From contig SCTK01000014.1 of NCBI GenBank assembly GCA_004298905.1, positions 1 to 64,000 of the forward strand: a DNA stretch of 64,000 bases, read 5' to 3'. The DNA comes from Burkholderiaceae bacterium. GTDB lineage: Bacteria; Pseudomonadota; Gammaproteobacteria; Burkholderiales; Burkholderiaceae_D. Below are positions 1 through 64,000 of the stretch, one piece after another. Position 1 is the stretch's first letter, and every line of letters begins with the position of its first letter. The position numbers were made by a program, and so were the translations under genes. The notes below the pieces were generated by a model, which had not been told where the DNA came from, searched no databases, and saw only the letters and a program-made list of their open reading frames with translations.

Positions 1-114
1 GATTCCATTATGGCCCGAGCACGACGGTGCTCAATCGGAGGCCGGATATACGTATGCAGTTGCACCTAATGCCAATGCATCAAATGACTTGCAAACCGGG
101 AGGAGTCCATATAC

Positions 115-202
115 GGAAAATCGTAGCGCCTTCCACCGGATGCGTCATTGAGAAAGTACCGTGCCGGTTAAAGACATACGGCGGAAGGCGCTGCGCTTTT
201 CC
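115..202. repeat. Imperfect long inverted repeat (REP-like element)
   Basis: Arms ggaaaa (115-120) and agcgccttcc (125-134) are mirrored by ggaaggcgct (183-192) and ttttcc (197-202). A second nested pairing, accgg with ccggt, lies inside. The right arm read on the minus strand (ggaaaagcgcagcgcc, one base, tccgccg) almost exactly matches the repeat at 55873-55898, so this is one copy of an interspersed family. It sits downstream of the minus-strand ankyrin gene and could also act as its terminator. Bases 1-114 show no gene I can support. Confidence 0.6.
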
Positions 203-219
203 ACTCTACGAGATGAAGG

Positions 220-699
220 TCAGACATCTTTGTCGCAATGCTCGCTTATGAATTTCTCTAGCGTGACAATCTGGTTGCTCAACGCCTCCATATGTTGATT
301 CTCGGGCGTGGCTTGGTCAAGCTTTAGCGCACTGCGCATGTATGCAGAAAGGAGATCACAAATCGCATCGTTACCATTCAAGCGCGCGGTGGTGAACGGC
401 AAATCACCCTCAGTTCGCGCATAGACGTTTGCTCCACTATCGAGAAGGAATTGAACCATCTCTGAGTTTCCTTCCTCGCATGCATAGTGCAGCGGCGTAT
501 AGCCCTGCTCCCCGTGCTTATTGACATCAACTCCTGAAGCCACAAGTAGTTTCACAGCTGAAAGATCATTCCAGCGAACGGCAATGTGAAGAGCGTTCTC
601 TCCCAAGTAGTTCGTTGAATTCACATCAGAAAATTCGACGTAGCCGAAATCAGCCGTTGACCCGATCTTGGCAAGTAACGCCTTCAGCTCATCAGACAT
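220..699 (-). CDS. Ankyrin-repeat protein
   Basis: This 159-residue protein carries two clear ankyrin repeats and a weaker third. They are recognised by ENALHIAVRWNDLSAVKLL, GYTPLHYACEEGNSEMVQFL and the DSGANV turn. The C-terminal 40 residues are more polar and non-repetitive. Ankyrin repeats mediate protein-protein contacts; no catalytic domain is present, so partner and role are unknown. I chose the ATG at 699 because gaggt lies five bases upstream of it. An in-frame ATG at 717 with a more distant ggag would add six residues. There is no signal peptide, so it is probably cytoplasmic. The gene is A/T-richer than aceK next door and ends in a REP-like repeat, which hints at an accessory origin. 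Confidence 0.8.
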   Translation of the reverse strand: MSDELKALLAKIGSTADFGYVEFSDVNSTNYLGENALHIAVRWNDLSAVKLLVASGVDVNKHGEQGYTPLHYACEEGNSEMVQFLLDSGANVYARTEGDLPFTTARLNGNDAICDLLSAYMRSALKLDQATPENQHMEALSNQIVTLEKFISEHCDKDV

Positions 700-933
700 A
701 TGGACCTCTGCGTTCATGGAATGCCTAACTCCGAGTTTTCATCTGCAAGATGATTAAATTCATTGGACCAACAAATATGGCCGTCTACGTTTCCACAGAA
801 CGGCAGCATACCGAGGCTGTTTAACGGGAGCAAGTATTTTTCGCGCTGCCCGCTGCGGTGGCATCATCGACGCATCGACATCGCGGAAATCTGCGAGAAT
901 CGTTCATCGCCGCATTCATCCCGCCCGACCGCC

Positions 934-2682
934 ATGGCTGAAGAACGCAACCCATACAGTTTGCAAATCGCGCACGCGGTGCTGGCGGGCTTTGACAAGC
1001 ACTATGCGTTGTTTCGCTATGTGTCGCAGCAGGCGAAGCGGCGCTTCGAGCAGGCGGACTGGCACGGCATGCAGCGCGGTGCGGCGGAGCGGATTGCGTT
1101 TTACGATCAGCGTGTGGCGGAAGCGACTGAGCATTTGCGCAGCGAATTCAACGCCGCCCTGCTGGACGAGAGCGAGTGGCAGCAGGTCAAGCAGCATTAT
1201 GTGCGGCTGTTGATCAACCACCGGCAACCGGAATTGGCGGAAACGTTTTTCAATTCGGTGGTGTGCCGCCTGCTGCACCGGACCTATTTCAACAATACCT
1301 ACATCTTTTACCGCCCGGCGGTGTCGACGGAATATCTCGACGCCGATCCGGTGTCGTTCCGTTCCTACTATCCCTTGCCGAACGGCATCCGCACGGTGCT
1401 GCTGAAAATCCTCACCGATTTCGATCTGGCCTGTCCGTTTGCCGATGCGGCGCGCGATTTGCGCAGCGTGCTGCGCGCGGCGCGGCATTATCTGCCGCGC
1501 CCGTTCATGCCGGAACCCGATTGCCAGTTGCAGGTGCACTCCTCACTGTTCTACCGCAACAAGGGCGCGTACATCATCGGCCGCTTGATCAATGGCGGGC
1601 AGATCACGCCGTTTGCCGTGCCGATTCTGCACAACGCGCGCACGGAATTATTTCTCGACACGCTGCTGATGGAGGCCGATCAGATTGCGACGATCTTCTC
1701 TTTTGCGCGCGCCTATTTCATGGTGGACATGGAAACGCCCGCCGCCACGGTGACCTTCTTGCGCTCACTGCTGCCCAACAAACCGCGCGCCGAGTGGTAC
1801 AACATGCTGGGTCTGCAGAAGCAGGGCAAAACGCTGTTCTTCCGTGATTTCCTGCTGCATCTGCGCCACTCGACCGACCAGTTCATCATCGCGCCGGGGA
1901 TCAAGGGCTTGGTGATGTCGGTGTTCACACTGCCGTCCTACCCTTATGTGTTCAAGATCATCAAGGATGTGCGCGGCAAGGACATCACGCGCGAAACGGT
2001 GCAGGAACGCTACAACCTGGTGAAGGTGCACGACCGCGTCGGACGCATGTCGGATGCCTGGGAATACTCGCAGGTGGCGCTGCCTAAGGCGCGCTGCGAT
2101 GAAGCGTTGATCGAGGAATTGCGCAAGGTCGCACCGACGATCGTCGAGGAGGAAGACGAGCAGCTCATCATCAAGCATGTGTATATCGAACGGCGCATGA
2201 CGCCGCTCAACCTCTATCTGCTGCGCGCGCGTCCGCACGAACTCGAACATGCAGTGATCGAGTACGGCAACGCCATCAAGGATCTGGCCAAGGCCAATAT
2301 TTTCCCCGGCGATATGCTGTACAAGAATTTCGGCGTCACGCGTCTGGAACGTGTGGTGTTTTACGACTACGATGAAGTGCAGTACCTGACCGAATGCCAC
2401 TTCCGCCGCATCCCGCCCGCGCCCAATCCGGAGGCGGAAATGGCGAGTGAGCCGTGGTATGCGGTCGGGCCGAACGATGTGTTCCCGGAAGAGTTCGGAC
2501 CGTTCCTGCTGGGAGATGCCCGTGTGCGTGAAGTATTTCTGCGACATCATGCCGACCTGCTCGATCCCGATTTCTGGATCGATTGTCAGCAGCGCATCCT
2601 CGCCGGAGAGATTCAAGATCTTTATCCCTACCCGCGCGAACTGCGCTTTCGGCACAGGTTTGCGAAGAAGCTGCCTGAATGA
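934..2682 (+). CDS. aceK: Isocitrate dehydrogenase kinase/phosphatase
   Basis: AceK phosphorylates and dephosphorylates isocitrate dehydrogenase, setting the flux split between the TCA cycle and the glyoxylate bypass. The 582-residue length from the ATG at 934 matches the family (about 580). The open frame extends upstream to 763, but those 57 residues are unlike AceK, whereas MAEERN followed by IAHAVLAGFDKHYALFR is the usual N-terminus. The nucleotide-binding segment APGIKGLVMSVFTLPSYPYV (about residues 320-339) is followed by the lysine of VFKIIKD. NFGVTR (about 465) and FYDYDE (about 476-481) form the catalytic/metal region. No aceA or aceB lies in the window, so it appears to be a stand-alone gene. 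It is followed 42 bases later by a thiolase on the same strand. Confidence 0.96.
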   Translation: MAEERNPYSLQIAHAVLAGFDKHYALFRYVSQQAKRRFEQADWHGMQRGAAERIAFYDQRVAEATEHLRSEFNAALLDESEWQQVKQHYVRLLINHRQPELAETFFNSVVCRLLHRTYFNNTYIFYRPAVSTEYLDADPVSFRSYYPLPNGIRTVLLKILTDFDLACPFADAARDLRSVLRAARHYLPRPFMPEPDCQLQVHSSLFYRNKGAYIIGRLINGGQITPFAVPILHNARTELFLDTLLMEADQIATIFSFARAYFMVDMETPAATVTFLRSLLPNKPRAEWYNMLGLQKQGKTLFFRDFLLHLRHSTDQFIIAPGIKGLVMSVFTLPSYPYVFKIIKDVRGKDITRETVQERYNLVKVHDRVGRMSDAWEYSQVALPKARCDEALIEELRKVAPTIVEEEDEQLIIKHVYIERRMTPLNLYLLRARPHELEHAVIEYGNAIKDLAKANIFPGDMLYKNFGVTRLERVVFYDYDEVQYLTECHFRRIPPAPNPEAEMASEPWYAVGPNDVFPEEFGPFLLGDARVREVFLRHHADLLDPDFWIDCQQRILAGEIQDLYPYPRELRFRHRFAKKLPE

Positions 2683-2724
2683 TGCGGCTTCGCCCGCAAA
2701 GCTCCTTCACCACTTGCTAATGCC

Positions 2725-3924
2725 ATGACAGATCCCATCGTCATCGTCTCCGCTGCACGCACACCCATCGGCGGCTTGCTCGGCTGCTTTGCCTCGTTGT
2801 CGGCATCCGACCTTGGCGCGGTGGCCGTGCGCGCTGCGGTCGAGCGGGCGGGACTGGCGCCTGAATTGATTGACGAGGTTTTGTTCGGCAATTGCCTGTT
2901 GGCCGGACAAGGCCAGTCACCGGCGCGGCAGGCGGCGCTCAAGGGCGGCCTACCCTTGTCAGCGGGCTGCACCACCTTGAGCAAGATGTGCGGTTCCGGG
3001 ATGAAGGCCGTCATGCTCGCGCACGACCTGATCGCCGCAGGCAGCGCCCGTATCGTGTTGGCGGGCGGCATGGAAAGCATGAGCAATGCGCCCTATCTTT
3101 TGCCTGGCGTGCGCGCGGGCATACGTATGGGGAACAGTGCGGTACGCGACCACATGTTTCTCGACGGCCTGCAGGATGCGTATGAGAAGGATGCGTCAGG
3201 GAGCGGTCGTTTGATGGGCACTTATGCGGAAGACTGCGCCACGCAATTCAATTTCAGCCGCGTGCAGCAGGATGACTTTGCCTTGGCCTCACTGGCGCGG
3301 GCGCGCGCCGCTAACGAAGATGGCGGCTTTGCGTGGGAGATGGCGCCGGTCACGATACGCGAACGTGCGGGTGAAAAAATCATCGCGCGTGACGAACAAC
3401 CGTTCACCGCGCAGCCAGACAAAATTCCTTCACTCAAACCAGCCTTCAGAAAAGATGGCACGGTGACGGCGGCCAATGCCTCGTCGATCTCTGACGGTGC
3501 GGCGGCGCTGTTGTTGATGCGCGCCTCAACCGCAAAACAGTATGGCTTGACGCCGTTGGCGCGCATTGTCGCGCACAGCAGCCACGCGCAAGCGCCGGGG
3601 CTGTTCACCACTGCACCGATCACCGCGATCCAGAAACTGTATGAGCAGACTGGTTGGACTACCGCGCAGGTCGATGCCTTTGAAGTGAACGAAGCGTTTG
3701 CCGTGGTGGCAATGGCAGCGATGGCTGCTCATGAAATTCCGCACGAAAAAATCAATCTGCATGGCGGCGCCTGCGCGCTGGGCCACCCCATCGGTGCTTC
3801 TGGCGCGCGCATTCTCGTCACTCTGCTGGGCGTGTTGCAGCAACGGAATTGGCAACGTGGCGTTGCGGCGATTTGCATTGGTGGTGGAGAAGCGACAGCG
3901 ATGGCGCTTGAGCGTCTGAGCTGA
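2725..3924 (+). CDS. Acetyl-CoA C-acetyltransferase (thiolase)
   Basis: This 399-residue thiolase condenses two acyl-CoA units (acetoacetyl-CoA formation) or cleaves 3-ketoacyl-CoA. The nucleophilic cysteine is C89 in TLSKMCGSGMKAVM. The histidine region NEAFAVVAMAA, the loop GGACALGHPIGASGARI and the second cysteine in CIGGGEATAMALE are all present, so the enzyme should be active. Length and motif spacing fit the biosynthetic (AtoB/PhaA-like) branch better than FadA, but no phaB, phaC or fadB is nearby to settle the physiological role. There is no strong Shine-Dalgarno sequence before the ATG. Confidence 0.9.
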   Translation: MTDPIVIVSAARTPIGGLLGCFASLSASDLGAVAVRAAVERAGLAPELIDEVLFGNCLLAGQGQSPARQAALKGGLPLSAGCTTLSKMCGSGMKAVMLAHDLIAAGSARIVLAGGMESMSNAPYLLPGVRAGIRMGNSAVRDHMFLDGLQDAYEKDASGSGRLMGTYAEDCATQFNFSRVQQDDFALASLARARAANEDGGFAWEMAPVTIRERAGEKIIARDEQPFTAQPDKIPSLKPAFRKDGTVTAANASSISDGAAALLLMRASTAKQYGLTPLARIVAHSSHAQAPGLFTTAPITAIQKLYEQTGWTTAQVDAFEVNEAFAVVAMAAMAAHEIPHEKINLHGGACALGHPIGASGARILVTLLGVLQQRNWQRGVAAICIGGGEATAMALERLS

Positions 3925-3942
3925 AACAGCGCAGTCTTCCTT

Positions 3943-4398
3943 TTATCCCTGATGCAGCTTGACGCGATCGCCACGGCGGCGTTCGTTGGCGAGGATCAGT
4001 TGGTCGCGCGAGCGGCCCTTGAGGAAGTAGTGTCCGGTGGCCAGCCGGGCTTCCGGTGCGGCGGTGGCCCGCCAGGGTGTGCCGTTATAGCTCACCACGG
4101 TGGTGGCGTCGTCATCCCATTCTTCGACAAAGAAGGTGAGCGATTCGTCTTCTTCGGATTCTTCGCGCGGCGACCAGTCATGAATCATGTACCCAAGACG
4201 GTGGCGCAAGTAAAAGGCATCGGTGGCACTGGCAACCAGTGCCACCGCGATTTGCGGAATGAGGGTACCGCCCAGTAAAGCCACAATTCCACCGCTCAGC
4301 AAACCGATGCTGGCAGCAAGAAAATAAGCCCTACGGGAAAGTATCTCCATCACCAGCGCCATGGCGGCCAGCAAAAACCAGACAAGATAAGCCTGCAC
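3943..4398 (-). CDS. NfeD-like membrane protein
   Basis: The 151-residue product begins with two or three hydrophobic segments (about residues 1-60). A charged acidic linker follows, then a C-terminal beta-rich domain with SYNGTPWRA and TGHYFLKGRSRDQLILA. That pattern resembles the OB-fold of NfeD proteins. NfeD proteins usually act with membrane stomatin/SPFH proteins or the ClpP-class protease NfeDb in membrane quality control, but no such partner is adjacent here. The start is GTG at 4398, preceded by a strong ggagggg. It is convergent with the thiolase gene (18 bases apart) and lies downstream of tyrS on the same strand. Confidence 0.7.
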   Translation of the reverse strand: MQAYLVWFLLAAMALVMEILSRRAYFLAASIGLLSGGIVALLGGTLIPQIAVALVASATDAFYLRHRLGYMIHDWSPREESEEDESLTFFVEEWDDDATTVVSYNGTPWRATAAPEARLATGHYFLKGRSRDQLILANERRRGDRVKLHQG

Positions 4399-4523
4399 GT
4401 GATCCCCCTCCGCGACGACGCCAGCCCAGCCACCTTCTTATAAGTATTTTTACTTCCGGCATATTAGACAATCATCGGCGTGCTGCCAATGAAAATCTTG
4501 CAGGCGGCAGCAATGACCTTTGG

Positions 4524-5771
4524 TTACGCCTCGCTGAGCGTGACGCGTGCGAACTTGCGCTTGCCCACTTGCACGACATAACTGCCCGCAGATAATTTCA
4601 AACCCTTGTCCTCGACCTTGGCACCGTCGATCTTCACCCCGCCCTGTTCGATGTTGCGATTGGCTTCGGTGGTCGAAGGGGCCAGATTGGCTTGCTTGAG
4701 AATTTGCGCAATGCCCAGTGGCGCACCGCACAAATGAATCTCGGGCAAGTCTTCTGGAATCGCCCCTTGCTTGAAACGCGCTTCGAAATCTGCAAGTGCT
4801 TGCTCCGCCGCCGCCGTACTGTGAAAGCGCGCGACGATTTCCTGCGCCAGCAAAACCTTGATGTCGCGCGGGTTGCGCCCGGCCGCAGAGTCGGCCTTGA
4901 ATTGCGCGATCTCGCTCAGCGAACGGAACGACAGCAATTCGTAATAGCGCCACATCAACACATCGGAGACGGACATCAGCTTGCCGAACATCTCGCCCGG
5001 CGCTTCGGCAATGCCGACGTAATTGTTTTTTGACTTGGACATCTTCTCCACACCGTCCAGCCCTTCGAGCAGCGGCATGGTGAGGATGCATTGCGGTTCC
5101 TGGCCGTGCTGCTTTTGCAGTTCGCGCCCGACCAGCAGGTTGAATTTCTGATCGGTGCCACCGAGTTCGAGGTCGGATTTCAACGCCACGGAATCGTAGC
5201 CCTGCATCAGCGGGTAGAGAAATTCGTGGATGGAAATCGGCACGCCGCCTTGAAAACGTTTGGTGAAATCGTCGCGCTCCAGCATGCGGGCCACGGTGTA
5301 GCTGCCCGCCAGCTTGATCATGCCTTCGGCGCCGAGCGCTCCGCACCACTCGCTGTTGTAACGCACCTCCGTGCGCGCCGGGTCGAGCACCTTGCTGGCT
5401 TGCGCATGATAGGTCTGCGCATTGGCTTGAATCTGTTCGCGCGTCAGCGGCGGGCGGGTGGTGTTGCGGCCGGAAGGATCACCGATCATGCTGGTGAAAT
5501 CGCCGATCAGGAAAATCACGTGATGTCCCAGATCCTGCAATTGACGGAGTTTGTTGAGCACCACCGTGTGACCGAGATGGATGTCGGGCGCGGTTGGATC
5601 CAGACCCAGCTTGATGCGTAGCGGCTGGCCGGATGTTTCGCTGCGCTGCAATTTCAGCGCAAACTCGGTTTCGATCAGCAATTCATCACAACCGCGTTTT
5701 ACAACCGCGAGCGCATGCTGCGTTGCGTCAGAGAGAATGGCCTGTGATGCTTGATTTTGCTGGGTTTGCAT
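4524..5771 (-). CDS. tyrS: Tyrosyl-tRNA synthetase
   Basis: This enzyme charges tRNA-Tyr. The class I signature is HLGH (residues 65-68) and the second signature is KMSKS (243-247). KMSKS, rather than the KFGKT of E. coli TyrS, places it in the second bacterial TyrRS subgroup. A C-terminal S4-type RNA-binding domain occupies roughly residues 350-413 and ends in [11 protein letters not shown]. The length of 415 residues is normal. It is transcribed divergently from the M23 peptidase/anmK operon across a 190-base promoter region. A long overlapping frame at 4450-5349 is only a shadow. Confidence 0.97.
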
Positions 5772-5806
5772 GAAGTTTCATTACCAAAATTTATACGCGA
5801 AAACCG

Positions 5807-5834
5807 TTGCCGGGTCAGGGGCCTTTGTTATAAT
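5807..5834 (+). promoter_or_regulatory. Sigma-70 type promoter for the M23-anmK-kdoO operon
   Basis: TTGCCG at 5807-5812 and a perfect TATAAT at 5829-5834 are separated by 16 bases. They lie in the divergent region between tyrS and the M23 peptidase gene and face the latter. Transcription would start near 5841 and leave a leader of about 120 bases. Confidence 0.6.
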
Positions 5835-5964
5835 CGCCCGCACACTAATGCGTGCGGCGTCATTGCACTCATATAACTAGATCACAGCTGATCACTGGTC
5901 GTGGATTTTAACGTGAATGCACCGCATTGCGCCGGGCTTGCCGGGCGCGCATGCGAGACACGGA

Positions 5965-7398
5965 ATGAAGCACGATTGGATGGTTGGTTTGGAGTCAGGC
6001 TTGAATCCCGGATTGAAAGAAACAGACGCGCCCATTCAGAGGCGCCTCGAGGAGCGTTTTCCCCTGCACTGGCGCAGACATCTGCCTGTGCTGCGGCGCG
6101 CGCTGCTGAGTGTGGCTGGCTTGTTCGCCTTGGGGACGGTCGCTGCACTCGCCATCGCACCACAAGCGTATGACGCGCCGCCCAGCGCTGAAGATTTGCA
6201 AATCGTCACGCGCGATCTCTCCCTGCCCGCCACCCTGCCTGCGCAACTGGAGGCACTCGGAGCGCGTAACGACCAATATGTTCGATCCGAACGCGTGCGC
6301 AGCGGCGATACCATCGCCGCACTGCTGGCGCGCATGCAAGTGCAGGATGCTGACTTGATGCAACTGTTGGCACGCGATCCGCTGGCACGTCCGCTGGTGC
6401 AACTGCGTGCCGGCCGCACCATCCAGCTGCAAGTCGATGACACCGGACACTTGTCCTGGCTGCGCTATAACCTACCCGCGAACCTGCCCTCTGCTGACGA
6501 CGACAGCGCGAGTGCGGTGCTGCAAATCCGCCGTCAGCCAGGGCAGAATGCCCTGATTGCGGAAGTACAAAATCTGGCGCCTGAGACACGCACCGAAGTG
6601 CGTGTGGGTGTGATTCGCAACTCGCTGTACGGCGCGACCGATGAAGCCGGCATTCCCGATGCGATTGCCAACCAGATGGCGGAAATCCTGTCGGGCGAGA
6701 TCGATTTTCACCGCGATTTGCGCAAGGGTGATTCTTTCCGCGTTGTCTATGAAACCCTCTATCAAGCGCAAAGCGGGGAGGATCTGAAAGCCGGGCGTGT
6801 GCTGGCACTCGAATTCAATAATGATGGTCAGCACTATCAGGCGATCCGCTTTGGCAACGATTACTACACCGCCGACGGCAAAAGTCTGCGCAAGGAATTC
6901 CTGCGTTGTCCGCTGCCGTTTACGCGTGTCACTTCCGGTTTTTCGATGCGCCTGCATCCGATTCTCAATACCTGGCGCGCGCACAAGGGCGTGGATTATG
7001 GCGCGCCCACCGGCACACCGATTCGTGCCGTAGCCGATGCGACGGTGGAATTTGCCGGTGTGAAGGGCGGCTATGGCAATGCGGTGGTGTTGCGCCACAA
7101 TGGCACCTATTCCACAGTGTATGGACATATGAGCCGGTTTGCGGCCGGCATCAAACGCGGAACGCATGTGAGCCAGAGTCAGGTAATCGGCTATGTGGGC
7201 ATGACCGGATGGGCCACCGGGCCGCATCTGCACTATGAATTTCTGGTGGATGGCGTGCAGCGCAATCCGCTGAAGATCAGCCTGCCGCCCGCCAAGCCAT
7301 TGGCTGCGCACGACATGCCGAGCTTCCGCCAAGCCATGGAAGCGATGCAGCAAAAACTTAATCTCGTCAGCCCGGATTTAGTTGCAGACGGCGCCTGA
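5965..7398 (+). CDS. M23 murein endopeptidase with LysM-like/OapA domain
   Basis: A 477-residue inner-membrane-anchored periplasmic enzyme of the MepM/YebA type that hydrolyses peptide cross-links in peptidoglycan. One hydrophobic segment lies at about residues 44-66. An OapA/LysM-like module (RVRSGDTIAALLARMQV) follows. A Csd3-like middle domain comes next, and then the LytM domain at about residues 330-435. The zinc ligands are visible as the first histidine in SMRLHPI, HKGVDYG and GPHLHYEF, so the site looks complete. An upstream ATG at 5917 is possible, but the 16 extra residues do not resemble the family. AnmK follows nine bases after the stop, linking cell-wall cleavage to recycling of the released anhydro sugar. 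Confidence 0.9.
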   Translation: MKHDWMVGLESGLNPGLKETDAPIQRRLEERFPLHWRRHLPVLRRALLSVAGLFALGTVAALAIAPQAYDAPPSAEDLQIVTRDLSLPATLPAQLEALGARNDQYVRSERVRSGDTIAALLARMQVQDADLMQLLARDPLARPLVQLRAGRTIQLQVDDTGHLSWLRYNLPANLPSADDDSASAVLQIRRQPGQNALIAEVQNLAPETRTEVRVGVIRNSLYGATDEAGIPDAIANQMAEILSGEIDFHRDLRKGDSFRVVYETLYQAQSGEDLKAGRVLALEFNNDGQHYQAIRFGNDYYTADGKSLRKEFLRCPLPFTRVTSGFSMRLHPILNTWRAHKGVDYGAPTGTPIRAVADATVEFAGVKGGYGNAVVLRHNGTYSTVYGHMSRFAAGIKRGTHVSQSQVIGYVGMTGWATGPHLHYEFLVDGVQRNPLKISLPPAKPLAAHDMPSFRQAMEAMQQKLNLVSPDLVADGA

Positions 7399-7406
7399 GT
7401 CAGACC

Positions 7407-8531
7407 GTGAATACGACGCCCACCCCAGCCCCGGCACAGGAAATTTTTGCGGGGCTGATGTCGGGCACCAGTCTGGATGCGGCCGATGCAGCGATCGTTT
7501 CTTTCGATACGACGGGCCGGCCCCAGTTGCTCGGCTCCGCATCCATTCCCTACCCGCAAACTTTGCGCGACGAATTGCTCGCTCTGCATGTACCAGGCTT
7601 TGATGAATTGCATCGGGCAGCGCAGCTGGCCAATCTGCTGGCCGATCTGTACGCCGAAGCCTTGCTGCAAGCGTGTGTAGCAGCGGCCATCACACCTGCC
7701 GACGTGGTGGCCGCCGGTGTGCATGGCCAAACCCTGCGTCATCGGCCCGAATCCGGCTATACCCTGCAATTGAATCAGCCAGCGCGCATTGCCGAACAAA
7801 GTGGCATCACCATCGTGGCCGATTTTCGCAGCCGCGATATCGCGGCCGGTGGTCAGGGTGCTCCGCTGGTGCCCGCCTTCCACGCGAGCCTGTTCAGCAG
7901 TGCACTGCCGCGCGCGGTGTTGAATATCGGTGGCATCGCCAATCTGACGCTGCTCAACAACAGCGATGACGTGACCGGCTTCGATACCGGCCCGGGCAAT
8001 ATGCTGCTGGATCACTGGGCACAGCAACATTTGCATCTGCCCTTCGACCGCGACGGCGCCTGGGCCGCGAGTGGGAAGGTCGATAGCGGTCTGTTGAACG
8101 CCTTGCTGAGTGAACCTTATTTTTCTTTGCCCGCACCAAAAAGCACCGGCCGCGATTTGTTCAACCCCACCTGGTTGCAACTCAGGCTGCGAGAACATGC
8201 CTCCCTGCCACCCGCCGATGTGCAAGCCACTCTGTTGGCCCTCACCGCCAACAGCATCGGCAACGCCTTACAGCAGGCCCAACCGGAAACCCATGAAGTG
8301 ATTGTTTGCGGCGGCGGCGCCTACAATGCCGAATTGCTGCGGCTGTTACGCGTTACTTTGCCGCATGTGCGCTGGCAAACATCGGATGCGCAGGGCGTAG
8401 CGCCGGAATGGATCGAGGCGATGGCCTTTGCCTGGCTGGCTCAACAATGCTTGCAGGGCTTGCCGGGCAATCTCCCTTCGGTGACCGGCGCACAGGGCAG
8501 CCGTATACTGGGTGCAATTTATCAGAAGTGA
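7407..8531 (+). CDS. anmK: Anhydro-N-acetylmuramic acid kinase
   Basis: AnmK cleaves and phosphorylates 1,6-anhydro-MurNAc to MurNAc-6-phosphate during peptidoglycan recycling in the cytoplasm. GLMSGTSLDAAD near the N-terminus (about residues 16-27) is the ATP-binding signature. GVHGQTLRHRP, NIGGIANLTLL and GFDTGPGNMLLD follow in the usual order, and VCGGGAYNAELL lies near the C-terminus. The 374-residue length is normal. The start is GTG at 7407, only nine bases after the M23 stop. There is no upstream ATG, and the first downstream ATG would delete the ATP loop. The five-base gap to the next gene supports one transcript. Confidence 0.95.
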   Translation: MNTTPTPAPAQEIFAGLMSGTSLDAADAAIVSFDTTGRPQLLGSASIPYPQTLRDELLALHVPGFDELHRAAQLANLLADLYAEALLQACVAAAITPADVVAAGVHGQTLRHRPESGYTLQLNQPARIAEQSGITIVADFRSRDIAAGGQGAPLVPAFHASLFSSALPRAVLNIGGIANLTLLNNSDDVTGFDTGPGNMLLDHWAQQHLHLPFDRDGAWAASGKVDSGLLNALLSEPYFSLPAPKSTGRDLFNPTWLQLRLREHASLPPADVQATLLALTANSIGNALQQAQPETHEVIVCGGGAYNAELLRLLRVTLPHVRWQTSDAQGVAPEWIEAMAFAWLAQQCLQGLPGNLPSVTGAQGSRILGAIYQK

Positions 8532-8536
8532 ACGCG

Positions 8537-9418
8537 ATGAATCCCATCTACACCACGACCCTGACCGATTGGGTACCCTCAATCCCGGCTGAACAATCTG
8601 CAGCATTATTGGCCGCGCTGGAGTCCGGGCACGTGCTCTATTGCCCGCAACTGGCGTTTCAATTTTCGCCGGCGGAGCAACGTTTCCTTGATCCAGCCTG
8701 GTCCAACGGCAAGGACAAGAACATTTCGTTAGAGCACGACGGTGCGCCGCTGAAAGGGATGCTGGGCACGACGGATGAGGTGGCTACCCTGCGCGGCGCA
8801 GTGCTGCGTTTCCGCACTCAGGCGATCGGCTTGATCGAAACACTGTTTCCCGCCTACAAACGAAATCTGCGCAAGGCGCGCACCAGTTACCGACCGGTGC
8901 CCGTGGAGGGACGCAGCACGTCCTGGCGCAAGGACGATTCGCGTTTGCACGTCGACGCCTTTCCTTCGCGCCCCAACCATGGCGAGCGGATTTTGCGTGT
9001 GTTCGCCAATGTCAACCCACACGGCGTGCCGCGCGTGTGGCGCATCGGCGAGCCGTTTGAAGCACTCGCGCAGCGCGTGCTGCCGCGCATTCCCACGCCT
9101 CTACCGGGTTCGAGCTGGCTGCTGCATGCGCTGCACATTACCAAGCAGCGACGCAGCGAATACGACCATATCATGCTGAATTTGCATGACCGGATGAAAG
9201 CCGATCTCGAATACCAAGCGCAGGCGCCACAAGTGACCATGTCACTCGCTGCGGGGAGTGTCTGGATCTGTTTTTCCGATCAGGTCTCGCATGCGGCGAT
9301 GTCCGGCCAGTTCATGCTGGAACAAACCCTGCATGTGCCCGTGGATGCCTTGGCCGTGCCAGAGAAATCTCCGCTACGCACCCTCGAACGCCTGACTGCG
9401 CGAGCGCTCGTGGTATAA
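8537..9418 (+). CDS. kdoO: Kdo 3-hydroxylase (Fe(II)/2-oxoglutarate type)
   Basis: The 293-residue protein matches the Kdo-hydroxylase family, which hydroxylates the 3-deoxy-manno-octulosonic acid of the lipopolysaccharide inner core. The core motif is SWRKDDSRLHVDAFPSRP, in which the H-x-D pair supplies two iron ligands. RILRVFANVNP follows. The distal histidine is probably that of DQVSHAAMSGQF near residue 255. I start it at the ATG at 8537, five bases after anmK. The frame opens 77 codons upstream, but that part overlaps anmK and is not family-like. It is the last gene of the operon and is followed by a terminator hairpin. Confidence 0.88.
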   Translation: MNPIYTTTLTDWVPSIPAEQSAALLAALESGHVLYCPQLAFQFSPAEQRFLDPAWSNGKDKNISLEHDGAPLKGMLGTTDEVATLRGAVLRFRTQAIGLIETLFPAYKRNLRKARTSYRPVPVEGRSTSWRKDDSRLHVDAFPSRPNHGERILRVFANVNPHGVPRVWRIGEPFEALAQRVLPRIPTPLPGSSWLLHALHITKQRRSEYDHIMLNLHDRMKADLEYQAQAPQVTMSLAAGSVWICFSDQVSHAAMSGQFMLEQTLHVPVDALAVPEKSPLRTLERLTARALVV

Positions 9419-9429
9419 ATCCCAATAAA

Positions 9430-9452
9430 AAAGGGCGCTGTTCGCGCCCTTT
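9430..9452. terminator. Bidirectional rho-independent terminator
   Basis: The stem aaagggcgc (9430-9438) and gcgcccttt (9444-9452) closes a five-base loop, with an A-run before and T-rich sequence after. It lies between the convergent kdoO and erpA genes and can serve both. Confidence 0.85.
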
Positions 9453-9474
9453 CTTATTCAGCTGCAGCTACCGT

Positions 9475-9825
9475 TCAGACCGAAAATGAAGAGCCGCAAC
9501 CGCAGGTGGTCGTGGCATTCGGATTCTTGATCACGAATTGTGCGCCTTCCAGACCTTCCTGGTAGTCGATCTCGGCGCCGACCAGATACTGGAAACTCAT
9601 CGAATCAATCAGCAATTGCACACCATTCTTGTCGAAGGTGGTGTCGTCTTCGTTGATCACTTCATCAAAAGTAAAGCCGTACTGGAAGCCGGAGCAACCG
9701 CCGCCCTGTACGAACACGCGCAATTTCAACTCGGGGTTACCTTCTTCTTCGATCAGGGATTTAACCTTGAGCGCAGCGGCATCGGTAAAGACCAACGGGG
9801 CGGGCATTTCAGTCACAGCATTCAT
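9475..9825 (-). CDS. erpA: Iron-sulfur cluster insertion protein ErpA
   Basis: An A-type carrier that delivers [4Fe-4S] or [2Fe-2S] clusters to apoproteins. The three conserved cysteines are present: C44 in [11 protein letters not shown] and C108 and C110 in TTCGCGSSF. The length of 116 residues is typical. The N-terminal extension before LVFTDAAA is short, as in ErpA of betaproteobacteria. It ends the minus-strand series rplM-rpsI ... argC, DUF6776-like, bactofilin, erpA, although the 54-base gap to the bactofilin gene may hold its own start signals. Confidence 0.95.
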
Positions 9826-9879
9826 GATTCAACTCCAGCAAATACAACATACATTCCTTGTGGCACGATCAGTGCCACT

Positions 9880-10323
9880 TCAAGCACCGTTGGCCACTTC
9901 CGCTGCGGGTGCCGCAGCCGTGCCGGGCAACAGCTTCAGGCTTGGCCGTTCAGCATCTCCATCCGAATATACCAGCCGGCCAGACACGACCGCACCGTGA
10001 TGCATCTCCAGCGCCTTGTAGATCACATCTCCTTCGACCCGCGCCTTGGGTTGCAGTTCCAGCAACTCATAGGCTTGCACCGGGCCCACCAAGGTGCCGT
10101 TGACAATCAGGTGAGCGGCGTGCACTTCACCCTCGATGCGTGCGTGTTCGGTCAGCACCAGCATGCTGGGTGCGCCCGGCTCGGCGATGACATTGCCCTT
10201 CACGACCCCATCAATACGCAACCCGCCTTGAAAATGGATGTCACCCTGAATGATGGTGGTGGCGCCAATCAGGCATTCGATCGTACGTTGCTTGTGTTTG
10301 CTTGCAGCAGAAAACAGACTCAT
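9880..10323 (-). CDS. Bactofilin-family cytoskeletal protein
   Basis: The 147-residue product has the bactofilin core, a right-handed beta-helix of short repeats seen in GATTIIQGDIHFQGGLRIDG, then EPGAPSMLVLTEHARIEGEV and NGTLVGPVQA. Flexible tails lie at both ends, the last rich in alanine. Bactofilins polymerise into membrane-associated filaments that organise cell-wall enzymes or polarity factors. I chose the ATG at 10323 because ggag lies eight bases upstream. The frame continues to 10632, but that part overlaps the upstream gene. The preceding gene encodes a membrane coiled-coil protein, a plausible anchor. Confidence 0.9.
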   Translation of the reverse strand: MSLFSAASKHKQRTIECLIGATTIIQGDIHFQGGLRIDGVVKGNVIAEPGAPSMLVLTEHARIEGEVHAAHLIVNGTLVGPVQAYELLELQPKARVEGDVIYKALEMHHGAVVSGRLVYSDGDAERPSLKLLPGTAAAPAAEVANGA

Positions 10324-10352
10324 TGCACCAGCTCCTCGATAACAGCCTTGAA

Positions 10353-11075
10353 TTAGATCTCTACATTCTGCTGCACGCGAATGTTGCCGCGCTCCAGAAT
10401 CCGGATCTGCACTGCCTTCAACACCGCGCCCTGGGGAAGATTGAATATTCCTTCGAGTTTCTGAAAACGGCGCACACTCACATCGTATTCCTTGCGATTG
10501 GTGGCATTGGGCTCGGGGAGGGTCATCATAACATTTTTGTCTTCCTGCATCAGCGTCAGTACCAACTGCATTTGACCAGTGAAATCCTGACTGGCCTTGC
10601 CATTCTGCATCAGCAAAACGCGGTAACGCCACTGGTTTCCGGCCTCCTGACTAATGCGGGCGCTGCGCACCACGATCTCACCCTCATCACGACCGGAGGA
10701 CATGGCTTGATAAAAGCCCAGTTCTTCTTTGAGCCGGTTGTTTTCTGCAGTCAGCGCACGAATCTGCTGCGAGAGCTGTTCCTGCGTCGAACGTTCCATC
10801 TGGAGGCCGCTCTCGGCAGCATTGACCTTGGCGGTCAAGTCATCGCGCTCGGAGGTCAGGCTTTGCACCTGCTCTTCCATTTGTTCGACCTGCTTGACCA
10901 AAGCCGCATGGCCGGAAAAGCTCAGCCCGGATTGATAGACCCATTTACCACCCACATATACCATTACAGCAATCACCAACCAGAACAATGCCTGCACGTA
11001 CCACGGTCGTTGGGTCTTGATGCGCATGCGCGGTGCGCTGACCGAAAGCCGGCGCATCAAGAGCTTGTATTTCAT
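10353..11075 (-). CDS. Membrane-anchored coiled-coil protein (DUF6776-like)
   Basis: This 240-residue protein has a basic N-terminus, one transmembrane helix at about residues 27-48, and then a heptad-rich coiled coil (about 50-110) containing [21 protein letters not shown] beta-rich C-terminal domain with YRVLLMQNG and [17 protein letters not shown] follows. It looks like a bitopic periplasmic-facing protein. The ATG overlaps the argC stop by four bases, which decides the start and implies translational coupling. It lies between argC and a bactofilin gene, so a role in anchoring or spacing envelope structures is possible, but this is inference only. Confidence 0.8.
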
Positions 11076-12118
11076 GGCAGCACCGGAATCTGTGTCAGGC
11101 CCAACGTTTCTTCCAGGCCAAACATCAGATTCATGTTTTGCACCGCCTGACCGGCCGCACCTTTGACCAGATTGTCCTGCACCACCAGGATCACCAGCTG
11201 CTCTCCGCCTTGCGGGCGATGCACAGCAATGCGCAGCGTGTTGGCGGCGCGCACCGAACGCGTATCGGGCAGGCTGCCTGCAGGCATCACATCAACAAAG
11301 GGTTCGTTGGCGTAACGATTTGCAAACAATTGTTGAAAATCCGTATCCCTTGCGGCGGGCAGGATGCGCGCATAAAGCGTGGTCAGCATGCCGCGAATCA
11401 TCGGCACCAGATGCGGCACAAAGGTCAGCCCGATATCGTCGTGACCGGCCACCTGCCGCAACTCCTGCACGATTTCCGGGTGATGCCGGTGCCCCTTCAC
11501 GCCATAGGCCTTGAAGTTGTCCGATGCTTCCGAGAACAGGGTGCCGATCTCGGCTTTGCGCCCCGCTCCGGACACGCCGGATTTCGCATCAGCGATCAGG
11601 TGTTGCGTGTCGATCAGTTTTTTGCCGTTCTCGATCAAGGGCAGCAGACCGAGCTGCACCGTCGTCGGATAGCAGCCGGGATTGCCGATCACACGTGCCG
11701 CCTTGATGTGCGCCCGGTTGATTTCCGGCAAGCCATACACGGCTTCCTTCAACACTTGCGGACAACTGTGCGCCATGCCGTACCAGTGTTCAAACGACCC
11801 CGTGTCCTGCAGGCGGAAATCAGCCGCTAGGTCGATGATCTTCACGCCCGCGGCCAATAATTCCTCGGCCTGCGCCATCGCGACCCCATGAGGGGTGGCA
11901 AAGAACACCACATCGCATTCCGTCAGCGGCGCCTGCTGCGGCTCGGAGAACGCCAGCTCGACGCGACCACGTAGCGAGGGGAACATGTCGGCCACCGGCA
12001 TGCCGGCCTCTTTGCGCGACGTGATGGCACGCAACTGCACCTGCGGGTGCTGTGCCAGCAAGCGCAACAATTCAACTCCCGTATAGCCGGTACCACCGAC
12101 AATGCCTACCTTGATCAT
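11072..12118 (-). CDS. argC: N-acetyl-gamma-glutamyl-phosphate reductase
   Basis: ArgC reduces N-acetylglutamyl phosphate to the semialdehyde, the third step of arginine synthesis. The Rossmann motif [17 protein letters not shown] starts at residue 5. The catalytic cysteine is C149 in GNPGCYPTT. The C-terminal [11 protein letters not shown] region is also typical. At 348 residues it is the long form. It lies 92 bases after rpsI, downstream of the rpsI terminator, so it probably has its own promoter. ArgJ, of the same pathway, is elsewhere in this window. Confidence 0.96.
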
Positions 12119-12163
12119 GCCCGCTACCCTTATTCAATCAATGGATTCTACCCCGATCAAAAA

Positions 12164-12191
12164 GCAAAAAGCCGCAAACGCGGCTTTTTGC
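12164..12191 (-). terminator. Rho-independent terminator after rpsI
   Basis: A perfect 12-base-pair stem, gcaaaaagccgc (12164-12175) with gcggctttttgc (12180-12191), closes a four-base loop. On the minus strand it is followed by a short T-run. It lies 19 bases past the rpsI stop and separates the ribosomal operon from argC. Confidence 0.88.
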
Positions 12192-12210
12192 AAACGTGAT
12201 CTCGATGAGA

Positions 12211-12603
12211 TTAGCGTTTCGAGAACTGCTTGCGACGACGTGCGCCACGCAGACCGACTTTTTTCCGTTCCACTTCACGCGCATCGCGCGTAACCAAACC
12301 AGCTTTCGACAACGTCGGCTTCAGAGCCGCATCGTAATCAATCAGCGCACGGGTAATGCCGTGACGCACGGCGCCGGCCTGACCCGATTCGCCACCGCCG
12401 TGCACGTTGACCATGATGTCGAACGTGCCAACGTGGTTGGTCAATTCGAGCGGCTGACGTACGACCATGCGGCCGGTTTCACGTGCGAAATACTGATCCA
12501 CCGGTTTTCCATTGACAACGATGTTGCCAGCGCCAGCTTTGATGAACACGCGAGCCACCGAGCTTTTGCGGCGGCCGGTACCGTAATTGTAATTTCCGAT
12601 CAT
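12211..12603 (-). CDS. rpsI: 30S ribosomal protein S9
   Basis: The 130-residue S9 protein of the small-subunit head. [15 protein letters not shown] opens the protein, [15 protein letters not shown] is mid-sequence, and the basic tail ends [17 protein letters not shown]. This C-terminal tail reaches the P-site tRNA in the ribosome. It follows rplM by nine bases in the universal rplM-rpsI operon and is closed by a strong terminator. Confidence 0.98.
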
Positions 12604-12612
12604 GGCCGTTCC

Positions 12613-13041
12613 TTAGAGTTCGAGTGACTTGGGTTGCTGGGCGGTATGCGGATGCGACGCATCGGCATAAATCTTCAATTTCTTGATCATGGCGTAGCCG
12701 AGCGGGCCTTTGGGCAACATGCCCTTGACCGCTTTTTCCAGCGCGCGGCCGGGAAAACGCTGCTGCATTTTCAGGAAGTTGGTTTCGTAAATCCCGCCGG
12801 GATAACCCGAGTGGCGGAAATACTTTTTATCTTCGGCCTTGGTGCCGGTCACGCGCAGCTTGGCGGCGTTGACGATGATAATGTAATCACCCGTATCGAC
12901 GTGCGGGGTGAATTCGGGTTTGTGCTTGCCGCGCAGACGGTGTGCCACTTCGCTGGCGACACGACCGAGGACTTTGTCCGAGGCGTCGATCACAAACCAG
13001 TCGCGCTGCACCTCATGGGGCTTGGCGGAAAAGGTTTTCAT
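12613..13041 (-). CDS. rplM: 50S ribosomal protein L13
   Basis: The 142-residue L13 is an early-assembly large-subunit protein. The N-terminus contains [19 protein letters not shown], followed by [37 protein letters not shown]-like sequence lies near the end. It is the first gene of the rplM-rpsI operon. A strong promoter lies about 165 bases upstream, so the mRNA has a leader of roughly 155 bases, long enough to hold a regulatory structure. Confidence 0.98.
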
Positions 13042-13203
13042 GTGTTTGATCCTGATAAAGATAAAAATTGCCTGCCACAGATTGACGCCGGTGGTTCGAG
13101 ATCCCGTTTGACATCAGTTTGACATCACGAACTCCGAAGCTTGTGCACCGCTGCAAGCGCGTTATTTCCTTCCCGCCGGGTTCGGCAAAAAGAAAAGCCT
13201 TGA

Positions 13204-13233
13204 ATTATAAGGATTTTCGCCTGGTCAGGTCAA
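13204..13233 (-). promoter_or_regulatory. Sigma-70 promoter of the rplM-rpsI operon
   Basis: Read on the minus strand, TTGACC (13233-13228) and a perfect TATAAT (13209-13204) are 18 bases apart. Transcription would begin near 13197. The leader then contains two close copies of gatgtcaaac (13106-13128 region, written gtttgacatc on the plus strand). No other promoter candidate lies closer to rplM. Confidence 0.75.
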
Positions 13234-13261
13234 CCAGATTCAGGCGATCTTGTACACGGGC

Positions 13262-13295
13262 ATAAAAAAACCCGAGCGTTTGTGGCGCTCGGGTT
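13262..13295 (-). terminator. Rho-independent terminator of the candidate small RNA
   Basis: A ten-base-pair stem, aacccgagcg (13269-13278) with cgctcgggtt (13286-13295), closes a seven-base loop. On the minus strand it is followed by seven T residues. No minus-strand protein gene lies upstream that would need it, which is the main reason to infer a short noncoding transcript. Confidence 0.88.
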
Positions 13296-13402
13296 AAATC
13301 CACCAAAGGAGGAGGGTGGAGGAGACAATCGAGAATTCAGTGACCGCTGTGAAACCAAATTCGATGAGTGAATTCTACCCAAACTTTTGCTGCAATGCAA
13401 GA
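13262..13402 (-). ncRNA. Candidate small RNA with anti-Shine-Dalgarno hairpin loop
   Basis: On the minus strand a perfect TATAAT (13413-13408) precedes about 140 noncoding bases with three hairpins. Hairpin 1 pairs agaattca with tgaattct (13376-13369 and 13339-13332). Hairpin 2 pairs tccacc with ggtgga (13320-13315 and 13304-13299) and exposes the ten-base loop ctcctccttt. That loop contains ccucuu-type complementarity to Shine-Dalgarno sites in the exact form found at the 3' end of 16S rRNA. Hairpin 3 is a strong terminator with a T-run. A second ctcctcc lies just before hairpin 2. No good -35 box is evident. The architecture resembles proteobacterial trans-acting or growth-inhibitory RNAs with CCUCC loops; identity to a named family is not established here. 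Confidence 0.65.
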
Positions 13403-13821
13403 TAAAAATTATACCCGCCGAAAATTTGGTCGATATATCTTAAATACTTTATTATAATCAATAAGTTGATATGTATAATTTAAATGACCAGATAGTCAAA
13501 TGTTGACAAAAAGCGGGCTATAAAAGGTTAAATTTTGCATAACAGCATGGAAAATTCTGATAACTCAGCGCGCCAGCAAGCCCTGTTCTTCAATGTGACG
13601 CACGATTTCATCCAGGCCCGCTCCCGTGTTTTCATGTTGCTGAAAACGAATGGGCGTCCGCCACGTGCGTGCACCCCGGCCATACCACTCATTTTGGCCG
13701 CCCTTGCAGAATTGTCTTGAGCGACACATCTGCTCAGCTGGGTAGGCGGACGCCCAAGGTGCATGGGTACAATGATGGCGTAAGCATCTAGTCAAACTAA
13801 CCTAATCGGAAAAAATTCTTT
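13403..13821. other. A/T-rich intergenic region before the OsmC-like gene
   Basis: Bases 13403-13540 are strikingly A/T rich. They hold the minus-strand TATAAT of the small-RNA candidate and a plus-strand TTGACA at 13503-13508, with only weak -10 matches 17 to 19 bases later. From 13541 to 13800 short open frames exist on both strands, but none has a ribosome-binding site, a recognisable domain or consistent codon use. I see no gene there. Confidence 0.5.
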
Positions 13822-14244
13822 ATGGAATGCAAAGTGCAATGGCTGGGCAATGACGGCATGGCCTTTCTGGCCGAGACCGCGAGCAATCATGCAGTCGTGA
13901 TGGATGGCGCCCCGGAAGGCGGTGGTCGCAACCTTGGCCCACGGCCAATGGAAATGGTGCTGGTGGGGACCGGTGGCTGCACCGCCTATGATGTGGTGCT
14001 GATCCTGAAAAAAGGCCGCCACGCAATTAGCGGCTGCAGCGTCAAGCTCCAGGCCGAGCGCGCCGACGCTGAGCCCAAAGTCTTCACCAAAATCAATTTC
14101 CACTTCACGGTGAGCGGCAAGAACCTCTCCCCGGCAGCGGTCGAACGCGCGATTCAACTGTCGCACGATAAATACTGCTCGGCGTCGATCATGCTGGCCA
14201 AGACTGCAGCCATCACGCACAGCTTTGAAATTGTCGAAGCGTAA
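13822..14244 (+). CDS. OsmC/YhfA-family peroxiredoxin-like protein
   Basis: A 140-residue member of the OsmC/Ohr fold. The two conserved cysteines are C53 in VGTGGCTAYDVVLIL and C119 in SHDKYCSASIML, the pair that reduces hydroperoxides in this family. The GPRPMEM segment just before the first cysteine is typical of the YhfA-like subgroup. The exact substrate of that subgroup is not settled, so organic hydroperoxide detoxification is inferred from the fold. It is a single gene, convergent with the catalase-like gene 15 bases away, so two peroxide-related genes are adjacent. Confidence 0.88.
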   Translation: MECKVQWLGNDGMAFLAETASNHAVVMDGAPEGGGRNLGPRPMEMVLVGTGGCTAYDVVLILKKGRHAISGCSVKLQAERADAEPKVFTKINFHFTVSGKNLSPAAVERAIQLSHDKYCSASIMLAKTAAITHSFEIVEA

Positions 14245-14259
14245 TTGGCGCGGCGCGTA

Positions 14260-15258
14260 TCACACCGGCTTGGCGCGACCATCGCGCGCATGGCGGAAAT
14301 CCGACAGGATTTTGTAGATCGTCATGCGGGCACGATTAATTGCGCCAATGGGTCGATGCTCAACGCGCGCATGGCCCGGTGAAAACGCCAGCGCTTCGGC
14401 AAGCTGTGCGCGCTCTTCGGTGCGAAATTCCTGCGGTGGAATGCGCAGCGTCGCCACCTTGATAAAGGCCGACTGCACTTCAGTCCATTCAACGGCAGCA
14501 TCTTCCACTGGCATGTGCGCGGGATCGCGACGCAACTGCACCATGAAATCGAAGGTCGCCTCGGCTGCATCCAAGCGTTCTTCCAGATCGTCCACCAGAT
14601 AGGTTTCCGTCAGCACGGGAGGAAAATCGTTGCGCGGGTCGGAGGTCGGCACCAGTGAATATTTAGCGACCTGCTGGCTGCCAAACAGATACGGTGTCGT
14701 GCTCCAATAGCGCAACTCCAGCACCGACGCCGGATTGGTCTTGGCGCGCTGCAAGGTTTTCAGCATGCGGCCCTTGCCGGTCAACAGCATCTTTGCCACA
14801 AACAGCAAAGGCGACACACCGAGACTGAGCACGATGGCGTCGCGAAACAATTTCAAGGTCCCCAGCGACATGGTGGGCATGCTCACCAGCAGGAAATCCT
14901 GCGTATCGGCCTCGTCGCTTTCGGGAATATGGGCCCCGCCCACATGACGCAGCTTGATGGCGCAGCCGCGAATATCCTTGTGCAGATCCGATTGCGGCGT
15001 GCTGCTGGCATTGGACAAGCGCACCCAGGCGTCATATGTCATCGGCTTGGCGAACACGCCGATTTGCAATTCGGGGGGCACATCGGGCGCGACCGTGAAC
15101 GTTGCAGCAAGCAAAGCGAGGTGTCGGGGGTGCGCATCGCGCAGCGTTGCACCGGCCGGATAATCGCGCGCCATGTTCCGCTGCAATACGGACGTAATTT
15201 GCCGGATATATTTTTCTTCGTTGAGTTCGAGTGTTTCGAACGGTGTGAGCACAGTCAT
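14260..15258 (-). CDS. Catalase-like heme protein
   Basis: This 332-residue protein belongs to the small catalase-related family rather than to full-length catalases of 480 or more residues. The distal region RDAHPRHLALLAATF, SSTPQSDLHKDIRGCAIKL, and DFMVQLRRDPAHMPVEDA are characteristic. A tyrosine in RARMTIYKILSDFR near the C-terminus is the likely proximal heme ligand. Members have weak catalase or peroxidase activity or process lipid hydroperoxides. Which applies here cannot be told from sequence. It is convergent with the OsmC-like gene. Confidence 0.75.
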   Translation of the reverse strand: MTVLTPFETLELNEEKYIRQITSVLQRNMARDYPAGATLRDAHPRHLALLAATFTVAPDVPPELQIGVFAKPMTYDAWVRLSNASSTPQSDLHKDIRGCAIKLRHVGGAHIPESDEADTQDFLLVSMPTMSLGTLKLFRDAIVLSLGVSPLLFVAKMLLTGKGRMLKTLQRAKTNPASVLELRYWSTTPYLFGSQQVAKYSLVPTSDPRNDFPPVLTETYLVDDLEERLDAAEATFDFMVQLRRDPAHMPVEDAAVEWTEVQSAFIKVATLRIPPQEFRTEERAQLAEALAFSPGHARVEHRPIGAINRARMTIYKILSDFRHARDGRAKPV

Positions 15259-15424
15259 GCCATCCCCCCCGGAAAACCGACATCACACGACTATAGAGCA
15301 GCGCAGTCCACAGAGCCAGAAAAAACCGATGGCCGAATGCTTTTCAGGCTGGCATTCAAGCCAATTGTGCGCATAATGAAAACCGGATGGGAAGGCTGAA
15401 CAATCACAACGAAAAGGGGACGGG

Positions 15425-16453
15425 ATGAAAGCAATCGTTTGCACACGTTATGGCGCCACCGAGGATGTGGTCGAATTGCGGCAAATGCCCAAACCAACGG
15501 TGGGCCCGCAGGATGTCTTGATTGCCGCGCACGCCGCCTCGGTCAACCCGATTGATTACAAAATTCAGCGGGGCGATTTGAAGGTCATCATGCGTCTTTC
15601 TTTCCCCTTTGTCATGGGCTTTGATGTGTCCGGCATTGTGGTCGAAACCGGCGCGCAGGTAACCCACTTCAAGCCCGGCGATGCGGTGTTTGCCCGCGTC
15701 GATACCAATCGCTTCGGCACGTTTGCCGAATTCGTCGCGACGGATGCGCAATTCGTCGCCCACAAACCCGCCCAGCTCTCGCATGCTGAAGCGGCCGCCC
15801 TGCCCCTGGCGGCGCTGACGGCATGGCAGGCGCTCTATGAGAAGGCACACTTGAAACAGGGTCAGAAGGTGCTGATCCATGCCGGTTCCGGTGGTGTCGG
15901 CTCGCTCGCCATTCAATTGGCCAAACATGTGGAAGCACAAGTCGCCACCACCACCAGCACTGCCAACGTCGATCTGGTCAAAAGCTTGGGTGCCGACGTG
16001 GTGATCGATTACAAGACGCAAAAGTTCGAGGACGTACTGCAGGACTACGATGCGGTATTTGAAACTCTGGGCGGAGCCAATCAGGAAAAATCGTTCCGGG
16101 TATTGAAGCCCGGCGGCGTGCTGGTGTCCATCGTCGGCATACCCACCGCCGCCTGGGCACGGCAACATGGCTTGCCATTTTTCATGCCGTGGCTGTTCGA
16201 TTTCATGAACCGCAACAACAATCGACTCGCCAGAAAACATCAGGTGCGTTTCGATGCCTTGATGATGACGCCCAATGGCAAGCAACTGGAGCAGATCGCA
16301 ATACTGGCTGAAGAAGGCAAACTCAAACCGGTGATCGATCGCGTGTTTCCACTGGAACAAACGCAACAAGCACTGCTGCACAGCCAGTCGGGGCGCAGCC
16401 GAGGGAAAATTGTCATACAGATCGCGCCAGCATCTGGGGATGCCAACACTTGA
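15425..16453 (+). CDS. NADP-dependent quinone oxidoreductase-like (MDR family)
   Basis: A 342-residue zinc-free medium-chain dehydrogenase/reductase. The GroES-like N-terminal domain contains AAHAASVNPIDYKIQRGD. The nucleotide-binding domain begins at HAGSGGVGSLAIQLAKH (about residues 155-171). The cysteine and histidine zinc ligands of true alcohol dehydrogenases are absent. Such enzymes reduce quinones or enones. The substrate is unknown. A gggg-rich ribosome-binding site precedes the ATG. It is a single gene ending 16 bases from the convergent DUF3047 gene. Confidence 0.85.
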   Translation: MKAIVCTRYGATEDVVELRQMPKPTVGPQDVLIAAHAASVNPIDYKIQRGDLKVIMRLSFPFVMGFDVSGIVVETGAQVTHFKPGDAVFARVDTNRFGTFAEFVATDAQFVAHKPAQLSHAEAAALPLAALTAWQALYEKAHLKQGQKVLIHAGSGGVGSLAIQLAKHVEAQVATTTSTANVDLVKSLGADVVIDYKTQKFEDVLQDYDAVFETLGGANQEKSFRVLKPGGVLVSIVGIPTAAWARQHGLPFFMPWLFDFMNRNNNRLARKHQVRFDALMMTPNGKQLEQIAILAEEGKLKPVIDRVFPLEQTQQALLHSQSGRSRGKIVIQIAPASGDANT

Positions 16454-16469
16454 GCCGCGCCCAAATTAG

Positions 16470-17273
16470 CTAGTGCACCACGGCGGCCAGCACGTCCTGG
16501 TCGCCGTAAGCAGAAAGTTCGATATCGCCATACCAGGCTTCAGTCCGCCCTGCGGTGCAATTGGCATCGGACATCACGCCAATGCTGGTGAGCCGACCCG
16601 GCGCTTCGCCAAACGCGCGACGGTAATCTTCCACAACATTGCGCGGCAGTGTCACCCATTGCCCTACTTGCGTCGGCCCACTGGCCGCGACAACCATTTT
16701 GACGCGGCTGCTATGTGCGCTATCGATGATGGTGCCGACCGGCAGATGGTTCTCCCAGATATACACCAGACTGGCATAGGGCATGTCTTCACCCGTCACC
16801 AGCCGCACCAGCAAATTCAGCGTCTGTTCGCGAAACGACAAGGTGCTTCGATCGCCGGAAAAATTAAGAATGATGCGCGCCGGTGCATCTTCCTTGTCGC
16901 TTTGCGTATTGTCCGCCTGCGTCAGCAAGGCGCTGGTTTTCCAGTGCCACACCAGCCAGGGCAACGCATTAGGATCTGCATCCACCACCTTGCGCACACC
17001 GGAAGCAGAACCATCGACCTTGGCATGCAAGACGGTTTGATTGTCTTGCTGCTCGAGCTGGTACTCGGTCGGAGCATTGTTGGGTAAAACCATGTGTTTC
17101 AATTCGGACGGCAGGCGGGCACCCGAAGGCGCGTAGGCTGAAAATTGCAAACCAGAGGGCGCTTGCCCAAGCGCGTTCCCCGGCTTGATGCGGGCCATCG
17201 AGCTGTGTGTTGCACAACCGCCGAGCACACTCAACACGACGGCAGTCAGGGGAAAAATCAAGCGTGCTTGCAT
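16470..17273 (-). CDS. DUF3047 lipoprotein
   Basis: The 267-residue precursor starts with a hydrophobic signal ending in the lipobox VLGGC (cysteine at residue 20), so the mature protein should be a periplasmic or outer-membrane lipoprotein. The body matches DUF3047, with WLVWHWKTSALL, ARIILNFSGDRSTLSF, SLVYIWENHLPVGTI and GVMSDANCTAGRTEAWYGDI. The family is widespread in Gram-negative bacteria and has no established function; a beta-sandwich carbohydrate-binding-like fold has been suggested for relatives, which I cannot verify. No operon partner is visible. Confidence 0.85.
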   Translation of the reverse strand: MQARLIFPLTAVVLSVLGGCATHSSMARIKPGNALGQAPSGLQFSAYAPSGARLPSELKHMVLPNNAPTEYQLEQQDNQTVLHAKVDGSASGVRKVVDADPNALPWLVWHWKTSALLTQADNTQSDKEDAPARIILNFSGDRSTLSFREQTLNLLVRLVTGEDMPYASLVYIWENHLPVGTIIDSAHSSRVKMVVAASGPTQVGQWVTLPRNVVEDYRRAFGEAPGRLTSIGVMSDANCTAGRTEAWYGDIELSAYGDQDVLAAVVH

Positions 17274-17408
17274 GGGTCTTTAATCCTCAAAAAAAGCGGA
17301 ACAAAAACAACCGCCATCCTTACGGATATCGGCCGCAAACAGCAATAAGCAAGCCCACGACTGTTAAAGATGCGGCCATCTCTTTGGCAACTATGACAGC
17401 CGCTACGC

Positions 17409-18569
17409 TTATGTCAGTATCGCCAGTCCATGCTGCAAATCGTCGATCAAATCCTGCGGGTCTTCCATACCGATGTACAAACGCACCAGCGGCCCGCCGT
17501 CCCAGCGCGGGCGAATCGCCGCCATGTCGTAGGGCAAGGCCAGGCTGCATGCGCCGCCCCAGCTGAAACCGATCTTGAACAATGTCAGACGATCGACAAA
17601 GGCATCGACTTGCGCGGCCGTAAACCGCGTATCAAAAACAATCGAGAACAAACTTCCGGCGCCGGAATAATCGCGTTGCCACACTGCATGACCGGGACAC
17701 TCGGCCAGTGCCGGGTGGCGCACCGCAGCAATTTCCGGGCGGCCTTGCAACCACTGCGCCACCTGCCGTGCGGCACGATCATGCGCTTCAAAACGCACTT
17801 GCAGATGCGGCAGGCTGCGCAAAATCAGATAACAATCGTCCATCCCGACGCCCAGACCGAGCAGCATGTGCATGCGCTGGATGCGATGGTGCAGCGTCAG
17901 CTCGCGTGTCGTCACGCTGCCCATCAAGAGGTCGCTGCCACCGGACTGGAATTTGGTCAGCGCCTGCACGGCAATGTCGGCGCCCAGTTCGAACACTGGC
18001 AGCGCCAGTCCCGCCGACCAGGTGTGGTCGACCGCCACCAGCGCGTCAGCTGCGCGGGCCATCTGTGCGATGGCGGGTAGATCGGGCACTTCCATCGTCA
18101 CCGAGCCGGGGGTTTCGACCCAGACCAGTTTGGTGTTGGCTTGCAGCAGACCGCGCAAACGTTCCAGATCAAGCGGATCGTAAAACACGGCGTCGATGCC
18201 CCACTGCGCCAGCGCGTGACTGGCAAAATCGCGACTCGGTCCATAGACGTTGTGCGGCACCAGCACGGTATCGCCGCGTTGCAAACATGCCAGATAAACC
18301 AGCGTGATTGCCGCCAAGCCGGAGGATGTGAGCAGCGTATGACGGCCACCCTCGAGTTCTGCCAGGCGCTGTTCCAGGGCGCGGCTGGTGGGCGTGCCGG
18401 ACAGGCCGTAGATATAACCCTCCTTGCGCCAGTCGCGCTGTTGCAGCGCTGCGGTATCGGGGAAGACCACGGTGGAAGCACGCTCGATCGCCGTCGTCAG
18501 GCTGACAAAACCGGGCGGCGGCTGTTGCTCGGGATGAATGAGGCGGGTGTTGCGTTGTTTGTTTTTCAT
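17409..18569 (-). CDS. metC: Cystathionine beta-lyase
   Basis: A PLP-dependent Cys/Met metabolism enzyme of 386 residues that cleaves cystathionine to homocysteine, pyruvate and ammonia. The PLP lysine is K206 in VQALTKFQSGGSD, and YGLSGTPTSRALEQ is the substrate/cofactor loop. The N-terminus KNKQRNTRLIHP is family-like, so I start at the ATG at 18569 rather than at 18620. Assignment as MetC rather than MetB rests on overall similarity of the sequence to proteobacterial beta-lyases. Homocysteine made here feeds the same methyl cycle as metF and ahcY further along the window. Confidence 0.87.
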   Translation of the reverse strand: MKNKQRNTRLIHPEQQPPPGFVSLTTAIERASTVVFPDTAALQQRDWRKEGYIYGLSGTPTSRALEQRLAELEGGRHTLLTSSGLAAITLVYLACLQRGDTVLVPHNVYGPSRDFASHALAQWGIDAVFYDPLDLERLRGLLQANTKLVWVETPGSVTMEVPDLPAIAQMARAADALVAVDHTWSAGLALPVFELGADIAVQALTKFQSGGSDLLMGSVTTRELTLHHRIQRMHMLLGLGVGMDDCYLILRSLPHLQVRFEAHDRAARQVAQWLQGRPEIAAVRHPALAECPGHAVWQRDYSGAGSLFSIVFDTRFTAAQVDAFVDRLTLFKIGFSWGGACSLALPYDMAAIRPRWDGGPLVRLYIGMEDPQDLIDDLQHGLAILT

Positions 18570-18726
18570 GAGACGCGCCCAGTTGGACTGCTTGCATCCA
18601 GCATAGGCGATTTCATCCAAGCAGCGTGGCAGCGCCGATCAAGAAACACTCTGTGCCGCCGATATCCCAGCAACAGATTCATCGCTATCATCCTGCATAA
18701 GCCACTTCTATCGAGACAGGACTTTC

Positions 18727-19470
18727 ATGCTGCCGCTGCTGCAACTGTTGCGCAAGATTCTGGGTTGGGTGGATATGATCGTATTCACCACTTTTCTCTA
18801 TCTGTTGTCCTGGCTACCGTGGCGCGGTCGTCATCCGGTCGCCTGGTTTTTTCATGCCTGGTGCCGCACCTTTGTGCGTGCCCTGGGCGTGCAACTCTAT
18901 CTGCATCAAAAAAACCGCCAGCGCCTGCCCACGCGTTACATTCTGATCGCCAACCATCCAACCGCGTTCGAGGACATCGGCATCCCGGCCTTATTCGATG
19001 TCGTGTCGCTGGCCAAACTGCAAGTCAAGGATTGGTTTATCACTGGCCGCATCACCCGCACCGCGGGAACGCTGTATGTCGACCGTGATGATCCGGCTTC
19101 GCGCCATCAAGCCGTGCAGGTCATGATTGATGCGGTCAATGGCGGCCAGAACATTGCGCTCTATCCCGAAGGCGGTTGCAAGGGGCGGCGCTTGTTCAGC
19201 GAATTCAAATCGGGGGCGTTTGAAGTGTCACTGCGCACCGGCGTGCCCATCCTGCCGGTCTTTCTGCACTACGAAGCGCAAGACGACTTCGAATGGCAGC
19301 CGCCCTACACGCTGCCGCAAAAAATCTGGCACATGATGAAAACGGTTAATCCGCGCGTGAACTACTATGTCTACGATCCGCTTGATCCGAAGGACTATGC
19401 CGACCGGCACGCCATGAAGGCAGCCGCCTATGCGCTCTATCAGCGCTGGAACCAGCAATATCTGGAATAA
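18727..19470 (+). CDS. 1-acyl-sn-glycerol-3-phosphate acyltransferase-like
   Basis: The 247-residue PlsC-type protein begins with a hydrophobic membrane segment and then carries the acyltransferase blocks. Block I reads NHPTAFEDIGIP, block II has RTAGTLYVDRDD, and block III reads YPEGGCKGRRLFSEFKSGAF. In block I the acidic residue at the HX4D position is glutamate, with aspartate one residue later, a departure from the usual catalytic pair. Substrate could be lysophosphatidic acid or another acyl acceptor. It is a single gene, divergent from metC. Confidence 0.82.
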   Translation: MLPLLQLLRKILGWVDMIVFTTFLYLLSWLPWRGRHPVAWFFHAWCRTFVRALGVQLYLHQKNRQRLPTRYILIANHPTAFEDIGIPALFDVVSLAKLQVKDWFITGRITRTAGTLYVDRDDPASRHQAVQVMIDAVNGGQNIALYPEGGCKGRRLFSEFKSGAFEVSLRTGVPILPVFLHYEAQDDFEWQPPYTLPQKIWHMMKTVNPRVNYYVYDPLDPKDYADRHAMKAAAYALYQRWNQQYLE

Positions 19471-19554
19471 GGCGCCGCAAGCCTCGCCTTTTCGGCACAA
19501 CAAACCACACCTTGCCACCCAAGTTGGCGATACTATGCGCGCCCGGCGCGGAAG

Positions 19555-19638
19555 TTACGGAACCAGTACGAAATAAAGCAGCGACCAGCCGAGCAACATT
19601 CCGGATAACAGCGACAAGACGATTAACGGAATTTTCAT
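19555..19638 (-). CDS. 27-residue single-span membrane peptide
   Basis: An open frame of 27 codons opens with MKIPLIVLSLLSGM, continues GWSLLYFVLV and ends in proline. It is almost entirely hydrophobic with one lysine at residue 2, as expected for a small inner-membrane protein with the N-terminus inside. The support is an excellent ribosome-binding site (aaggtgagg, six bases before the ATG) and a promoter-like CTGAAA-N16-TATAAC around 19715-19688 on the same strand. It lies antisense-oriented between two plus-strand genes. I do not recognise a family. Confidence 0.55.
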   Translation of the reverse strand: MKIPLIVLSLLSGMLLGWSLLYFVLVP

Positions 19639-19744
19639 GATTGGCCTCACCTTCAAAAAACCCGGCACTACACACTTCTGTGGATTAGTTATAGTGCACA
19701 GATGAAAAGTTTCAGATGATTTTCAATCACTGAAAGGGTCGGCT

Positions 19745-20197
19745 ATGGCGCTCTATCTCGATGACCTTACCCCCGGCATGGTGGTCGATGCCGGAACGCG
19801 CACCGTGTCGCTGGAAGAAGGGATTGCTTTTGCACAGCAATTCGATCCGCAGCCCTTCCATCTGGACGACGACGCTGCGAAATCAAGTCTGTTCAACGGC
19901 CTGGCCTTGAGCGGCTGGCATACGGCGGCCGTGTGCATGCGCATGGCGGTCGAGTCGCCGTTTGGCGAAATGGCCAGCGGGCTGGTGGGGCTGGAAATCC
20001 GCAGCATGCGCTGGCCAATTCCGGCACGACCGGGCGATACGCTGCGCATGCAGATCGAAGTGTTGAGTATCAAACCGTCACGCTCACGCCCCGGCTGGGG
20101 CACGGGTGAAGTGCGCTGGATCGTGCGCAATCAAAAAGATGAAGTCGTCATGTCACTGGAAAACACGATCTGGGCGTCTTGCCGGCCCACCGCGTAG
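19745..20197 (+). CDS. MaoC-family hot-dog dehydratase
   Basis: The 150-residue protein has the MaoC/hydratase 2 pattern. FAQQFDPQPFHLDDDAA contains the catalytic aspartate-histidine pair, and NGLALSGWHTAAVCMRM and VGLEIRSMRWPIPARPGDTL follow. The fold hydrates enoyl-CoA substrates. No acyl-CoA genes flank it, so the substrate is open. It lies 71 bases before lpxC on the same strand and may or may not share its transcript. Confidence 0.88.
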   Translation: MALYLDDLTPGMVVDAGTRTVSLEEGIAFAQQFDPQPFHLDDDAAKSSLFNGLALSGWHTAAVCMRMAVESPFGEMASGLVGLEIRSMRWPIPARPGDTLRMQIEVLSIKPSRSRPGWGTGEVRWIVRNQKDEVVMSLENTIWASCRPTA

Positions 20198-20268
20198 GTA
20201 TCTGAACGCCTTTGGAATGCTGCTACGGGCTGATACACTTACATCCTGAGACTCTCTGAACGCCCCTC

Positions 20269-21180
20269 ATGCTCCGCCAACGCACCATCAAACAAACCGT
20301 CACAGCCACCGGAGTGGGACTGCATTCCGGCACCAAGGTCGAATTGACCTTGCGGCCGGCGCCCGCCAATACCGGCATTGTGTTTCGCCGCATCGACCTG
20401 AATCCCTCGGTAGAAATTCCTGCCTCTGCCACGATGGTGGGCGATACGCGCATGGCTTCGACGCTGGACTATGGCGGCGTGAAGGTGGCCACGGTCGAAC
20501 ATTTGATGTCGGCGCTGTATGGCTTGGGTATCGACAACCTGTACGCCGACGTGACGGCTGCCGAGATCCCGATCATGGACGGCAGCGCGGGCTCCTTCGT
20601 CTTCCTGTTGCAATCGGCTGGCGTGGAAGAACAGAAAGCCCTGAAGGAATTCATCCGTGTCACGCGGCCGATCGAGATCCGCGATGGCGACAAATGGGCC
20701 CGGCTGGAACCCCACGAAGGCTTCAAGCTGAAATTCTCGATCGACTTCAACCATCCCGCCATCGACCAGACCGGTCAGGAATTCGAAATCGATTTCGCCG
20801 AGCATTCCTACATCAAGGAAATCGCCCGCGCCCGCACCTTCGGCTTCATGCAGGATGTCGAAACCCTGCGCTCACATGGCCTGGCGCGCGGCGGCCATCT
20901 GGACAATGCCATCGTGATGGATGAATACCGCATCCTCAACAGCGAAGGGCTGCGCTTTGCCAATGAGTTCGTCAAACACAAGATTCTCGACGCCATTGGC
21001 GATCTCTATCTGATCGGCAAACCGTTGATCGCCGCCTATGTGGCGCACAAATCCGGCCACGGCCTCAACAACCTGCTGTTGCGCGCCCTGTTGGAACAAC
21101 CGCAGTCGTATGAGATCGTCCGCTTCGCTCAGATCGAACGCGCACCGCGCGCCTTTACGCACACGGTGGCTTGGGCATGA
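20269..21180 (+). CDS. lpxC: UDP-3-O-acyl-N-acetylglucosamine deacetylase
   Basis: LpxC catalyses the committed, zinc-dependent deacetylation in lipid A synthesis. The zinc ligands are H78 (VEHLMSAL), H237 and D241 ([11 protein letters not shown]), and the general-acid histidine is H264 (HKSGHGLNN). All are at the spacing of E. coli LpxC. The length of 303 residues is normal. The stop codon overlaps the ATG of a small membrane protein by four bases. In many betaproteobacteria lpxC lies between ftsZ and DUF721/secA. Here the downstream half of that order is kept but interrupted by an extra gene. Confidence 0.97.
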
Positions 21181-21350
21181 TTTTCCGTGTTCTATTACTG
21201 TTGATGGTGTTTGGCGTATGCGTCTCCACCGCCGCCTATCTTTGGACGCGGCAGAAACGTTATTTGAATTACGCCCTCAAACTGCTGCAAATCATGATCG
21301 TCTGCGGTTTGATTTTCTTCGGCGTGATGATTCTGGAACGCATCGTATAG
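21177..21350 (+). CDS. 57-residue two-span membrane protein overlapping lpxC
   Basis: The ATG at 21177 overlaps the lpxC stop as ATGA, so it is probably translated by coupling. The 57 residues comprise a first hydrophobic helix (about residues 2-22), a short basic loop [10 protein letters not shown], and a second helix (about 35-52) ending MILERIV. It is too short for usual ORF thresholds but has clean coding character and membrane topology with the loop inside. Function is unknown. Position suggests a partner of lipid A synthesis or merely operon co-transcription. Confidence 0.75.
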
Positions 21351-21614
21351 GGCGGTCGGCGGCTGCAGCCGGCAGTCAACTCCGCAAAGAACACAAAGAG
21401 TGGGGCGTGGTCTGACCCTAGGGTACGCGCACCCCATGCACCGCAAAAACATTCTTGGCAAGATCAATCCTGATCGTCATAATCTCCGCCGCCACCCCTT
21501 GTCGAGTTCGTTAAATGAATGTTGCATTCATCATTTTGGCACTCCGACGCCGTGCGGCCTCAAAACCGCTTCCTCGATTCGGGGAAGCCCCTTTCATTCA
21601 TTAAGCACTGGTCC
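21351..21614 (+). other. Noncoding gap with repeat fragments
   Basis: After the small membrane gene the DNA holds a tctgaccctaggg segment (21411-21423) similar to repeats at 57828 and 63437. A stretch at 21436-21530 reads as MHRKNILGKINPDRHNL on the plus strand but has no ribosome-binding site and breaks soon after. It looks like relic or repeat sequence rather than a gene. Confidence 0.4.
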
Positions 21615-22637
21615 ATGAATATCTACGCATACATAGCGGTAATCGCCCTTGAAGGCTTAGTGATTGGGTATGTCTTGGGCGCAGTGATGCGTCGTCTTAC
21701 TGGTGTTGCAGCGACGTTTCTATTTCTGCTTCTATCCGTTGGACTTGGTCTCGTTCTGGCCTTTCCGGTATTGATGGGCGTTGCGGGGTTGTGTTCGTTT
21801 CTCGGAATTACCGATAAAGCATGTATCAACACAGATGACCGTACCGTGTGGTTACTTGCTGCACCGCTCGTTGTGTTTCCCGCCTACGCAATATGCATGT
21901 TCATTGGGCGGGCGGTTGGCAGAGCACGCGAGGCCCAGACTCGCTCTGCTCTGCCCCAATCATTGGGGATTTTTCTGGCAACCGTTACTCTGCTCCCGCC
22001 GTTCGCAATGTTTGTGTGGCTTTACCTAGCGAATACCGAACAAATAGGCAAAGCATTGGGTGCGCGGAGCGCAAGAGCCGCGCGCCTGACCGAACTTTGT
22101 GATACGGCAGTGCATATTGATGTTCATCAGACGCGTGTTGCCGCCAAGAGCGTGTTATTCCCAATGATTACCAATGCCACATACCCGATGCTTGAACAGC
22201 TTGATTTTGTTGAACTGAAGCGAGGGTATCTCAAACCAGGCGACGCGCCCTACGAGCGCCTGCTCAAGAAACCCAACGAACCGCTGTTCGTAAAAGGTGT
22301 TGCCAATATCGTTCTACAAGATATCGCCGAACCAGAAGCCGAATACGAAATCGCAGTCAAACCAATTGAATCGAAAACTGATACAGACATGGGTCTTTAT
22401 GTCGAAGAGACAACAATTCGCGACAGACGCACAAACGAAGTACTAGCTGTTTTCACGTCAGCGGGGGAGCGCGGGACAGTAATGGGAGGTCGGTTCTGTC
22501 CGTCTGGGTTTGATTATGTGGCGTATCAACGTGAAATTCCTTCGTATGTCCTACGACTTATGGACGATAAGATGTCGCAACGTCTTGCAGAGCGCATCGC
22601 GGCAGTAGTGTCACGAACTCATGAGGTGAAGAAATGA
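21615..22637 (+). CDS. Unknown inner-membrane protein with soluble C-terminal domain
   Basis: The 340-residue product has four hydrophobic segments: about residues 4-25, 34-60, 76-98 and 115-135. A soluble domain of about 200 residues follows, containing ELCDTAVHIDVHQTR and YEIAVKPIESKTD. I do not recognise a family. I start at the ATG at 21615 because the 32 upstream codons lie in repeat-like sequence, although no clear ribosome-binding site precedes it. Codon use is A/T-richer than lpxC and secA. It breaks the normal lpxC-DUF721-M23-secA order, which suggests insertion by transfer. Confidence 0.75.
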   Translation: MNIYAYIAVIALEGLVIGYVLGAVMRRLTGVAATFLFLLLSVGLGLVLAFPVLMGVAGLCSFLGITDKACINTDDRTVWLLAAPLVVFPAYAICMFIGRAVGRAREAQTRSALPQSLGIFLATVTLLPPFAMFVWLYLANTEQIGKALGARSARAARLTELCDTAVHIDVHQTRVAAKSVLFPMITNATYPMLEQLDFVELKRGYLKPGDAPYERLLKKPNEPLFVKGVANIVLQDIAEPEAEYEIAVKPIESKTDTDMGLYVEETTIRDRRTNEVLAVFTSAGERGTVMGGRFCPSGFDYVAYQREIPSYVLRLMDDKMSQRLAERIAAVVSRTHEVKK

Positions 22638-22679
22638 TGATCGAACAGCATTGGGGGCAAACCACCTTGTAAGACGTCA

Positions 22680-23138
22680 TTAGCGCTGGCGCTTCAGCAG
22701 ACGCGTCACCGCCGCCTTTAAATCCGGCGACGATAATTTCCCAAGCAAACCGGTAAACGCCGCCAAACCCGCCTTGGGCAGCGTCTTTGGCGCACAAGGG
22801 CTTGATTCGGCAACGAAAATCTCTTGTTGCACCCGCAAACGGATTGCGCTAACCTTCCACCCTCTTTGTCCCAGTCCCGCTTCCAGACGGGGCAGGATCT
22901 GTCGCAGACGGGCAGCCAGTGCGGCATTGCGCACCCCCAGCACCAATATGTCCTGTTCCAGCCGCATTACGCAGCACAGGTCGGACACCTGTGCCGGGGC
23001 CGTTTGTTGCATTTGATTCAGCCAGGGTTGCAAAACGAGCGCCACGTCTCGTTGCAATGCCAGGTGGCGTTCCACGGTGGGCAGCAAGGCATTGATGCCT
23101 TGGGTTTGTTGCAGCAGTTCACCGATGGATGGCGTCAT
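22680..23138 (-). CDS. DUF721 protein, DciA-like
   Basis: The 152-residue protein starts at the ATG at 23138 and matches the DUF721 family. IGELLQQTQGINALLPTVER is at the N-terminus, followed by a KH-like core with LCCVMRLEQDILVLGVRN and AALAARLRQILPRLEAGL. DciA members bind and load the replicative helicase DnaB in bacteria lacking dnaC. The shorter betaproteobacterial proteins beside secA are assigned to the family mainly by similarity. It is divergent from the M23 gene, and 43 bases separate it from the unknown membrane protein. Confidence 0.75.
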   Translation of the reverse strand: MTPSIGELLQQTQGINALLPTVERHLALQRDVALVLQPWLNQMQQTAPAQVSDLCCVMRLEQDILVLGVRNAALAARLRQILPRLEAGLGQRGWKVSAIRLRVQQEIFVAESSPCAPKTLPKAGLAAFTGLLGKLSSPDLKAAVTRLLKRQR

Positions 23139-23315
23139 GATTTGGGTAGCAGGCAGGGCACACAGGCCACGGCATGACCGGCTGACCTGAAATAACAACC
23201 GTACAGCCGCCTTCGGCAGCGAAACGGATCAAGATGGTAGCAGCATAGCCGTAAATAACAGGGTAGACGTGACAGGCGGATTGAAATACCACCTGTCCCA
23301 TCGAGGAGGGTAGAC

Positions 23316-24281
23316 GTGCAGATCATCGTAATCCGTTCGCGGCTGGCGCAAGCCAAACCGTTGACATTCACATCGCGCCATCTGGTGCTGGCCTTGACCG
23401 GACTGGTCGTGGCCTGGCTACTGGGCACCGCATTTCTCTATTACATTTCCTTCCGTTACGCCGCTGACATGCAGGTGCCCGTAGTGCGCAACCTGCTGCA
23501 AGTCGTGAACGCCGAAGATATGCGCAAGAAAGATCAGTTCATGCGCGAAAACCTGAATGCCATGGCCGTCAAACTGGGCGAAATGCAGGCGCAATTGCTG
23601 CGCCTGGATGCGCTGGGCGAACGCGTCTCAGGTCTGGCAGGAATCAAGACACAGGATTTGAATTTCCGCGAGAAGCCCGGTCAAGGCGGTGCCGTTCCCA
23701 GCGTGACGCGCGATGTCGGCATGCCGGAACTGCATTACACCCTGGATCAGCTCTCGAAAGATGTCGAGCGTCGTTCCGACTACATGGCAGTGATCGAAAC
23801 CGAGCTGGTGCAGCAAAAGGTCAAGAACAAGATGTTGCCGACCGCGCGCCCCATTAATGGCGGCTTCTCTTCATCGGGCTATGGCTGGCGCATTGATCCC
23901 TTCACGGGGCAGGCCGCCTTGCACGAAGGCGTCGATTTTGTCGGGCCCGTGGGGACCCCCATTCTGGCCGCAGCCAATGGTGTGGTGATCACAGCCGAGT
24001 TCAATCCGGCGTTTGGCAATATGGTTGAAATCGATCATGGCAATGGCCTGGTAACGCGCTATGCACATTCGTCCAAACTGCTGGTCAAGTCGGGCGATAT
24101 CGTCAAACGCAACCAGAAAATCGCCGAAATCGGCAGCACCGGCCGCTCCACCGGCCCACATCTGCATTTTGAGGTGCATGTCAACGGCGTGGCGCGCGAT
24201 CCTTCGCGTTACCTTGCTGCCGGTGGCGCCCTCTCCGATGCGCAGATCGCGCTCGGCGCCAAAGGCCCCGCCGCACAATAA
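23316..24281 (+). CDS. M23 metalloendopeptidase with coiled coil
   Basis: A 321-residue envelope protein with a single N-terminal membrane helix (about residues 26-46). A periplasmic coiled coil (about 60-110) follows, and a C-terminal LytM domain from about residue 185. Zinc-site motifs are SGYGWRIDPFTG, LHEGVDFVG and GPHLHFEVHVNG, so it should be catalytically competent, unlike EnvC. The start is GTG at 23316 behind gaggaggg. The gene lies 147 bases before secA, a conserved betaproteobacterial arrangement. The peptidase probably acts in cell-wall growth or division. Confidence 0.92.
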   Translation: MQIIVIRSRLAQAKPLTFTSRHLVLALTGLVVAWLLGTAFLYYISFRYAADMQVPVVRNLLQVVNAEDMRKKDQFMRENLNAMAVKLGEMQAQLLRLDALGERVSGLAGIKTQDLNFREKPGQGGAVPSVTRDVGMPELHYTLDQLSKDVERRSDYMAVIETELVQQKVKNKMLPTARPINGGFSSSGYGWRIDPFTGQAALHEGVDFVGPVGTPILAAANGVVITAEFNPAFGNMVEIDHGNGLVTRYAHSSKLLVKSGDIVKRNQKIAEIGSTGRSTGPHLHFEVHVNGVARDPSRYLAAGGALSDAQIALGAKGPAAQ

Positions 24282-24428
24282 TTCCGCCCTGCCCGTCCCG
24301 CCCCCGGCCTCCTGTTTCATGGGTTTCGGGCCGGGCTGGCGCGGGTCGCCATGCTAGAATCCGCGCTCCGATGAATAATCAAAGGGTGCTTCCGCCGATG
24401 GCGGAATGACGCCCCTGCGCAGGTTCCC

Positions 24429-27185
<2,757 letters not shown>

Positions 27186-27189
27186 GGTC

Positions 27190-27297
27190 GTGAAATGTGA
27201 AAGTTGATGCCCACCCACGCCGGGCTCATCTTCCACCCCGGAGGGTTTTCACGTTTCACTTGAGGTGCATAGCACCGCGTCACGTTTCACATTTCAC
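27190..27297. repeat. Inverted and direct repeats between secA and argJ
   Basis: The segment gtgaaatgtgaaa (27190-27202) is matched by tttcacatttcac (27285-27297), and cacgtttcac occurs twice (27250-27259, 27281-27290). The long hairpin could act as the secA terminator. There is no gene in this 134-base gap. Confidence 0.6.
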
Positions 27298-27319
27298 TTT
27301 TCTCTAGCGGAGCTTCGAC

Positions 27320-28549
27320 ATGGCCGTTAACCTCACCCCTCCTCAGCCCGCCGATTTGCTGGCTATCCCCGGCGTCACGCTCGCCGCCGTTGCGGGGGGC
27401 ATCAAGAAATGGACGCGCAACGATGTGGTGCTGATTCAACTTGCGCCGGGGTCCCGTATTGCCGGTGTGTTTACGCAAAATGCCTTTGCCGCCGCGCCGG
27501 TGCAACTCTGCCGCGGGCACCTGAAACGTTCCTGTGAAATGCGCGCGCTGGTGATCAATGCGGGCAATGCCAATTGCGGCACGGGCACACAGGGTCTGGC
27601 GGCGGCGCTGCGCAGTTGCGAAGCGGTGGCGCGACAACTCGGTTGCGCCAGCAATGAAGTACTACCGTTTTCCACCGGCGTAATTCTGGAACACTTGCCA
27701 GTGGAAAAAATCGAGGCGGCGCTGCCCGAAGCCGCGCGTCAACTCGACGGTTCACCGCTGAGCTGGGATCGCGCCGCGCAAGGGATCATGACCACCGACA
27801 CGATCCACAAGGCAGCGTCGAAACTGATTCTGCTCGATGGTGTGCCGGTGCACATCACCGGCATGGCCAAGGGTGTAGGCATGCTGGAGCCGAACATGGC
27901 GACGATGCTGGCCTATCTCGCCACCGATGCCGCCATTGCGCCCGCACTGTTGCAGACCCTGGTGAAGGAAGTGGCCGATGCCTCGTTCAACCGCGTCACC
28001 GTCGATGGCGACACTTCGACCAACGATTCCTTTGTCCTGATCGCGACCGGTCAGAGCGTCGCCACCGAAATCATCGACGGCGACACGCGCCTGGCCGTCT
28101 TGCGCGCAGCACTGATCGAAGTCGCTGCCGATCTGGCGCAACGCATCGCGCGTGATGGCGAGGGCGCGACCAAGTTCGTCACCATCAAGGTCACGAGCGC
28201 CGCCAGTGTCGAAGAAGCCCATCGCATCGCCAAGAAAATTGCCAACTCGCCACTGGTCAAAACCGCCCTGTTCGCCAGCGACCCCAACCTCGGCCGCGTG
28301 CTGATGGCCATCGGCAATGCCCTGCCATCACTCGATACCAGCAACGTCAACATCTGGTTTGCCGATGTGCTGGTGGTGGAAAACGGTGGCCGCGCCGCCA
28401 GCTATCGCGAAGAAGACGGTCAGCGCGTTCTGGCTCCGGCCGAAATTTCCATGCGCGTCGATCTGGCGCGCGGCACGGCGCAGACTACCGTATGGACCTG
28501 CGATTTTTCCTACGACTACGTGAAGATCAATGCCGAATACCGGACCTGA
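27320..28549 (+). CDS. argJ: Bifunctional ornithine/glutamate N-acetyltransferase
   Basis: ArgJ recycles the acetyl group from N-acetylornithine to glutamate in the cyclic arginine pathway. The 409-residue precursor self-cleaves between A194 and T195 in LEPNMATMLAYLATDA to give the two chains, and the new threonine is the nucleophile. NAGNANCGTGTQG and VTVDGDTSTNDSFVLIATG are family landmarks. A ggag ribosome-binding site precedes the ATG. The last 20 bases overlap the next gene, which indicates co-transcription with a DUF815 ATPase. Confidence 0.96.
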   Translation: MAVNLTPPQPADLLAIPGVTLAAVAGGIKKWTRNDVVLIQLAPGSRIAGVFTQNAFAAAPVQLCRGHLKRSCEMRALVINAGNANCGTGTQGLAAALRSCEAVARQLGCASNEVLPFSTGVILEHLPVEKIEAALPEAARQLDGSPLSWDRAAQGIMTTDTIHKAASKLILLDGVPVHITGMAKGVGMLEPNMATMLAYLATDAAIAPALLQTLVKEVADASFNRVTVDGDTSTNDSFVLIATGQSVATEIIDGDTRLAVLRAALIEVAADLAQRIARDGEGATKFVTIKVTSAASVEEAHRIAKKIANSPLVKTALFASDPNLGRVLMAIGNALPSLDTSNVNIWFADVLVVENGGRAASYREEDGQRVLAPAEISMRVDLARGTAQTTVWTCDFSYDYVKINAEYRT

Positions 28550-29414
28550 ATTTTCATCTCTGCTGCAACGCGCCGAGCAACTGCTGGCGCGGCTGGAAGC
28601 CTGCCTGCCCGCTGCGGCATCCGTGCCCGACTGGCAGGCCTCGGTCGCGTTTCGCTGGCGACTGCAGCAGGGCCGCAAGGTGCTGCAACCGGTCAGTCAG
28701 GTGGCGCGCATTCGTTTGTCCGAGCTGTGTCACATCGACACGCAAAAAGAAAAGATCGCGCAAAACACGCGGCAGTTTGTGGCTGGCCGCCCGGCCAACA
28801 ATGTCTTGCTGACCGGTGCGCGCGGCACCGGAAAGTCATCGTTGGTCAAAGCGTGCCTGAATGAATTTTCGGCGCAGGGTTTGCGCCTGATCGAAGTGGA
28901 CAAGGCGGCGCTGGTCGATCTGGCCGATCTCGTCGAACAGATTGCGAATCGCCCCGAACGCTTCATCGTGTTTTGCGACGATCTCTCCTTCGAAGCCAGC
29001 GAGCCTGGCTACACCGCGCTCAAGGCTGCGCTCGATGGTTCGATCGCGGCCTTGCCCGACAATGTGCTGATCTACGCCACCTCCAACCGCCGCCACTTGA
29101 TGCCGGAAATGCTGCGCGAAAATCTCAGCTACACGCATCAGGCCGATGGCGAAATTCATCCGGGCGAAGGCATCGAAGAAAAAATTTCCCTGTCGGAACG
29201 TTTTGGTCTATGGATTTCCTTCTATCCATTTCATCAGGATGAATACCTGCATATCGTCGCTGCCTGGCTGATGCATTTTGGTTTTTCGCCACCGCAGATC
29301 GAAGCCGCGCGCGCCGAAGCACTGCGCTATGCGATCGAGCGTGGCTCGCGCTCCGGCCGCGTCGCCTGGCAGTTTGCGCGGCATTGGGCCGGACAATTAA
29401 ACATGAAAGGCTAA
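28530..29414 (+). CDS. DUF815 AAA-type ATPase
   Basis: The 294-residue protein has Walker A GARGTGKSS at residues 96-104. Walker B is FIVFCDDLSFE, and a sensor-like LIYATSNRRHLMPE segment follows. It belongs to the DUF815 family of AAA proteins, whose cellular role is unsettled. It overlaps the 3' end of argJ by 20 bases, an arrangement common in betaproteobacteria. Its TAA stop lies inside the interspersed inverted repeat that follows, so the repeat may have set the present C-terminus. Confidence 0.88.
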   Translation: MPNTGPEFSSLLQRAEQLLARLEACLPAAASVPDWQASVAFRWRLQQGRKVLQPVSQVARIRLSELCHIDTQKEKIAQNTRQFVAGRPANNVLLTGARGTGKSSLVKACLNEFSAQGLRLIEVDKAALVDLADLVEQIANRPERFIVFCDDLSFEASEPGYTALKAALDGSIAALPDNVLIYATSNRRHLMPEMLRENLSYTHQADGEIHPGEGIEEKISLSERFGLWISFYPFHQDEYLHIVAAWLMHFGFSPPQIEAARAEALRYAIERGSRSGRVAWQFARHWAGQLNMKG

Positions 29415-29487
29415 CCGCAGAGACGCAGAGCGCGCAGAGAAAGCAAGTCCTGCTTTTCCTCTGCGTTCTCTGCGCCTCTGCGGTTAT
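29411..29487. repeat. Imperfect inverted repeat of the cgcagagacgcagag family
   Basis: The left arm ctaaccgcagagacgcagag is mirrored by ctctgcgcctctgcggtta, with further pairing of agaaagcaag against tgcttttcct. The same family recurs as a perfect hairpin at 37886-37959. It contains the DUF815 stop and ends 11 bases before the TTG start of the Nudix gene. Confidence 0.85.
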
Positions 29488-29498
29488 GGTTTCTGACT

Positions 29499-30446
29499 TT
29501 GACTTCTCTTTCCACACCTATCGATGTCGCCGTCGGCGTGCTGATCCAGCCGGATGGCCGCTTCCTGCTTGGGCAACGCCCGGCCGGCAAACCCTATGCC
29601 GGTTACTGGGAATTTCCCGGCGGAAAACTGGAAACTGGTGAAGATGTGTTCACCCCACTCAAACGCGAACTCCACGAAGAATTGGGGCTGGACATCGCGC
29701 ACGCCAACCCGTGGGTCACGCGCGTGTTCACCTATCCGCATGCCACCGTGCGCCTGCATTTCTGGCGCGTAACCCACTGGCAAGGCACACCGCACGGGCG
29801 CGAGAATCAAGCCTTTGATTGGTTCGATTTGAACCATGTGAGCGCGACCCCGCTGCTCCCTGCGACTGTGCCGGTGTTGCGCTGGCTGGCACTGCCGCCG
29901 CTGCTTGCCCTCTCCGCTGCGGAACATCTGGGCAGCGCAGAATTTCTGCGCCGCTTGCGCCTGCGAGTGGAAAACGAAACCTTGCCGCTCCTGCAATTAC
30001 GCGAGAAAAATCTCGACGCAAAAAACTTTGCCGCCCTGTTCCGTGAAGTGCGTGCCATCACGCGCGACAGCCAAACCTGCTTGCTGGTCAATAGCCATCA
30101 TCCGCGTGAGTATTGGGAACAGGCCGACGGCGTGCATCTGACCGCAGCGGATTTGGCGACAACGCAACAACGTCCTGACCTGCCGTGGGTAGGCGCATCG
30201 ATTCACTCCACTTCAGAATTGGTGCAAGCCGCTGATCTCGGCTGCGATTTTGCTGTGCTGGGCAGTGTCAACCCAACGGCGAGCCACCCGGATCAAAAGC
30301 CGCTGGGTTGGGCCAATTGGCGCGCGCTTGCAGCGCCGTGCGCGGTGCCGGTCTATGCGATTGGGGGTTTGGGTGCGAGTGACTTGAGGGTTGCGCAACA
30401 ACACGGTGCGCATGGCATCGCCGCCATTACATCTGCCTGGGATTAA
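29499..30446 (+). CDS. Nudix hydrolase fused to a ThiE-like domain
   Basis: The N-terminal 130 residues are a MutT-type Nudix domain with a perfect box GX5EX7REUXEEXGU at residues 42-64. MutT enzymes hydrolyse oxidised dGTP. The C-terminal part (about 135-315) resembles thiamine phosphate synthase, with ANDGVHL-like QADGVHLTAADL, DFAVLGSVNPTASHP and VYAIGGLGASDL. This fusion is seen in other betaproteobacteria; the function of the second domain is unproven. No ATG lies in frame near the domain start. The best start is TTG at 29499, directly after an inverted repeat and without a good ribosome-binding site. Confidence 0.88.
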   Translation: MTSLSTPIDVAVGVLIQPDGRFLLGQRPAGKPYAGYWEFPGGKLETGEDVFTPLKRELHEELGLDIAHANPWVTRVFTYPHATVRLHFWRVTHWQGTPHGRENQAFDWFDLNHVSATPLLPATVPVLRWLALPPLLALSAAEHLGSAEFLRRLRLRVENETLPLLQLREKNLDAKNFAALFREVRAITRDSQTCLLVNSHHPREYWEQADGVHLTAADLATTQQRPDLPWVGASIHSTSELVQAADLGCDFAVLGSVNPTASHPDQKPLGWANWRALAAPCAVPVYAIGGLGASDLRVAQQHGAHGIAAITSAWD

Positions 30447-30468
30447 CCAGCGACTTAACCAACGACTT

Positions 30469-30558
30469 GGCGCTGGTTTTATAGCGCCTAGTCGGCTGGC
30501 TATGCAACGCATTGGCGCAGGTCTTATCGCGCCTAGTCGAATGGCTATACAGCGTATT
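30469..30558. repeat. Two tandem 45-base repeats
   Basis: Units 30469-30513 and 30514-30558 align without gaps at about 80 percent identity. Each starts with a small hairpin of ggcgc and gcgcc around ggttttat or ggtcttat, followed by the shared cctagtcg. They lie between the convergent Nudix/ThiE-like gene and yacG and may act as terminators. The unit length is a multiple of three, but no supported coding frame spans them. Confidence 0.75.
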
Positions 30559-30562
30559 GAAT

Positions 30563-30757
30563 TTATTGCGGCGGCAGACCGTCGGGTAAGGCATCCTCTT
30601 CATTCGGGGACAACGGCGTCGCAATCACATATTCCCCCGCAGCCCAGGCACCCAGATCGATCTGTTTGCAACGCGCGCTGCAAAAAGGTCGGTAGCGATT
30701 CTCTTCCTTCCACTCCACGGCTTGGGTGCAGGTCGGACAGTTGACGGTCACACTCAT
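30563..30757 (-). CDS. yacG: DNA gyrase inhibitor YacG
   Basis: A 64-residue zinc protein that in E. coli binds and inhibits GyrB. The four cysteines are C7 and C10 (NCPTC) and C26 and C30 (FCSARC). The segment [16 protein letters not shown] that follows is typical. The ATG at 30757 overlaps the zapD stop as ATGA, which decides the start over the ATG three codons upstream. It is the last gene of the pilB-pilC-pilD-coaE-zapD-yacG series. Confidence 0.93.
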
Positions 30758-31509
30758 AAATTGCACAGCGTCAGTTCAAAGGGAATATCGCGCTCGACCG
30801 TCTTCGCTTTCGCACCACCCTCCAGCCGGGTGAAACGAATCCACAGCATGTATTTGTTGGCGCTGATTTCAGGAATCGCATCCTGTTCCTCGGCGATCCG
30901 CACCTGCAGCATGTGATAGTGCTTGCCGCCGAGCATTTGCTGATAGCCGCCCTGTGCGGCGATGATCGGATGCTTTTGCCCACTCTCGCGCAACAGGTGC
31001 AGCACCATCGCCATCGCATCGCGCAGGGGCAGCATCGGCGCCACCCACGCATCAAGATCAGCCTTGCGCTTCTCGCATGATTTCTGCTGCCAGGCATAGT
31101 AGGAGGGCAAATCGAATTCACACGCGCCGCCGGGAATGATGGTGCGGCTGCGCACATTCATCAGCCATTCATTGTCGCGCAGTGTCTGGCCGGGTTTGCC
31201 CTGGGTACGTGTCAGTGCTTGCTGAATGCGCTCGATTTTTCCCAGCACCTCGGTGAGCGCTTCTTCCGAAATATCTGGATTGCTGCGAAATGCCATCAAC
31301 ACATGCCGCTGCCGTTCCAGCTCTTGCAGCAGATCTGCCTTCAGATCGGCGCGGCCAGCGACGTCGAGAATCTCGAACAAGGTCACCAACGCCGTGTGGT
31401 GCATGTACGCGTTTGTCCCTTCAACAAAGTAGCCAAACTTGTCGAACAGGTCTTCCAGACGCAGCAGTGTGCGGATGCGTTCGTTGAAGGGATATTCGTA
31501 GAGAATCAA
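30754..31509 (-). CDS. zapD: Cell division protein ZapD
   Basis: ZapD bundles FtsZ filaments at the division ring. The 251-residue sequence begins [20 protein letters not shown], contains [19 protein letters not shown] and ends [20 protein letters not shown], matching the family from end to end. The start is TTG at 31509 with gagg eight bases upstream. No ATG or GTG gives the conserved N-terminus. It lies 91 bases after coaE. Confidence 0.94.
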
Positions 31510-31600
31510 AACCAGTGCCTCGGGTCAGGATCGCGATTGCGATCTGCAAGGCGTGATTCTGAACCATGCGGGATCGATTGACAATCGAGGGGGCGTGGAC

Positions 31601-32218
31601 CTAGCGGCCGATGGTGCGCAGGTTGGCGGCGTAAGCCAGATAACGTAAATGCAAGTGCTCGACTTGCGGTTCCAGATCGGCGAGGGCGCCACTGTTGTCA
31701 ATGATGTCGTCGGCGGCAGCCAGACGTACCTCGCGACTCACTTGCGCTGCCAGCACCGCCTGCACTTGCGCCTGCGGCCAGCCGTTTCTGGCCACGACAC
31801 GGGCGATTTGCGCGTCTTCGGGACAATCCACCACGGCAATGCGATCCACGCGCTCTTTCCAGCCACCGTGTTCGATCAGCAAGGGCACCACCACGACTGC
31901 GTAGGATGCGCTGCTGCGCGCGATTTCCTGACGTGCCTGTACATCGATCAGCGGGTGGAGAATTTGTTCAAGTTGCTTGCGCGCGCCCGCATCGCCAAAG
32001 ATCTGTGCGCGCATGCGATCACGATCCAGTGCGCCCTCGGCGGTCAACACGTGCTTGCCGAAACGCTGGACGATGGCATCGATGGCCGCGCCTTGCGGCG
32101 CCGTCAATTGATGCGCAATCCGGTCGGTATCGACAATCTCCGCGCCGTGTGTGCGAAACAATTCTGCCACCAGCGATTTGCCGCTGCCGATGCCCCCGGT
32201 CAAGCCAACCAGAAACAT
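31601..32218 (-). CDS. coaE: Dephospho-CoA kinase
   Basis: CoaE performs the last step of coenzyme A synthesis. The P-loop is GGIGSGKS at residues 8-15. DTDRIAHQLTAPQGAA, HPLIDVQARQEI and VVVVPLLIEHGGW are the CoA-binding and lid features. The length is 205 residues. The ATG at 32218 shares its A with the pilD stop (TGATG), a tight coupling seen across betaproteobacteria. The frame extends upstream to 32581 only as a shadow within pilD. Confidence 0.95.
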   Translation of the reverse strand: MFLVGLTGGIGSGKSLVAELFRTHGAEIVDTDRIAHQLTAPQGAAIDAIVQRFGKHVLTAEGALDRDRMRAQIFGDAGARKQLEQILHPLIDVQARQEIARSSASYAVVVVPLLIEHGGWKERVDRIAVVDCPEDAQIARVVARNGWPQAQVQAVLAAQVSREVRLAAADDIIDNSGALADLEPQVEHLHLRYLAYAANLRTIGR

Positions 32219-33087
32219 CAGAACAACCACTGGTTGATGTGCGCGCCGTAAAACAGCGCCAGCACACCACCCAGTGCCAGATAGGGGCCGAAGGGAATTT
32301 GTACGCCGCGTTGTTGACGGCCGGTGACGATGAGCAGGATGCCGATCACCGCGCCCGCAATGGACGAGATCAGGATGATGGGCAGCAGCATTTTCCAACC
32401 CAGCCAGGCGCCCAGCGCGGCCAGCAATTTGAAGTCGCCATAGCCCATGCCTTCCTTGCCGGTGGTGAGCTTGAACAGCCAGTACACCGACCACAACGAG
32501 AGGTACCCTGCCATCGCCCCAATCACCGCTTCCTGCAGCGGCACAAAAACACTGAATAGATTTAACAGCAGGCCCAGCCACAGCAAGGGCAGCGTCAAGT
32601 TATCGGGCAGGAATTGCGTATCGGCATCGATGAAGGTGAGCGCGATCAGCAGATAGAGCAACGCCAAGGCGCCGGCAAGCGGCCAGCCGAAACCGAAATG
32701 CCAGGCCGCGATGACACTCAATCCCGCTGTCAACAATTCCACCAGCGGGTAACGCAGACTGATCGGTGTTTTACACTGCGCACAGCGTCCGCGCAACAGC
32801 AGATAGCTCAGGAGGGGAATGTTGTGCCAGACCTTGATGGACGTGCCGCACTTCGGGCAGGCGGAGGGCGGGTGGCTCAGACTGAGCGGAGTAATTTCCG
32901 GCGCGGGGACTTGCAAGAGCTCGGCGCAATCGCAACGCCATTGCGCATCAAGCATGCGCGGCAGACGGGCGATTACGACGTTGAGAAAACTGCCGAAACA
33001 CAGACCCACCACCAAGCTCAACGGCAGCAACGCGCTAGGTTCCTGCATGACCAGCCGCAGGCTGGCAAGCGTTTCGCCCAGCATCAA
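32218..33087 (-). CDS. pilD: Type IV prepilin peptidase / methyltransferase
   Basis: PilD cleaves the leader of type IV prepilins and N-methylates the new terminus in the inner membrane. The 289-residue protein has the zinc-like cysteines C77, C80, C102 and C105 (CPKC, CAQC) of the cytoplasmic methylase domain. The aspartates of the A24 peptidase are in FIDADTQFLPD and GMGYGDFKLL. Seven or eight hydrophobic segments are visible. It overlaps pilC by four bases. Confidence 0.95.
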   Translation of the reverse strand: MMLGETLASLRLVMQEPSALLPLSLVVGLCFGSFLNVVIARLPRMLDAQWRCDCAELLQVPAPEITPLSLSHPPSACPKCGTSIKVWHNIPLLSYLLLRGRCAQCKTPISLRYPLVELLTAGLSVIAAWHFGFGWPLAGALALLYLLIALTFIDADTQFLPDNLTLPLLWLGLLLNLFSVFVPLQEAVIGAMAGYLSLWSVYWLFKLTTGKEGMGYGDFKLLAALGAWLGWKMLLPIILISSIAGAVIGILLIVTGRQQRGVQIPFGPYLALGGVLALFYGAHINQWLF

Positions 33088-34310
33088 ACCACCGAACCCA
33101 GTTTGAAGATGGGCAAATACATGGCGACCACCAGTCCGCCGATGATGACGCCCAACACCACCATGATGACCGGTTCCATCAAGCTGGACAGCGCCTTGAC
33201 CATCTCGTCCACCTCGGCCTCATAGAAATCGGCGACCTTGCCCAGCATGTGGTCGAGCGAACCGGATTCTTCACCGATGGCGGTCATCTGCGTCACCATA
33301 TTGGGAAACACATTGGCTTCCTGCATCGAGGCGGTCAAGCTGGAACCGGTGCTCACCTGCATCTGGATTTTCTTGGTGGCTTCGACATAGACCTGGTTAC
33401 CGGACGCACCGCCGACTGAATCGAGCGCCTCGACCAGCGGCACACCGGCGGCAAACATGGTTGCCAGGGTACGCGTCCAGCGCGCAATGGTGGCCTTGCG
33501 AATCAGCTCGCCGAACACTGGCATGCGCAACAACCAGCGATCCATCGTGTGGCGAAATTTGATTGAACGCCGCCAGGATTGCACCGTGAAATAAAGGGCG
33601 GCGCCAACACCAAAGAAAACCACATACCAGTATTTGACGAAGAAATCGGAAACCGCGATCACCACCAGCGTTGGGCCGGGCAGGTCGGCACCGAAACTGG
33701 TGAACACCTGCTTGAATGCCGGCACCACCCAAATCATGATCACCGCTACGATAATGAAAGCGACCACGATTACGGCGGTCGGATAGAACAGCGCACCCTT
33801 GACCTTGGACTTGATGGCCTGGGTTTTTTCCATATAGGTGGCCAGACGATCGAGCAAGGTATCGAGTATCCCTGCCTGTTCCCCCGCCGCAATCAAGTTG
33901 CAAAACAGCGCATTGAAATACAAGGGATATTTGCGGAAGGCCTGGCTCATGCTGCTGCCGGTTTCGATATCGCCACGGATATCGTTCAGCAACTTGGTCA
34001 TGGAAGGATTGCTGTGCCCCTTGGCCACGATATCGAACGACTGCAGCAGTGGCACGCCGGATTTCATCATGGTTGCCATCTGGCGCGCAAAAATCGTGAT
34101 GTCCTTGTCGGTGATCTTGCGGCCACCCCGCGTACTCTGTTTCTTGACCTTGGCCTGCATGACACCTTGACGACGCAGGGTAGACAACACGATGTTAACT
34201 CCGCCCGCCCGCATCTCGCCCTTGACAATCTTGCCGCCCTTGTCGCGCCCTTCCCAGGAAAAATTGAATTCCTTGGCGCGTTGCTTTACCACCTTGGTAG
34301 CCGTAGCCAT
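33084..34310 (-). CDS. pilC: Type IV pilus platform protein PilC
   Basis: PilC is the inner-membrane platform that couples the PilB motor to pilin insertion. The 408-residue protein contains two T2SF domains. The first has FARQMATMMKSGVPLLQSFD and the second has WTRTLATMFAAGVPLVEALD, each followed by hydrophobic segments at about 170-200, 220-240 and 380-400. The N-terminal FSWEGRDKGGKIVKGEM is characteristic. It follows pilB by 46 bases. Confidence 0.95.
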   Translation of the reverse strand: MATATKVVKQRAKEFNFSWEGRDKGGKIVKGEMRAGGVNIVLSTLRRQGVMQAKVKKQSTRGGRKITDKDITIFARQMATMMKSGVPLLQSFDIVAKGHSNPSMTKLLNDIRGDIETGSSMSQAFRKYPLYFNALFCNLIAAGEQAGILDTLLDRLATYMEKTQAIKSKVKGALFYPTAVIVVAFIIVAVIMIWVVPAFKQVFTSFGADLPGPTLVVIAVSDFFVKYWYVVFFGVGAALYFTVQSWRRSIKFRHTMDRWLLRMPVFGELIRKATIARWTRTLATMFAAGVPLVEALDSVGGASGNQVYVEATKKIQMQVSTGSSLTASMQEANVFPNMVTQMTAIGEESGSLDHMLGKVADFYEAEVDEMVKALSSLMEPVIMVVLGVIIGGLVVAMYLPIFKLGSVV

Positions 34311-34356
34311 GCCTTCCTCCGCTTCCTATTCTGACCGTGCCGCTTGCGCACCACAC

Positions 34357-36087
34357 TCATTCATTGGTGCAACTCAGCACTTCCTCGATCGAAGTCAATC
34401 CCTGCTTGACCTTGAGCAGCCCGGACTGACGCAAATCCTTGACGCCTTCTTTCTGCGCCTGGGTAGCAATCTGCAGCGCATTGCCATGTTCCAGGATGAT
34501 GCGTTGAATGGCATCGGTAATCGGCATCACTTGATAAATCCCGACCCGCCCCTTGTAACCGCTGCCACCGCAACGCTCGCAGCCCACCGGCCGGTAGGGT
34601 TGCCAAGAACCATCCAGGTCGCGTTCTTGAAAACCAGCATCAAGTAAGGCTTGGTCACTCACTTGCAAAGGCTGTTTGCAGGAACACAAGCGGCGCGCCA
34701 GCCGTTGTGCCGTAATCAAAATCACGCTAGCAGCGATGTTGAAGGCGGGCACACCCATATTCAGCATCCGCGTCAACGTGGTCGGCGCATCGTTGGTATG
34801 CAGGGTAGAAAATACCATGTGGCCGGTTTGCGCTGCCTTGATCGAAATATCTGCCGTTTCCAGATCGCGAATTTCGCCCACCATGATGACATCGGGATCC
34901 TGCCGCAGAAACGCCTTGAGCGCAGCAGCAAAAGTCAGCCCGGCTTTTTCGTTGACATTGACTTGATTGACACCGGGCAAGTTGATCTCAGCCGGATCTT
35001 CGGCGGTCGAAATATTGATGCCAGGCTCGTTCAAAATATTCAGACAGGTATACAGCGACACCGTCTTGCCACTGCCGGTCGGGCCTGTCACCAGCACCAT
35101 GCCGTAGGGACGGCGCACGGCATCCAGCAGAACCTGCTTTTGTTCCGGCTCGTAGCCGAGCGCTTCAATACCCATCTTGGCGGCGGCCGGATCGAGAATC
35201 CGCATCACGATTTTTTCACCAAACAGGGTCGGCAAGGTGCTGACGCGAAAGTCGATGGCGCGCGATTGCGACAGCGCCAGTTTCATGCGGCCATCCTGCG
35301 GCACGCGCTTTTCCGAAATATCGAGTTTCGAGATCACCTTGATGCGCGACGCCAGCTTGTCCTTGATCACCAGCGGCGGCTGCGCCACCTCGCGCAAGAC
35401 ACCGTCGATGCGCAAACGGATGCGGTAAAACTTCTCGAACGGTTCGAAGTGCAGATCGGAGGCGCCCTGGTTGATCGCATCCAGCAAGATCTTTTGCAGA
35501 AACTTGACGACCGGCGCGTCGTCGACATCGGCGGTATCGGTCGGCGCCTGCTCTTCCTCCATCGGCATGTCGAGACTGAAATCGTCGCCGATCAGGCTAT
35601 CCAGATTTTGTTCCGCCGTTTGCCCCAGCTTCTCGACAACAACCATTAGCTTCTTGTGTTCGACCACAATCGGGTCGACCGCGAGCTGGGTCTGGAACTT
35701 GATTTTCTCCAGCGCCTGCGCATTGGTCGGATCGGACATCATCACGGCCAGGCGGTTGCCGCGTTTGTTCAAGGCCACCACGCGCAACTGCATCACCAGC
35801 TTGGGATCGATCAGATTGGTCGGCAGCAATTCAACCAGCACCGCATTCAGATCCAGCAGCGGATAGCCGAAGGTGTTCGAAATCACCCGTGCAATTTCAG
35901 CATCGTTGACCTTGCCTTGAAGGAACAATTCATCGGTAAAGGATTGCTTGCTGACCGCAGCCTGCTTGTTGAGCGCCTCGGCTTCGGCCGCAGTCAGCAG
36001 TGTCTGCTGCACCAAGGTTCGCGCCAGCGGCGGCAAGGGTGCGCCAGCGCTGGGCGAAGAAGATGCGGGAGGAGCCGTCACTGCCAT
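34357..36087 (-). CDS. pilB: Type IV pilus assembly ATPase PilB
   Basis: PilB is the extension motor of type IV pili. The 576-residue protein has an N-terminal MshEN-like domain (about residues 20-150), the GspE core with Walker A GPTGSGKT (335-342), and FLRQDPDVIMVGEIRDLETA for Walker B. GHMVFSTLHTNDAPTTLTR follows. The zinc-binding cysteines are in CSCKQP and CERCGGSGYKGR. It is the first gene of the pilB-pilC-pilD cluster. No pilin gene is present in the window. Confidence 0.96.
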   Translation of the reverse strand: MAVTAPPASSSPSAGAPLPPLARTLVQQTLLTAAEAEALNKQAAVSKQSFTDELFLQGKVNDAEIARVISNTFGYPLLDLNAVLVELLPTNLIDPKLVMQLRVVALNKRGNRLAVMMSDPTNAQALEKIKFQTQLAVDPIVVEHKKLMVVVEKLGQTAEQNLDSLIGDDFSLDMPMEEEQAPTDTADVDDAPVVKFLQKILLDAINQGASDLHFEPFEKFYRIRLRIDGVLREVAQPPLVIKDKLASRIKVISKLDISEKRVPQDGRMKLALSQSRAIDFRVSTLPTLFGEKIVMRILDPAAAKMGIEALGYEPEQKQVLLDAVRRPYGMVLVTGPTGSGKTVSLYTCLNILNEPGINISTAEDPAEINLPGVNQVNVNEKAGLTFAAALKAFLRQDPDVIMVGEIRDLETADISIKAAQTGHMVFSTLHTNDAPTTLTRMLNMGVPAFNIAASVILITAQRLARRLCSCKQPLQVSDQALLDAGFQERDLDGSWQPYRPVGCERCGGSGYKGRVGIYQVMPITDAIQRIILEHGNALQIATQAQKEGVKDLRQSGLLKVKQGLTSIEEVLSCTNE

Positions 36088-36348
36088 AGGGTCAAATCAT
36101 GAGACACGCGTGTAAATAAACCACGTAGTCTATTGATGTCAAAAAGGAAATTGATAATGCCTGCCCACGCCTTGTTTGTAAAGGGTTGGGGCTCGCCAAA
36201 GCGGCCGCTGTGGTCAAAAATGGACGGCTCAGCCCCATTGGGTGTTATCGGCCGCGCCATGAAAATCCTGAGCATACTTCAGCGTGGTTTGATTTTCGGC
36301 TATGCTCGCTAGATCGTCCAAAAATCATCGCCCAAATCCTCTCGCATC

Positions 36349-37878
36349 ATGGCCCACAAGAAAACCGATTATCTGAAGCAAATTCTCAACGCTCGGGTCT
36401 ACGACGTGGCGCAGGAAACACCGCTCGAACCGGCGCGCAGCCTGTCGGCGCGCATCCACAACACCGTGCTGCTCAAACGCGAAGACATGCAGCCGGTGTT
36501 TTCCTTCAAGTTGCGCGGCGCCTACAACAAGATGGCGCATCTGGACGCGGCCCAACTCAAACGCGGCGTGATCTGCGCTTCCGCCGGCAACCATGCGCAA
36601 GGCGTGGCGCTCGGCGCGCACAAATTGCAAACCACGGCCGTGATCGTGATGCCCACCACGACCCCACAAGTCAAGATCGATGCGGTGCGGCACTTCGGCG
36701 GCCGCCATGTCGAAGTCGTGCTGCACGGGGAAAGTTACAGCGATGCCTATCAATATGCGCTGGCGCTGGAAAAAAAGCGCGGTCTGACCTTCGTCCATCC
36801 CTTCGACGATCCGCTGGTGATCGCCGGTCAGGGCACGGTGGCGATGGAAATCCTGCGCCAGCATCAAGGGCCGATCCATGCCATCTTCGTCGCCATCGGC
36901 GGCGGCGGACTGATCTCCGGCGTGGCTGCCTACGTCAAAGCCTTGCGGCCCGAGATCAAGGTCATCGGCGTACAGATGAGCGATTCCGACGCGATGATCC
37001 GTTCCGTGCAAAACGGCAAACGGGTGCAACTGCCCGATGTCGGCCTGTTCTCCGACGGCACCGCCGTCAAAATGGTCGGCACGGAAACCTTCCGCCTGTG
37101 CAAGCAATATGTCGACGACTATGTGCGCGTCGACACCGATGCCACCTGCGCCGCCATCAAGGATGTATTTCAGGACACGCGCACGGTGATGGAACCGGCC
37201 GGCGCACTGGCGATTGCCGGTGCCAAGGCCTACGCCGCCAAGCACAAGCTCAAGGGCGCGACGCTGGTGGCGATCGCCTGCGGCGCCAACATGAATTTCG
37301 ACCGCCTGCGTTTCGTGGCTGAACGCGCCGAAATCGGCGAACAACGCGAAGCCGTGCTCGCCGTCAGCCTGCCGGAAGCACGCGGCAGCTTCCGCAAATT
37401 CTGCGAACTGCTCGGCCCGCGCAACATCACCGAATTCAACTACCGCATTGCGGATGCAAAAGAAGCGCATCTCTTTGTCGGCGTGCAAATCCAGAAAGCC
37501 GACGAAGCAGGCAAGATCGCCGCCGCCTTCAAGCGGCAGGGCTTCAAGACGCTCAACCTGACTGATGACGAGTTGGCCAAGCAGCACATCCGCCATCTGG
37601 TCGGCGGCCATTCGCCGCTGGCGAAAAATGAATTGCTGTACCGCTTCGAATTCCCGGAACGTCCCGGCGCCTTGATGCGTTTCCTCTCGCGCATGCACCC
37701 CAACTGGAACATCAGCCTGTTCCACTACCGCAACCAGGGTGCCGACTATGGCCGCATTCTGGTGGGCATTCAAGTCCCGCAAAATGAAGAGAAGGCCTTC
37801 AAGGTTTTTCTGCAGGCGCTTGGTTATCGCTACTGGGATGAGAGCAACAATCCAGCGTATAAATTGTTCCTCGGGTAA
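36349..37878 (+). CDS. ilvA: Threonine ammonia-lyase, biosynthetic
   Basis: IlvA deaminates threonine to 2-oxobutyrate, the entry to isoleucine. The PLP lysine is K54 in FSFKLRGAYNKM, and the phosphate loop is AIGGGGLISGVAAY. Two ACT-like regulatory domains occupy about residues 330-505, as in the long feedback-inhibited form. The length of 509 residues fits. It is a single gene, divergent from pilB across 261 bases in which I see no other feature, and it is followed by a perfect 33-base inverted repeat. Confidence 0.96.
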   Translation: MAHKKTDYLKQILNARVYDVAQETPLEPARSLSARIHNTVLLKREDMQPVFSFKLRGAYNKMAHLDAAQLKRGVICASAGNHAQGVALGAHKLQTTAVIVMPTTTPQVKIDAVRHFGGRHVEVVLHGESYSDAYQYALALEKKRGLTFVHPFDDPLVIAGQGTVAMEILRQHQGPIHAIFVAIGGGGLISGVAAYVKALRPEIKVIGVQMSDSDAMIRSVQNGKRVQLPDVGLFSDGTAVKMVGTETFRLCKQYVDDYVRVDTDATCAAIKDVFQDTRTVMEPAGALAIAGAKAYAAKHKLKGATLVAIACGANMNFDRLRFVAERAEIGEQREAVLAVSLPEARGSFRKFCELLGPRNITEFNYRIADAKEAHLFVGVQIQKADEAGKIAAAFKRQGFKTLNLTDDELAKQHIRHLVGGHSPLAKNELLYRFEFPERPGALMRFLSRMHPNWNISLFHYRNQGADYGRILVGIQVPQNEEKAFKVFLQALGYRYWDESNNPAYKLFLG

Positions 37879-37885
37879 AAACAAG

Positions 37886-37959
37886 GCTAACCGCAGAGAC
37901 GCAGAGGGCGCAGAGAAATCTTGTGTTTTCTCTGCGCCCTCTGCGTCTCTGCGGTTAGC
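37886..37959. repeat. Perfect 33-base inverted repeat, cgcagagacgcagag family
   Basis: Bases 37886-37918 are the exact reverse complement of 37927-37959, around an eight-base loop. The arm starts gctaaccgcagagacgcag. The element fills the gap between the convergent ilvA and ttcA genes and would form a very stable hairpin terminating both. A diverged copy lies at 29411-29487. Confidence 0.95.
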
Positions 37960-37965
37960 GCTTTT

Positions 37966-38871
37966 TTATTCTTCCATATCGAAAAACCTGATCTGATTAC
38001 CAACGGGTGGCGCGCACGGTTCTTCGTCGAACGCAATATCGCCGTCAGCATCAACCTCACCCGTCGCCTGCAAGCCCTTGAAGTCGAACAGCCCGGCATC
38101 CATCAAATGCGAGGGCACCACGCGCGTCAGGGCGTTGAACATGGTTTCAATCCGCCCTGGATATTTCTTTTCCCAGTCGTTCAGCCAGCGTTTCACTTCC
38201 TGACGTTTCAGATTCTCCTGACTGCCGCACAGATTGCAGGGAATGATGGGAAATTGTTTCACTTCCGCATAGCGCACCAGATCGTCCTCCTTCACATAGG
38301 CGAGCGGGCGGATCACGATATGTTTGCCGTCGTCGCTCACCAGCTTGGGTGGCATGCCCTTGAGTTTGCCGCCGTAGAACATGTTGAGGAAGAAGGTGCC
38401 GAGAATGTCGTCGCGGTGATGTCCCAGCGCAATCTTGGTCGCACCCAATTCCGTGGCCACGCGATACAGAATGCCGCGCCGCAAGCGCGAACACAGCGAG
38501 CACAGCGTCTTGCCTTCGGGAATCACGCGCGTAACAATGGAATAGGTGTCCTGTTCTTCAATGTGAAAAGGCACGCCCAGCCCGGTCAGATATTCTGGCA
38601 GCACGTGTTCGGGAAAGCCGGGCTGCTTCTGATCGAGATTAACCGCCACGATGTCGAATTCAATCGGCGCGCGTTCGCGCAATTTCAGCAGCACATCCAG
38701 CATCGCATAGCTGTCCTTGCCGCCCGACAGGCAAACCATTACCTTGTCGCCGTCCTCGATCATGTTGAAATCGGCAATCGCCTGCCCGACCTGGCGGCAC
38801 AACCGCTTTTCCAGCTTGTTGTTTTCGAACGCGATCTTTTCCGCGCGCTTGTGATCGACCACGGTGTTCAT
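37966..38871 (-). CDS. ttcA: tRNA 2-thiocytidine biosynthesis protein TtcA
   Basis: TtcA thiolates cytidine 32 of certain tRNAs using ATP and an iron-sulfur cluster. The PP-loop is SGGKDS at residues 49-54. The paired cysteines C124 and C127 ([12 protein letters not shown]) and [12 protein letters not shown] downstream match the family. The length of 301 residues is normal. It overlaps folB by four bases. The arrangement folB-ttcA is common in betaproteobacteria. Confidence 0.96.
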
Positions 38872-39272
38872 GCGGGTGCACCTGCCTTGACGTGAAACAC
38901 TTCCACGCCGACCGCTTCGCTGTCGGGATAGATGTCCGGCTTCTCGGTGGATACGCGTACCGCAAATACATGTTCATGCGCCAGCAGAATGCGCGCGATA
39001 TCGTCGCACAACGTTTCCTGCAAATTGATATGACCCTGCGCGATGCGCTGATCAATTGTGCTGCGCATGAAATCGTAGTCCAGCACTTCATGAATATTGT
39101 CGTGCGTGGGCGTACACAGGCTCAGCGGCACAAACAAATCGACATTGATCAGAATGCGCTGGGCGCCATTCTTTTCACAATCGTGGATACCGATATTCGC
39201 GGCGACGACATAGTTGCGCAAAAAAATGCGGCGGCAATGGAGCAATTGCGGGTGGGTTAATGCAGTGGGCAT
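38868..39272 (-). CDS. folB: Dihydroneopterin aldolase
   Basis: FolB converts dihydroneopterin to 6-hydroxymethyl-dihydropterin in folate synthesis. The 134-residue protein has the family core [20 protein letters not shown] with the catalytic-region glutamate and lysine, then [14 protein letters not shown] and [20 protein letters not shown]. It overlaps ttcA by four bases and lies three bases after an SDR gene. That neighbour resembles pteridine reductases, which strengthens the pterin context. Confidence 0.93.
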
Positions 39273-39275
39273 GAT

Positions 39276-40037
39276 TCACTTTTCAATAAACATGACATCG
39301 CGCGGCAGCGGCAGCAGATGCTGCCCGCCATCAACGATCAGGGTCGTTCCAGTCACCGCGCGCGCAGCCACCAGATAGCAAACGGCGGCGGCGATGTCCT
39401 CGGAGGTGCTGGAATAGCCCAGCGGTGTTTTGGCGTGCGCCTTGATGAAACCGGCCTCGGTCTGTGCACCGCTCACGAGTGTAATGCCGGGCGCCACGCC
39501 CACCACGCGCAACTGCGGTGCCAATGCCTGCGCCAGCAAGATAGTCGCAGTTTCCAGCGCCGCTTTCGACAGGGTGTAGGAGAGAAAGTCGGGATTCAGA
39601 TTGTGCAGTTTCTGGTCGAGCAGATTGACCACCACACCCCGCGCATCGGCGGGCAGGCGCGCATGCAATTCACGCGCGAGCAGAATCGGCGCGGCCAGAT
39701 TCGGCAGCAGGTGCTGTTGCAGATTGGCGTAGGAAAAACTGGCGGCGGCGTCGAACGCGAAACATGAAGCGTTGTTGACCAGACAGATCACCGGCCCCAG
39801 CGCCTCGGCCTGTGGCAGCAGACCCAACACCGCCGCCTCATCCGCCAAATCGGCCTGCACGGCCAAAGCGCGGCGGCCCAAGGCTTCAATTTCCGCCACC
39901 GTCGCCTGCGCCTCGGCGGCCGATTGGCCGTAGTGCACCGCGATGTCCCAGCCCTGTCCGGCCAGTGCGAGCGCAATCGCCTTGCCCAGCCGCTTGGCCG
40001 CTCCGGTAACGAGCGCAACTTTGTGTGTGGAAGACAT
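39276..40037 (-). CDS. SDR oxidoreductase, FolM/pteridine reductase-like
   Basis: A 253-residue short-chain dehydrogenase with the cofactor motif TGAAKRLGKAIA at about residues 11-22 and LVNNASCFAFD in the active-site strand. The catalytic pair lies in SYTLSKAAL. The dihydrofolate/pteridine-reductase-like sequence NLLDQKLHNLNPDFLSYTLS suggests FolM-type dihydromonapterin reductase activity, and folB directly downstream fits this. I chose the ATG at 40037; an in-frame ATG exists at 40058. Confidence 0.85.
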   Translation of the reverse strand: MSSTHKVALVTGAAKRLGKAIALALAGQGWDIAVHYGQSAAEAQATVAEIEALGRRALAVQADLADEAAVLGLLPQAEALGPVICLVNNASCFAFDAAASFSYANLQQHLLPNLAAPILLARELHARLPADARGVVVNLLDQKLHNLNPDFLSYTLSKAALETATILLAQALAPQLRVVGVAPGITLVSGAQTEAGFIKAHAKTPLGYSSTSEDIAAAVCYLVAARAVTGTTLIVDGGQHLLPLPRDVMFIEK

Positions 40038-40090
40038 CGGAATGACCGCTAAGACCATGATTTATAAGGCCCGCAGTGTATCATCCGCGC

Positions 40091-41302
40091 ATGAAACTGA
40101 AGCCCCCGATGCAGCCCTCCACTCTGCCGAATCAGCTGCCCGCCCAACTGCCCGTGCCCGACGCATCCGCGCTCGCCCATAGCCAGCAATTGCAGAAAAT
40201 ACTGCTCCAACGCATCGAGGCCGCAGGCGGCTGGATGGGTTTCGACACCTACATGGAAACCGCGCTGTATGAACCCGGGCTGGGTTACTACAGCGGCGGC
40301 GCCACCAAGTTCGGCCCGGCAGGCGACTTTGTCACCGCGCCAGAACTCTCGCCGCTATTCGGTGCCACGCTGGCACGGCCCATCGCGGATTGGCTGCGCG
40401 CCAGCGCGTCGCAGGTGCTCGAATTCGGCGCCGGCAGCGGTGCGCTGGCGGCGCAATTGCTCAATGCACTGGGTTCGCAGGACTGCGCACCAGAGCAGTA
40501 TTTCATTCTCGAATTGAGTGGCACACTGCGGGCGCGCCAGCAGGAAACCCTGGCGCGTGTAGCGCCGCAATGGGCCGAGCGCGTGCGCTGGCTGGATGCG
40601 CTGCCGGAGAATTTTGACGGCGTGATGCTGGGCAATGAAGTGCTCGACGCCATGCCGGTGCGGCTGTTCGTCAAGCATGAGGGCTTGATCCGCGAGCGCG
40701 GGGTCGCATCTCATCGCGGGCAATGCGTGTTCGCCGATGCACCGGCCGATGCGGCCCTGGGTGCGCAGATCACCGCACTGGAAACACATCTGGGCGGCGC
40801 GCTGCCCGACGGTTATGTGTCCGAGGTCTGCCCGGCCGCCAGCGCCTTCATCGCCAGTGTGGCCGCGTGTTTGCAGCGTGGCGTCGTGCTGTTGATCGAC
40901 TATGGTTTTCCAGCGCGCGAGTATTACCATCCGCAACGCACGCAAGGCACCTTGATGTGCCACTACCGCCATCACGCGCATGGCGATCCCTTTCTCTATC
41001 CCGGTCTGCAAGACATCACCGCCCACGTCGATTTCTCCGCGCTTGCGCACGCCGCACACGACGCGGGGCTGACGCTGCTGGGTTACACCAGTCAAGCCCG
41101 CGCCCTGATCAATGCCGGCATCACCGAACTCGCCGCCAATCTTGACCGCAACGATCTGGCAACTTTTCTACCGGCAGCGCGCGGACTGCAAACCCTGATG
41201 GCAGAAAGCGAAATGGGTGAATTGTTCAAGATGATCGCGTTTGGCACGGGCAGCACAAATTTCGACACCACCCTCTTCAACCAGGGCAATCGTCACCTCT
41301 AG
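40091..41302 (+). CDS. MidA/NDUFAF7-type SAM-dependent methyltransferase
   Basis: The 403-residue protein is of the family formerly DUF185, whose mitochondrial member NDUFAF7 methylates a complex I subunit. The SAM loop is LEFGAGSGALAAQLL. GYYSGGATKFGPAGDFVTAP precedes it, and LLIDYGFPAREYYHPQRTQ is a strong signature. The bacterial substrate is unknown. It starts at the ATG at 40091, divergent from the SDR gene with 53 bases between. Ten bases after its stop lies a remnant of the xerC 3' end on the opposite strand. Confidence 0.88.
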   Translation: MKLKPPMQPSTLPNQLPAQLPVPDASALAHSQQLQKILLQRIEAAGGWMGFDTYMETALYEPGLGYYSGGATKFGPAGDFVTAPELSPLFGATLARPIADWLRASASQVLEFGAGSGALAAQLLNALGSQDCAPEQYFILELSGTLRARQQETLARVAPQWAERVRWLDALPENFDGVMLGNEVLDAMPVRLFVKHEGLIRERGVASHRGQCVFADAPADAALGAQITALETHLGGALPDGYVSEVCPAASAFIASVAACLQRGVVLLIDYGFPAREYYHPQRTQGTLMCHYRHHAHGDPFLYPGLQDITAHVDFSALAHAAHDAGLTLLGYTSQARALINAGITELAANLDRNDLATFLPAARGLQTLMAESEMGELFKMIAFGTGSTNFDTTLFNQGNRHL

Positions 41303-41311
41303 CCGGCACAC

Positions 41312-41359
41312 TCATGCCTCGTTTTTATCCTTGCGCTTGGCGCGCGGATGCGCGGCATC
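41312..41359 (-). pseudogene. xerC: Orphan xerC 3'-end fragment
   Basis: On the minus strand these 15 codons plus stop read DAAHPRAKRKDKNEA. The first 11 residues are identical to the last 11 of the intact XerC encoded at 42158-43108, yet nine of the 11 codons differ at the DNA level, all synonymously. The fragment ends abruptly at an inverted repeat (41364-41431). It looks like the original native xerC tail, left behind when foreign DNA carrying a diverged xerC end and a lipoprotein gene replaced or split the locus. Confidence 0.7.
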
Positions 41360-41363
41360 GCAT

Positions 41364-41431
41364 CCAAAGGTACCGGAGTCGAATTCTTTCTTTGCCATGG
41401 CGGAAAAATAAATCGACTCCGGTACCTTTGG
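41364..41431. repeat. Inverted repeat with ccggtacc core
   Basis: Bases 41364-41382 are the perfect 19-base reverse complement of 41413-41431, around a 30-base spacer. The core aaaggtaccggagt recurs at 56597-56610, and ccggtaccttt at 54704-54714. The element sits exactly between the orphan xerC tail and the lipoprotein gene. Confidence 0.85.
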
Positions 41432-41440
41432 TTTGAGAAT

Positions 41441-42028
41441 TTAGAAATTGCTTTTGTACGCTGGGTCAATCCGCTTCTGATCCTTCTGGTAAGCAGAATC
41501 ACCATTCATTTCCTTGCTTTCCTTCTTTTGCAAGGTTAAAAATTTCATATCTTCTGGTGGGATACTTTCGATCAGCATATTGACGTCATAGATTGCCACT
41601 GGAATTTCCTCAAAGGCTATCCGCTTCCATTGCTTGTCCACAAACACAAAACCAATGTAGGGCGGACGAGGTTTGCCATAGAGGTCGAATTCGTAGCCTG
41701 TGGGCGGCCACCCGACAACATAGAGATGTCCGTTGTGGACATTTAAAATACGCGGCGTAAGATTCTCATGCCACACAATCGGCTGCGCGCCGAACTCCGG
41801 CAGATTGATCATGAGCCATGCTTCCCGGGCAATGCAGCGTGCATAATTCCCTCCGGTATATGCCCCCTGGCAACGCTTCTTCTGAGTCACCACGATCACC
41901 CGCCCATCATTGAGCTTGACCTCTTCCTGCCAGACCCGGTACTCCGAGCTAGGTAGGTTGCCTGCGCAACCAGGAAATGCACAGAACCCTCCCAGGACAA
42001 TCACCAGTCGAACCAGTTTTTTCAGCAT
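41441..42028 (-). CDS. Hypothetical lipoprotein
   Basis: The 195-residue precursor has a hydrophobic signal VRLVIVLGGFCAFPGC with a lipobox-like cysteine at residue 21, so it is probably a lipoprotein. The mature part contains VWQEEVKLNDGRVIVVTQKK and PPTGYEFDLYGKPRPPYIGF. I do not recognise a family. The start at 42028 has ggaaag seven bases upstream. It overlaps by atgctga a short frame (MKKLTWAAVMKGKTPC) that may be a coupled leader. It is A/T-richer than its neighbours and is inserted between two copies of the xerC 3' end, which suggests acquisition by transfer. Confidence 0.7.
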   Translation of the reverse strand: MLKKLVRLVIVLGGFCAFPGCAGNLPSSEYRVWQEEVKLNDGRVIVVTQKKRCQGAYTGGNYARCIAREAWLMINLPEFGAQPIVWHENLTPRILNVHNGHLYVVGWPPTGYEFDLYGKPRPPYIGFVFVDKQWKRIAFEEIPVAIYDVNMLIESIPPEDMKFLTLQKKESKEMNGDSAYQKDQKRIDPAYKSNF

Positions 42029-42157
42029 GGTGTCTTTCCTTTCATCACTGCAGCCCAAGTAAGTTTCTTCATGCCGCCATCTCCCCAAATATAACGGCGC
42101 CAAAGCCGCATTCTTTTTTCGTGTCTCATAGCCCCAACCCTCTCTACGTCCCTGCGC

Positions 42158-43108
42158 TTAGTCTTTTCTCTTCGCCCGCGGATGGGCTGCGTCGTAAGCC
42201 TTTGCCAGATGTTGCCAATCGAGACGCGTGTAGATTTGCGTGGTGGTGATGCTGGCGTGGCCGAGCAATTCCTGCACCGCGCGCAGATCGCCCGACGATT
42301 GCAGCAAATGGCTGGCGAAGGAATGTCGCAACACATGCGGGTGCACCTGGGCGGGAATGCCGAGCTTGATCGCCAGCGCGTGCAGGCGCGCCTGTATCGT
42401 GCGCGGCGACAGGCGGGCGCCGCGCGGGCTGAGGAACAGCGGTGCGGCATCCTGTTTCACCCATTGCGGACGTTGTGCCAGCCAGGCGCGCAGCGCGGCC
42501 ACGGCATAGCGGCCGATGGGCAGGGTGCGCATCTTGCTGCCCTTGCCGGTCACAGTGACGGCCGCGGCGTCCAGATCGATCCAGCCCTGCGAGGTGTGCT
42601 GCGCATCGGCCTGGTAGTGCACATCGAGGCTCACCAATTCGGACAGCCGCAGGCCGGAGGAATAAAACAATTCGAGAATGGCCTTGTCGCGCACACTGGC
42701 GATGTCATCGGTGGCAGACGCACCCACCAGTTGCATCGCTTGATCGGGCGACAGCGCCTTGGGCAAGGTCTTGGCCGCTTTCGGCGCGCGCAGTCCGGCG
42801 AGCGGATTGCTGCCGACTTCACTCTGCACTGCCAGCCATTCATACAAGCCGCGCCAGGACGAGAGCAAGCGCGCCAGTGAACGCGGTTGCAAACCAGCGC
42901 CGTGCAATTGCGCCACCGCACGGCGCAGCGTGTGCGGCGGCAGCGTTTGCACCGGCTGCGCGGCGGCGATCTGCAACAGCTTGTGCAGATCGCGCTGGTA
43001 ATTGTTCAGGGTATGATCGGCGAGGCGGCGCTCGATGCGCAGATGTTCGAGATAGCGTTCGAGCAGCGCTTGATTTGCTGCGTTGATCGGGGTGATGACC
43101 TCCGCCAC
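42158..43108 (-). CDS. xerC: Tyrosine recombinase XerC
   Basis: XerC, with XerD, resolves chromosome dimers at dif during division. The 316-residue protein has an N-terminal SAM-like domain (RHLRIERRLADHTLNNYQRD region) and the catalytic domain with LFYSSGLRLSELVSLDV, HPHVLRHSFASHLLQ and GHASITTTQIYTRLD, giving the R-H-R-H-Y set. It lies 15 bases after the DUF484 gene, the standard dapF-DUF484-xerC order. Its last codons use rarer synonyms than an orphan copy of the same tail 800 bases away. Confidence 0.96.
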   Translation of the reverse strand: MAEVITPINAANQALLERYLEHLRIERRLADHTLNNYQRDLHKLLQIAAAQPVQTLPPHTLRRAVAQLHGAGLQPRSLARLLSSWRGLYEWLAVQSEVGSNPLAGLRAPKAAKTLPKALSPDQAMQLVGASATDDIASVRDKAILELFYSSGLRLSELVSLDVHYQADAQHTSQGWIDLDAAAVTVTGKGSKMRTLPIGRYAVAALRAWLAQRPQWVKQDAAPLFLSPRGARLSPRTIQARLHALAIKLGIPAQVHPHVLRHSFASHLLQSSGDLRAVQELLGHASITTTQIYTRLDWQHLAKAYDAAHPRAKRKD

Positions 43109-43123
43109 GCGCGTCGGTTCCGG

Positions 43124-43810
43124 TCAGTCGACCATGCGCGCCAGCGCGGCGCTGGCGAAGTCGCCGATGCGTTCGAGAAACACGGTGCCGTGCGCATCGG
43201 AGAAACGATTCGCGTCGCGCGCGCCCAGCACCAGCAAACCGAACGATTCGGCGGCGTTGCCCTTGCCGCGCGGCGTGCGCAGGGCAATCAAGGCCAGTGA
43301 TTCGATCGGGCGTCCGGCGTCCGGCAACCAGGCCACGGCATCGAACTTGGCATCGGCCGCACCGCAATAGGGTTTGGCCAGACTGTTGGCGAACAGGATG
43401 GTGTCGACCGGCACTGGCTGGGCATAAGGCAGATTGGAAAATTCATCCTTCAAACCCCACAGCCGCAAGGCGACATCGGGCAACTCGAATTGCTGCGACA
43501 GTTCGAGCAACAAGGTGGCGGGCAGATGCGCCGCATCGCTCTGCAACAACATCGCGCGTGACCAGCGCTGCATTTTTTCCGCGGTGACATCGTTTTGCAA
43601 GCCGTTGTGTACCAGCTCGGCGAGCTTGCGTTCGAGCGCCTTGTTCTTCTCGCGCAGCGTCAGCATTTGCCGTTCCGACAGTGGAATCGCGCGTCCGCCA
43701 TGCGGATGCGGGATGCTGATCTGGTTCAACAACTCGGCATAGTCGTTGAAGAATTCAGGGTGCCGCTGCAAATACGCGGCGACATTTTCGGGGGTCAGAT
43801 TTGTGCTCAT
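43124..43810 (-). CDS. DUF484 GAF-like protein
   Basis: The 228-residue protein starts MSTNLTPENVAAYLQRHPEF, followed by SIPHPHGGRAIPLSERQMLT. A short coiled coil (REKNKALERKLAELVHNG) and a GAF-like C-terminal domain (LALIALRTPRGKGNAAESFG) follow. DUF484 proteins are conserved between dapF and xerC, but their function is not established. I use the ATG at 43810, ten bases after dapF, not the frame opening at 43843 within dapF. Confidence 0.92.
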   Translation of the reverse strand: MSTNLTPENVAAYLQRHPEFFNDYAELLNQISIPHPHGGRAIPLSERQMLTLREKNKALERKLAELVHNGLQNDVTAEKMQRWSRAMLLQSDAAHLPATLLLELSQQFELPDVALRLWGLKDEFSNLPYAQPVPVDTILFANSLAKPYCGAADAKFDAVAWLPDAGRPIESLALIALRTPRGKGNAAESFGLLVLGARDANRFSDAHGTVFLERIGDFASAALARMVD

Positions 43811-43820
43811 CGAGATTCGA

Positions 43821-44672
43821 TCAAAGTGTGATTTCGCCTTCAAAAACTGTCACGGCCGGGCCGGTCAGCCACACCGCGTCACCGTCCCAGGCAATGCCCA
43901 GCGTGCCACCACGGGTGCGCACCTGCACGGGAGAATCGAGCAAGCCGCGCCGGATGCCGGCCACCACCGCCGCACACGCGCCGGTGCCGCACGCCAGCGT
44001 TTCGCCCGCGCCGCGTTCCCACACGCGCAGGGCAATCTGATGGCGGTCGATGATTTGCATGAAACCGGCATTGACCCGCTGCGGAAAGCGCGGATGATGT
44101 TCGATCAAGGGTCCCTGCACCGCCACCGGCGCGGTCTCGACATCGGCCACCACTTGCACCGCATGCGGGTTGCCCATCGACACCAATGACAGTTGCACCA
44201 CTTCGCCCGCCACACCCAGCGGCCACAACTGATCTTCGTGCTGCGTTTGCGGTTGCAAGCCTTCGCTGTCGAAGGGAATCTGCGCCGGCGCCGTGCGCGG
44301 CGCGCCCATGTTGACGGTGACCTGACCGTTGGTTTCCAATCGCGGCGTGATCAAACCACACATCGTCTCGACTGTGATTTCGGTTTTCTGTGTCAATTTT
44401 TTATCGTGCACGAAGCGGACGAAACAACGCGCGCCATTGCCGCATTGTTCGACTTCGCCGCCATCGGCATTGAAGATGCGGTAGCGAAAATCGGCCGCCG
44501 GATTTTGCGCTGCTTCGACCACGAGGATTTGATCCGCGCCGACACCGAAGTGGCGGTCGGCCAGTGCCCGCCATTGCGCGGCGGACAGATCGAGTTGCTG
44601 ATGGATGCCATCCAGCACGATAAAGTCGTTGCCGGCGCCATGCATCTTGGTGAATTTCAGTTTGATGGCCAT
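43821..44672 (-). CDS. dapF: Diaminopimelate epimerase
   Basis: DapF interconverts LL- and meso-diaminopimelate for lysine and peptidoglycan synthesis. The 283-residue protein begins [17 protein letters not shown]. The two catalytic cysteines are in [13 protein letters not shown] and [16 protein letters not shown], both conserved. The ATG at 44672 gives the family N-terminus; the longer frame to 44702 does not. It is 30 bases downstream of cca and leads the dapF-DUF484-xerC set. Confidence 0.97.
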
Positions 44673-44702
44673 GCGAGGAATTATCGCATGGCTTGCCGCC
44701 AT

Positions 44703-45944
44703 TCAAGCAACGCCGGCGCGTTCGATGGCTGCGCAACGGGCCGCATGAATGCGGTCGCGGATCAGTGGCGCGTTATTCTCACACTCGGCAGCAATCGCGC
44801 CGGCATCCACGGTCTGAACCACGCGCAAGGCTTCCAGCAGCCGCGCCTGCTGCGGATAAGGACAGTCTTCAAAATCCTTGCGCCCGCGCGCATCGCACAG
44901 ACAAGCCAGCAGCATGTCGGCGAAGCGTTGCGGCTTGCGCAAGGCATCGCTGCGTTCCAGCAGGCGCACCAGCGCCGCAGCGGAAAATTCCTGCGACTGA
45001 TGCACATGCCCATGCTCGCGCGCGGTCAGCACCGCCAGATCGCGGCAGTCGTTCGGCACCTTGAGGCGCTGACAGACTTTTTCCAGCAACTTGACGCTGC
45101 GTTCTTCGTGGCCGAGATGGCGCGGCAGGATGTCCGGTGGTGTCGTGCCCTTGCCCAGATCGTGGGTCAGCGCGGCAAAGCGGATCGGCAGGCTGAAATT
45201 CTGTCGCGCGGCGTAATCGACCACCATCATGACGTGTACCAGCGTATCGATTTCAGGATGATAGTCGGCGCGTTGCGGCACGCCGTCGAGCGCCTCCACC
45301 TCGGGCAGGATACGTACCAGCGCGTCGCACTGACGCAGAATGTCGAACATGCGTGAGGGTTTGCCTTCCATCAGCCCGCGCGACAGTTCCTGCCATACGC
45401 GTTCGGGCACCAGCGCGTCAAGCTCGCCCGCGGCAGCGATATCCTGCGCCAGCACGATGGTTTCGACTGCGACGGTGAAATCGCCATAGCGCGCGGCAAA
45501 GCGCGCGAGGCGCAGCACGCGCAGCGGATCTTCTATAAAGGCTGGGCTGACGTGGCGCAGAATTTTCTTTTGCAGATCGCGCTGACCATTGAAGGGGTCG
45601 ATCAGCTCGCCCTGACCACCGTCGGGTAACACTTCGCGCGCCATCGCGTTGATGGTCAGATCGCGCCGCGCCAGATCCTGCTCCAGCGTGACATCGGGGG
45701 CGGCATGAAACTGGAAACCCTTGTAACCCGGCGCGGTCTTGCGCTCGGTGCGCGCCAGCGCGTATTCGTCTTGCGTTTCGGGATGGAGAAATACCGGAAA
45801 GTCGGCGCCGACCGGACGATAGCCGAGGTCGAGCATCTGCTGTGGCGTGGCACCGACGACGACAAAATCGCGATCCTGAATCTGCGCTTCCGGCAACCCC
45901 AGCAAGGCATCGCGCACACTGCCACCGACGGCGTAGATTTTCAT
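44703..45944 (-). CDS. cca: tRNA CCA nucleotidyltransferase with HD domain
   Basis: Adds or repairs the CCA end of tRNA. The 413-residue length matches E. coli Cca. The nucleotidyltransferase signature is VGGSVRDALLG with metal aspartates in QDRDFVVVG (about D24 and D26). RRDLTINAMARE and PLRVLRLARFAARYG follow, and the C-terminal HD phosphohydrolase domain contains FAALTHDLGKGTTP. The frame continues to 46343, overlapping slt, but the ATG at 45944 gives the conserved start. It follows slt by 26 bases. Confidence 0.96.
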   Translation of the reverse strand: MKIYAVGGSVRDALLGLPEAQIQDRDFVVVGATPQQMLDLGYRPVGADFPVFLHPETQDEYALARTERKTAPGYKGFQFHAAPDVTLEQDLARRDLTINAMAREVLPDGGQGELIDPFNGQRDLQKKILRHVSPAFIEDPLRVLRLARFAARYGDFTVAVETIVLAQDIAAAGELDALVPERVWQELSRGLMEGKPSRMFDILRQCDALVRILPEVEALDGVPQRADYHPEIDTLVHVMMVVDYAARQNFSLPIRFAALTHDLGKGTTPPDILPRHLGHEERSVKLLEKVCQRLKVPNDCRDLAVLTAREHGHVHQSQEFSAAALVRLLERSDALRKPQRFADMLLACLCDARGRKDFEDCPYPQQARLLEALRVVQTVDAGAIAAECENNAPLIRDRIHAARCAAIERAGVA

Positions 45945-45970
45945 AGCGGTTCGGAATCGGAATTCAGTTT

Positions 45971-48061
45971 TTACGGTAAATCGGTGCCGCCTGCATCCTT
46001 GGGCGCGATCGTGCCCAGCCGCGCCTTGATCGATTGCGGCTTGCCTTCCCACAGGGCAGCGTAATCGACGGCATTGGACAAGACTTGTTTGACGTAATCG
46101 CGCGTTTCGGAAAAGGGAATGGTCTCGGCAAAAATCGCACCTTCGACCGGCGCCTTCAAACTGGCGCGCCAGTCGCGCGAACGTCGCGGGCCGGCATTGT
46201 AGGCGGCCGAAGCGAGCACGACCGATTGATCGAGATCGTCGAGCACCATGCGGAAATAATTCGTGCCCAACACGATATTGGTTTCGACCTCGCTCAAGTC
46301 GCGCTTGCGGTAATCCTTCAGACCCAGTTTCTGCGCCACCCAATGCGCCGTATGCGGCATCAGTTGCATCAAGCCGTGCGCGCCAGCCGACGATTGCGCG
46401 ATCTGGGCGAAACGGGATTCCTGCCGGATCAAGCCATAGATCGTCGCGCTATCGAGATTCAGACGGCTGGCTTGTTCCTGCATCAACGCCCGATGCGGGC
46501 TGGGAAAACGCAGCGCGAAATCATGTTCCAGCCGCGTGCGTTCTGCCGCATTGATCGAGCGGTCGAGAATTTCATGGCGGCTTGCCAGATCGGCCGCCGC
46601 CAGCAATTGCCGGTCATTCAAGCCACGGCAGCCCCAATTCCATTCGCGCTTGGCTTCCATGATCAAGTCCAGCTGGTAAAACGCCAGTGCGCGCCGAAAA
46701 TGCGGACTGTCCTCGGCCGCCTGAATTTCTTCCGCAGTCGGCGCGGCAGCACGGGGCGGCGTGACGATGTTCAAGCCCAGTTCTTCCTGTGCCAGCTTGG
46801 CGTAAAACGTGTATTGCAATGCCAGCCGCATATATTGCGCGCGCGCTTTGTCAGCCATGCCTTGTGCCTGATAGGCACGGCCCAGCCAGTAGATCCAGGC
46901 ATGCTCGCTTTGCAGGCTGGCCGGCATGCGTTCGATACTGCGCCGCACGGCATCCCAGTCCTGCGCACGCAGCGCGGTGCGCGCATGCCATTCGTACACT
47001 TCGTCGGCAAATTGCAGCGGCGGCATGGTGTTCTGTGCGCTTTGCGCGGCCAGTGCTTGTGCGCGGTCAAACCAGGCCAGCGCGGCAGGCTTCAATTCGC
47101 GTGCCGCCGACAAGGCGATCCGGCTCCACACATAGGCCTGCTGCGCCGGAGTCAACTGTTTGAACAATGCACTGTCGGCCTGGGCCGCGGCAACCTCCGG
47201 CGCGCCCGGCGCCATGCGCACCAGCGCCAGCACCAGCAATTCCTGATCGGTAGCATCGCGCACCGTGGCCGGATGGTGCGCCAGCCAGTGTGCCGCGCTT
47301 TTAATAATCTGGTCGAGCGCGGGTTGCACCGGTTCGGACAGATGCTCTGCGACATGCCGCATCGCCGTGCCGTAGTTACCCTCGGACAGCAGGCGCAGAC
47401 GTTGCCAGAGCACATCGCGCGGGACCAAACCGGCGCTCACCAGTGCCCGCGTCAAGGCAATGCAACCCGGCCCCAGGGGATGCTGACTCAGCAAGGGCTC
47501 GCGTGCCAGCAACGCCACCGGCATCAACTCCGGCGCAGCGGCCTGCCCGGCCGCCTCTTTCTGATAACGTGACAACAGCGCATAGCAGCGCACATCTGGC
47601 TCGTCATTCAGCGTCCACTGCGCCAACTGCGCGTCGAACAGCGGCCATGCCTCGGCCTCGCCTAGTTTCAACAACCAGTCACGGCGCAGCAGTTCCGCAG
47701 CGAGACTGCCGGGATGCTGTTGCAACCAGAGTGCGATTTCGTCGAACAAGGCACTGCGTTCGTCATCGCCGACATTGGGTGCATTGCTCAGGCGCGTCCG
47801 CAAGGCCCAGGATTCGACATACTCATGCAAGGGGTGGCCATTGCTTTGCTGCGCCAACTCCTGCAAACGCCGGATGTCGGCACTGGAGTGCGCATTGCTG
47901 CTGAACAGTTGATGGGCACGCAACACTGCTTCACCCGCATTGAGCAACGGCTCCGGTGCCGCGTGCGCCTTTCCATGTGTTGCGAAAAGCGCGAGTGCTC
48001 CCAGCACCAACAGCAGGTGCCATCGTTGTAAAAATTTATTAAATGAAATGGTCGAGTACAC
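45971..48061 (-). CDS. slt: Soluble lytic murein transglycosylase
   Basis: Slt70-type enzyme that cleaves glycan strands to 1,6-anhydro-MurNAc ends, supplying the substrate recycled by AnmK. The 696-residue precursor has a signal peptide cut after KAHAA. A long alpha-helical ring domain follows, then the catalytic domain with the glutamate in IYGLIRQESRFAQIAQSSAG, then GLMQLMPHTAHWVAQKLG and ASAAYNAGPRR. The start is GTG at 48061; an internal ATG is out of frame. It is divergent from the cyclo-ligase gene, 57 bases apart. Confidence 0.94.
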   Translation of the reverse strand: MYSTISFNKFLQRWHLLLVLGALALFATHGKAHAAPEPLLNAGEAVLRAHQLFSSNAHSSADIRRLQELAQQSNGHPLHEYVESWALRTRLSNAPNVGDDERSALFDEIALWLQQHPGSLAAELLRRDWLLKLGEAEAWPLFDAQLAQWTLNDEPDVRCYALLSRYQKEAAGQAAAPELMPVALLAREPLLSQHPLGPGCIALTRALVSAGLVPRDVLWQRLRLLSEGNYGTAMRHVAEHLSEPVQPALDQIIKSAAHWLAHHPATVRDATDQELLVLALVRMAPGAPEVAAAQADSALFKQLTPAQQAYVWSRIALSAARELKPAALAWFDRAQALAAQSAQNTMPPLQFADEVYEWHARTALRAQDWDAVRRSIERMPASLQSEHAWIYWLGRAYQAQGMADKARAQYMRLALQYTFYAKLAQEELGLNIVTPPRAAAPTAEEIQAAEDSPHFRRALAFYQLDLIMEAKREWNWGCRGLNDRQLLAAADLASRHEILDRSINAAERTRLEHDFALRFPSPHRALMQEQASRLNLDSATIYGLIRQESRFAQIAQSSAGAHGLMQLMPHTAHWVAQKLGLKDYRKRDLSEVETNIVLGTNYFRMVLDDLDQSVVLASAAYNAGPRRSRDWRASLKAPVEGAIFAETIPFSETRDYVKQVLSNAVDYAALWEGKPQSIKARLGTIAPKDAGGTDLP

Positions 48062-48118
48062 TGCTGCTATCTGCCGTTTGCCATTGTCCTGTGAGTTTTG
48101 TCAGCATAGCATGCACGT

Positions 48119-48685
48119 ATGAATCAGAAAGTTGAATTGCGCCAGGAATTATTGCAACGACGGCAACTGCTGCCGCCGCCTGAGCGCGCGCAAGCGGAAT
48201 TGGCGCTGGATACACTTTTGACCGAGTGGTTTGCCACCACCGGACAGGCGCTTCAGTGCATCGGCGCCTACTGGCCGATCCGCGGCGAACCGAATCTGCG
48301 CCCGCTGCTGCACAAACTCGTGACCACACGCACACTGGTTTTGCCCGTCAGCGCCGCCCATCAACCCTTGCATTTTCTGCGTTGGACGCCGGATCAACCG
48401 ATGCAACGCGACACCTATGGCATCACCGTGCCACAAGGCAGTGTGGAAGCACATCCCGACTGTGTACTGATGCCCTGTCTGGGGTTTGATCGCCAGGGTT
48501 ACCGGCTTGGTTACGGCGCCGGTTTCTATGATCGCACGCTGACGTCCTGGGCCGCTGAGAACAAGCCCCGCCCGGTGGTCATCGGTGTCAGTTTTGCCTG
48601 CGGCGTGATCGACACGGCATTCCATCAGCCGCACGATGTGCCGATGGATTGGTGCGTGACCGAACAGGGGATGGTGAAAATTTGA
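48119..48685 (+). CDS. 5-formyltetrahydrofolate cyclo-ligase
   Basis: A 188-residue enzyme that converts 5-formyl-THF to 5,10-methenyl-THF with ATP. IGAYWPIRGEPNLRPLL near residue 40 and the signature LGYGAGFYDRTL near residue 137 identify the family. It is often the ygfA/fau gene in other bacteria. It is divergent from slt and convergent with the EAL gene, so it forms its own unit. No 6S RNA is visible in the 57-base upstream gap. Confidence 0.93.
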   Translation: MNQKVELRQELLQRRQLLPPPERAQAELALDTLLTEWFATTGQALQCIGAYWPIRGEPNLRPLLHKLVTTRTLVLPVSAAHQPLHFLRWTPDQPMQRDTYGITVPQGSVEAHPDCVLMPCLGFDRQGYRLGYGAGFYDRTLTSWAAENKPRPVVIGVSFACGVIDTAFHQPHDVPMDWCVTEQGMVKI

Positions 48686-48712
48686 AGACTGGTCAGGCCG
48701 GCGCGGCTGACC

Positions 48713-50041
48713 TCATTTGCCATGCACGACGTGCATGGTTTTCCACCAGACCGCGAACGCTTCGCCCGGCAGCGCGCGGCTGAACCAGAAACCCTGCACC
48801 ATGTCGCAACCAAGCTGACGCAACAGCAGCAGGGTTTGTTCGTCTTCAACGCCTTCGGCCACGGCGCGCAAATCGAAGTTGTGCGCCAGATCGATGACCG
48901 AGCGCACGATCTGCACATCACCCCGGCTGCGCAGCAGGCTGGCAACGAACAGGCGGTCGATCTTCAATTCGTTGAGCGGGAAGCGTTGCAGATAGGCGAG
49001 CGAAGAATAGCCGGTGCCGAAGTCGTCGATCGAGAGCCGCACATCCAGCGCCTTGAGTGTTTGCAGCATCTGGATCGAATGATCGATGTCGTGAATGATC
49101 GAGCTTTCCGTCACCTCAAACGTCAGCCGCTCCGGCGACACCCCCCAGCGTTGCAGGGCTTCCCACACCAGGTCGGGCAAATGATCGTCGCTCAACATGC
49201 GCGCCGACAAGTTGACGCTGATGCTGATGTCGATACCCTGGGCAACAAAAGCGGCGATTTTTTGCAACACCGTATTCAGCACAAATTGCGTGAGGCTGCG
49301 CGTCAGTCCACTGTTCTCGGCAATTTCGGCAATCAACGCGGGCGATACGGCACGGCCGTCGGCGCGCGTCCAGCGCACCAGCGCTTCCGCCGAAGGACAC
49401 CGGCCGCTGCTCAAATCGATTTGCGGCTGATAGTGCACATGCAGTGCCTGCGATTGCAGCGCCTGCCGCAACTCAATTTCCAGTGTGCTGCTGTGGCGCG
49501 CCTGATCGCCCGTGCTGGGTTGGTAGAGTGCGTAACCCATCTCGGTGCGGCGCGCTTCCTGCAGAGCGAAGTCGGCGGTTTCAATCAGCTCCTGCGCTTC
49601 CAGCGCATGGTCGGGATAGCAGGCAATGCCGATGCAGGGACGCATGTGCACCGTGCTGCCTTCGACCAGAAAATCGACTTCGAGAAATTTCAGCAGCTTG
49701 GTGGCGCTCACCACCGCCACCGTCGGCGAAGCCAGCGCCGGCAACGCCAGCCAGATGCAATCGGGGGCCACCCAGGTATAACGATCGAGCGGACGCAACA
49801 CACTTTCCATCCGCTGCCGCACATTGTTCGACACCTTGCGGGCACGCGGCGCATCGGCAGAGGCCAGCAGGCGGTCGCTGCGCCGCAGATCGAGCATCAT
49901 CAATGCCGTGTTGCGGGTAGTGTCGCCTTCCTGAATTTGCTGATCGAGGAACAACAGAAAGTCCGCAGCACTGAGTTCAATGGGTGCTGTAACGCTGGTC
50001 GAGGAAGCGCTGTAAGTGTTGTTCTGTGCGGATAGGTTCAT
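48713..50041 (-). CDS. EAL-domain c-di-GMP phosphodiesterase with degenerate GGDEF
   Basis: The 442-residue protein has an N-terminal GGDEF-like fold (about residues 35-180) lacking the GGDEF signature, where the site position reads APDCIWLAL. An intact-looking EAL domain (about 190-435) follows. Key EAL elements are AEALVRW, SVNLSARML, FEVTESSII, SIDDFGTGYSSLAYL, LKIDRLF and RAVAEGVEDEQT, so hydrolysis of c-di-GMP is likely. There is no membrane segment, so it is cytoplasmic. The adjacent upstream gene is HD-GYP-like, giving two c-di-GMP-related proteins in a row. Confidence 0.92.
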   Translation of the reverse strand: MNLSAQNNTYSASSTSVTAPIELSAADFLLFLDQQIQEGDTTRNTALMMLDLRRSDRLLASADAPRARKVSNNVRQRMESVLRPLDRYTWVAPDCIWLALPALASPTVAVVSATKLLKFLEVDFLVEGSTVHMRPCIGIACYPDHALEAQELIETADFALQEARRTEMGYALYQPSTGDQARHSSTLEIELRQALQSQALHVHYQPQIDLSSGRCPSAEALVRWTRADGRAVSPALIAEIAENSGLTRSLTQFVLNTVLQKIAAFVAQGIDISISVNLSARMLSDDHLPDLVWEALQRWGVSPERLTFEVTESSIIHDIDHSIQMLQTLKALDVRLSIDDFGTGYSSLAYLQRFPLNELKIDRLFVASLLRSRGDVQIVRSVIDLAHNFDLRAVAEGVEDEQTLLLLRQLGCDMVQGFWFSRALPGEAFAVWWKTMHVVHGK

Positions 50042-50133
50042 GGCAGCTGTAAGTACAAGCTCCGCCCATCATACAACCAAACCGGCCAAACATGGCAGCC
50101 TGCGAGGGAGTACAGGGACTGTACGCAGTGCGG

Positions 50134-51726
50134 TCAGCCTTCTTCTTGATCGCGCAGATAGTCATGCACACTCAAGCCATACGACTCGGGCGGCAAATCG
50201 TGGACGATATGCAGCGGCTGCGCGCGGCGGCTGTCCTGTTGCGCCAGATCGATTGCGCAGGGTTCGTCCAGAGGCGTCTTGTCCGGTTCCGTGAGAATCA
50301 GTATGCGCGGCTGCAAGTGGTGCTCGCGATTGTGGGTACAAACCACTGCGACCTCACCTGAATTGAGTTCGACCAGCGTTCCCACCGGGAAAATGTTGAG
50401 CGCGCGGGCAAATTGTTCCACCAACGGGGCATGAAACTGAATCCCGGCCCACTCGTACAGTGTCTGCAAGGCATCATGGGAAGACAGGGCTTCGGCATAA
50501 GGGCGCTCGCAGGTGAGCGCGGCATAGGTGTCGGCAATCGCCGCGATCCGACCATAGACACTGATTTCCCCAGCGCCTAATCCGCAGGGATAGCCCTGAC
50601 CATTCTCGCGCTCGTGGTGCTGGGCAATCCCCAGCTCAACCTCTTGCGAAAACGTGCCGTGCAAGGCCAACTCTTGCAAGCCCAGGTGGACATGCTGCTT
50701 GACCAGGGCAAATTCCTCCAGCGAAAGCCGCCCCGGTTTTTGCAGCACTTCACGCGGCAAGCGCAATTTGCCGATATCCAGCAACAAGCCAATGGTGCAC
50801 AACTGCTCCAGTTGTTGACTGGAAAAACCCAGATGCCGCCCAAGCGTCATCATGTACACCGCCACCCGCATGCAGTGTCCATAGGTATTGGTATCCTGCC
50901 GGCGCAAACGCGACAGCCACAGCAAGGCATCGGGGTTGCGGATCGCACTCTCGACCATTTGCACGACCACGCCATTCAACTGCTCCAGCCTTTCCGGCAG
51001 ACCGGCGCGCGCATCTTTCAGCAATACGTCAACCACCTGCAGGGTCTGCGCATACACGACACGTGCCGCCTGCAATTCGCGTTCGACCGAAACGAGATCG
51101 GGGTGAAACGTCAGTCGTATCCCGGGCGGCAATTCCAATGTGCGTGCCAATTGCTCCAATTCCTGCTCGATCTTCGGGTCGGGCTTGTGCAAGGATTCGA
51201 GCCAACTCGCTGCGCCCGGCATGCTGCGAAAATTATTGAAGACGCGCTGCATCAGGGAAGGCGAACGCGAATAATCCGGCAACGCCAACGCCGCCTTCAA
51301 TTGCTCAAAGCGCTGATGCGCCACCGCCCGCTGGGTTTGCAACGCGGCCGTGGTGATCCTGGGCGGGGAGGTTTCTGGTGGGGATGTTTCGGGTGCCGCG
51401 GCTGCAGCACTGGCTTGCGGCGCCGATTCATTCAGCTTCCGGCTACCCGGCGGCAAGTAGCGAACGGCCAGCGGGCCCACGGTGCGCAGCGGGTCGATGT
51501 ACACATACTGACAATACTGCCGCATCTGGGCAATATCCTTGACCGACTCGATCAACAAGCCCTGCATGGCAAACGGCGTATCCAGCCAGGGGCGATCCAG
51601 CGCGGCCACGAACATGCCGATCTGCAAGGCGCCGGCAGGAACCGGAACCAAGCCATCATTCTGTTTGTCAGGGGAGACAACTGCGTTCACGTCTGGCCTC
51701 AGATCAATCAAACAGCGGTCAAACAT
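50134..51726 (-). CDS. HD-GYP-like protein with DUF3391 N-terminus and altered HD pair
   Basis: A 530-residue cytoplasmic protein. The N-terminal region (about 25-100) contains LQIGMFVAALDRPWLDTPF, typical of DUF3391. An alanine/proline-rich linker and a helical part follow, with an HD-GYP domain at about 260-430. HHERENGQGYP is intact, as are the first histidine (YGHCMRV) and ADTYAAL. The HD motif, however, reads LLLDIGK, leucine replacing the metal-binding histidine. Catalysis may be altered or lost. A C-terminal extension follows. It starts nine bases after the metF stop, on the same strand, without a strong ribosome-binding site. Confidence 0.85.
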   Translation of the reverse strand: MFDRCLIDLRPDVNAVVSPDKQNDGLVPVPAGALQIGMFVAALDRPWLDTPFAMQGLLIESVKDIAQMRQYCQYVYIDPLRTVGPLAVRYLPPGSRKLNESAPQASAAAAAPETSPPETSPPRITTAALQTQRAVAHQRFEQLKAALALPDYSRSPSLMQRVFNNFRSMPGAASWLESLHKPDPKIEQELEQLARTLELPPGIRLTFHPDLVSVERELQAARVVYAQTLQVVDVLLKDARAGLPERLEQLNGVVVQMVESAIRNPDALLWLSRLRRQDTNTYGHCMRVAVYMMTLGRHLGFSSQQLEQLCTIGLLLDIGKLRLPREVLQKPGRLSLEEFALVKQHVHLGLQELALHGTFSQEVELGIAQHHERENGQGYPCGLGAGEISVYGRIAAIADTYAALTCERPYAEALSSHDALQTLYEWAGIQFHAPLVEQFARALNIFPVGTLVELNSGEVAVVCTHNREHHLQPRILILTEPDKTPLDEPCAIDLAQQDSRRAQPLHIVHDLPPESYGLSVHDYLRDQEEG

Positions 51727-51735
51727 CGGTCAAGA

Positions 51736-52566
51736 CTACAGACCGAGGCGTTCCCAAATAGTACGCGTGGCCACTGCCTGGTTCAGAGTATAAAAATGCA
51801 ACCCCGGCGCGCCCTGTTCCAGCAGGTGTTGACACAAACCCGTCACCACATCCAGACCGAACGCGCGGATGGAAGCCATATCGTCACCAAAGCTGGCCAG
51901 CTTGAGGCGAATCCAGCGCGGCACTTCGGCGCCGCAGGCATCGGAGAAGCGCAGCAGCTGCGTGGTGTTGGTAATCGGCATGATGCCGGGCACGATGGGA
52001 ATCGTCACCCCACGTGCCTGCGCCGCTGCGACGAAACGGAAATAGGCATCGGCATTGTAGAAATATTGGGTGATGGCCGAGTTGGCGCCCGCCTTGGCCT
52101 TGCGCACGAAATTATCCAGATCGTCAGCCGGTGATTTGGCTTGCGGGTGATATTCGGGATAGGCGGCGATTTCGATATTGAACCAGTCGCCGGTTTCCTT
52201 GCGGATGAATTCCACCAGCTCATTGGCGTAGCGAAACGATCCGATCTCGCTGCCCATGCCCGATGGCAGATCGCCGCGCAGTGCCACCAGATGATGAATG
52301 CCATTGTCCTTGTACTGCTGCAGGATGGCGCGAATATTGTCCGGACTGGAACCAACGCAGGATAAATGTGGCGCGGCATCGAAGCCGGACTGCTGGATTT
52401 CCAGCACGGTTTCCAGCGTGCGATCACGCGTCGAACCGCCCGCGCCAAAGGTCACCGAAAAAAACTTCGGCTTAAGCTGGGCCAGCACGTCGCGCGTGAT
52501 GCGCAGTTTTTCCTGTCCTTCGGGCGTCTTGGGTGGAAAAAATTCAAAGCTGAAAGTACGCGACAT
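51736..52566 (-). CDS. metF: 5,10-methylenetetrahydrofolate reductase
   Basis: MetF makes 5-methyl-THF for methionine synthase. The 276-residue flavoprotein begins SRTFSFEFFPPKTPEG and has VTFGAGGSTRDRTLETV, HLVALRGDLPSG and VPGIMPITN in the expected order. It is the third gene of the ahcY operon, 12 bases after the holin-like gene, so it is probably also controlled by the SAH riboswitch. This links homocysteine remethylation to S-adenosylhomocysteine removal. Confidence 0.96.
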   Translation of the reverse strand: MSRTFSFEFFPPKTPEGQEKLRITRDVLAQLKPKFFSVTFGAGGSTRDRTLETVLEIQQSGFDAAPHLSCVGSSPDNIRAILQQYKDNGIHHLVALRGDLPSGMGSEIGSFRYANELVEFIRKETGDWFNIEIAAYPEYHPQAKSPADDLDNFVRKAKAGANSAITQYFYNADAYFRFVAAAQARGVTIPIVPGIMPITNTTQLLRFSDACGAEVPRWIRLKLASFGDDMASIRAFGLDVVTGLCQHLLEQGAPGLHFYTLNQAVATRTIWERLGL

Positions 52567-52578
52567 GAAAAAATATTC

Positions 52579-52935
52579 TCAGGATTGTTTGAAGGGCTGG
52601 CCGCGCAACAGCGAAGCCAATGCCCAGGAAAAAACGCTGTAAAGCAGCGCGCCCAGCACACCCGACCAGAAATCGGCGACGGTGAAGCTGCGCAGCACCG
52701 AGCCGACAAACCAGAACAGCAAGCCGTTGATGACGAAGATGAACAGGCCCAGCGTCAGGACGGTGACAGGCAAGGTCAGCAACACCAAGAGCGGGCGGAT
52801 CAAGGCGTTGGCCAGCCCGAGAATCACCACCGCCAGCATCGCCGCGCCGAAGCCTTCAACGTGTACACCGGGGACGAAATACGCCACAGCGAACAGCGCC
52901 GCCGCATTGAGCAACCATAACAGCAGAATTTTCAT
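52579..52935 (-). CDS. Phage holin family 4-like membrane protein
   Basis: The 118-residue protein is nearly all hydrophobic, with four predicted membrane helices: about residues 2-20, 28-48, 52-76 and 86-110. It resembles the widespread DUF/holin 4_2 family (GLANALIRPLLVLLTLPVTV, LTLGLFIFVINGLLFW). It is a conserved chromosomal family, not a sign of prophage. The function is unknown. It sits between ahcY and metF in the same order as in many other betaproteobacteria, 54 bases after ahcY. The ATG at 52935 gives the family start. Confidence 0.9.
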   Translation of the reverse strand: MKILLLWLLNAAALFAVAYFVPGVHVEGFGAAMLAVVILGLANALIRPLLVLLTLPVTVLTLGLFIFVINGLLFWFVGSVLRSFTVADFWSGVLGALLYSVFSWALASLLRGQPFKQS

Positions 52936-52989
52936 TGTGATCTCCCGCCGGCAGTTGCTGCCAACTGCCGACTGCAACCATCGACCAAT

Positions 52990-54423
52990 TTAATACCGGT
53001 AGTGCGCCGATTTGTACGGGCCTTGCTGCGGAACACTGATGTATTTTGCCTGTTCCTCGGTCAGCGTAGTCAACTGCGCATTCAGTTTCTTCAACTGCAG
53101 GCGCGCGACTTTTTCGTCCAGATGTTTGGGCAGCACATAGACCTGACCTTTATCATAGGCTTCGTTGTGCGCCCACAGTTCGATCTGCGCAATCGTTTGG
53201 TTGGCGAACGACGAACTCATCACATAGCTGGGGTGACCAGTGCCACAACCGAGGTTCACCAGCCGGCCTTGCGCCAGCAGAATGATGCGCTTGCCGTCGG
53301 GGAAAATGATGTGATCGACTTGCGGCTTGATTTCCTCGGTCTGGTATTGGCTCAGCGAAGCAACATCGATTTCGTTGTCGAAGTGGCCGATGTTGCAGAC
53401 GATCGCCTGATCCTTCATCTTGGCCATATGGTCGTGGGTAATGACGTGATAGTTGCCGGTGGCGGTGACAAAAATGTCGGCCTTGTCGGCAGCGTAATCC
53501 ATCGTCACCACGCGGTAGCCTTCCATCGCCGCCTGCAGTGCGCAGATTGGGTCGATTTCGGTCACCCACACCTGCGCCGACAATGCGCGCAGCGCCTGCG
53601 CCGAACCCTTGCCGACATCGCCGTAGCCAGCCACCACCGCCACTTTGCCCGCCACCATCACATCGGTCGCGCGCTTGATGCCATCCACCAGCGATTCGCG
53701 GCAGCCATACAGGTTGTCGAATTTCGATTTCGTCACGGAGTCGTTCACGTTGATCGCCGGGAACGCCAAGTCACCGCGTGCCGACATTTGGTACAAACGA
53801 TGCACGCCGGTGGTGGTCTCTTCGGTCACGCCCTTGATCTGCGGCAGACGCTTCGAATACCAGGCCGGATCTTTCGCCAAAGTTTCCTTGATCGCCGCGA
53901 ACAGGCATTCCTCTTCTTCGCTGCCCGGCTTGCCCAGTACACCAATATCTTTTTCCGCCTTGACGCCCAGATGCAGCAGCAGCGTGGCATCGCCGCCATC
54001 ATCCAGAATCATGTTGGTGTAGACCGCCACGCCTTTATTGTCACTTGGCCACTCAAAAATACGGTGGGTGTAATCCCAGTATTCCTTCAGCGACTCGCCC
54101 TTGTAGGCAAACACCGGTGTGCCGGTGGCGGCAATCGCCGCGGCGGCGTGATCCTGCGTCGAGAAAATATTGCACGATGCCCAGCGCACTTGCGCGCCCA
54201 GCGCTTGCAGCGTTTCGATCAGCACCGCGGTTTGAATCGTCATGTGCAGCGAACCGGTAATGCGCGCGCCCTTGAGTGGCTGCGCGGTAGCAAACTCTTC
54301 ACGAATCGCCATCAAGCCCGGCATTTCAGTTTCGGCAATCTTGATTTCCTTGCGACCCCAATCGGCCAGACCCAGATCCGCCACATGGAAATCGTTGAAT
54401 TTGGATTGAATGACAGCACTCAT
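52990..54423 (-). CDS. ahcY: Adenosylhomocysteinase
   Basis: AhcY reversibly hydrolyses S-adenosylhomocysteine to adenosine and homocysteine, using bound NAD. The 477-residue protein has [34 protein letters not shown]-like [20 protein letters not shown], and the NAD motif [16 protein letters not shown]. The C-terminus PYKSAHYRY is the conserved lysine/tyrosine end that reaches the partner subunit. A gaggtg site precedes the ATG by about five bases, and an SAH riboswitch lies about 80 bases upstream. It leads the ahcY-holin-metF operon. Confidence 0.98.
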
Positions 54424-54505
54424 CTTGCACCTCTTTGTTCAGTTGAAGAGAACCCGCAGAAAGGGAAGTGCCTCAAGACGGCCCACCCTGACCGCAACAG
54501 TCGGG

Positions 54506-54566
54506 TGAGCGCAGTTTGAATTTCCGAGCCTGGGATGGCAGAACCCACCTCGCAGCGCTCCTCGGA
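54506..54566 (-). promoter_or_regulatory. S-adenosylhomocysteine (SAH) riboswitch
   Basis: On the minus strand the leader of ahcY has the SAH-riboswitch core. CCGAG (54565-54561) pairs with CTCGG (54528-54524). GAGCGC (54560-54555) can form the pseudoknot with GCGCTC (near 54512-54507). A GGTGG/CCATC inner hairpin lies between. The conserved GAGGAGCGCTGC and CCAGGCTCGG strings are present. This class turns ahcY on when SAH accumulates. A downstream hairpin (54484-54507) overlaps the 3' pseudoknot strand by two bases and may be the switching element. It has no T-run. Confidence 0.93.
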
Positions 54567-54703
54567 AGAGCGCGCATTTTAACGCAGTTGGCGCAGCAGG
54601 CCAACCGGGTATTTTGAGTGCGTCGCCTTGCAAGGAACTGCCGCAGGGGCTAACAGTCTTGGTGGCAGCCATTTTTCTTCATGCCGCCCAAAACATGTTG
54701 ACG

Positions 54704-54714
54704 CCGGTACCTTT
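54704..54714. repeat. Partial copy of the ccggtacc repeat
   Basis: The sequence ccggtaccttt in the gap between ahcY and the transglutaminase gene matches one arm of the inverted repeat at 41364-41431. The rest of this 260-base gap (54569-54829) shows no gene beyond the riboswitch leader. Confidence 0.45.
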
Positions 54715-54829
54715 TATTTCCGCGCAGAGCGGCCCAGCATGACGACGCGGGAAAGCTGTGTCTGGTAACGTGTAGCGGTACGGAGACGTGGCAGCTCCAG
54801 GCTACTGTCAATCGCTGTGGTGGGAGGAT

Positions 54830-55714
54830 TTACTGGGGGAGAGGGCCATCGCCGTCGGTGATCGACACGGCATATTCTTCCGTGTCGGTGCGACAGGGCG
54901 CACGATCGCCCACATCATCGGGCTGATGCAGCACAATTTTCATGCTCTGGAACCGCACCGACCCGAAGATGCTGGCGAACGCGCAATCGGTGGCATCGCG
55001 CCCGACGGCGATGCGCATCAGTTGTGTGCGTTTGCAGATGCCGGCCGGGTCTTCGACATACCAGCGGCCACCCACATAGGCTTCAATGTAGGCATGGAAA
55101 TCGGTTGGGCCCGAGCTGGCGTCTGCACCATAGTCATACCCTGTGACAAAACGGGCGGGGATATTGAGCGCGCGCAGCAAGGCAATCGCCAGATGCGCAT
55201 AGTCACGGCAAATGCCGCGCCGGCTGGTCAATACTTCCATCGCCGACGTATTCCAGCCGGTCTCGCCGGAAGCAAACTGGATGTGATGGCGCACCCATTT
55301 GCATATCGCAGCAACCCGTGCATAGCCCGGCGCCACATCGCCGAATTCCTGCTGAGCGAAGTTGAGCAGTTGATCGGATTGACAATAGCGGCTGGGAAAA
55401 AGATAGGTGGTCACGCCATCCGGAATTTCAGACACCCCGTGATCCGGGATGTCGCTGACCGGCACACTGAAATGATCGACCACCAGCGCGGCGTCATGCT
55501 CCACCTTCAGCACGTCACGGTGCGCACGCACACGCAGCACGCGATTGCCGAAGCTGTCGGTGTATTCATAGCGACGGTCATGGCCGGTCACCACCAACGC
55601 CTCGCTCAGGATTTTTTGCCGCGAGTGATGCGGCAACGCCAGCTTGAACAGAAATTCGCTGTCGCCATTCACCTGATAGTTCAGGGTGGTGTGTAGGTTG
55701 AGATAGAAGGACAT
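54830..55714 (-). CDS. Transglutaminase-like cysteine protease family protein
   Basis: The 294-residue protein has an N-terminal beta domain (about residues 1-120) and a transglutaminase-core domain. The catalytic cysteine is in SRRGICRDYAHLAIALLRAL, with the histidine in TDFHAYIEAYVGG and the aspartate in WYVEDPAGI. No signal peptide is present, so it is cytoplasmic. Members act as peptidases or amidases; the substrate is unknown. I use the ATG at 55714 (SFYLNLHTTLNYQV), the usual family start. No partner kinase or alpha-E gene is adjacent. Confidence 0.88.
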   Translation of the reverse strand: MSFYLNLHTTLNYQVNGDSEFLFKLALPHHSRQKILSEALVVTGHDRRYEYTDSFGNRVLRVRAHRDVLKVEHDAALVVDHFSVPVSDIPDHGVSEIPDGVTTYLFPSRYCQSDQLLNFAQQEFGDVAPGYARVAAICKWVRHHIQFASGETGWNTSAMEVLTSRRGICRDYAHLAIALLRALNIPARFVTGYDYGADASSGPTDFHAYIEAYVGGRWYVEDPAGICKRTQLMRIAVGRDATDCAFASIFGSVRFQSMKIVLHQPDDVGDRAPCRTDTEEYAVSITDGDGPLPQ

Positions 55715-55872
55715 AGCCGCAGTGTAGTAACCCCTCGCAGACCTCTCCATCAGTGCCGCATTCAAGGCATTGAGATAAATTCTGATCGCGCTGTCAGCAT
55801 CCTCCTACAGCTGGATACGCCCGGCATTCCATGGCGCGGTAACCCCTGCCCGCATATTTTCAGCCCTGGCAG

Positions 55873-55960
55873 GGCGGAAAAGCGCAGCGCCATCCGCCGG
55901 ATACGATCGAAGTCATGCGGCGCAATACGCTGCGCTATTGACCTACGGGTTACGCCTTAC
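55873..55960. repeat. REP-like paired palindromes
   Basis: The first palindrome, ggcggaaaagcgcagcgcc followed by atccgcc (55873-55898), and the second, cgcaatacgctgcgctattg (55921-55940), lie in tandem and end near ggttacgcc. The first closely matches the element at 115-202. The array directly abuts the truncated cysB-like gene. Confidence 0.75.
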
Positions 55961-56142
55961 GCGCGTTGAGCCTGCTGGACAGCGACCATCTATTCCCCGA
56001 CCACACCACGCGCATCGCGATTCATCGCGGACATTATCTGCGCGGTTTCGCCTATCGCTTCATCGAGTTGTGCTCGGGTGCGTTGAACAAGAGCCCAATA
56101 AAGGCGGCGCTTGCATCTGAGGCAGGTACAGAAAATTTCTAA
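55960..56142 (+). pseudogene. C-terminal remnant of a CysB-type LysR regulator
   Basis: The plus-strand frame reads RALSLLDSDHLFPDHTTRI, then AIHRGHYLRGFAYRFIELCS, and stops at 56140-56142. This matches the C-terminal segment of the CysB effector domain, where ...HLF-STTRI-RRG-YLRGY-YDFIE is conserved. About 57 codons remain. The frame is closed by TGA at 55939 and the rest of the gene is absent, replaced by REP-like palindromes. CysB regulates sulfate and cysteine metabolism; an intact copy must be elsewhere if the function is kept. Confidence 0.7.
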
Positions 56143-56570
56143 CGTTCGACGCGCTCTGTGCCATACCTTACTACAGCACAACTTAAACCACCTTTTGGAT
56201 CTGTCCCAGACCAGACAAAACCCCAAAGATACCGTTCCCCAGGTGTTAAGCCTTTGGATATGAGCCACTGATCATTTGCTATTTTCCTCGCCCTTTCCTT
56301 TTCTTCACTCCAGTCATTCCAACTCGTGCCGAACGCGGTGCCAAGAACTGTAATGTGAATAGCGTCTAATGTCTCGCCATTGAAGAAGACTGACAGAGAT
56401 ATAGATTTATCGCTAATGGGGATGCTGAATGAACACCATGGTTCATTTTTAACCAAAACTTTCGACATCACCCCGATTGGCGTTGAAAGGAAGTCACTTC
56501 TTGTGACGTGAGACCCAAGAGTCTCACCACCATCTAGTGTGAAATTGCCCGTTGTGGGATCGGCGTTCAT
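56139..56570 (-). CDS. Hypothetical protein
   Basis: The 143-residue protein has no signal peptide or membrane segment and looks like a small globular beta-rich domain. It contains TLDGGETLGSHVTRSDFLST, ISLSVFFNGETLDAIHITVL and LWGFVWSGTDPKGG. I do not recognise a family. Codon use is A/T-richer than neighbouring genes. It converges on the cysB remnant, overlapping its end by four bases, and is followed upstream by a ccggtacc repeat, so it lies in a patch of accessory DNA. It could be an immunity or accessory protein, but nothing in the sequence proves that. Confidence 0.6.
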   Translation of the reverse strand: MNADPTTGNFTLDGGETLGSHVTRSDFLSTPIGVMSKVLVKNEPWCSFSIPISDKSISLSVFFNGETLDAIHITVLGTAFGTSWNDWSEEKERARKIANDQWLISKGLTPGERYLWGFVWSGTDPKGGLSCAVVRYGTERVER

Positions 56571-56586
56571 AGCAGTAACGTTATGG

Positions 56587-56615
56587 GAATAATACGAAAG
56601 GTACCGGAGTTATTC
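56587..56615. repeat. Copy of the aaaggtaccggagt repeat with gaataa/ttattc ends
   Basis: The core aaaggtaccggagt (56597-56610) matches one arm of the 41364-41431 element. It is flanked by gaataa (56587-56592) and ttattc (56610-56615). It lies between the unknown ORF and the end of gcdH. Confidence 0.65.
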
Positions 56616-56626
56616 GTTTCTCTCAA

Positions 56627-57811
56627 TCAGAAGAACGCCTGGATTCCCGTCTGCGCCCGGCCGAGGATCAAGGCATGAATATCGTGCGTGCCTTCGTAGG
56701 TGTTCACCACTTCGAGATTGACCATGTGGCGGATCACGCCGAATTCGTCGGAGATGCCGTTGCCGCCGAGCATGTCGCGCGCGGTGCGGGCGATATCGAG
56801 GGCTTTGCCGCAGGAGTTGCGTTTCATCATCGAGGTGATTTCCATTGCGTCGCTGCCTTCGTCTTTCATGCGGCCGAGGCGTAGGCAGCCTTGCAGCGCC
56901 AGCGTGATTTCGGTTTGCATGTCGGCGAGTTTTTTCTGGATCAGTTGATTGGCGGCGAGCGGGCGGCCGAATTGCTGACGGTCGAGCGTGTATTGGCGCG
57001 CGGTGTGCCAGCAAAATTCCGCTGCGCCGAGTGCGCCCCAGCTGATGCCGTAACGCGCCGAATTCAAACAGGTGAACGGTCCTTTGAGACCGCTGACACC
57101 GGGCAGCAGATTTTCTTCCGGCACCAACACTTGATCCATCACGATCTCGCCAGTGATCGAGGTGCGCAGGCCGACCTTGCCGTGAATTGCCGGGGCTGAC
57201 AGGCCGTGCATGCCTTTCTCGAGGATGAAGCCGCGAATCGCGTCACTTCCTGCCGAATCTTCAGTCTTGGCCCACACCACGAATAGATCGGCGATCGGGC
57301 TGTTGGTGATCCAGGTCTTGTTGCCGGTGAGTTGATAGCCACCCGTCACTTTCTTCGCGCGCGCGGCCATGCTGCCGGGGTCGGAGCCGTGGTCGGGTTC
57401 GGTCAAACCGAAACAGCCGATCAGTTCGCCGGTGGCAAGCTTGGGCAGATATTTATTTTTTTGTTCGTCACTGCCGAACGCGAAAATCGGCAGCATCACC
57501 AGCGAGGATTGCACGCTCATCATCGAGCGATAACCGGAATCGACGTGTTCGATTTCGCGCGCGATCAGACCGTAGGCAACCTGATTCAGTCCGGCACCGC
57601 CATACTGCGCCGGCAGCGTGGCGCCCAACAAACCCTGCGCGCCCATCTCACGAAAAATCGCCGGGTCGCTGTGTTCGTGACGGAACGCCTGCAACACACG
57701 TGGCTGCAGCTTGTCTTGCGCAAAGCTGCGCGCGCTGTCGCGCACCATGCGCTCTTCCGGCGTGAGTTGCTGTTCCAGCAGCAGCGGGTCATCCCAGATG
57801 AAGCGGCTCAT
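56627..57811 (-). CDS. gcdH: Glutaryl-CoA dehydrogenase
   Basis: An acyl-CoA dehydrogenase of 394 residues that oxidises and decarboxylates glutaryl-CoA to crotonyl-CoA in lysine, tryptophan or aromatic degradation. [16 protein letters not shown] and [17 protein letters not shown] are flavin and substrate contacts. The catalytic glutamate lies in [17 protein letters not shown]. That segment and the [11 protein letters not shown] stretch before it are especially typical of glutaryl-CoA dehydrogenases. I use the ATG at 57811 after a ggggg-rich site. It follows the GST gene on the same strand. Confidence 0.92.
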
Positions 57812-57843
57812 GGCACCCCCCAAAGGGCTAGGGTCTGTTGATA

Positions 57844-58545
57844 TTAATTGGGCGCGTAGTAGCGTTGTTTCACCCGCTCCACATACGCCACCAGATTCGC
57901 GTGCCGCTCAATCGCGGCGCGGATAGGCGTATCGAAATGCGGGCACAGACCGCTCTGCATGAAAGCAAACGCAGTTGCATCGGCGCCGCAGGGTTGCTCA
58001 CCCATCAAATACGGTTTGTCGCCCAGCACGGCGGCGACAGCGTCGATCCCTTTGGCAGCGAGCAGTTCGATTTCAGCCCGCTTGTGCCGACCCATGCCTT
58101 GACCCCATAGACTGCGCTTGATCTTGCCGCGGATCATTTTGGTCAGCACCGGCCGCATCGGCCACGGTATTTTGCGAAAGAACAATGCCGGCCCCTTGGC
58201 AAAGTTTTCATCAACCATCCAGCGCGCGTCCACCACCGTCCAATACAGATTGTCTTCCAGCAGTTTTTCCACCGCCCAGGCAATGCCGCGCTGTTCTTTG
58301 CTGAGGCCGTGATCGAAATCGAATTGATGTTTTTCCTCGAGGTGCAGGCGGATGAAGGTGGAGTCTGGAATCAGTGCGCCCTCATCATGCAGATAAGGCA
58401 GTTTTCCTTTGGGCGCCCGGGGGAAACCGCGGGTGTCGGTTTGATAAGGCACCGCCGCCATTTTGAGCAGCATCTCCGCCTTGACAACGAAGGGGCTGGG
58501 ATCGGGCAAACCGAATGCAGGGCCAAACGTGTAGAGCGTGATCAT
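57844..58545 (-). CDS. Glutathione S-transferase family protein (metaxin/Faxc-like)
   Basis: The 233-residue protein has an N-terminal thioredoxin-like domain, [40 protein letters not shown], and a C-terminal helical domain with [20 protein letters not shown]. The region resembles the GST branch that includes failed-axon-connections and metaxin proteins, whose bacterial members have no known substrate. The ATG at 58545 was chosen because the longer frame to 59070 lies inside gpsA. It precedes gcdH by 32 bases and may share its transcript. Confidence 0.82.
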
Positions 58546-58594
58546 GGAAATCCTCCCGCTTATTCCATTGCTGCGTGGATGAAATGTTTCAATT

Positions 58595-59611
58595 CTAAAT
58601 TCTACTGCCAACCTCCTGTGCCGGGTCGCGTGCGAGCAGCCCCTGTATCGCGGCAGCGGGGGCGATGCCGTCGAACAGCACGCGGCAGACGGCGTTGACG
58701 ATGGGCATGTCGACGCCATGCTGTTGTGCAAGTTGCTGCACGCTTTGCGCGCAGTGCACGCCTTCGGCGACATGGCCGAGCTGGGCGAGAATATCGGACA
58801 GGCTCTTGCCCTCGGCCAGCAACAGGCCGACCTTGCGGTTGCGCGAGAGCGCGCCGGTACAGGTGAGGATGAGATCGCCGACACCGGACAAGCCCATGAA
58901 AGTTTGCGGACGTGCGCCCAGCGCGGCGCCGAAGCGCATGACTTCGGCCAGCCCGCGCGTGATGACTGCGGCGCGTGAATTGAGGCCGAGTCCAATGCCC
59001 TCGACGATGCCGGTGGCAATGGCGAGAATGTTTTTGACCGCGCCGCCAATTTCCACACCCACCACATCATCGGTGGCGTAGATACGCAAACGCGGGCCGT
59101 GTAAAGCCGTCACGGCGGCTTCGGCAAATGCGGCATCGCGCGTCACCAGCGTCAGCGCCACCGGCAGCCCTTGCGCCACTTCCTCGGCAAAGCTGGGGCC
59201 GGACAACGCGCCAATCCGGCTGCGTGTGCCCAGCACTTGTTCCGCGATTTGATGCGGCAGCAAGCGGCTACCCTCTTCGAGTCCCTTGCACAGCCAGATA
59301 ATGCCGGCCTCAGTAGCAGTGGACAAACGTTGCAGCGTTGGCCGCAGACCCGCCACCGAAGTAGCGACGATGACCAACGCGTCGGCACCAGCGGCATGCG
59401 CCATGGCGGCGCGCCAATCAGCTGTGAATTGAAGTGTGGTGGGAAGGGTGATGTCGGGCAGGTAGCGCGCGTTGCTGCGCGTGTGCGCCAGCGTTGCCAT
59501 CAGCGCGGGATCTCGACCCCACAACAGAACACGATGCCCCTGCGGCGCTTCACACAGAGATTTCGCCAACGCCGAACCCCAGGCGCCGGCGCCCAGGATG
59601 GCGATATTCAT
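58595..59611 (-). CDS. gpsA: Glycerol-3-phosphate dehydrogenase [NAD(P)+]
   Basis: GpsA makes glycerol 3-phosphate for phospholipid synthesis. The 338-residue protein begins NIAILGAGAWGSALAKSL, has LSGPSFAEEVAQGLP and VGVEIGGAVKNILAIATG with the catalytic lysine, and GLSGVGDLILTCTGALSRN. The ATG at 59611 overlaps the stop of the SH3 gene as ATGA, deciding the start. The secB-gpsA pairing is widely conserved. An extra SH3-like gene lies between them here. Confidence 0.96.
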   Translation of the reverse strand: MNIAILGAGAWGSALAKSLCEAPQGHRVLLWGRDPALMATLAHTRSNARYLPDITLPTTLQFTADWRAAMAHAAGADALVIVATSVAGLRPTLQRLSTATEAGIIWLCKGLEEGSRLLPHQIAEQVLGTRSRIGALSGPSFAEEVAQGLPVALTLVTRDAAFAEAAVTALHGPRLRIYATDDVVGVEIGGAVKNILAIATGIVEGIGLGLNSRAAVITRGLAEVMRFGAALGARPQTFMGLSGVGDLILTCTGALSRNRKVGLLLAEGKSLSDILAQLGHVAEGVHCAQSVQQLAQQHGVDMPIVNAVCRVLFDGIAPAAAIQGLLARDPAQEVGSRI

Positions 59612-60057
59612 AGGCCCCACACTTCGGCCGCCTTGATGTAGCCGGACTGACCATCGCTGTGGCGCACCTTGACCCAGCCGTTCGCATCGATCTCTGCGGG
59701 TTCGGCCGGTTCCAGCAACACGCCACGATTGACTTGAAATACGCTGGCGGCAAAATCGTTGGGCGCACTGCGCACCGTAGTCGCCACGAGCGTCACCAGC
59801 GTGATTTTTTCATCGAGCGATTTGCGCTCGATCCACGCCAGAGCGCCGCTGGCATCGCGCACCTTGACCCAGGCTTCGAGCGTAACGATGGTTTGTACCG
59901 GCATACCCGCCGGCGCAATGAACAGGCGCTCGGCGCGCAAGGAAGGCGCGTCGTAGAGAATAGCGGCCTCGCTGACCGAGCGGTAGCCCGCTGCCTGTAC
60001 GCCGGTGGCGCACAGGCTAGAACACACCGCCAGCAGAGCGAGGGCCGCAATGCGCAT
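59608..60057 (-). CDS. Exported SH3-like domain protein
   Basis: The 149-residue precursor has a signal peptide (AALALLAVCSSLCATGVQA) and two bacterial SH3-like repeats. The first has ILYDAPSLRAERLFIAPAGM and the second has TVRSAPNDFAASVFQVNRG and GWVKVRHSDGQSGYI. SH3b domains bind peptidoglycan or proteins, so a periplasmic role is expected. It starts at 60057, one base after the secB stop, and overlaps gpsA by four bases, so it is part of the secB-gpsA operon. Confidence 0.85.
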   Translation of the reverse strand: MRIAALALLAVCSSLCATGVQAAGYRSVSEAAILYDAPSLRAERLFIAPAGMPVQTIVTLEAWVKVRDASGALAWIERKSLDEKITLVTLVATTVRSAPNDFAASVFQVNRGVLLEPAEPAEIDANGWVKVRHSDGQSGYIKAAEVWGL

Positions 60058-60058
60058 G

Positions 60059-60511
60059 CTAGTTGGCGTGACCGTTGGCGGCCGCCTGTTTCTCTTGCAG
60101 ACGTTGCTGATAAAACGCTTCGAAGTTGATTTCCTGCAGATGGATCGGCGGGAAACCGGCGCGTTGCACCAGATCGGCCACGTTGGAGCGCAGGTAGGGA
60201 TAAATGATGTTGGGGCAGACGATGCCCAGCAGCGGCTCCATTTGCTCTTCCGGCACACCGGCGATCTGGAAAATGCCGCCTTGCTTGGCTTCCACCAGGA
60301 AAGCGACTTTCTCGCCCACCTTGGTGGTGACGGTAGCCGTCACGCGCACCTCGTACATTTGCTCGTGCAGTTTTTCATTGTCGACATTGATCTGGACTTC
60401 CACCGTCGGGTTGCCCTGTTCGAGAAAAATGTGGGGCGCGTGCGGAATTTCGAGCGACTGGTCGCGCAGATAAACGCGTTGAATATTGAAAGCGGGTTGC
60501 TGGTCTGACAT
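60059..60511 (-). CDS. secB: Protein-export chaperone SecB
   Basis: SecB keeps preproteins unfolded and hands them to SecA, whose zinc tail is intact in this window. The 150-residue protein contains [20 protein letters not shown] and the conserved [40 protein letters not shown]-like [20 protein letters not shown] follows. It lies 16 bases after grxC and starts the secB-SH3-gpsA stretch. Confidence 0.96.
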
Positions 60512-60527
60512 GTTGTTCCTTGGTTAC

Positions 60528-60788
60528 TTACTTGCTCTGCAAGAGGGGTTGAAGTTTTCCGGTTTTATCCAGCGCCGCCAATTCGTCGAAACCGCCGACG
60601 TGGGTGTCGCCAATGTAAATCTGCGGCACCGTGCGACGGCCGGTGATACGCATCATTTCCTCGCGCCGGACCGGATCCAGGTCGACACGGATTTTCTCGA
60701 TCTCAGCCACGCCCCGGCTGCGCAACAAACGTTCGGCTTGAATGCAAAAGGGGCAGACCGCCGTGCTGTACATGCGGACAGCCGCCAT
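60528..60788 (-). CDS. grxC: Glutaredoxin 3
   Basis: A monothiol/dithiol oxidoreductase of 86 residues. The active site is CPFC (TAVCPFCIQAERLL). The cis-proline lies in RRTVPQIYIGDTHVGGFDEL, and GGFDEL contacts glutathione. An aaagga site lies six bases before the ATG. The rhodanese gene is nine bases upstream and secB 16 bases downstream, matching the conserved rhodanese-grxC-secB-gpsA order. Confidence 0.95.
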   Translation of the reverse strand: MAAVRMYSTAVCPFCIQAERLLRSRGVAEIEKIRVDLDPVRREEMMRITGRRTVPQIYIGDTHVGGFDELAALDKTGKLQPLLQSK

Positions 60789-60797
60789 GGTATTCCT

Positions 60798-61229
60798 TTA
60801 TTGACCGGCGGATTTGCTCACCGGCAAACCTGCAGCAACCCACGCAGCATGCCCCCCGGCCAGGGCGTGGGCGGCTTCGTAGCCCTGCTCCTTCAACGCT
60901 CGCACGCACGCCGCCGATCGCTGACCGGCATCGCAGACCAGCAACAGCGGCACCGATTTGTTCTTGGGCAAATCCGCCGAACCATCCTGCACGGCCTTGG
61001 CGGACACGTTGCGCGCATTCAGGATGTGCCCTTCGGCAAACCGTGCGGCAGCGCGCAGATCCAGCACCTGGGCGTTTTTGCGGTTCATCAATTGCGTCGC
61101 TTCCAGCGTGCTCAGGCCGCGGGCGCCGCCGCGCCGCAAGGTCGGCCAGGCCAGCAACAAGCCGCTGGCGAGTGCGGTCAGCAGTAACAATGCGTTTACG
61201 GGATGGGTGAAAAAAGTAACTGCGTTCAT
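60798..61229 (-). CDS. Membrane-anchored rhodanese-domain protein
   Basis: The 143-residue protein has one N-terminal hydrophobic helix (about residues 12-29), then a rhodanese domain. The sequence contains [20 protein letters not shown] and the catalytic cysteine loop VCDAGQRS. The sulfur acceptor is unknown. It is the first gene of the rhodanese-grxC-secB-gpsA operon and is divergent from gpmA. A TATAAAAT-like element at about 61259 lies in the shared 68-base region. Confidence 0.92.
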
Positions 61230-61297
61230 GGGTAGCCCGTCTTCAAGTGAATTCGCATTATAAAATAGCGGACAATTTCTTGTTCCTGGAGGGATCG

Positions 61298-62044
61298 ATG
61301 ATCAAACTTGTACTCTTGCGCCATGGCGAAAGCCAGTGGAATCTGGATAACCGTTTCACCGGCTGGACCGATGTGGACATCACCGAAAACGGCTGGCGCG
61401 AAGCCTGCACCGCGGGCGATTTGCTGCGCGACGAAGGGTTCACCTTCGATGTGGCCTACACCTCGGTGCTCAAGCGCGCGATCCGCACGCTCTATACCGT
61501 GCTCGACCGCATGGATGCGATGTGGATTCCGGTGGTCAAGGATTGGCATCTGAACGAGCGCCATTACGGCGCGCTGCAAGGCATGGACAAAGCCGAAACC
61601 GCCACCAAGTACGGCGAAGAGCAAGTGCTGGTGTGGCGCCGCGCCTATGCCATCGCGCCCAATCCGCTGTCGCTGGACGACAAGCGTCATCCGCGTTTCG
61701 ATGCGCGCTACAAGAACCTGAAGCCGAGCGATCTGCCCGCCACCGAATGCCTGAAAGATACCGTGGACCGCGTGGTGCCCTACTGGGAAAAGGAAATCGC
61801 GCCGCAACTGCGCGCGGGCAAGAAAGTCATCATCGCTGCGCACGGCAACTCGCTGCGCGGCCTGGTTAAATACCTCGACAACATTTCCGATGACGCGATC
61901 GTCAAACTCAACATTCCCACCGCCCGTCCGCTGGTGTATGAGCTGGATGACAATCTGAAGCCAATCAAGAATTACTACCTCGGTAATCAGGCGGAAATCG
62001 AGGCAGCCATGGCCGCCGTCGCTGCACAGGGCAAAGCCAAGTAA
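61298..62044 (+). CDS. gpmA: 2,3-bisphosphoglycerate-dependent phosphoglycerate mutase
   Basis: Glycolytic mutase interconverting 3- and 2-phosphoglycerate. The 248-residue protein has the phosphohistidine motif [10 protein letters not shown] near the N-terminus, [16 protein letters not shown], and [14 protein letters not shown] with the second catalytic histidine. The ATG at 61298 is preceded by ggagggatcg, so I reject the upstream frame from 61247. It is followed two bases later by envC. Confidence 0.97.
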
Positions 62045-62046
62045 GG

Positions 62047-63420
62047 ATGTCCCAAAAACCGGCGCTCACGCTGCTCCTCGCGTTATGGTTTGCGCTGAGC
62101 AGCGTGTCGGCGTCGGCCGCAGCAGCAACGGTAAAAAAGAAAAAACATCCGGCAACGTCACACAAGACGGTTGCATCCCACCCTACCCATACCCGCAAGC
62201 GTAGTCCTTCTGCACCCGCAGCCCCGGCTGCCGCTGCGCAGCCCACCGCTTCGCCGGAAGAGTTGAATGCGCGGCGCGAAGAATTGCGCGCGCGGCTGGA
62301 GCAACTCAAACAAGAGATTGCCAAATCCGAGGCCCATCGCAGTGAAGCGGCCGATGCGCTGGCACAAAGCGAAAAGGCGATTTCGGATACCAACCGCCAG
62401 TTGCGCAAGCTGGAAGATCAGCAACGCGCCGTCAATACGCGTCTGGACGGTGCGCGGCAACAGCAGCAGCAGGCCACGCAAACCCTGCAACATCAGCAGG
62501 CGCAACTGGGCGAGCTGCTGCGCCAGCGCTACATGAGCGGCAGCAGCGAATCGCTGCGCCTGTTTCTCAGTGGCGGCAACCCCAATCAGGAGCAGCGCGA
62601 CGCGCAATATCTGCAGTATGTGGCGCAGGGACAGGCTGATCTGCTCAAGGCCTTGCAAGCCACGCTGACCCAGTTACAACAACTGGAACAGCAACAGGCT
62701 TCGCAGCAGGCCGAACTGGCGCAGCTGCGCAAAACCCAGGAGCAACAGAAACAGCAGCTGGTGCAGGACAAGCAGTCGCGCCGCAAAACGCTCGATCAGA
62801 TTGCCAGCAAGATCAAGACACAAAAACGTGAAGCGGGCGCGTTGCAACGCGATGAGCAACGGCTGGCCAACCTGGTCCAGCAGATTGCCCGCGTGCTGGA
62901 ACAGCAAAAACAGCAACAGGCGCAACGCCGCGCGCAAGCCACACGCAACAACCAAACACCACAGGAAAACGTGGTGGCGCGCAACGATGCGGTGCCGGAT
63001 GACGACCTGCCCGCCGGTGCCTTTGCCAAGCTCAAGGGCCGCCTGCACTTGCCGGTGCGCGGCGATGTGATCGGCCGCTTTGGCGCGTCGCGCAGCGGCG
63101 GCGGGCCGTCCTGGAAAGGTTTGTTCATCCGCGCCGAGGATGGCGCCAGGATTCACGCCATTGCCGCTGGACGGGTGGTTTTTGCCGAATGGCTGCGCGG
63201 CTTTGGCAATTTACTGATCATCGATCATGGTGGTCAGTATCTGAGCATTTATGGCAACAACGAAGCCTTGCTCAAGGAAGTCGGCGAAGCGGTGAGTCCG
63301 GGCGAAATCGTTGCCAGCGTTGGCAATAGCGGGGGAAACCCGGAAACCGGTTTATACTTTGAATTGCGTTACAAAGGCCAGCCTATTGACCCGATGCAGT
63401 GGGTGACTTTGCGGAATTAA
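62047..63420 (+). CDS. envC: Murein hydrolase activator EnvC
   Basis: The 457-residue precursor has a signal peptide (LLLALWFALSSVSASAAAA) and a basic/proline-alanine segment. A long coiled coil (about residues 75-290) rich in glutamine follows, and then a LytM domain at about 345-457. In the LytM domain the metal ligands are replaced (SWKGLFIRAEDG and GLYFELRY instead of H-x-x-x-D and H-x-H), so it cannot cleave and instead activates division amidases. It lies two bases after gpmA and precedes ctpA, the conserved gpmA-envC-ctpA order. Confidence 0.94.
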   Translation: MSQKPALTLLLALWFALSSVSASAAAATVKKKKHPATSHKTVASHPTHTRKRSPSAPAAPAAAAQPTASPEELNARREELRARLEQLKQEIAKSEAHRSEAADALAQSEKAISDTNRQLRKLEDQQRAVNTRLDGARQQQQQATQTLQHQQAQLGELLRQRYMSGSSESLRLFLSGGNPNQEQRDAQYLQYVAQGQADLLKALQATLTQLQQLEQQQASQQAELAQLRKTQEQQKQQLVQDKQSRRKTLDQIASKIKTQKREAGALQRDEQRLANLVQQIARVLEQQKQQQAQRRAQATRNNQTPQENVVARNDAVPDDDLPAGAFAKLKGRLHLPVRGDVIGRFGASRSGGGPSWKGLFIRAEDGARIHAIAAGRVVFAEWLRGFGNLLIIDHGGQYLSIYGNNEALLKEVGEAVSPGEIVASVGNSGGNPETGLYFELRYKGQPIDPMQWVTLRN

Positions 63421-63535
63421 TCGTCCAAAATCGAGTCAGACCCTAGAGTTATTTCATCACGGAAAACATCAGTTTTTTGAGTGTGCTTCTTTCCCCCGTT
63501 CTCCGTGGCCCCATTTGTCTTTTTCAGAGAGTCTC

Positions 63536-64000
63536 ATGCGTGCACAGATTAAGAATGTTGGTCTGATTGTTTTCGGCGTCGTGGCCGGAATCTTGATCAG
63601 TGTCGGAATTACCGCTGTGGCCCAGCGCGAAACCAAGTTGCCCCTGCCAATCGACGAGTTGCAGCAATTGTCCTGGGCCTTCGGCGTGATCAAGCAAAAC
63701 TACGTCGAGCCGGTGGACGACCGCAAACTGATTACCGATGCCATGACCGGCATGCTCAGCGGCCTCGATCCGCACTCGGTCTATCTGGACAAGGACTCAC
63801 TGAAAGAACTGGATGAAGGCATCCGCGGCGAATTCGGCGGCCTGGGCATCGAGGTCGGTGCCGAGGATGGCTTTGTCAAAGTGATTGCCCCGATTGAAGA
63901 CACCCCGGCGGCCCGCGCCGGCATCAAGGCGGGCGATTTCATCGTCAAGATCGACGACACGCCGACCAAGGGCTTGCCCTTGAACGAAGCAGTCAAGCGC
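63536..64000 (+). CDS. ctpA: C-terminal processing peptidase (S41), partial
   Basis: The frame starts at the ATG at 63536 behind cagagag and runs off the right edge after 155 codons. It has a signal-anchor (VGLIVFGVVAGILISVGI) and then WAFGVIKQNYVEPVDDRKLI and GMLSGLDPHSVYLDKD, typical of S41 proteases. A PDZ domain follows from GEFGGLGIEVGAEDG to AGIKAGDFIVKIDD. The serine/lysine catalytic part lies beyond the window. The 115 bases between envC and this gene hold a cagaccctag repeat at 63437-63446. Confidence 0.93.
   Translation, partial: MRAQIKNVGLIVFGVVAGILISVGITAVAQRETKLPLPIDELQQLSWAFGVIKQNYVEPVDDRKLITDAMTGMLSGLDPHSVYLDKDSLKELDEGIRGEFGGLGIEVGAEDGFVKVIAPIEDTPAARAGIKAGDFIVKIDDTPTKGLPLNEAVKR

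Follow-up and report, generated by a model that had tools for sequence, protein, structure and literature searches.

The minus strand around positions 13262–13402 of a 64,000-nucleotide stretch of Burkholderiaceae DNA (contig SCTK01000014.1; this whole stretch is called the window, and all positions refer to it) raises the question of which small RNA is encoded there and which signal turns it on. An earlier note, made from the letters alone, had seen a noncoding gene with an anti-Shine-Dalgarno (anti-SD) hairpin loop and had pointed, without confirmation, to a class of toxic betaproteobacterial small RNAs. That class is RF02278 (Betaproteobacteria toxic sRNA), a known family that blocks ribosome-binding sites, and on sequence grounds it very probably includes the small RNA encoded here. 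The signal controlling RF02278 sRNAs is not established in the accessible parts of the published accounts. The new element suggested here is a -35 box within an exact PhbF/PhaR operator consensus, with an operator that appears to track PhaR across genomes, and the promoter is likely to be controlled by PhaR, a repressor that senses carbon-storage granules.

The Rfam model RF02278 covers 13327–13262 on the minus strand with 65.8 bits by cmscan, where the gathering score is 50, and the sRNA therefore passes the curated score in the covariance-model search that had been proposed as a check. The alignment is full-length (model positions 1–64), with an E-value of 4.9e-11 for the window. A covariance model of our own, R1, was built from 25 family members of other genomes (alignment A1) fetched via RF02278 irrespective of rplM, namely 25 of the 29 loci L009–L037 with L014, L022, L023 and L033 omitted, and scores the same core at 74.7 bits (E 9.2e-16). 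The predicted structure has the two hairpins and the CU-rich unpaired stretches complementary to ribosome-binding sites that belong to RF02278, and judged from scores and structure the membership is close to certain. The claim that the stretch is noncoding also stands, the sRNA being overlapped only by mechanical open reading frames, none judged a gene. The arrangement resembles that of NmsR A/B of Neisseria meningitidis (RF02877), which also fold into three stem-loops and carry anti-SD 1 in the stretch from SL1 to SL2 and anti-SD 2 in the loop of SL2 (PMC5362039), but those RNAs are tandem siblings under RelA control. The genome has one above-cut-off RF02278 match and not two tandem siblings, and at the sRNA NmsRb (RF02877) scores 28.3 bits, below its gathering score of 52, anti-hemB (RF02837) 29.9 bits, below 49.5, and ncS16 (RF02866) 22.7 bits, below 48. 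Elsewhere in the window a SAH riboswitch (RF01057) is found at 54569–54500 on the minus strand, with 57.8 bits and a gathering score of 37.

The above-cut-off match is the only one in the 2.48 Mb genome, where 14 others (E up to 10) all have 26.2 bits or less, unlike B. cenocepacia J2315, for which 4 copies are reported (PMC5688073). No match at E 0.001 was found in 14 control genomes, and at E 10 matches appeared in 13 of them, none above the cut-off. Among 60 relatives RF02278 is present in 48 at E 0.001 and above the cut-off in 40, with up to 19 matches per genome (E 0.001), and in an order-level sample of 300 genomes in 137 at E 1e-6 and above the cut-off in 114. Matches are clustered in genome G014, with three in 185-bp steps (C1:961093–961529), and in G005, with six among those listed within 16 kb (C113:125971–141581). 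The family owes its name to the inhibition of E. coli (as cited by PMC5688073 and PMC4603805), and four relatives are expressed in B. cenocepacia (PMC4603805). Overexpressed Burkholderia relatives are reported to suppress growth of E. coli and B. cenocepacia, and S17 of B. pertussis not to impair exponential growth of E. coli BL21 and to impair its entry into stationary phase only modestly (PMC11722255). The label "toxic" describes overexpression.

Table 1. Features of the sRNA locus and its surroundings (window positions).
Feature	Position	Strand	Basis
Putative sRNA transcript, ~104 nt, start A13365	13262..13365	-	position relative to shared promoter; fold z -3.74
RF02278 core: anti-SD 1, hairpin 2 and terminator	13262..13327	-	cmscan 65.8 bits; R1 74.7 bits
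Stem-loop 1, 5' domain, sequence poorly conserved	13333..13362	-	MFE = centroid; alignment A2
Anti-SD 1, UGUCUCCUCC (DNA TGTCTCCTCC), UGUCUCC unpaired	13318..13327	-	predicted structure
Hairpin 2, stem UCCACC/GGUGGA	13299..13320	-	predicted structure; pair changes in A1
Loop CUCCUCCUUU (DNA CTCCTCCTTT), anti-SD 2	13305..13314	-	sequence; predicted structure
Intrinsic terminator, 10-bp stem then T run	13269..13295	-	terminator scan; predicted structure
-35 box TTGCAT	13395..13400	-	17-bp spacing to -10, as in relatives
-10 box TAGAAT	13372..13377	-	sequence; shared with relatives
TATAAT of the earlier note, probably not the sRNA promoter	13408..13413	-	absent from consensus scan
Putative operator TGCTGCAATGCAA, exact PhbF/PhaR consensus TG[N]TGC[N]3GCAA, over -35	13388..13400	+	sequence match
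rplM (ribosomal protein L13), downstream neighbour	12613..13041	-	TIGR01066, 199 bits, cut-off 93
rplM promoter-like site TTGACC-18-TATAAT, downstream of sRNA terminator	13204..13233	-	consensus scan

The three successive hairpins of the earlier note are recovered, since 13365–13264 folds as three stem-loops with z -3.74, none of 200 shuffles being as good and MFE and centroid being identical, and so are the T-tailed terminator with its 10-bp stem (13295–13269), the middle hairpin presenting CTCCTCCTTT at 13314–13305 on a stem TCCACC/GGTGGA, and the second CTCCTCC directly 5' of the hairpin, within TGTCTCCTCC (13327–13318). The identity of the loop with the 3' end of 16S rRNA holds in part. 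This genome's 16S 3' end, GGATCACCTCCTTTCT, occurs in one place and is confirmed as SSU rRNA, and it shares eight identical bases (CCTCCTTT) with the loop, with one mismatch over all ten.

Two-sided changes are seen in 8 of the 13 pairs of A1, and no pair is broken among the 25 members at columns 10–31 (CG 18, UA 7) or at columns 12–29 (CG 13, UA 10, AU 2). GTCTCCTC is unchanged across these 25 members and GTCTCCTCC across 21 aligned transcripts. The loop drifts among relatives, and since the anti-SD is lost from it in L097, L103 and L108 it is ruled out as the chief conserved element; these three loci, upstream of rplM, have a CAAACA-like loop, yet UGUCUCCUCCACC and the stem are kept. According to the alignments the best conserved element is UGUCUCCUCC, which precedes and enters the hairpin. 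Hairpin and loop had both been expected to be conserved: of the 80 rplM loci examined, 35 have the hairpin upstream of the gene, and its stem has compensatory changes in the 25 members of A1, but the loop is less conserved than UGUCUCC.

The gene sits between rplM and a noncoding AT-rich stretch, and it does lie upstream of the rplM promoter and read towards rplM, as first described, with the promoter-like site at 13204–13233 (minus strand) beyond the terminator. The region upstream of rplM in relatives was followed up in 80 named loci, the best of 587, for which ribosomal protein L13 was the sole search key (some R1 source genomes may also have supplied rplM loci). R1 finds the sRNA upstream of rplM and on the same strand in 35 of the 80 (E <1e-7), in Cupriavidus, Herbaspirillum, Paraburkholderia, Burkholderia, Pandoraea, Noviherbaspirillum, Limnobacter, Thauera and other genera. 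It finds none there in about half of the loci, and because at least 800 bases upstream of rplM are present in 77 of the 80, this is to be read as the sRNA not being found by R1. On this synteny the sRNA gene is an old neighbour of rplM, and it belongs by sequence to an rplM-linked branch of RF02278, of which it is an ordinary member with the promoter as the interesting part. BCAL3348 of B. cenocepacia we take to be rplM. The ncS27 RNA of that species, 92 nt on the minus strand, adjoins BCAL3348a (tables in PMC5688073 and PMC4603805). It is probably the orthologue of the rplM-side sRNA, because an RF02278 member lies upstream of rplM in Burkholderia aenigmatica (locus L081), and that member matches ncS27 in length and orientation.

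The relatives have a common promoter of the form TTGC..-17-TATAAT. A spacing scan of 21 of the 36 sRNA-bearing loci, with spacings of 15–19 allowed, gives 17 bp in 18 of the 19 relatives with a promoter found, and one further relative, missed in this first scan, has a spacing of 17 in a second (20 loci). By this pattern TTGCAT-17-TAGAAT at 13400–13372 is probably the sRNA promoter; the strict consensus scan does not report it. The minus-strand TATAAT that had been taken for the promoter is present at 13413–13408, but it is probably not the promoter, the consensus promoter scan giving no -35 for it and the relatives sharing another.

PhbF, as PhaR is called in Herbaspirillum, has been footprinted on the consensus motif that lies here over the -35 box (PMC3206438). 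This motif has 101 strand-counted exact matches in this genome, and one site alone is weak. The genome encodes PhaR (TIGR01848, 153 bits, cut-off 109), and phaR terminates a phaC-phaA-phaB-like run in which PhaR alone is named by a family model. One phasin gene (PF09361) has an exact consensus site directly before it and, in addition, a TTGTGCGATGCACAA dyad that precedes its TTGACA box. Upstream of the phaC-like gene the consensus scan (up to one mismatch) gives no match; a TTGTGCGATGCACAG dyad was spotted there by eye, a status that weighs against the PhaR explanation. PhbF-consensus dyads are also found upstream of isocitrate lyase, TypA-like and aminotransferase-like genes (L163:838, L161:752, L155:840; the latter two names assigned by eye), and by these dyads the three genes are possible further PhaR targets.

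Motifs were counted in the 150 nt before the sRNA core, with 100 shuffles. An extended PhbF-type motif, in which the first TG was loosened to T[GT] after the sequences had been seen and which was written from promoters of the sets in which it was counted, occurs in 26 of 37 rplM-linked sRNA promoters (shuffle mean 0.32, maximum 2) and, among the other members that have a CCAC stem, in 19 of 22 (shuffle mean 0.19), and the published exact motif in 10 of 37 (0.09) and 9 of 22 (0.12). The 37 include L067 (E 0.0014), although its core looks poor; L102 (truncated where its locus stops), L086 (E 0.029) and the additional L085 match (E 1) are uncounted, L028 is left out, and the other family members counted are 60 drawn from a longer list. 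The extended motif is mostly absent with CUAU stems (6/29) and CCAA/U stems (1/31), and present in one of six members of a third stem group; the looser YGCRNYGCR lies above shuffles for both CUAU (13/29, shuffle 3.6) and CCAA/U stems (10/31, shuffle 2.7). A single promoter motif for the whole family is ruled out, as CUAU and CCAA/U stems are mostly without the extended form. Control stretches contain the extended motif in 0 of 79 rplM-proximal, 0 of 80 coding and 1 of 42 sRNA-less cases (300 nt each for the last), and YGCRNYGCR in 8, 0 and 8 of them respectively. The two Burkholderia loci L076 and L081 keep the sRNA but have a degenerate dyad, unlike this genome, where an intact PhaR-type dyad lies on the -35.

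For a comparison across genomes PhaR was identified by PF07879 and the dyad by the YGCRNYGCR core as defined for S. meliloti PhaR (PMC12542648). The set consists of the sRNA-bearing genomes of the order-level sample with listed coordinates, 30 of 95 PhaR-positive and 29 of 41 PhaR-negative (own genome apart), with the best sRNA match per genome and our genome's own family omitted from the PhaR-positive side. The core dyad is present in the sRNA promoters of 25 of 30 PhaR-positive genomes vs 1 of 29 PhaR-negative genomes (shuffle expectation 2.6 and 1.0), with a Fisher value of 1.2e-10 that ignores relatedness and is made too small by shared ancestry; by family the counts are 11/11 vs 1/10. The extended motif gives 21/30 vs 2/29, and 10/11 vs 2/10 by family. 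G155, the sole PhaR-less genome in which the core dyad occurs, is an assembly of 85% completeness, and two other listed members of its family have PhaR. Within genus g134 the dyad is present in G207, which has PhaR, at 133 nt before the sRNA core, and absent from G325, which has no PhaR. The dyad is missing in five of the 30 PhaR-positive genomes, the strict dyad is in neither of two PhaR-positive genomes of genus g44, which speaks against the PhaR link, and in several PhaR-positive genomes the core dyad is not close to the sRNA core but 115–145 nt upstream. The G+C content of the sRNA promoters is 0.39 in PhaR-less vs 0.49 in PhaR-positive genomes. At order level the idea that presence of the sRNA follows PhaR is ruled out (96 of 203 genomes with PhaR, 41 of 97 without).

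PhaR-less genomes mostly have another dyad, TATTAGA-NNAT-N-CTAATA, written after viewing promoters of the sets in which it was counted. It occurs in 25 of 29 PhaR-less promoters with up to three mismatches (shuffle mean 0.22), in 23 of 29 with up to two (shuffle mean 0), and in 2 of 30 promoters of the PhaR-positive set. It lies over the -10, 43–59 nt upstream of the sRNA core (L207, L227–L237, L239–L249, L251, L252). With one mismatch allowed, ten PhaR-less genomes have 1–4 strand-counted matches each, the reversed control has none in the same ten, and all eight exact dyads are at the sRNA promoter. Five other places (G095, G113, G128, G198, G260) lie between an ArsR-family gene and an RND adaptor-like gene that follows it on the same strand, the adaptor being named by a model for G128 only. 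In four PhaR-less genomes (L322, L323, L324, L331) a radical-SAM-like gene is also preceded by a one-mismatch copy of the dyad, the fragment in L322 having a weak NCBIfam match to rSAM_slr0320. The closest solved structure to the ArsR protein is BigR, to which two cysteines align with two of BigR; its score is below the BigR equivalog cut-off (78 vs 155 bits). A homologue of at least 80% identity is found in 28 of the 59 genomes, and the dyad accompanies it in 27 of them but is missing from all 31 others, eight of which have homologues of 66–79%. The four PhaR-less genomes without the dyad (G043, G155, G295, G325) are also without the ArsR protein, the PhaR-positive G121 and G320 have both, and G082 has the protein with the dyad absent. 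Our genome has no BigR-like ArsR homologue at E 1e-20. BigR senses sulfur species. It is somewhat better than an even guess, from these sequence patterns, that metabolic repressors which can replace one another act post-transcriptionally through RF02278 sRNAs, PhaR with poly-hydroxybutyrate (PHB) here and, in most PhaR-less relatives, a BigR-like ArsR protein with two cysteines, which would couple the RNA to sulfur or redox state.

The exchange of operators also allows that the dyad is real and bound by a repressor other than PhaR, since the motif is short and could suit other proteins, and most PhaR-less genomes examined have a different dyad at that place. We consider this unlikely, as the presence of the dyad follows the phaR gene, the dyad equals the footprinted PhbF consensus (PMC3206438), and such dyads precede the phasin gene and, by eye, the phaC-like gene in this genome.

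The length of the RNA depends on its start, which by the promoter position should be the A of a common CAT(T/C)G-like stretch, here 13365, giving an RNA of about 104 bases (13365–13262). The same rule gives 90–91 nt for the Burkholderia locus L081, and the published length of ncS27 is 92 nt (PMC5688073). A start near 13401 and an RNA of 140 bases, as originally proposed, is probably some 36 bases off. It is quite unlikely that the otherwise same sRNA is made as a ~140-nt transcript from the TATAAT at 13413 and matured by cleavage before UGUCUCC, a version for which the perfect TATAAT speaks, as does S17 of B. pertussis with a ~190-nt primary form and a ~67-nt form produced by RNase E processing (PMC11722255). 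Against it, the TATAAT has no -35 at proper spacing, the relatives' promoter lies 36 bases further down with 17-bp spacing, the shared-promoter rule matches the published ncS27 length to 1–2 nt, and the shorter RNA has the cleaner fold, the 141-base version reaching z -2.18 with 3 of 200 shuffles as good. The ~104-nt RNA may perhaps be trimmed to the ~66-nt core; a core of ~66 nt is reported to be cut out of ncS27 (PMC5688073).

We propose a circuit leading from PHB to translation. PhaR would occupy the -35 box while no PHB granules exist; under carbon excess granules form, PhaR would be drawn onto them and the sRNA derepressed. UGUCUCC and the loop CUCCUCCUUU, with Hfq, would then pair with the ribosome-binding sites GGAGACA and AGGAGG, and translation of mRNAs for amino-acid and organic-acid uptake and acetyl-CoA supply would stop. 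Family membership, predicted structure with covariation, rplM synteny, operator sequence and PhaR association across genomes are sequence-based, and PhaR binding, direction of control, processing, Hfq use and targets we infer. The explanation as a whole, an rplM-branch RF02278 sRNA that is repressed by PhaR, derepressed by granules and masks Shine-Dalgarno sites, we hold to be probable. Hfq is encoded in this genome. UGUCUCC is the complement of GGAGACA, and GGAGACA N1-8 ATG occurs 27 times in the genome, and the reversed pattern 2 times. The search for targets was a shallow one, with 26 of the 27 sites inspected, 20 of them with a reading frame of at least 40 aa, and the names come from 300-residue fragments scoring below full-length cut-offs, except HPr. 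The sites with the most favourable duplex energies lie before genes for a lipoprotein-like product (named by eye, without a family match), for a CoA ligase and a metabolite/H+ symporter, and for a branched-chain amino acid binding protein, and weaker sites precede aceE-like and acyl-CoA-dehydrogenase-like genes. As a pattern match, the predicted targets appear to agree in kind with those reported for ncS27 (PMC10987360) and S17 (PMC11722255).

Increased levels of RF02278 sRNAs are reported for biofilm and stationary phase as well as for starvation and glucose medium, and ncS27 rises 4.3-fold in glucose medium, 9.7-fold in biofilm and 3.9-fold in starvation, its overexpression slowing and its silencing speeding growth (PMC5688073). 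The starvation rise is not predicted by the granule model and counts against it. A general growth-arrest RNA that titrates all Shine-Dalgarno sites would be in keeping with the anti-SD sequences and with the E. coli inhibition behind the family name (PMC5688073, PMC4603805), and is nonetheless improbable: the attenuation of growth by overexpressed ncS27 was seen with some substrates but not with others (PMC10987360), exponentially growing BL21 was not impaired by S17 (PMC11722255), and anti-SD 1 is able to recognise more than the core SD, namely the extended GGAGACA. That the sRNA is instead an rplM leader, an attenuator of ribosomal protein synthesis without action in trans, is barely credible in spite of the same strand and the conserved neighbourhood, because up to 19 family matches per relative genome (E 0.001) cannot all be rplM leaders, the sRNA ends ~660 nt before rplM in Burkholderia L076 and L081, the rplM start has no GGAGACA site, and the terminator followed by a separate rplM promoter-like site rules out an attenuator.

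Among known systems the locus, with the RF02278 model, UGUCUCCUCC, a CU-rich loop and a terminator, is like the "double-hairpin RNAs" ncS03, ncS05, ncS27 and ncS62 of B. cenocepacia and S17 of B. pertussis. An upstream motif of three B. cenocepacia copies has been published (Fig. S3 of PMC5688073) and could overlap with the motif here. In regulation the sRNA, by its operator sequence, is like MmgR (alpha-r8) of Sinorhizobium meliloti, which is repressed by PhaR/AniA, has a promoter dyad and is tied to PHB (PMC12542648, PMC8401924), but MmgR is alphaproteobacterial, and the likeness is one of putative regulation. It is also like the PhaR/PhbF regulon of Herbaspirillum seropedicae, with the operator TG[N]TGC[N]3GCAA and repression of phaP1 and phbF; that regulon differs in that promoters of PHB genes and no sRNA are named in the accessible parts of the account (PMC3206438). 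PhaR, PhbF and AniA are not mentioned for RF02278 sRNAs in the accessible parts of PMC5688073, PMC4603805 and PMC11722255, and among the titles and abstract openings listed by a literature search, outside which most of the subscription literature lay, none joins PhaR and RF02278.

If the PhaR operator is true, PHB granules would be the signal for these sRNAs, and the sRNA would be the betaproteobacterial counterpart of MmgR. If, as it appears, members of a single sRNA family have exchanged the operator of one repressor for that of an unrelated one, regulatory rewiring would be plainly exemplified. PhaR control would link the storage of food with the silencing of genes for nutrient uptake, and could be tested directly in plant-associated and industrial PHB producers.
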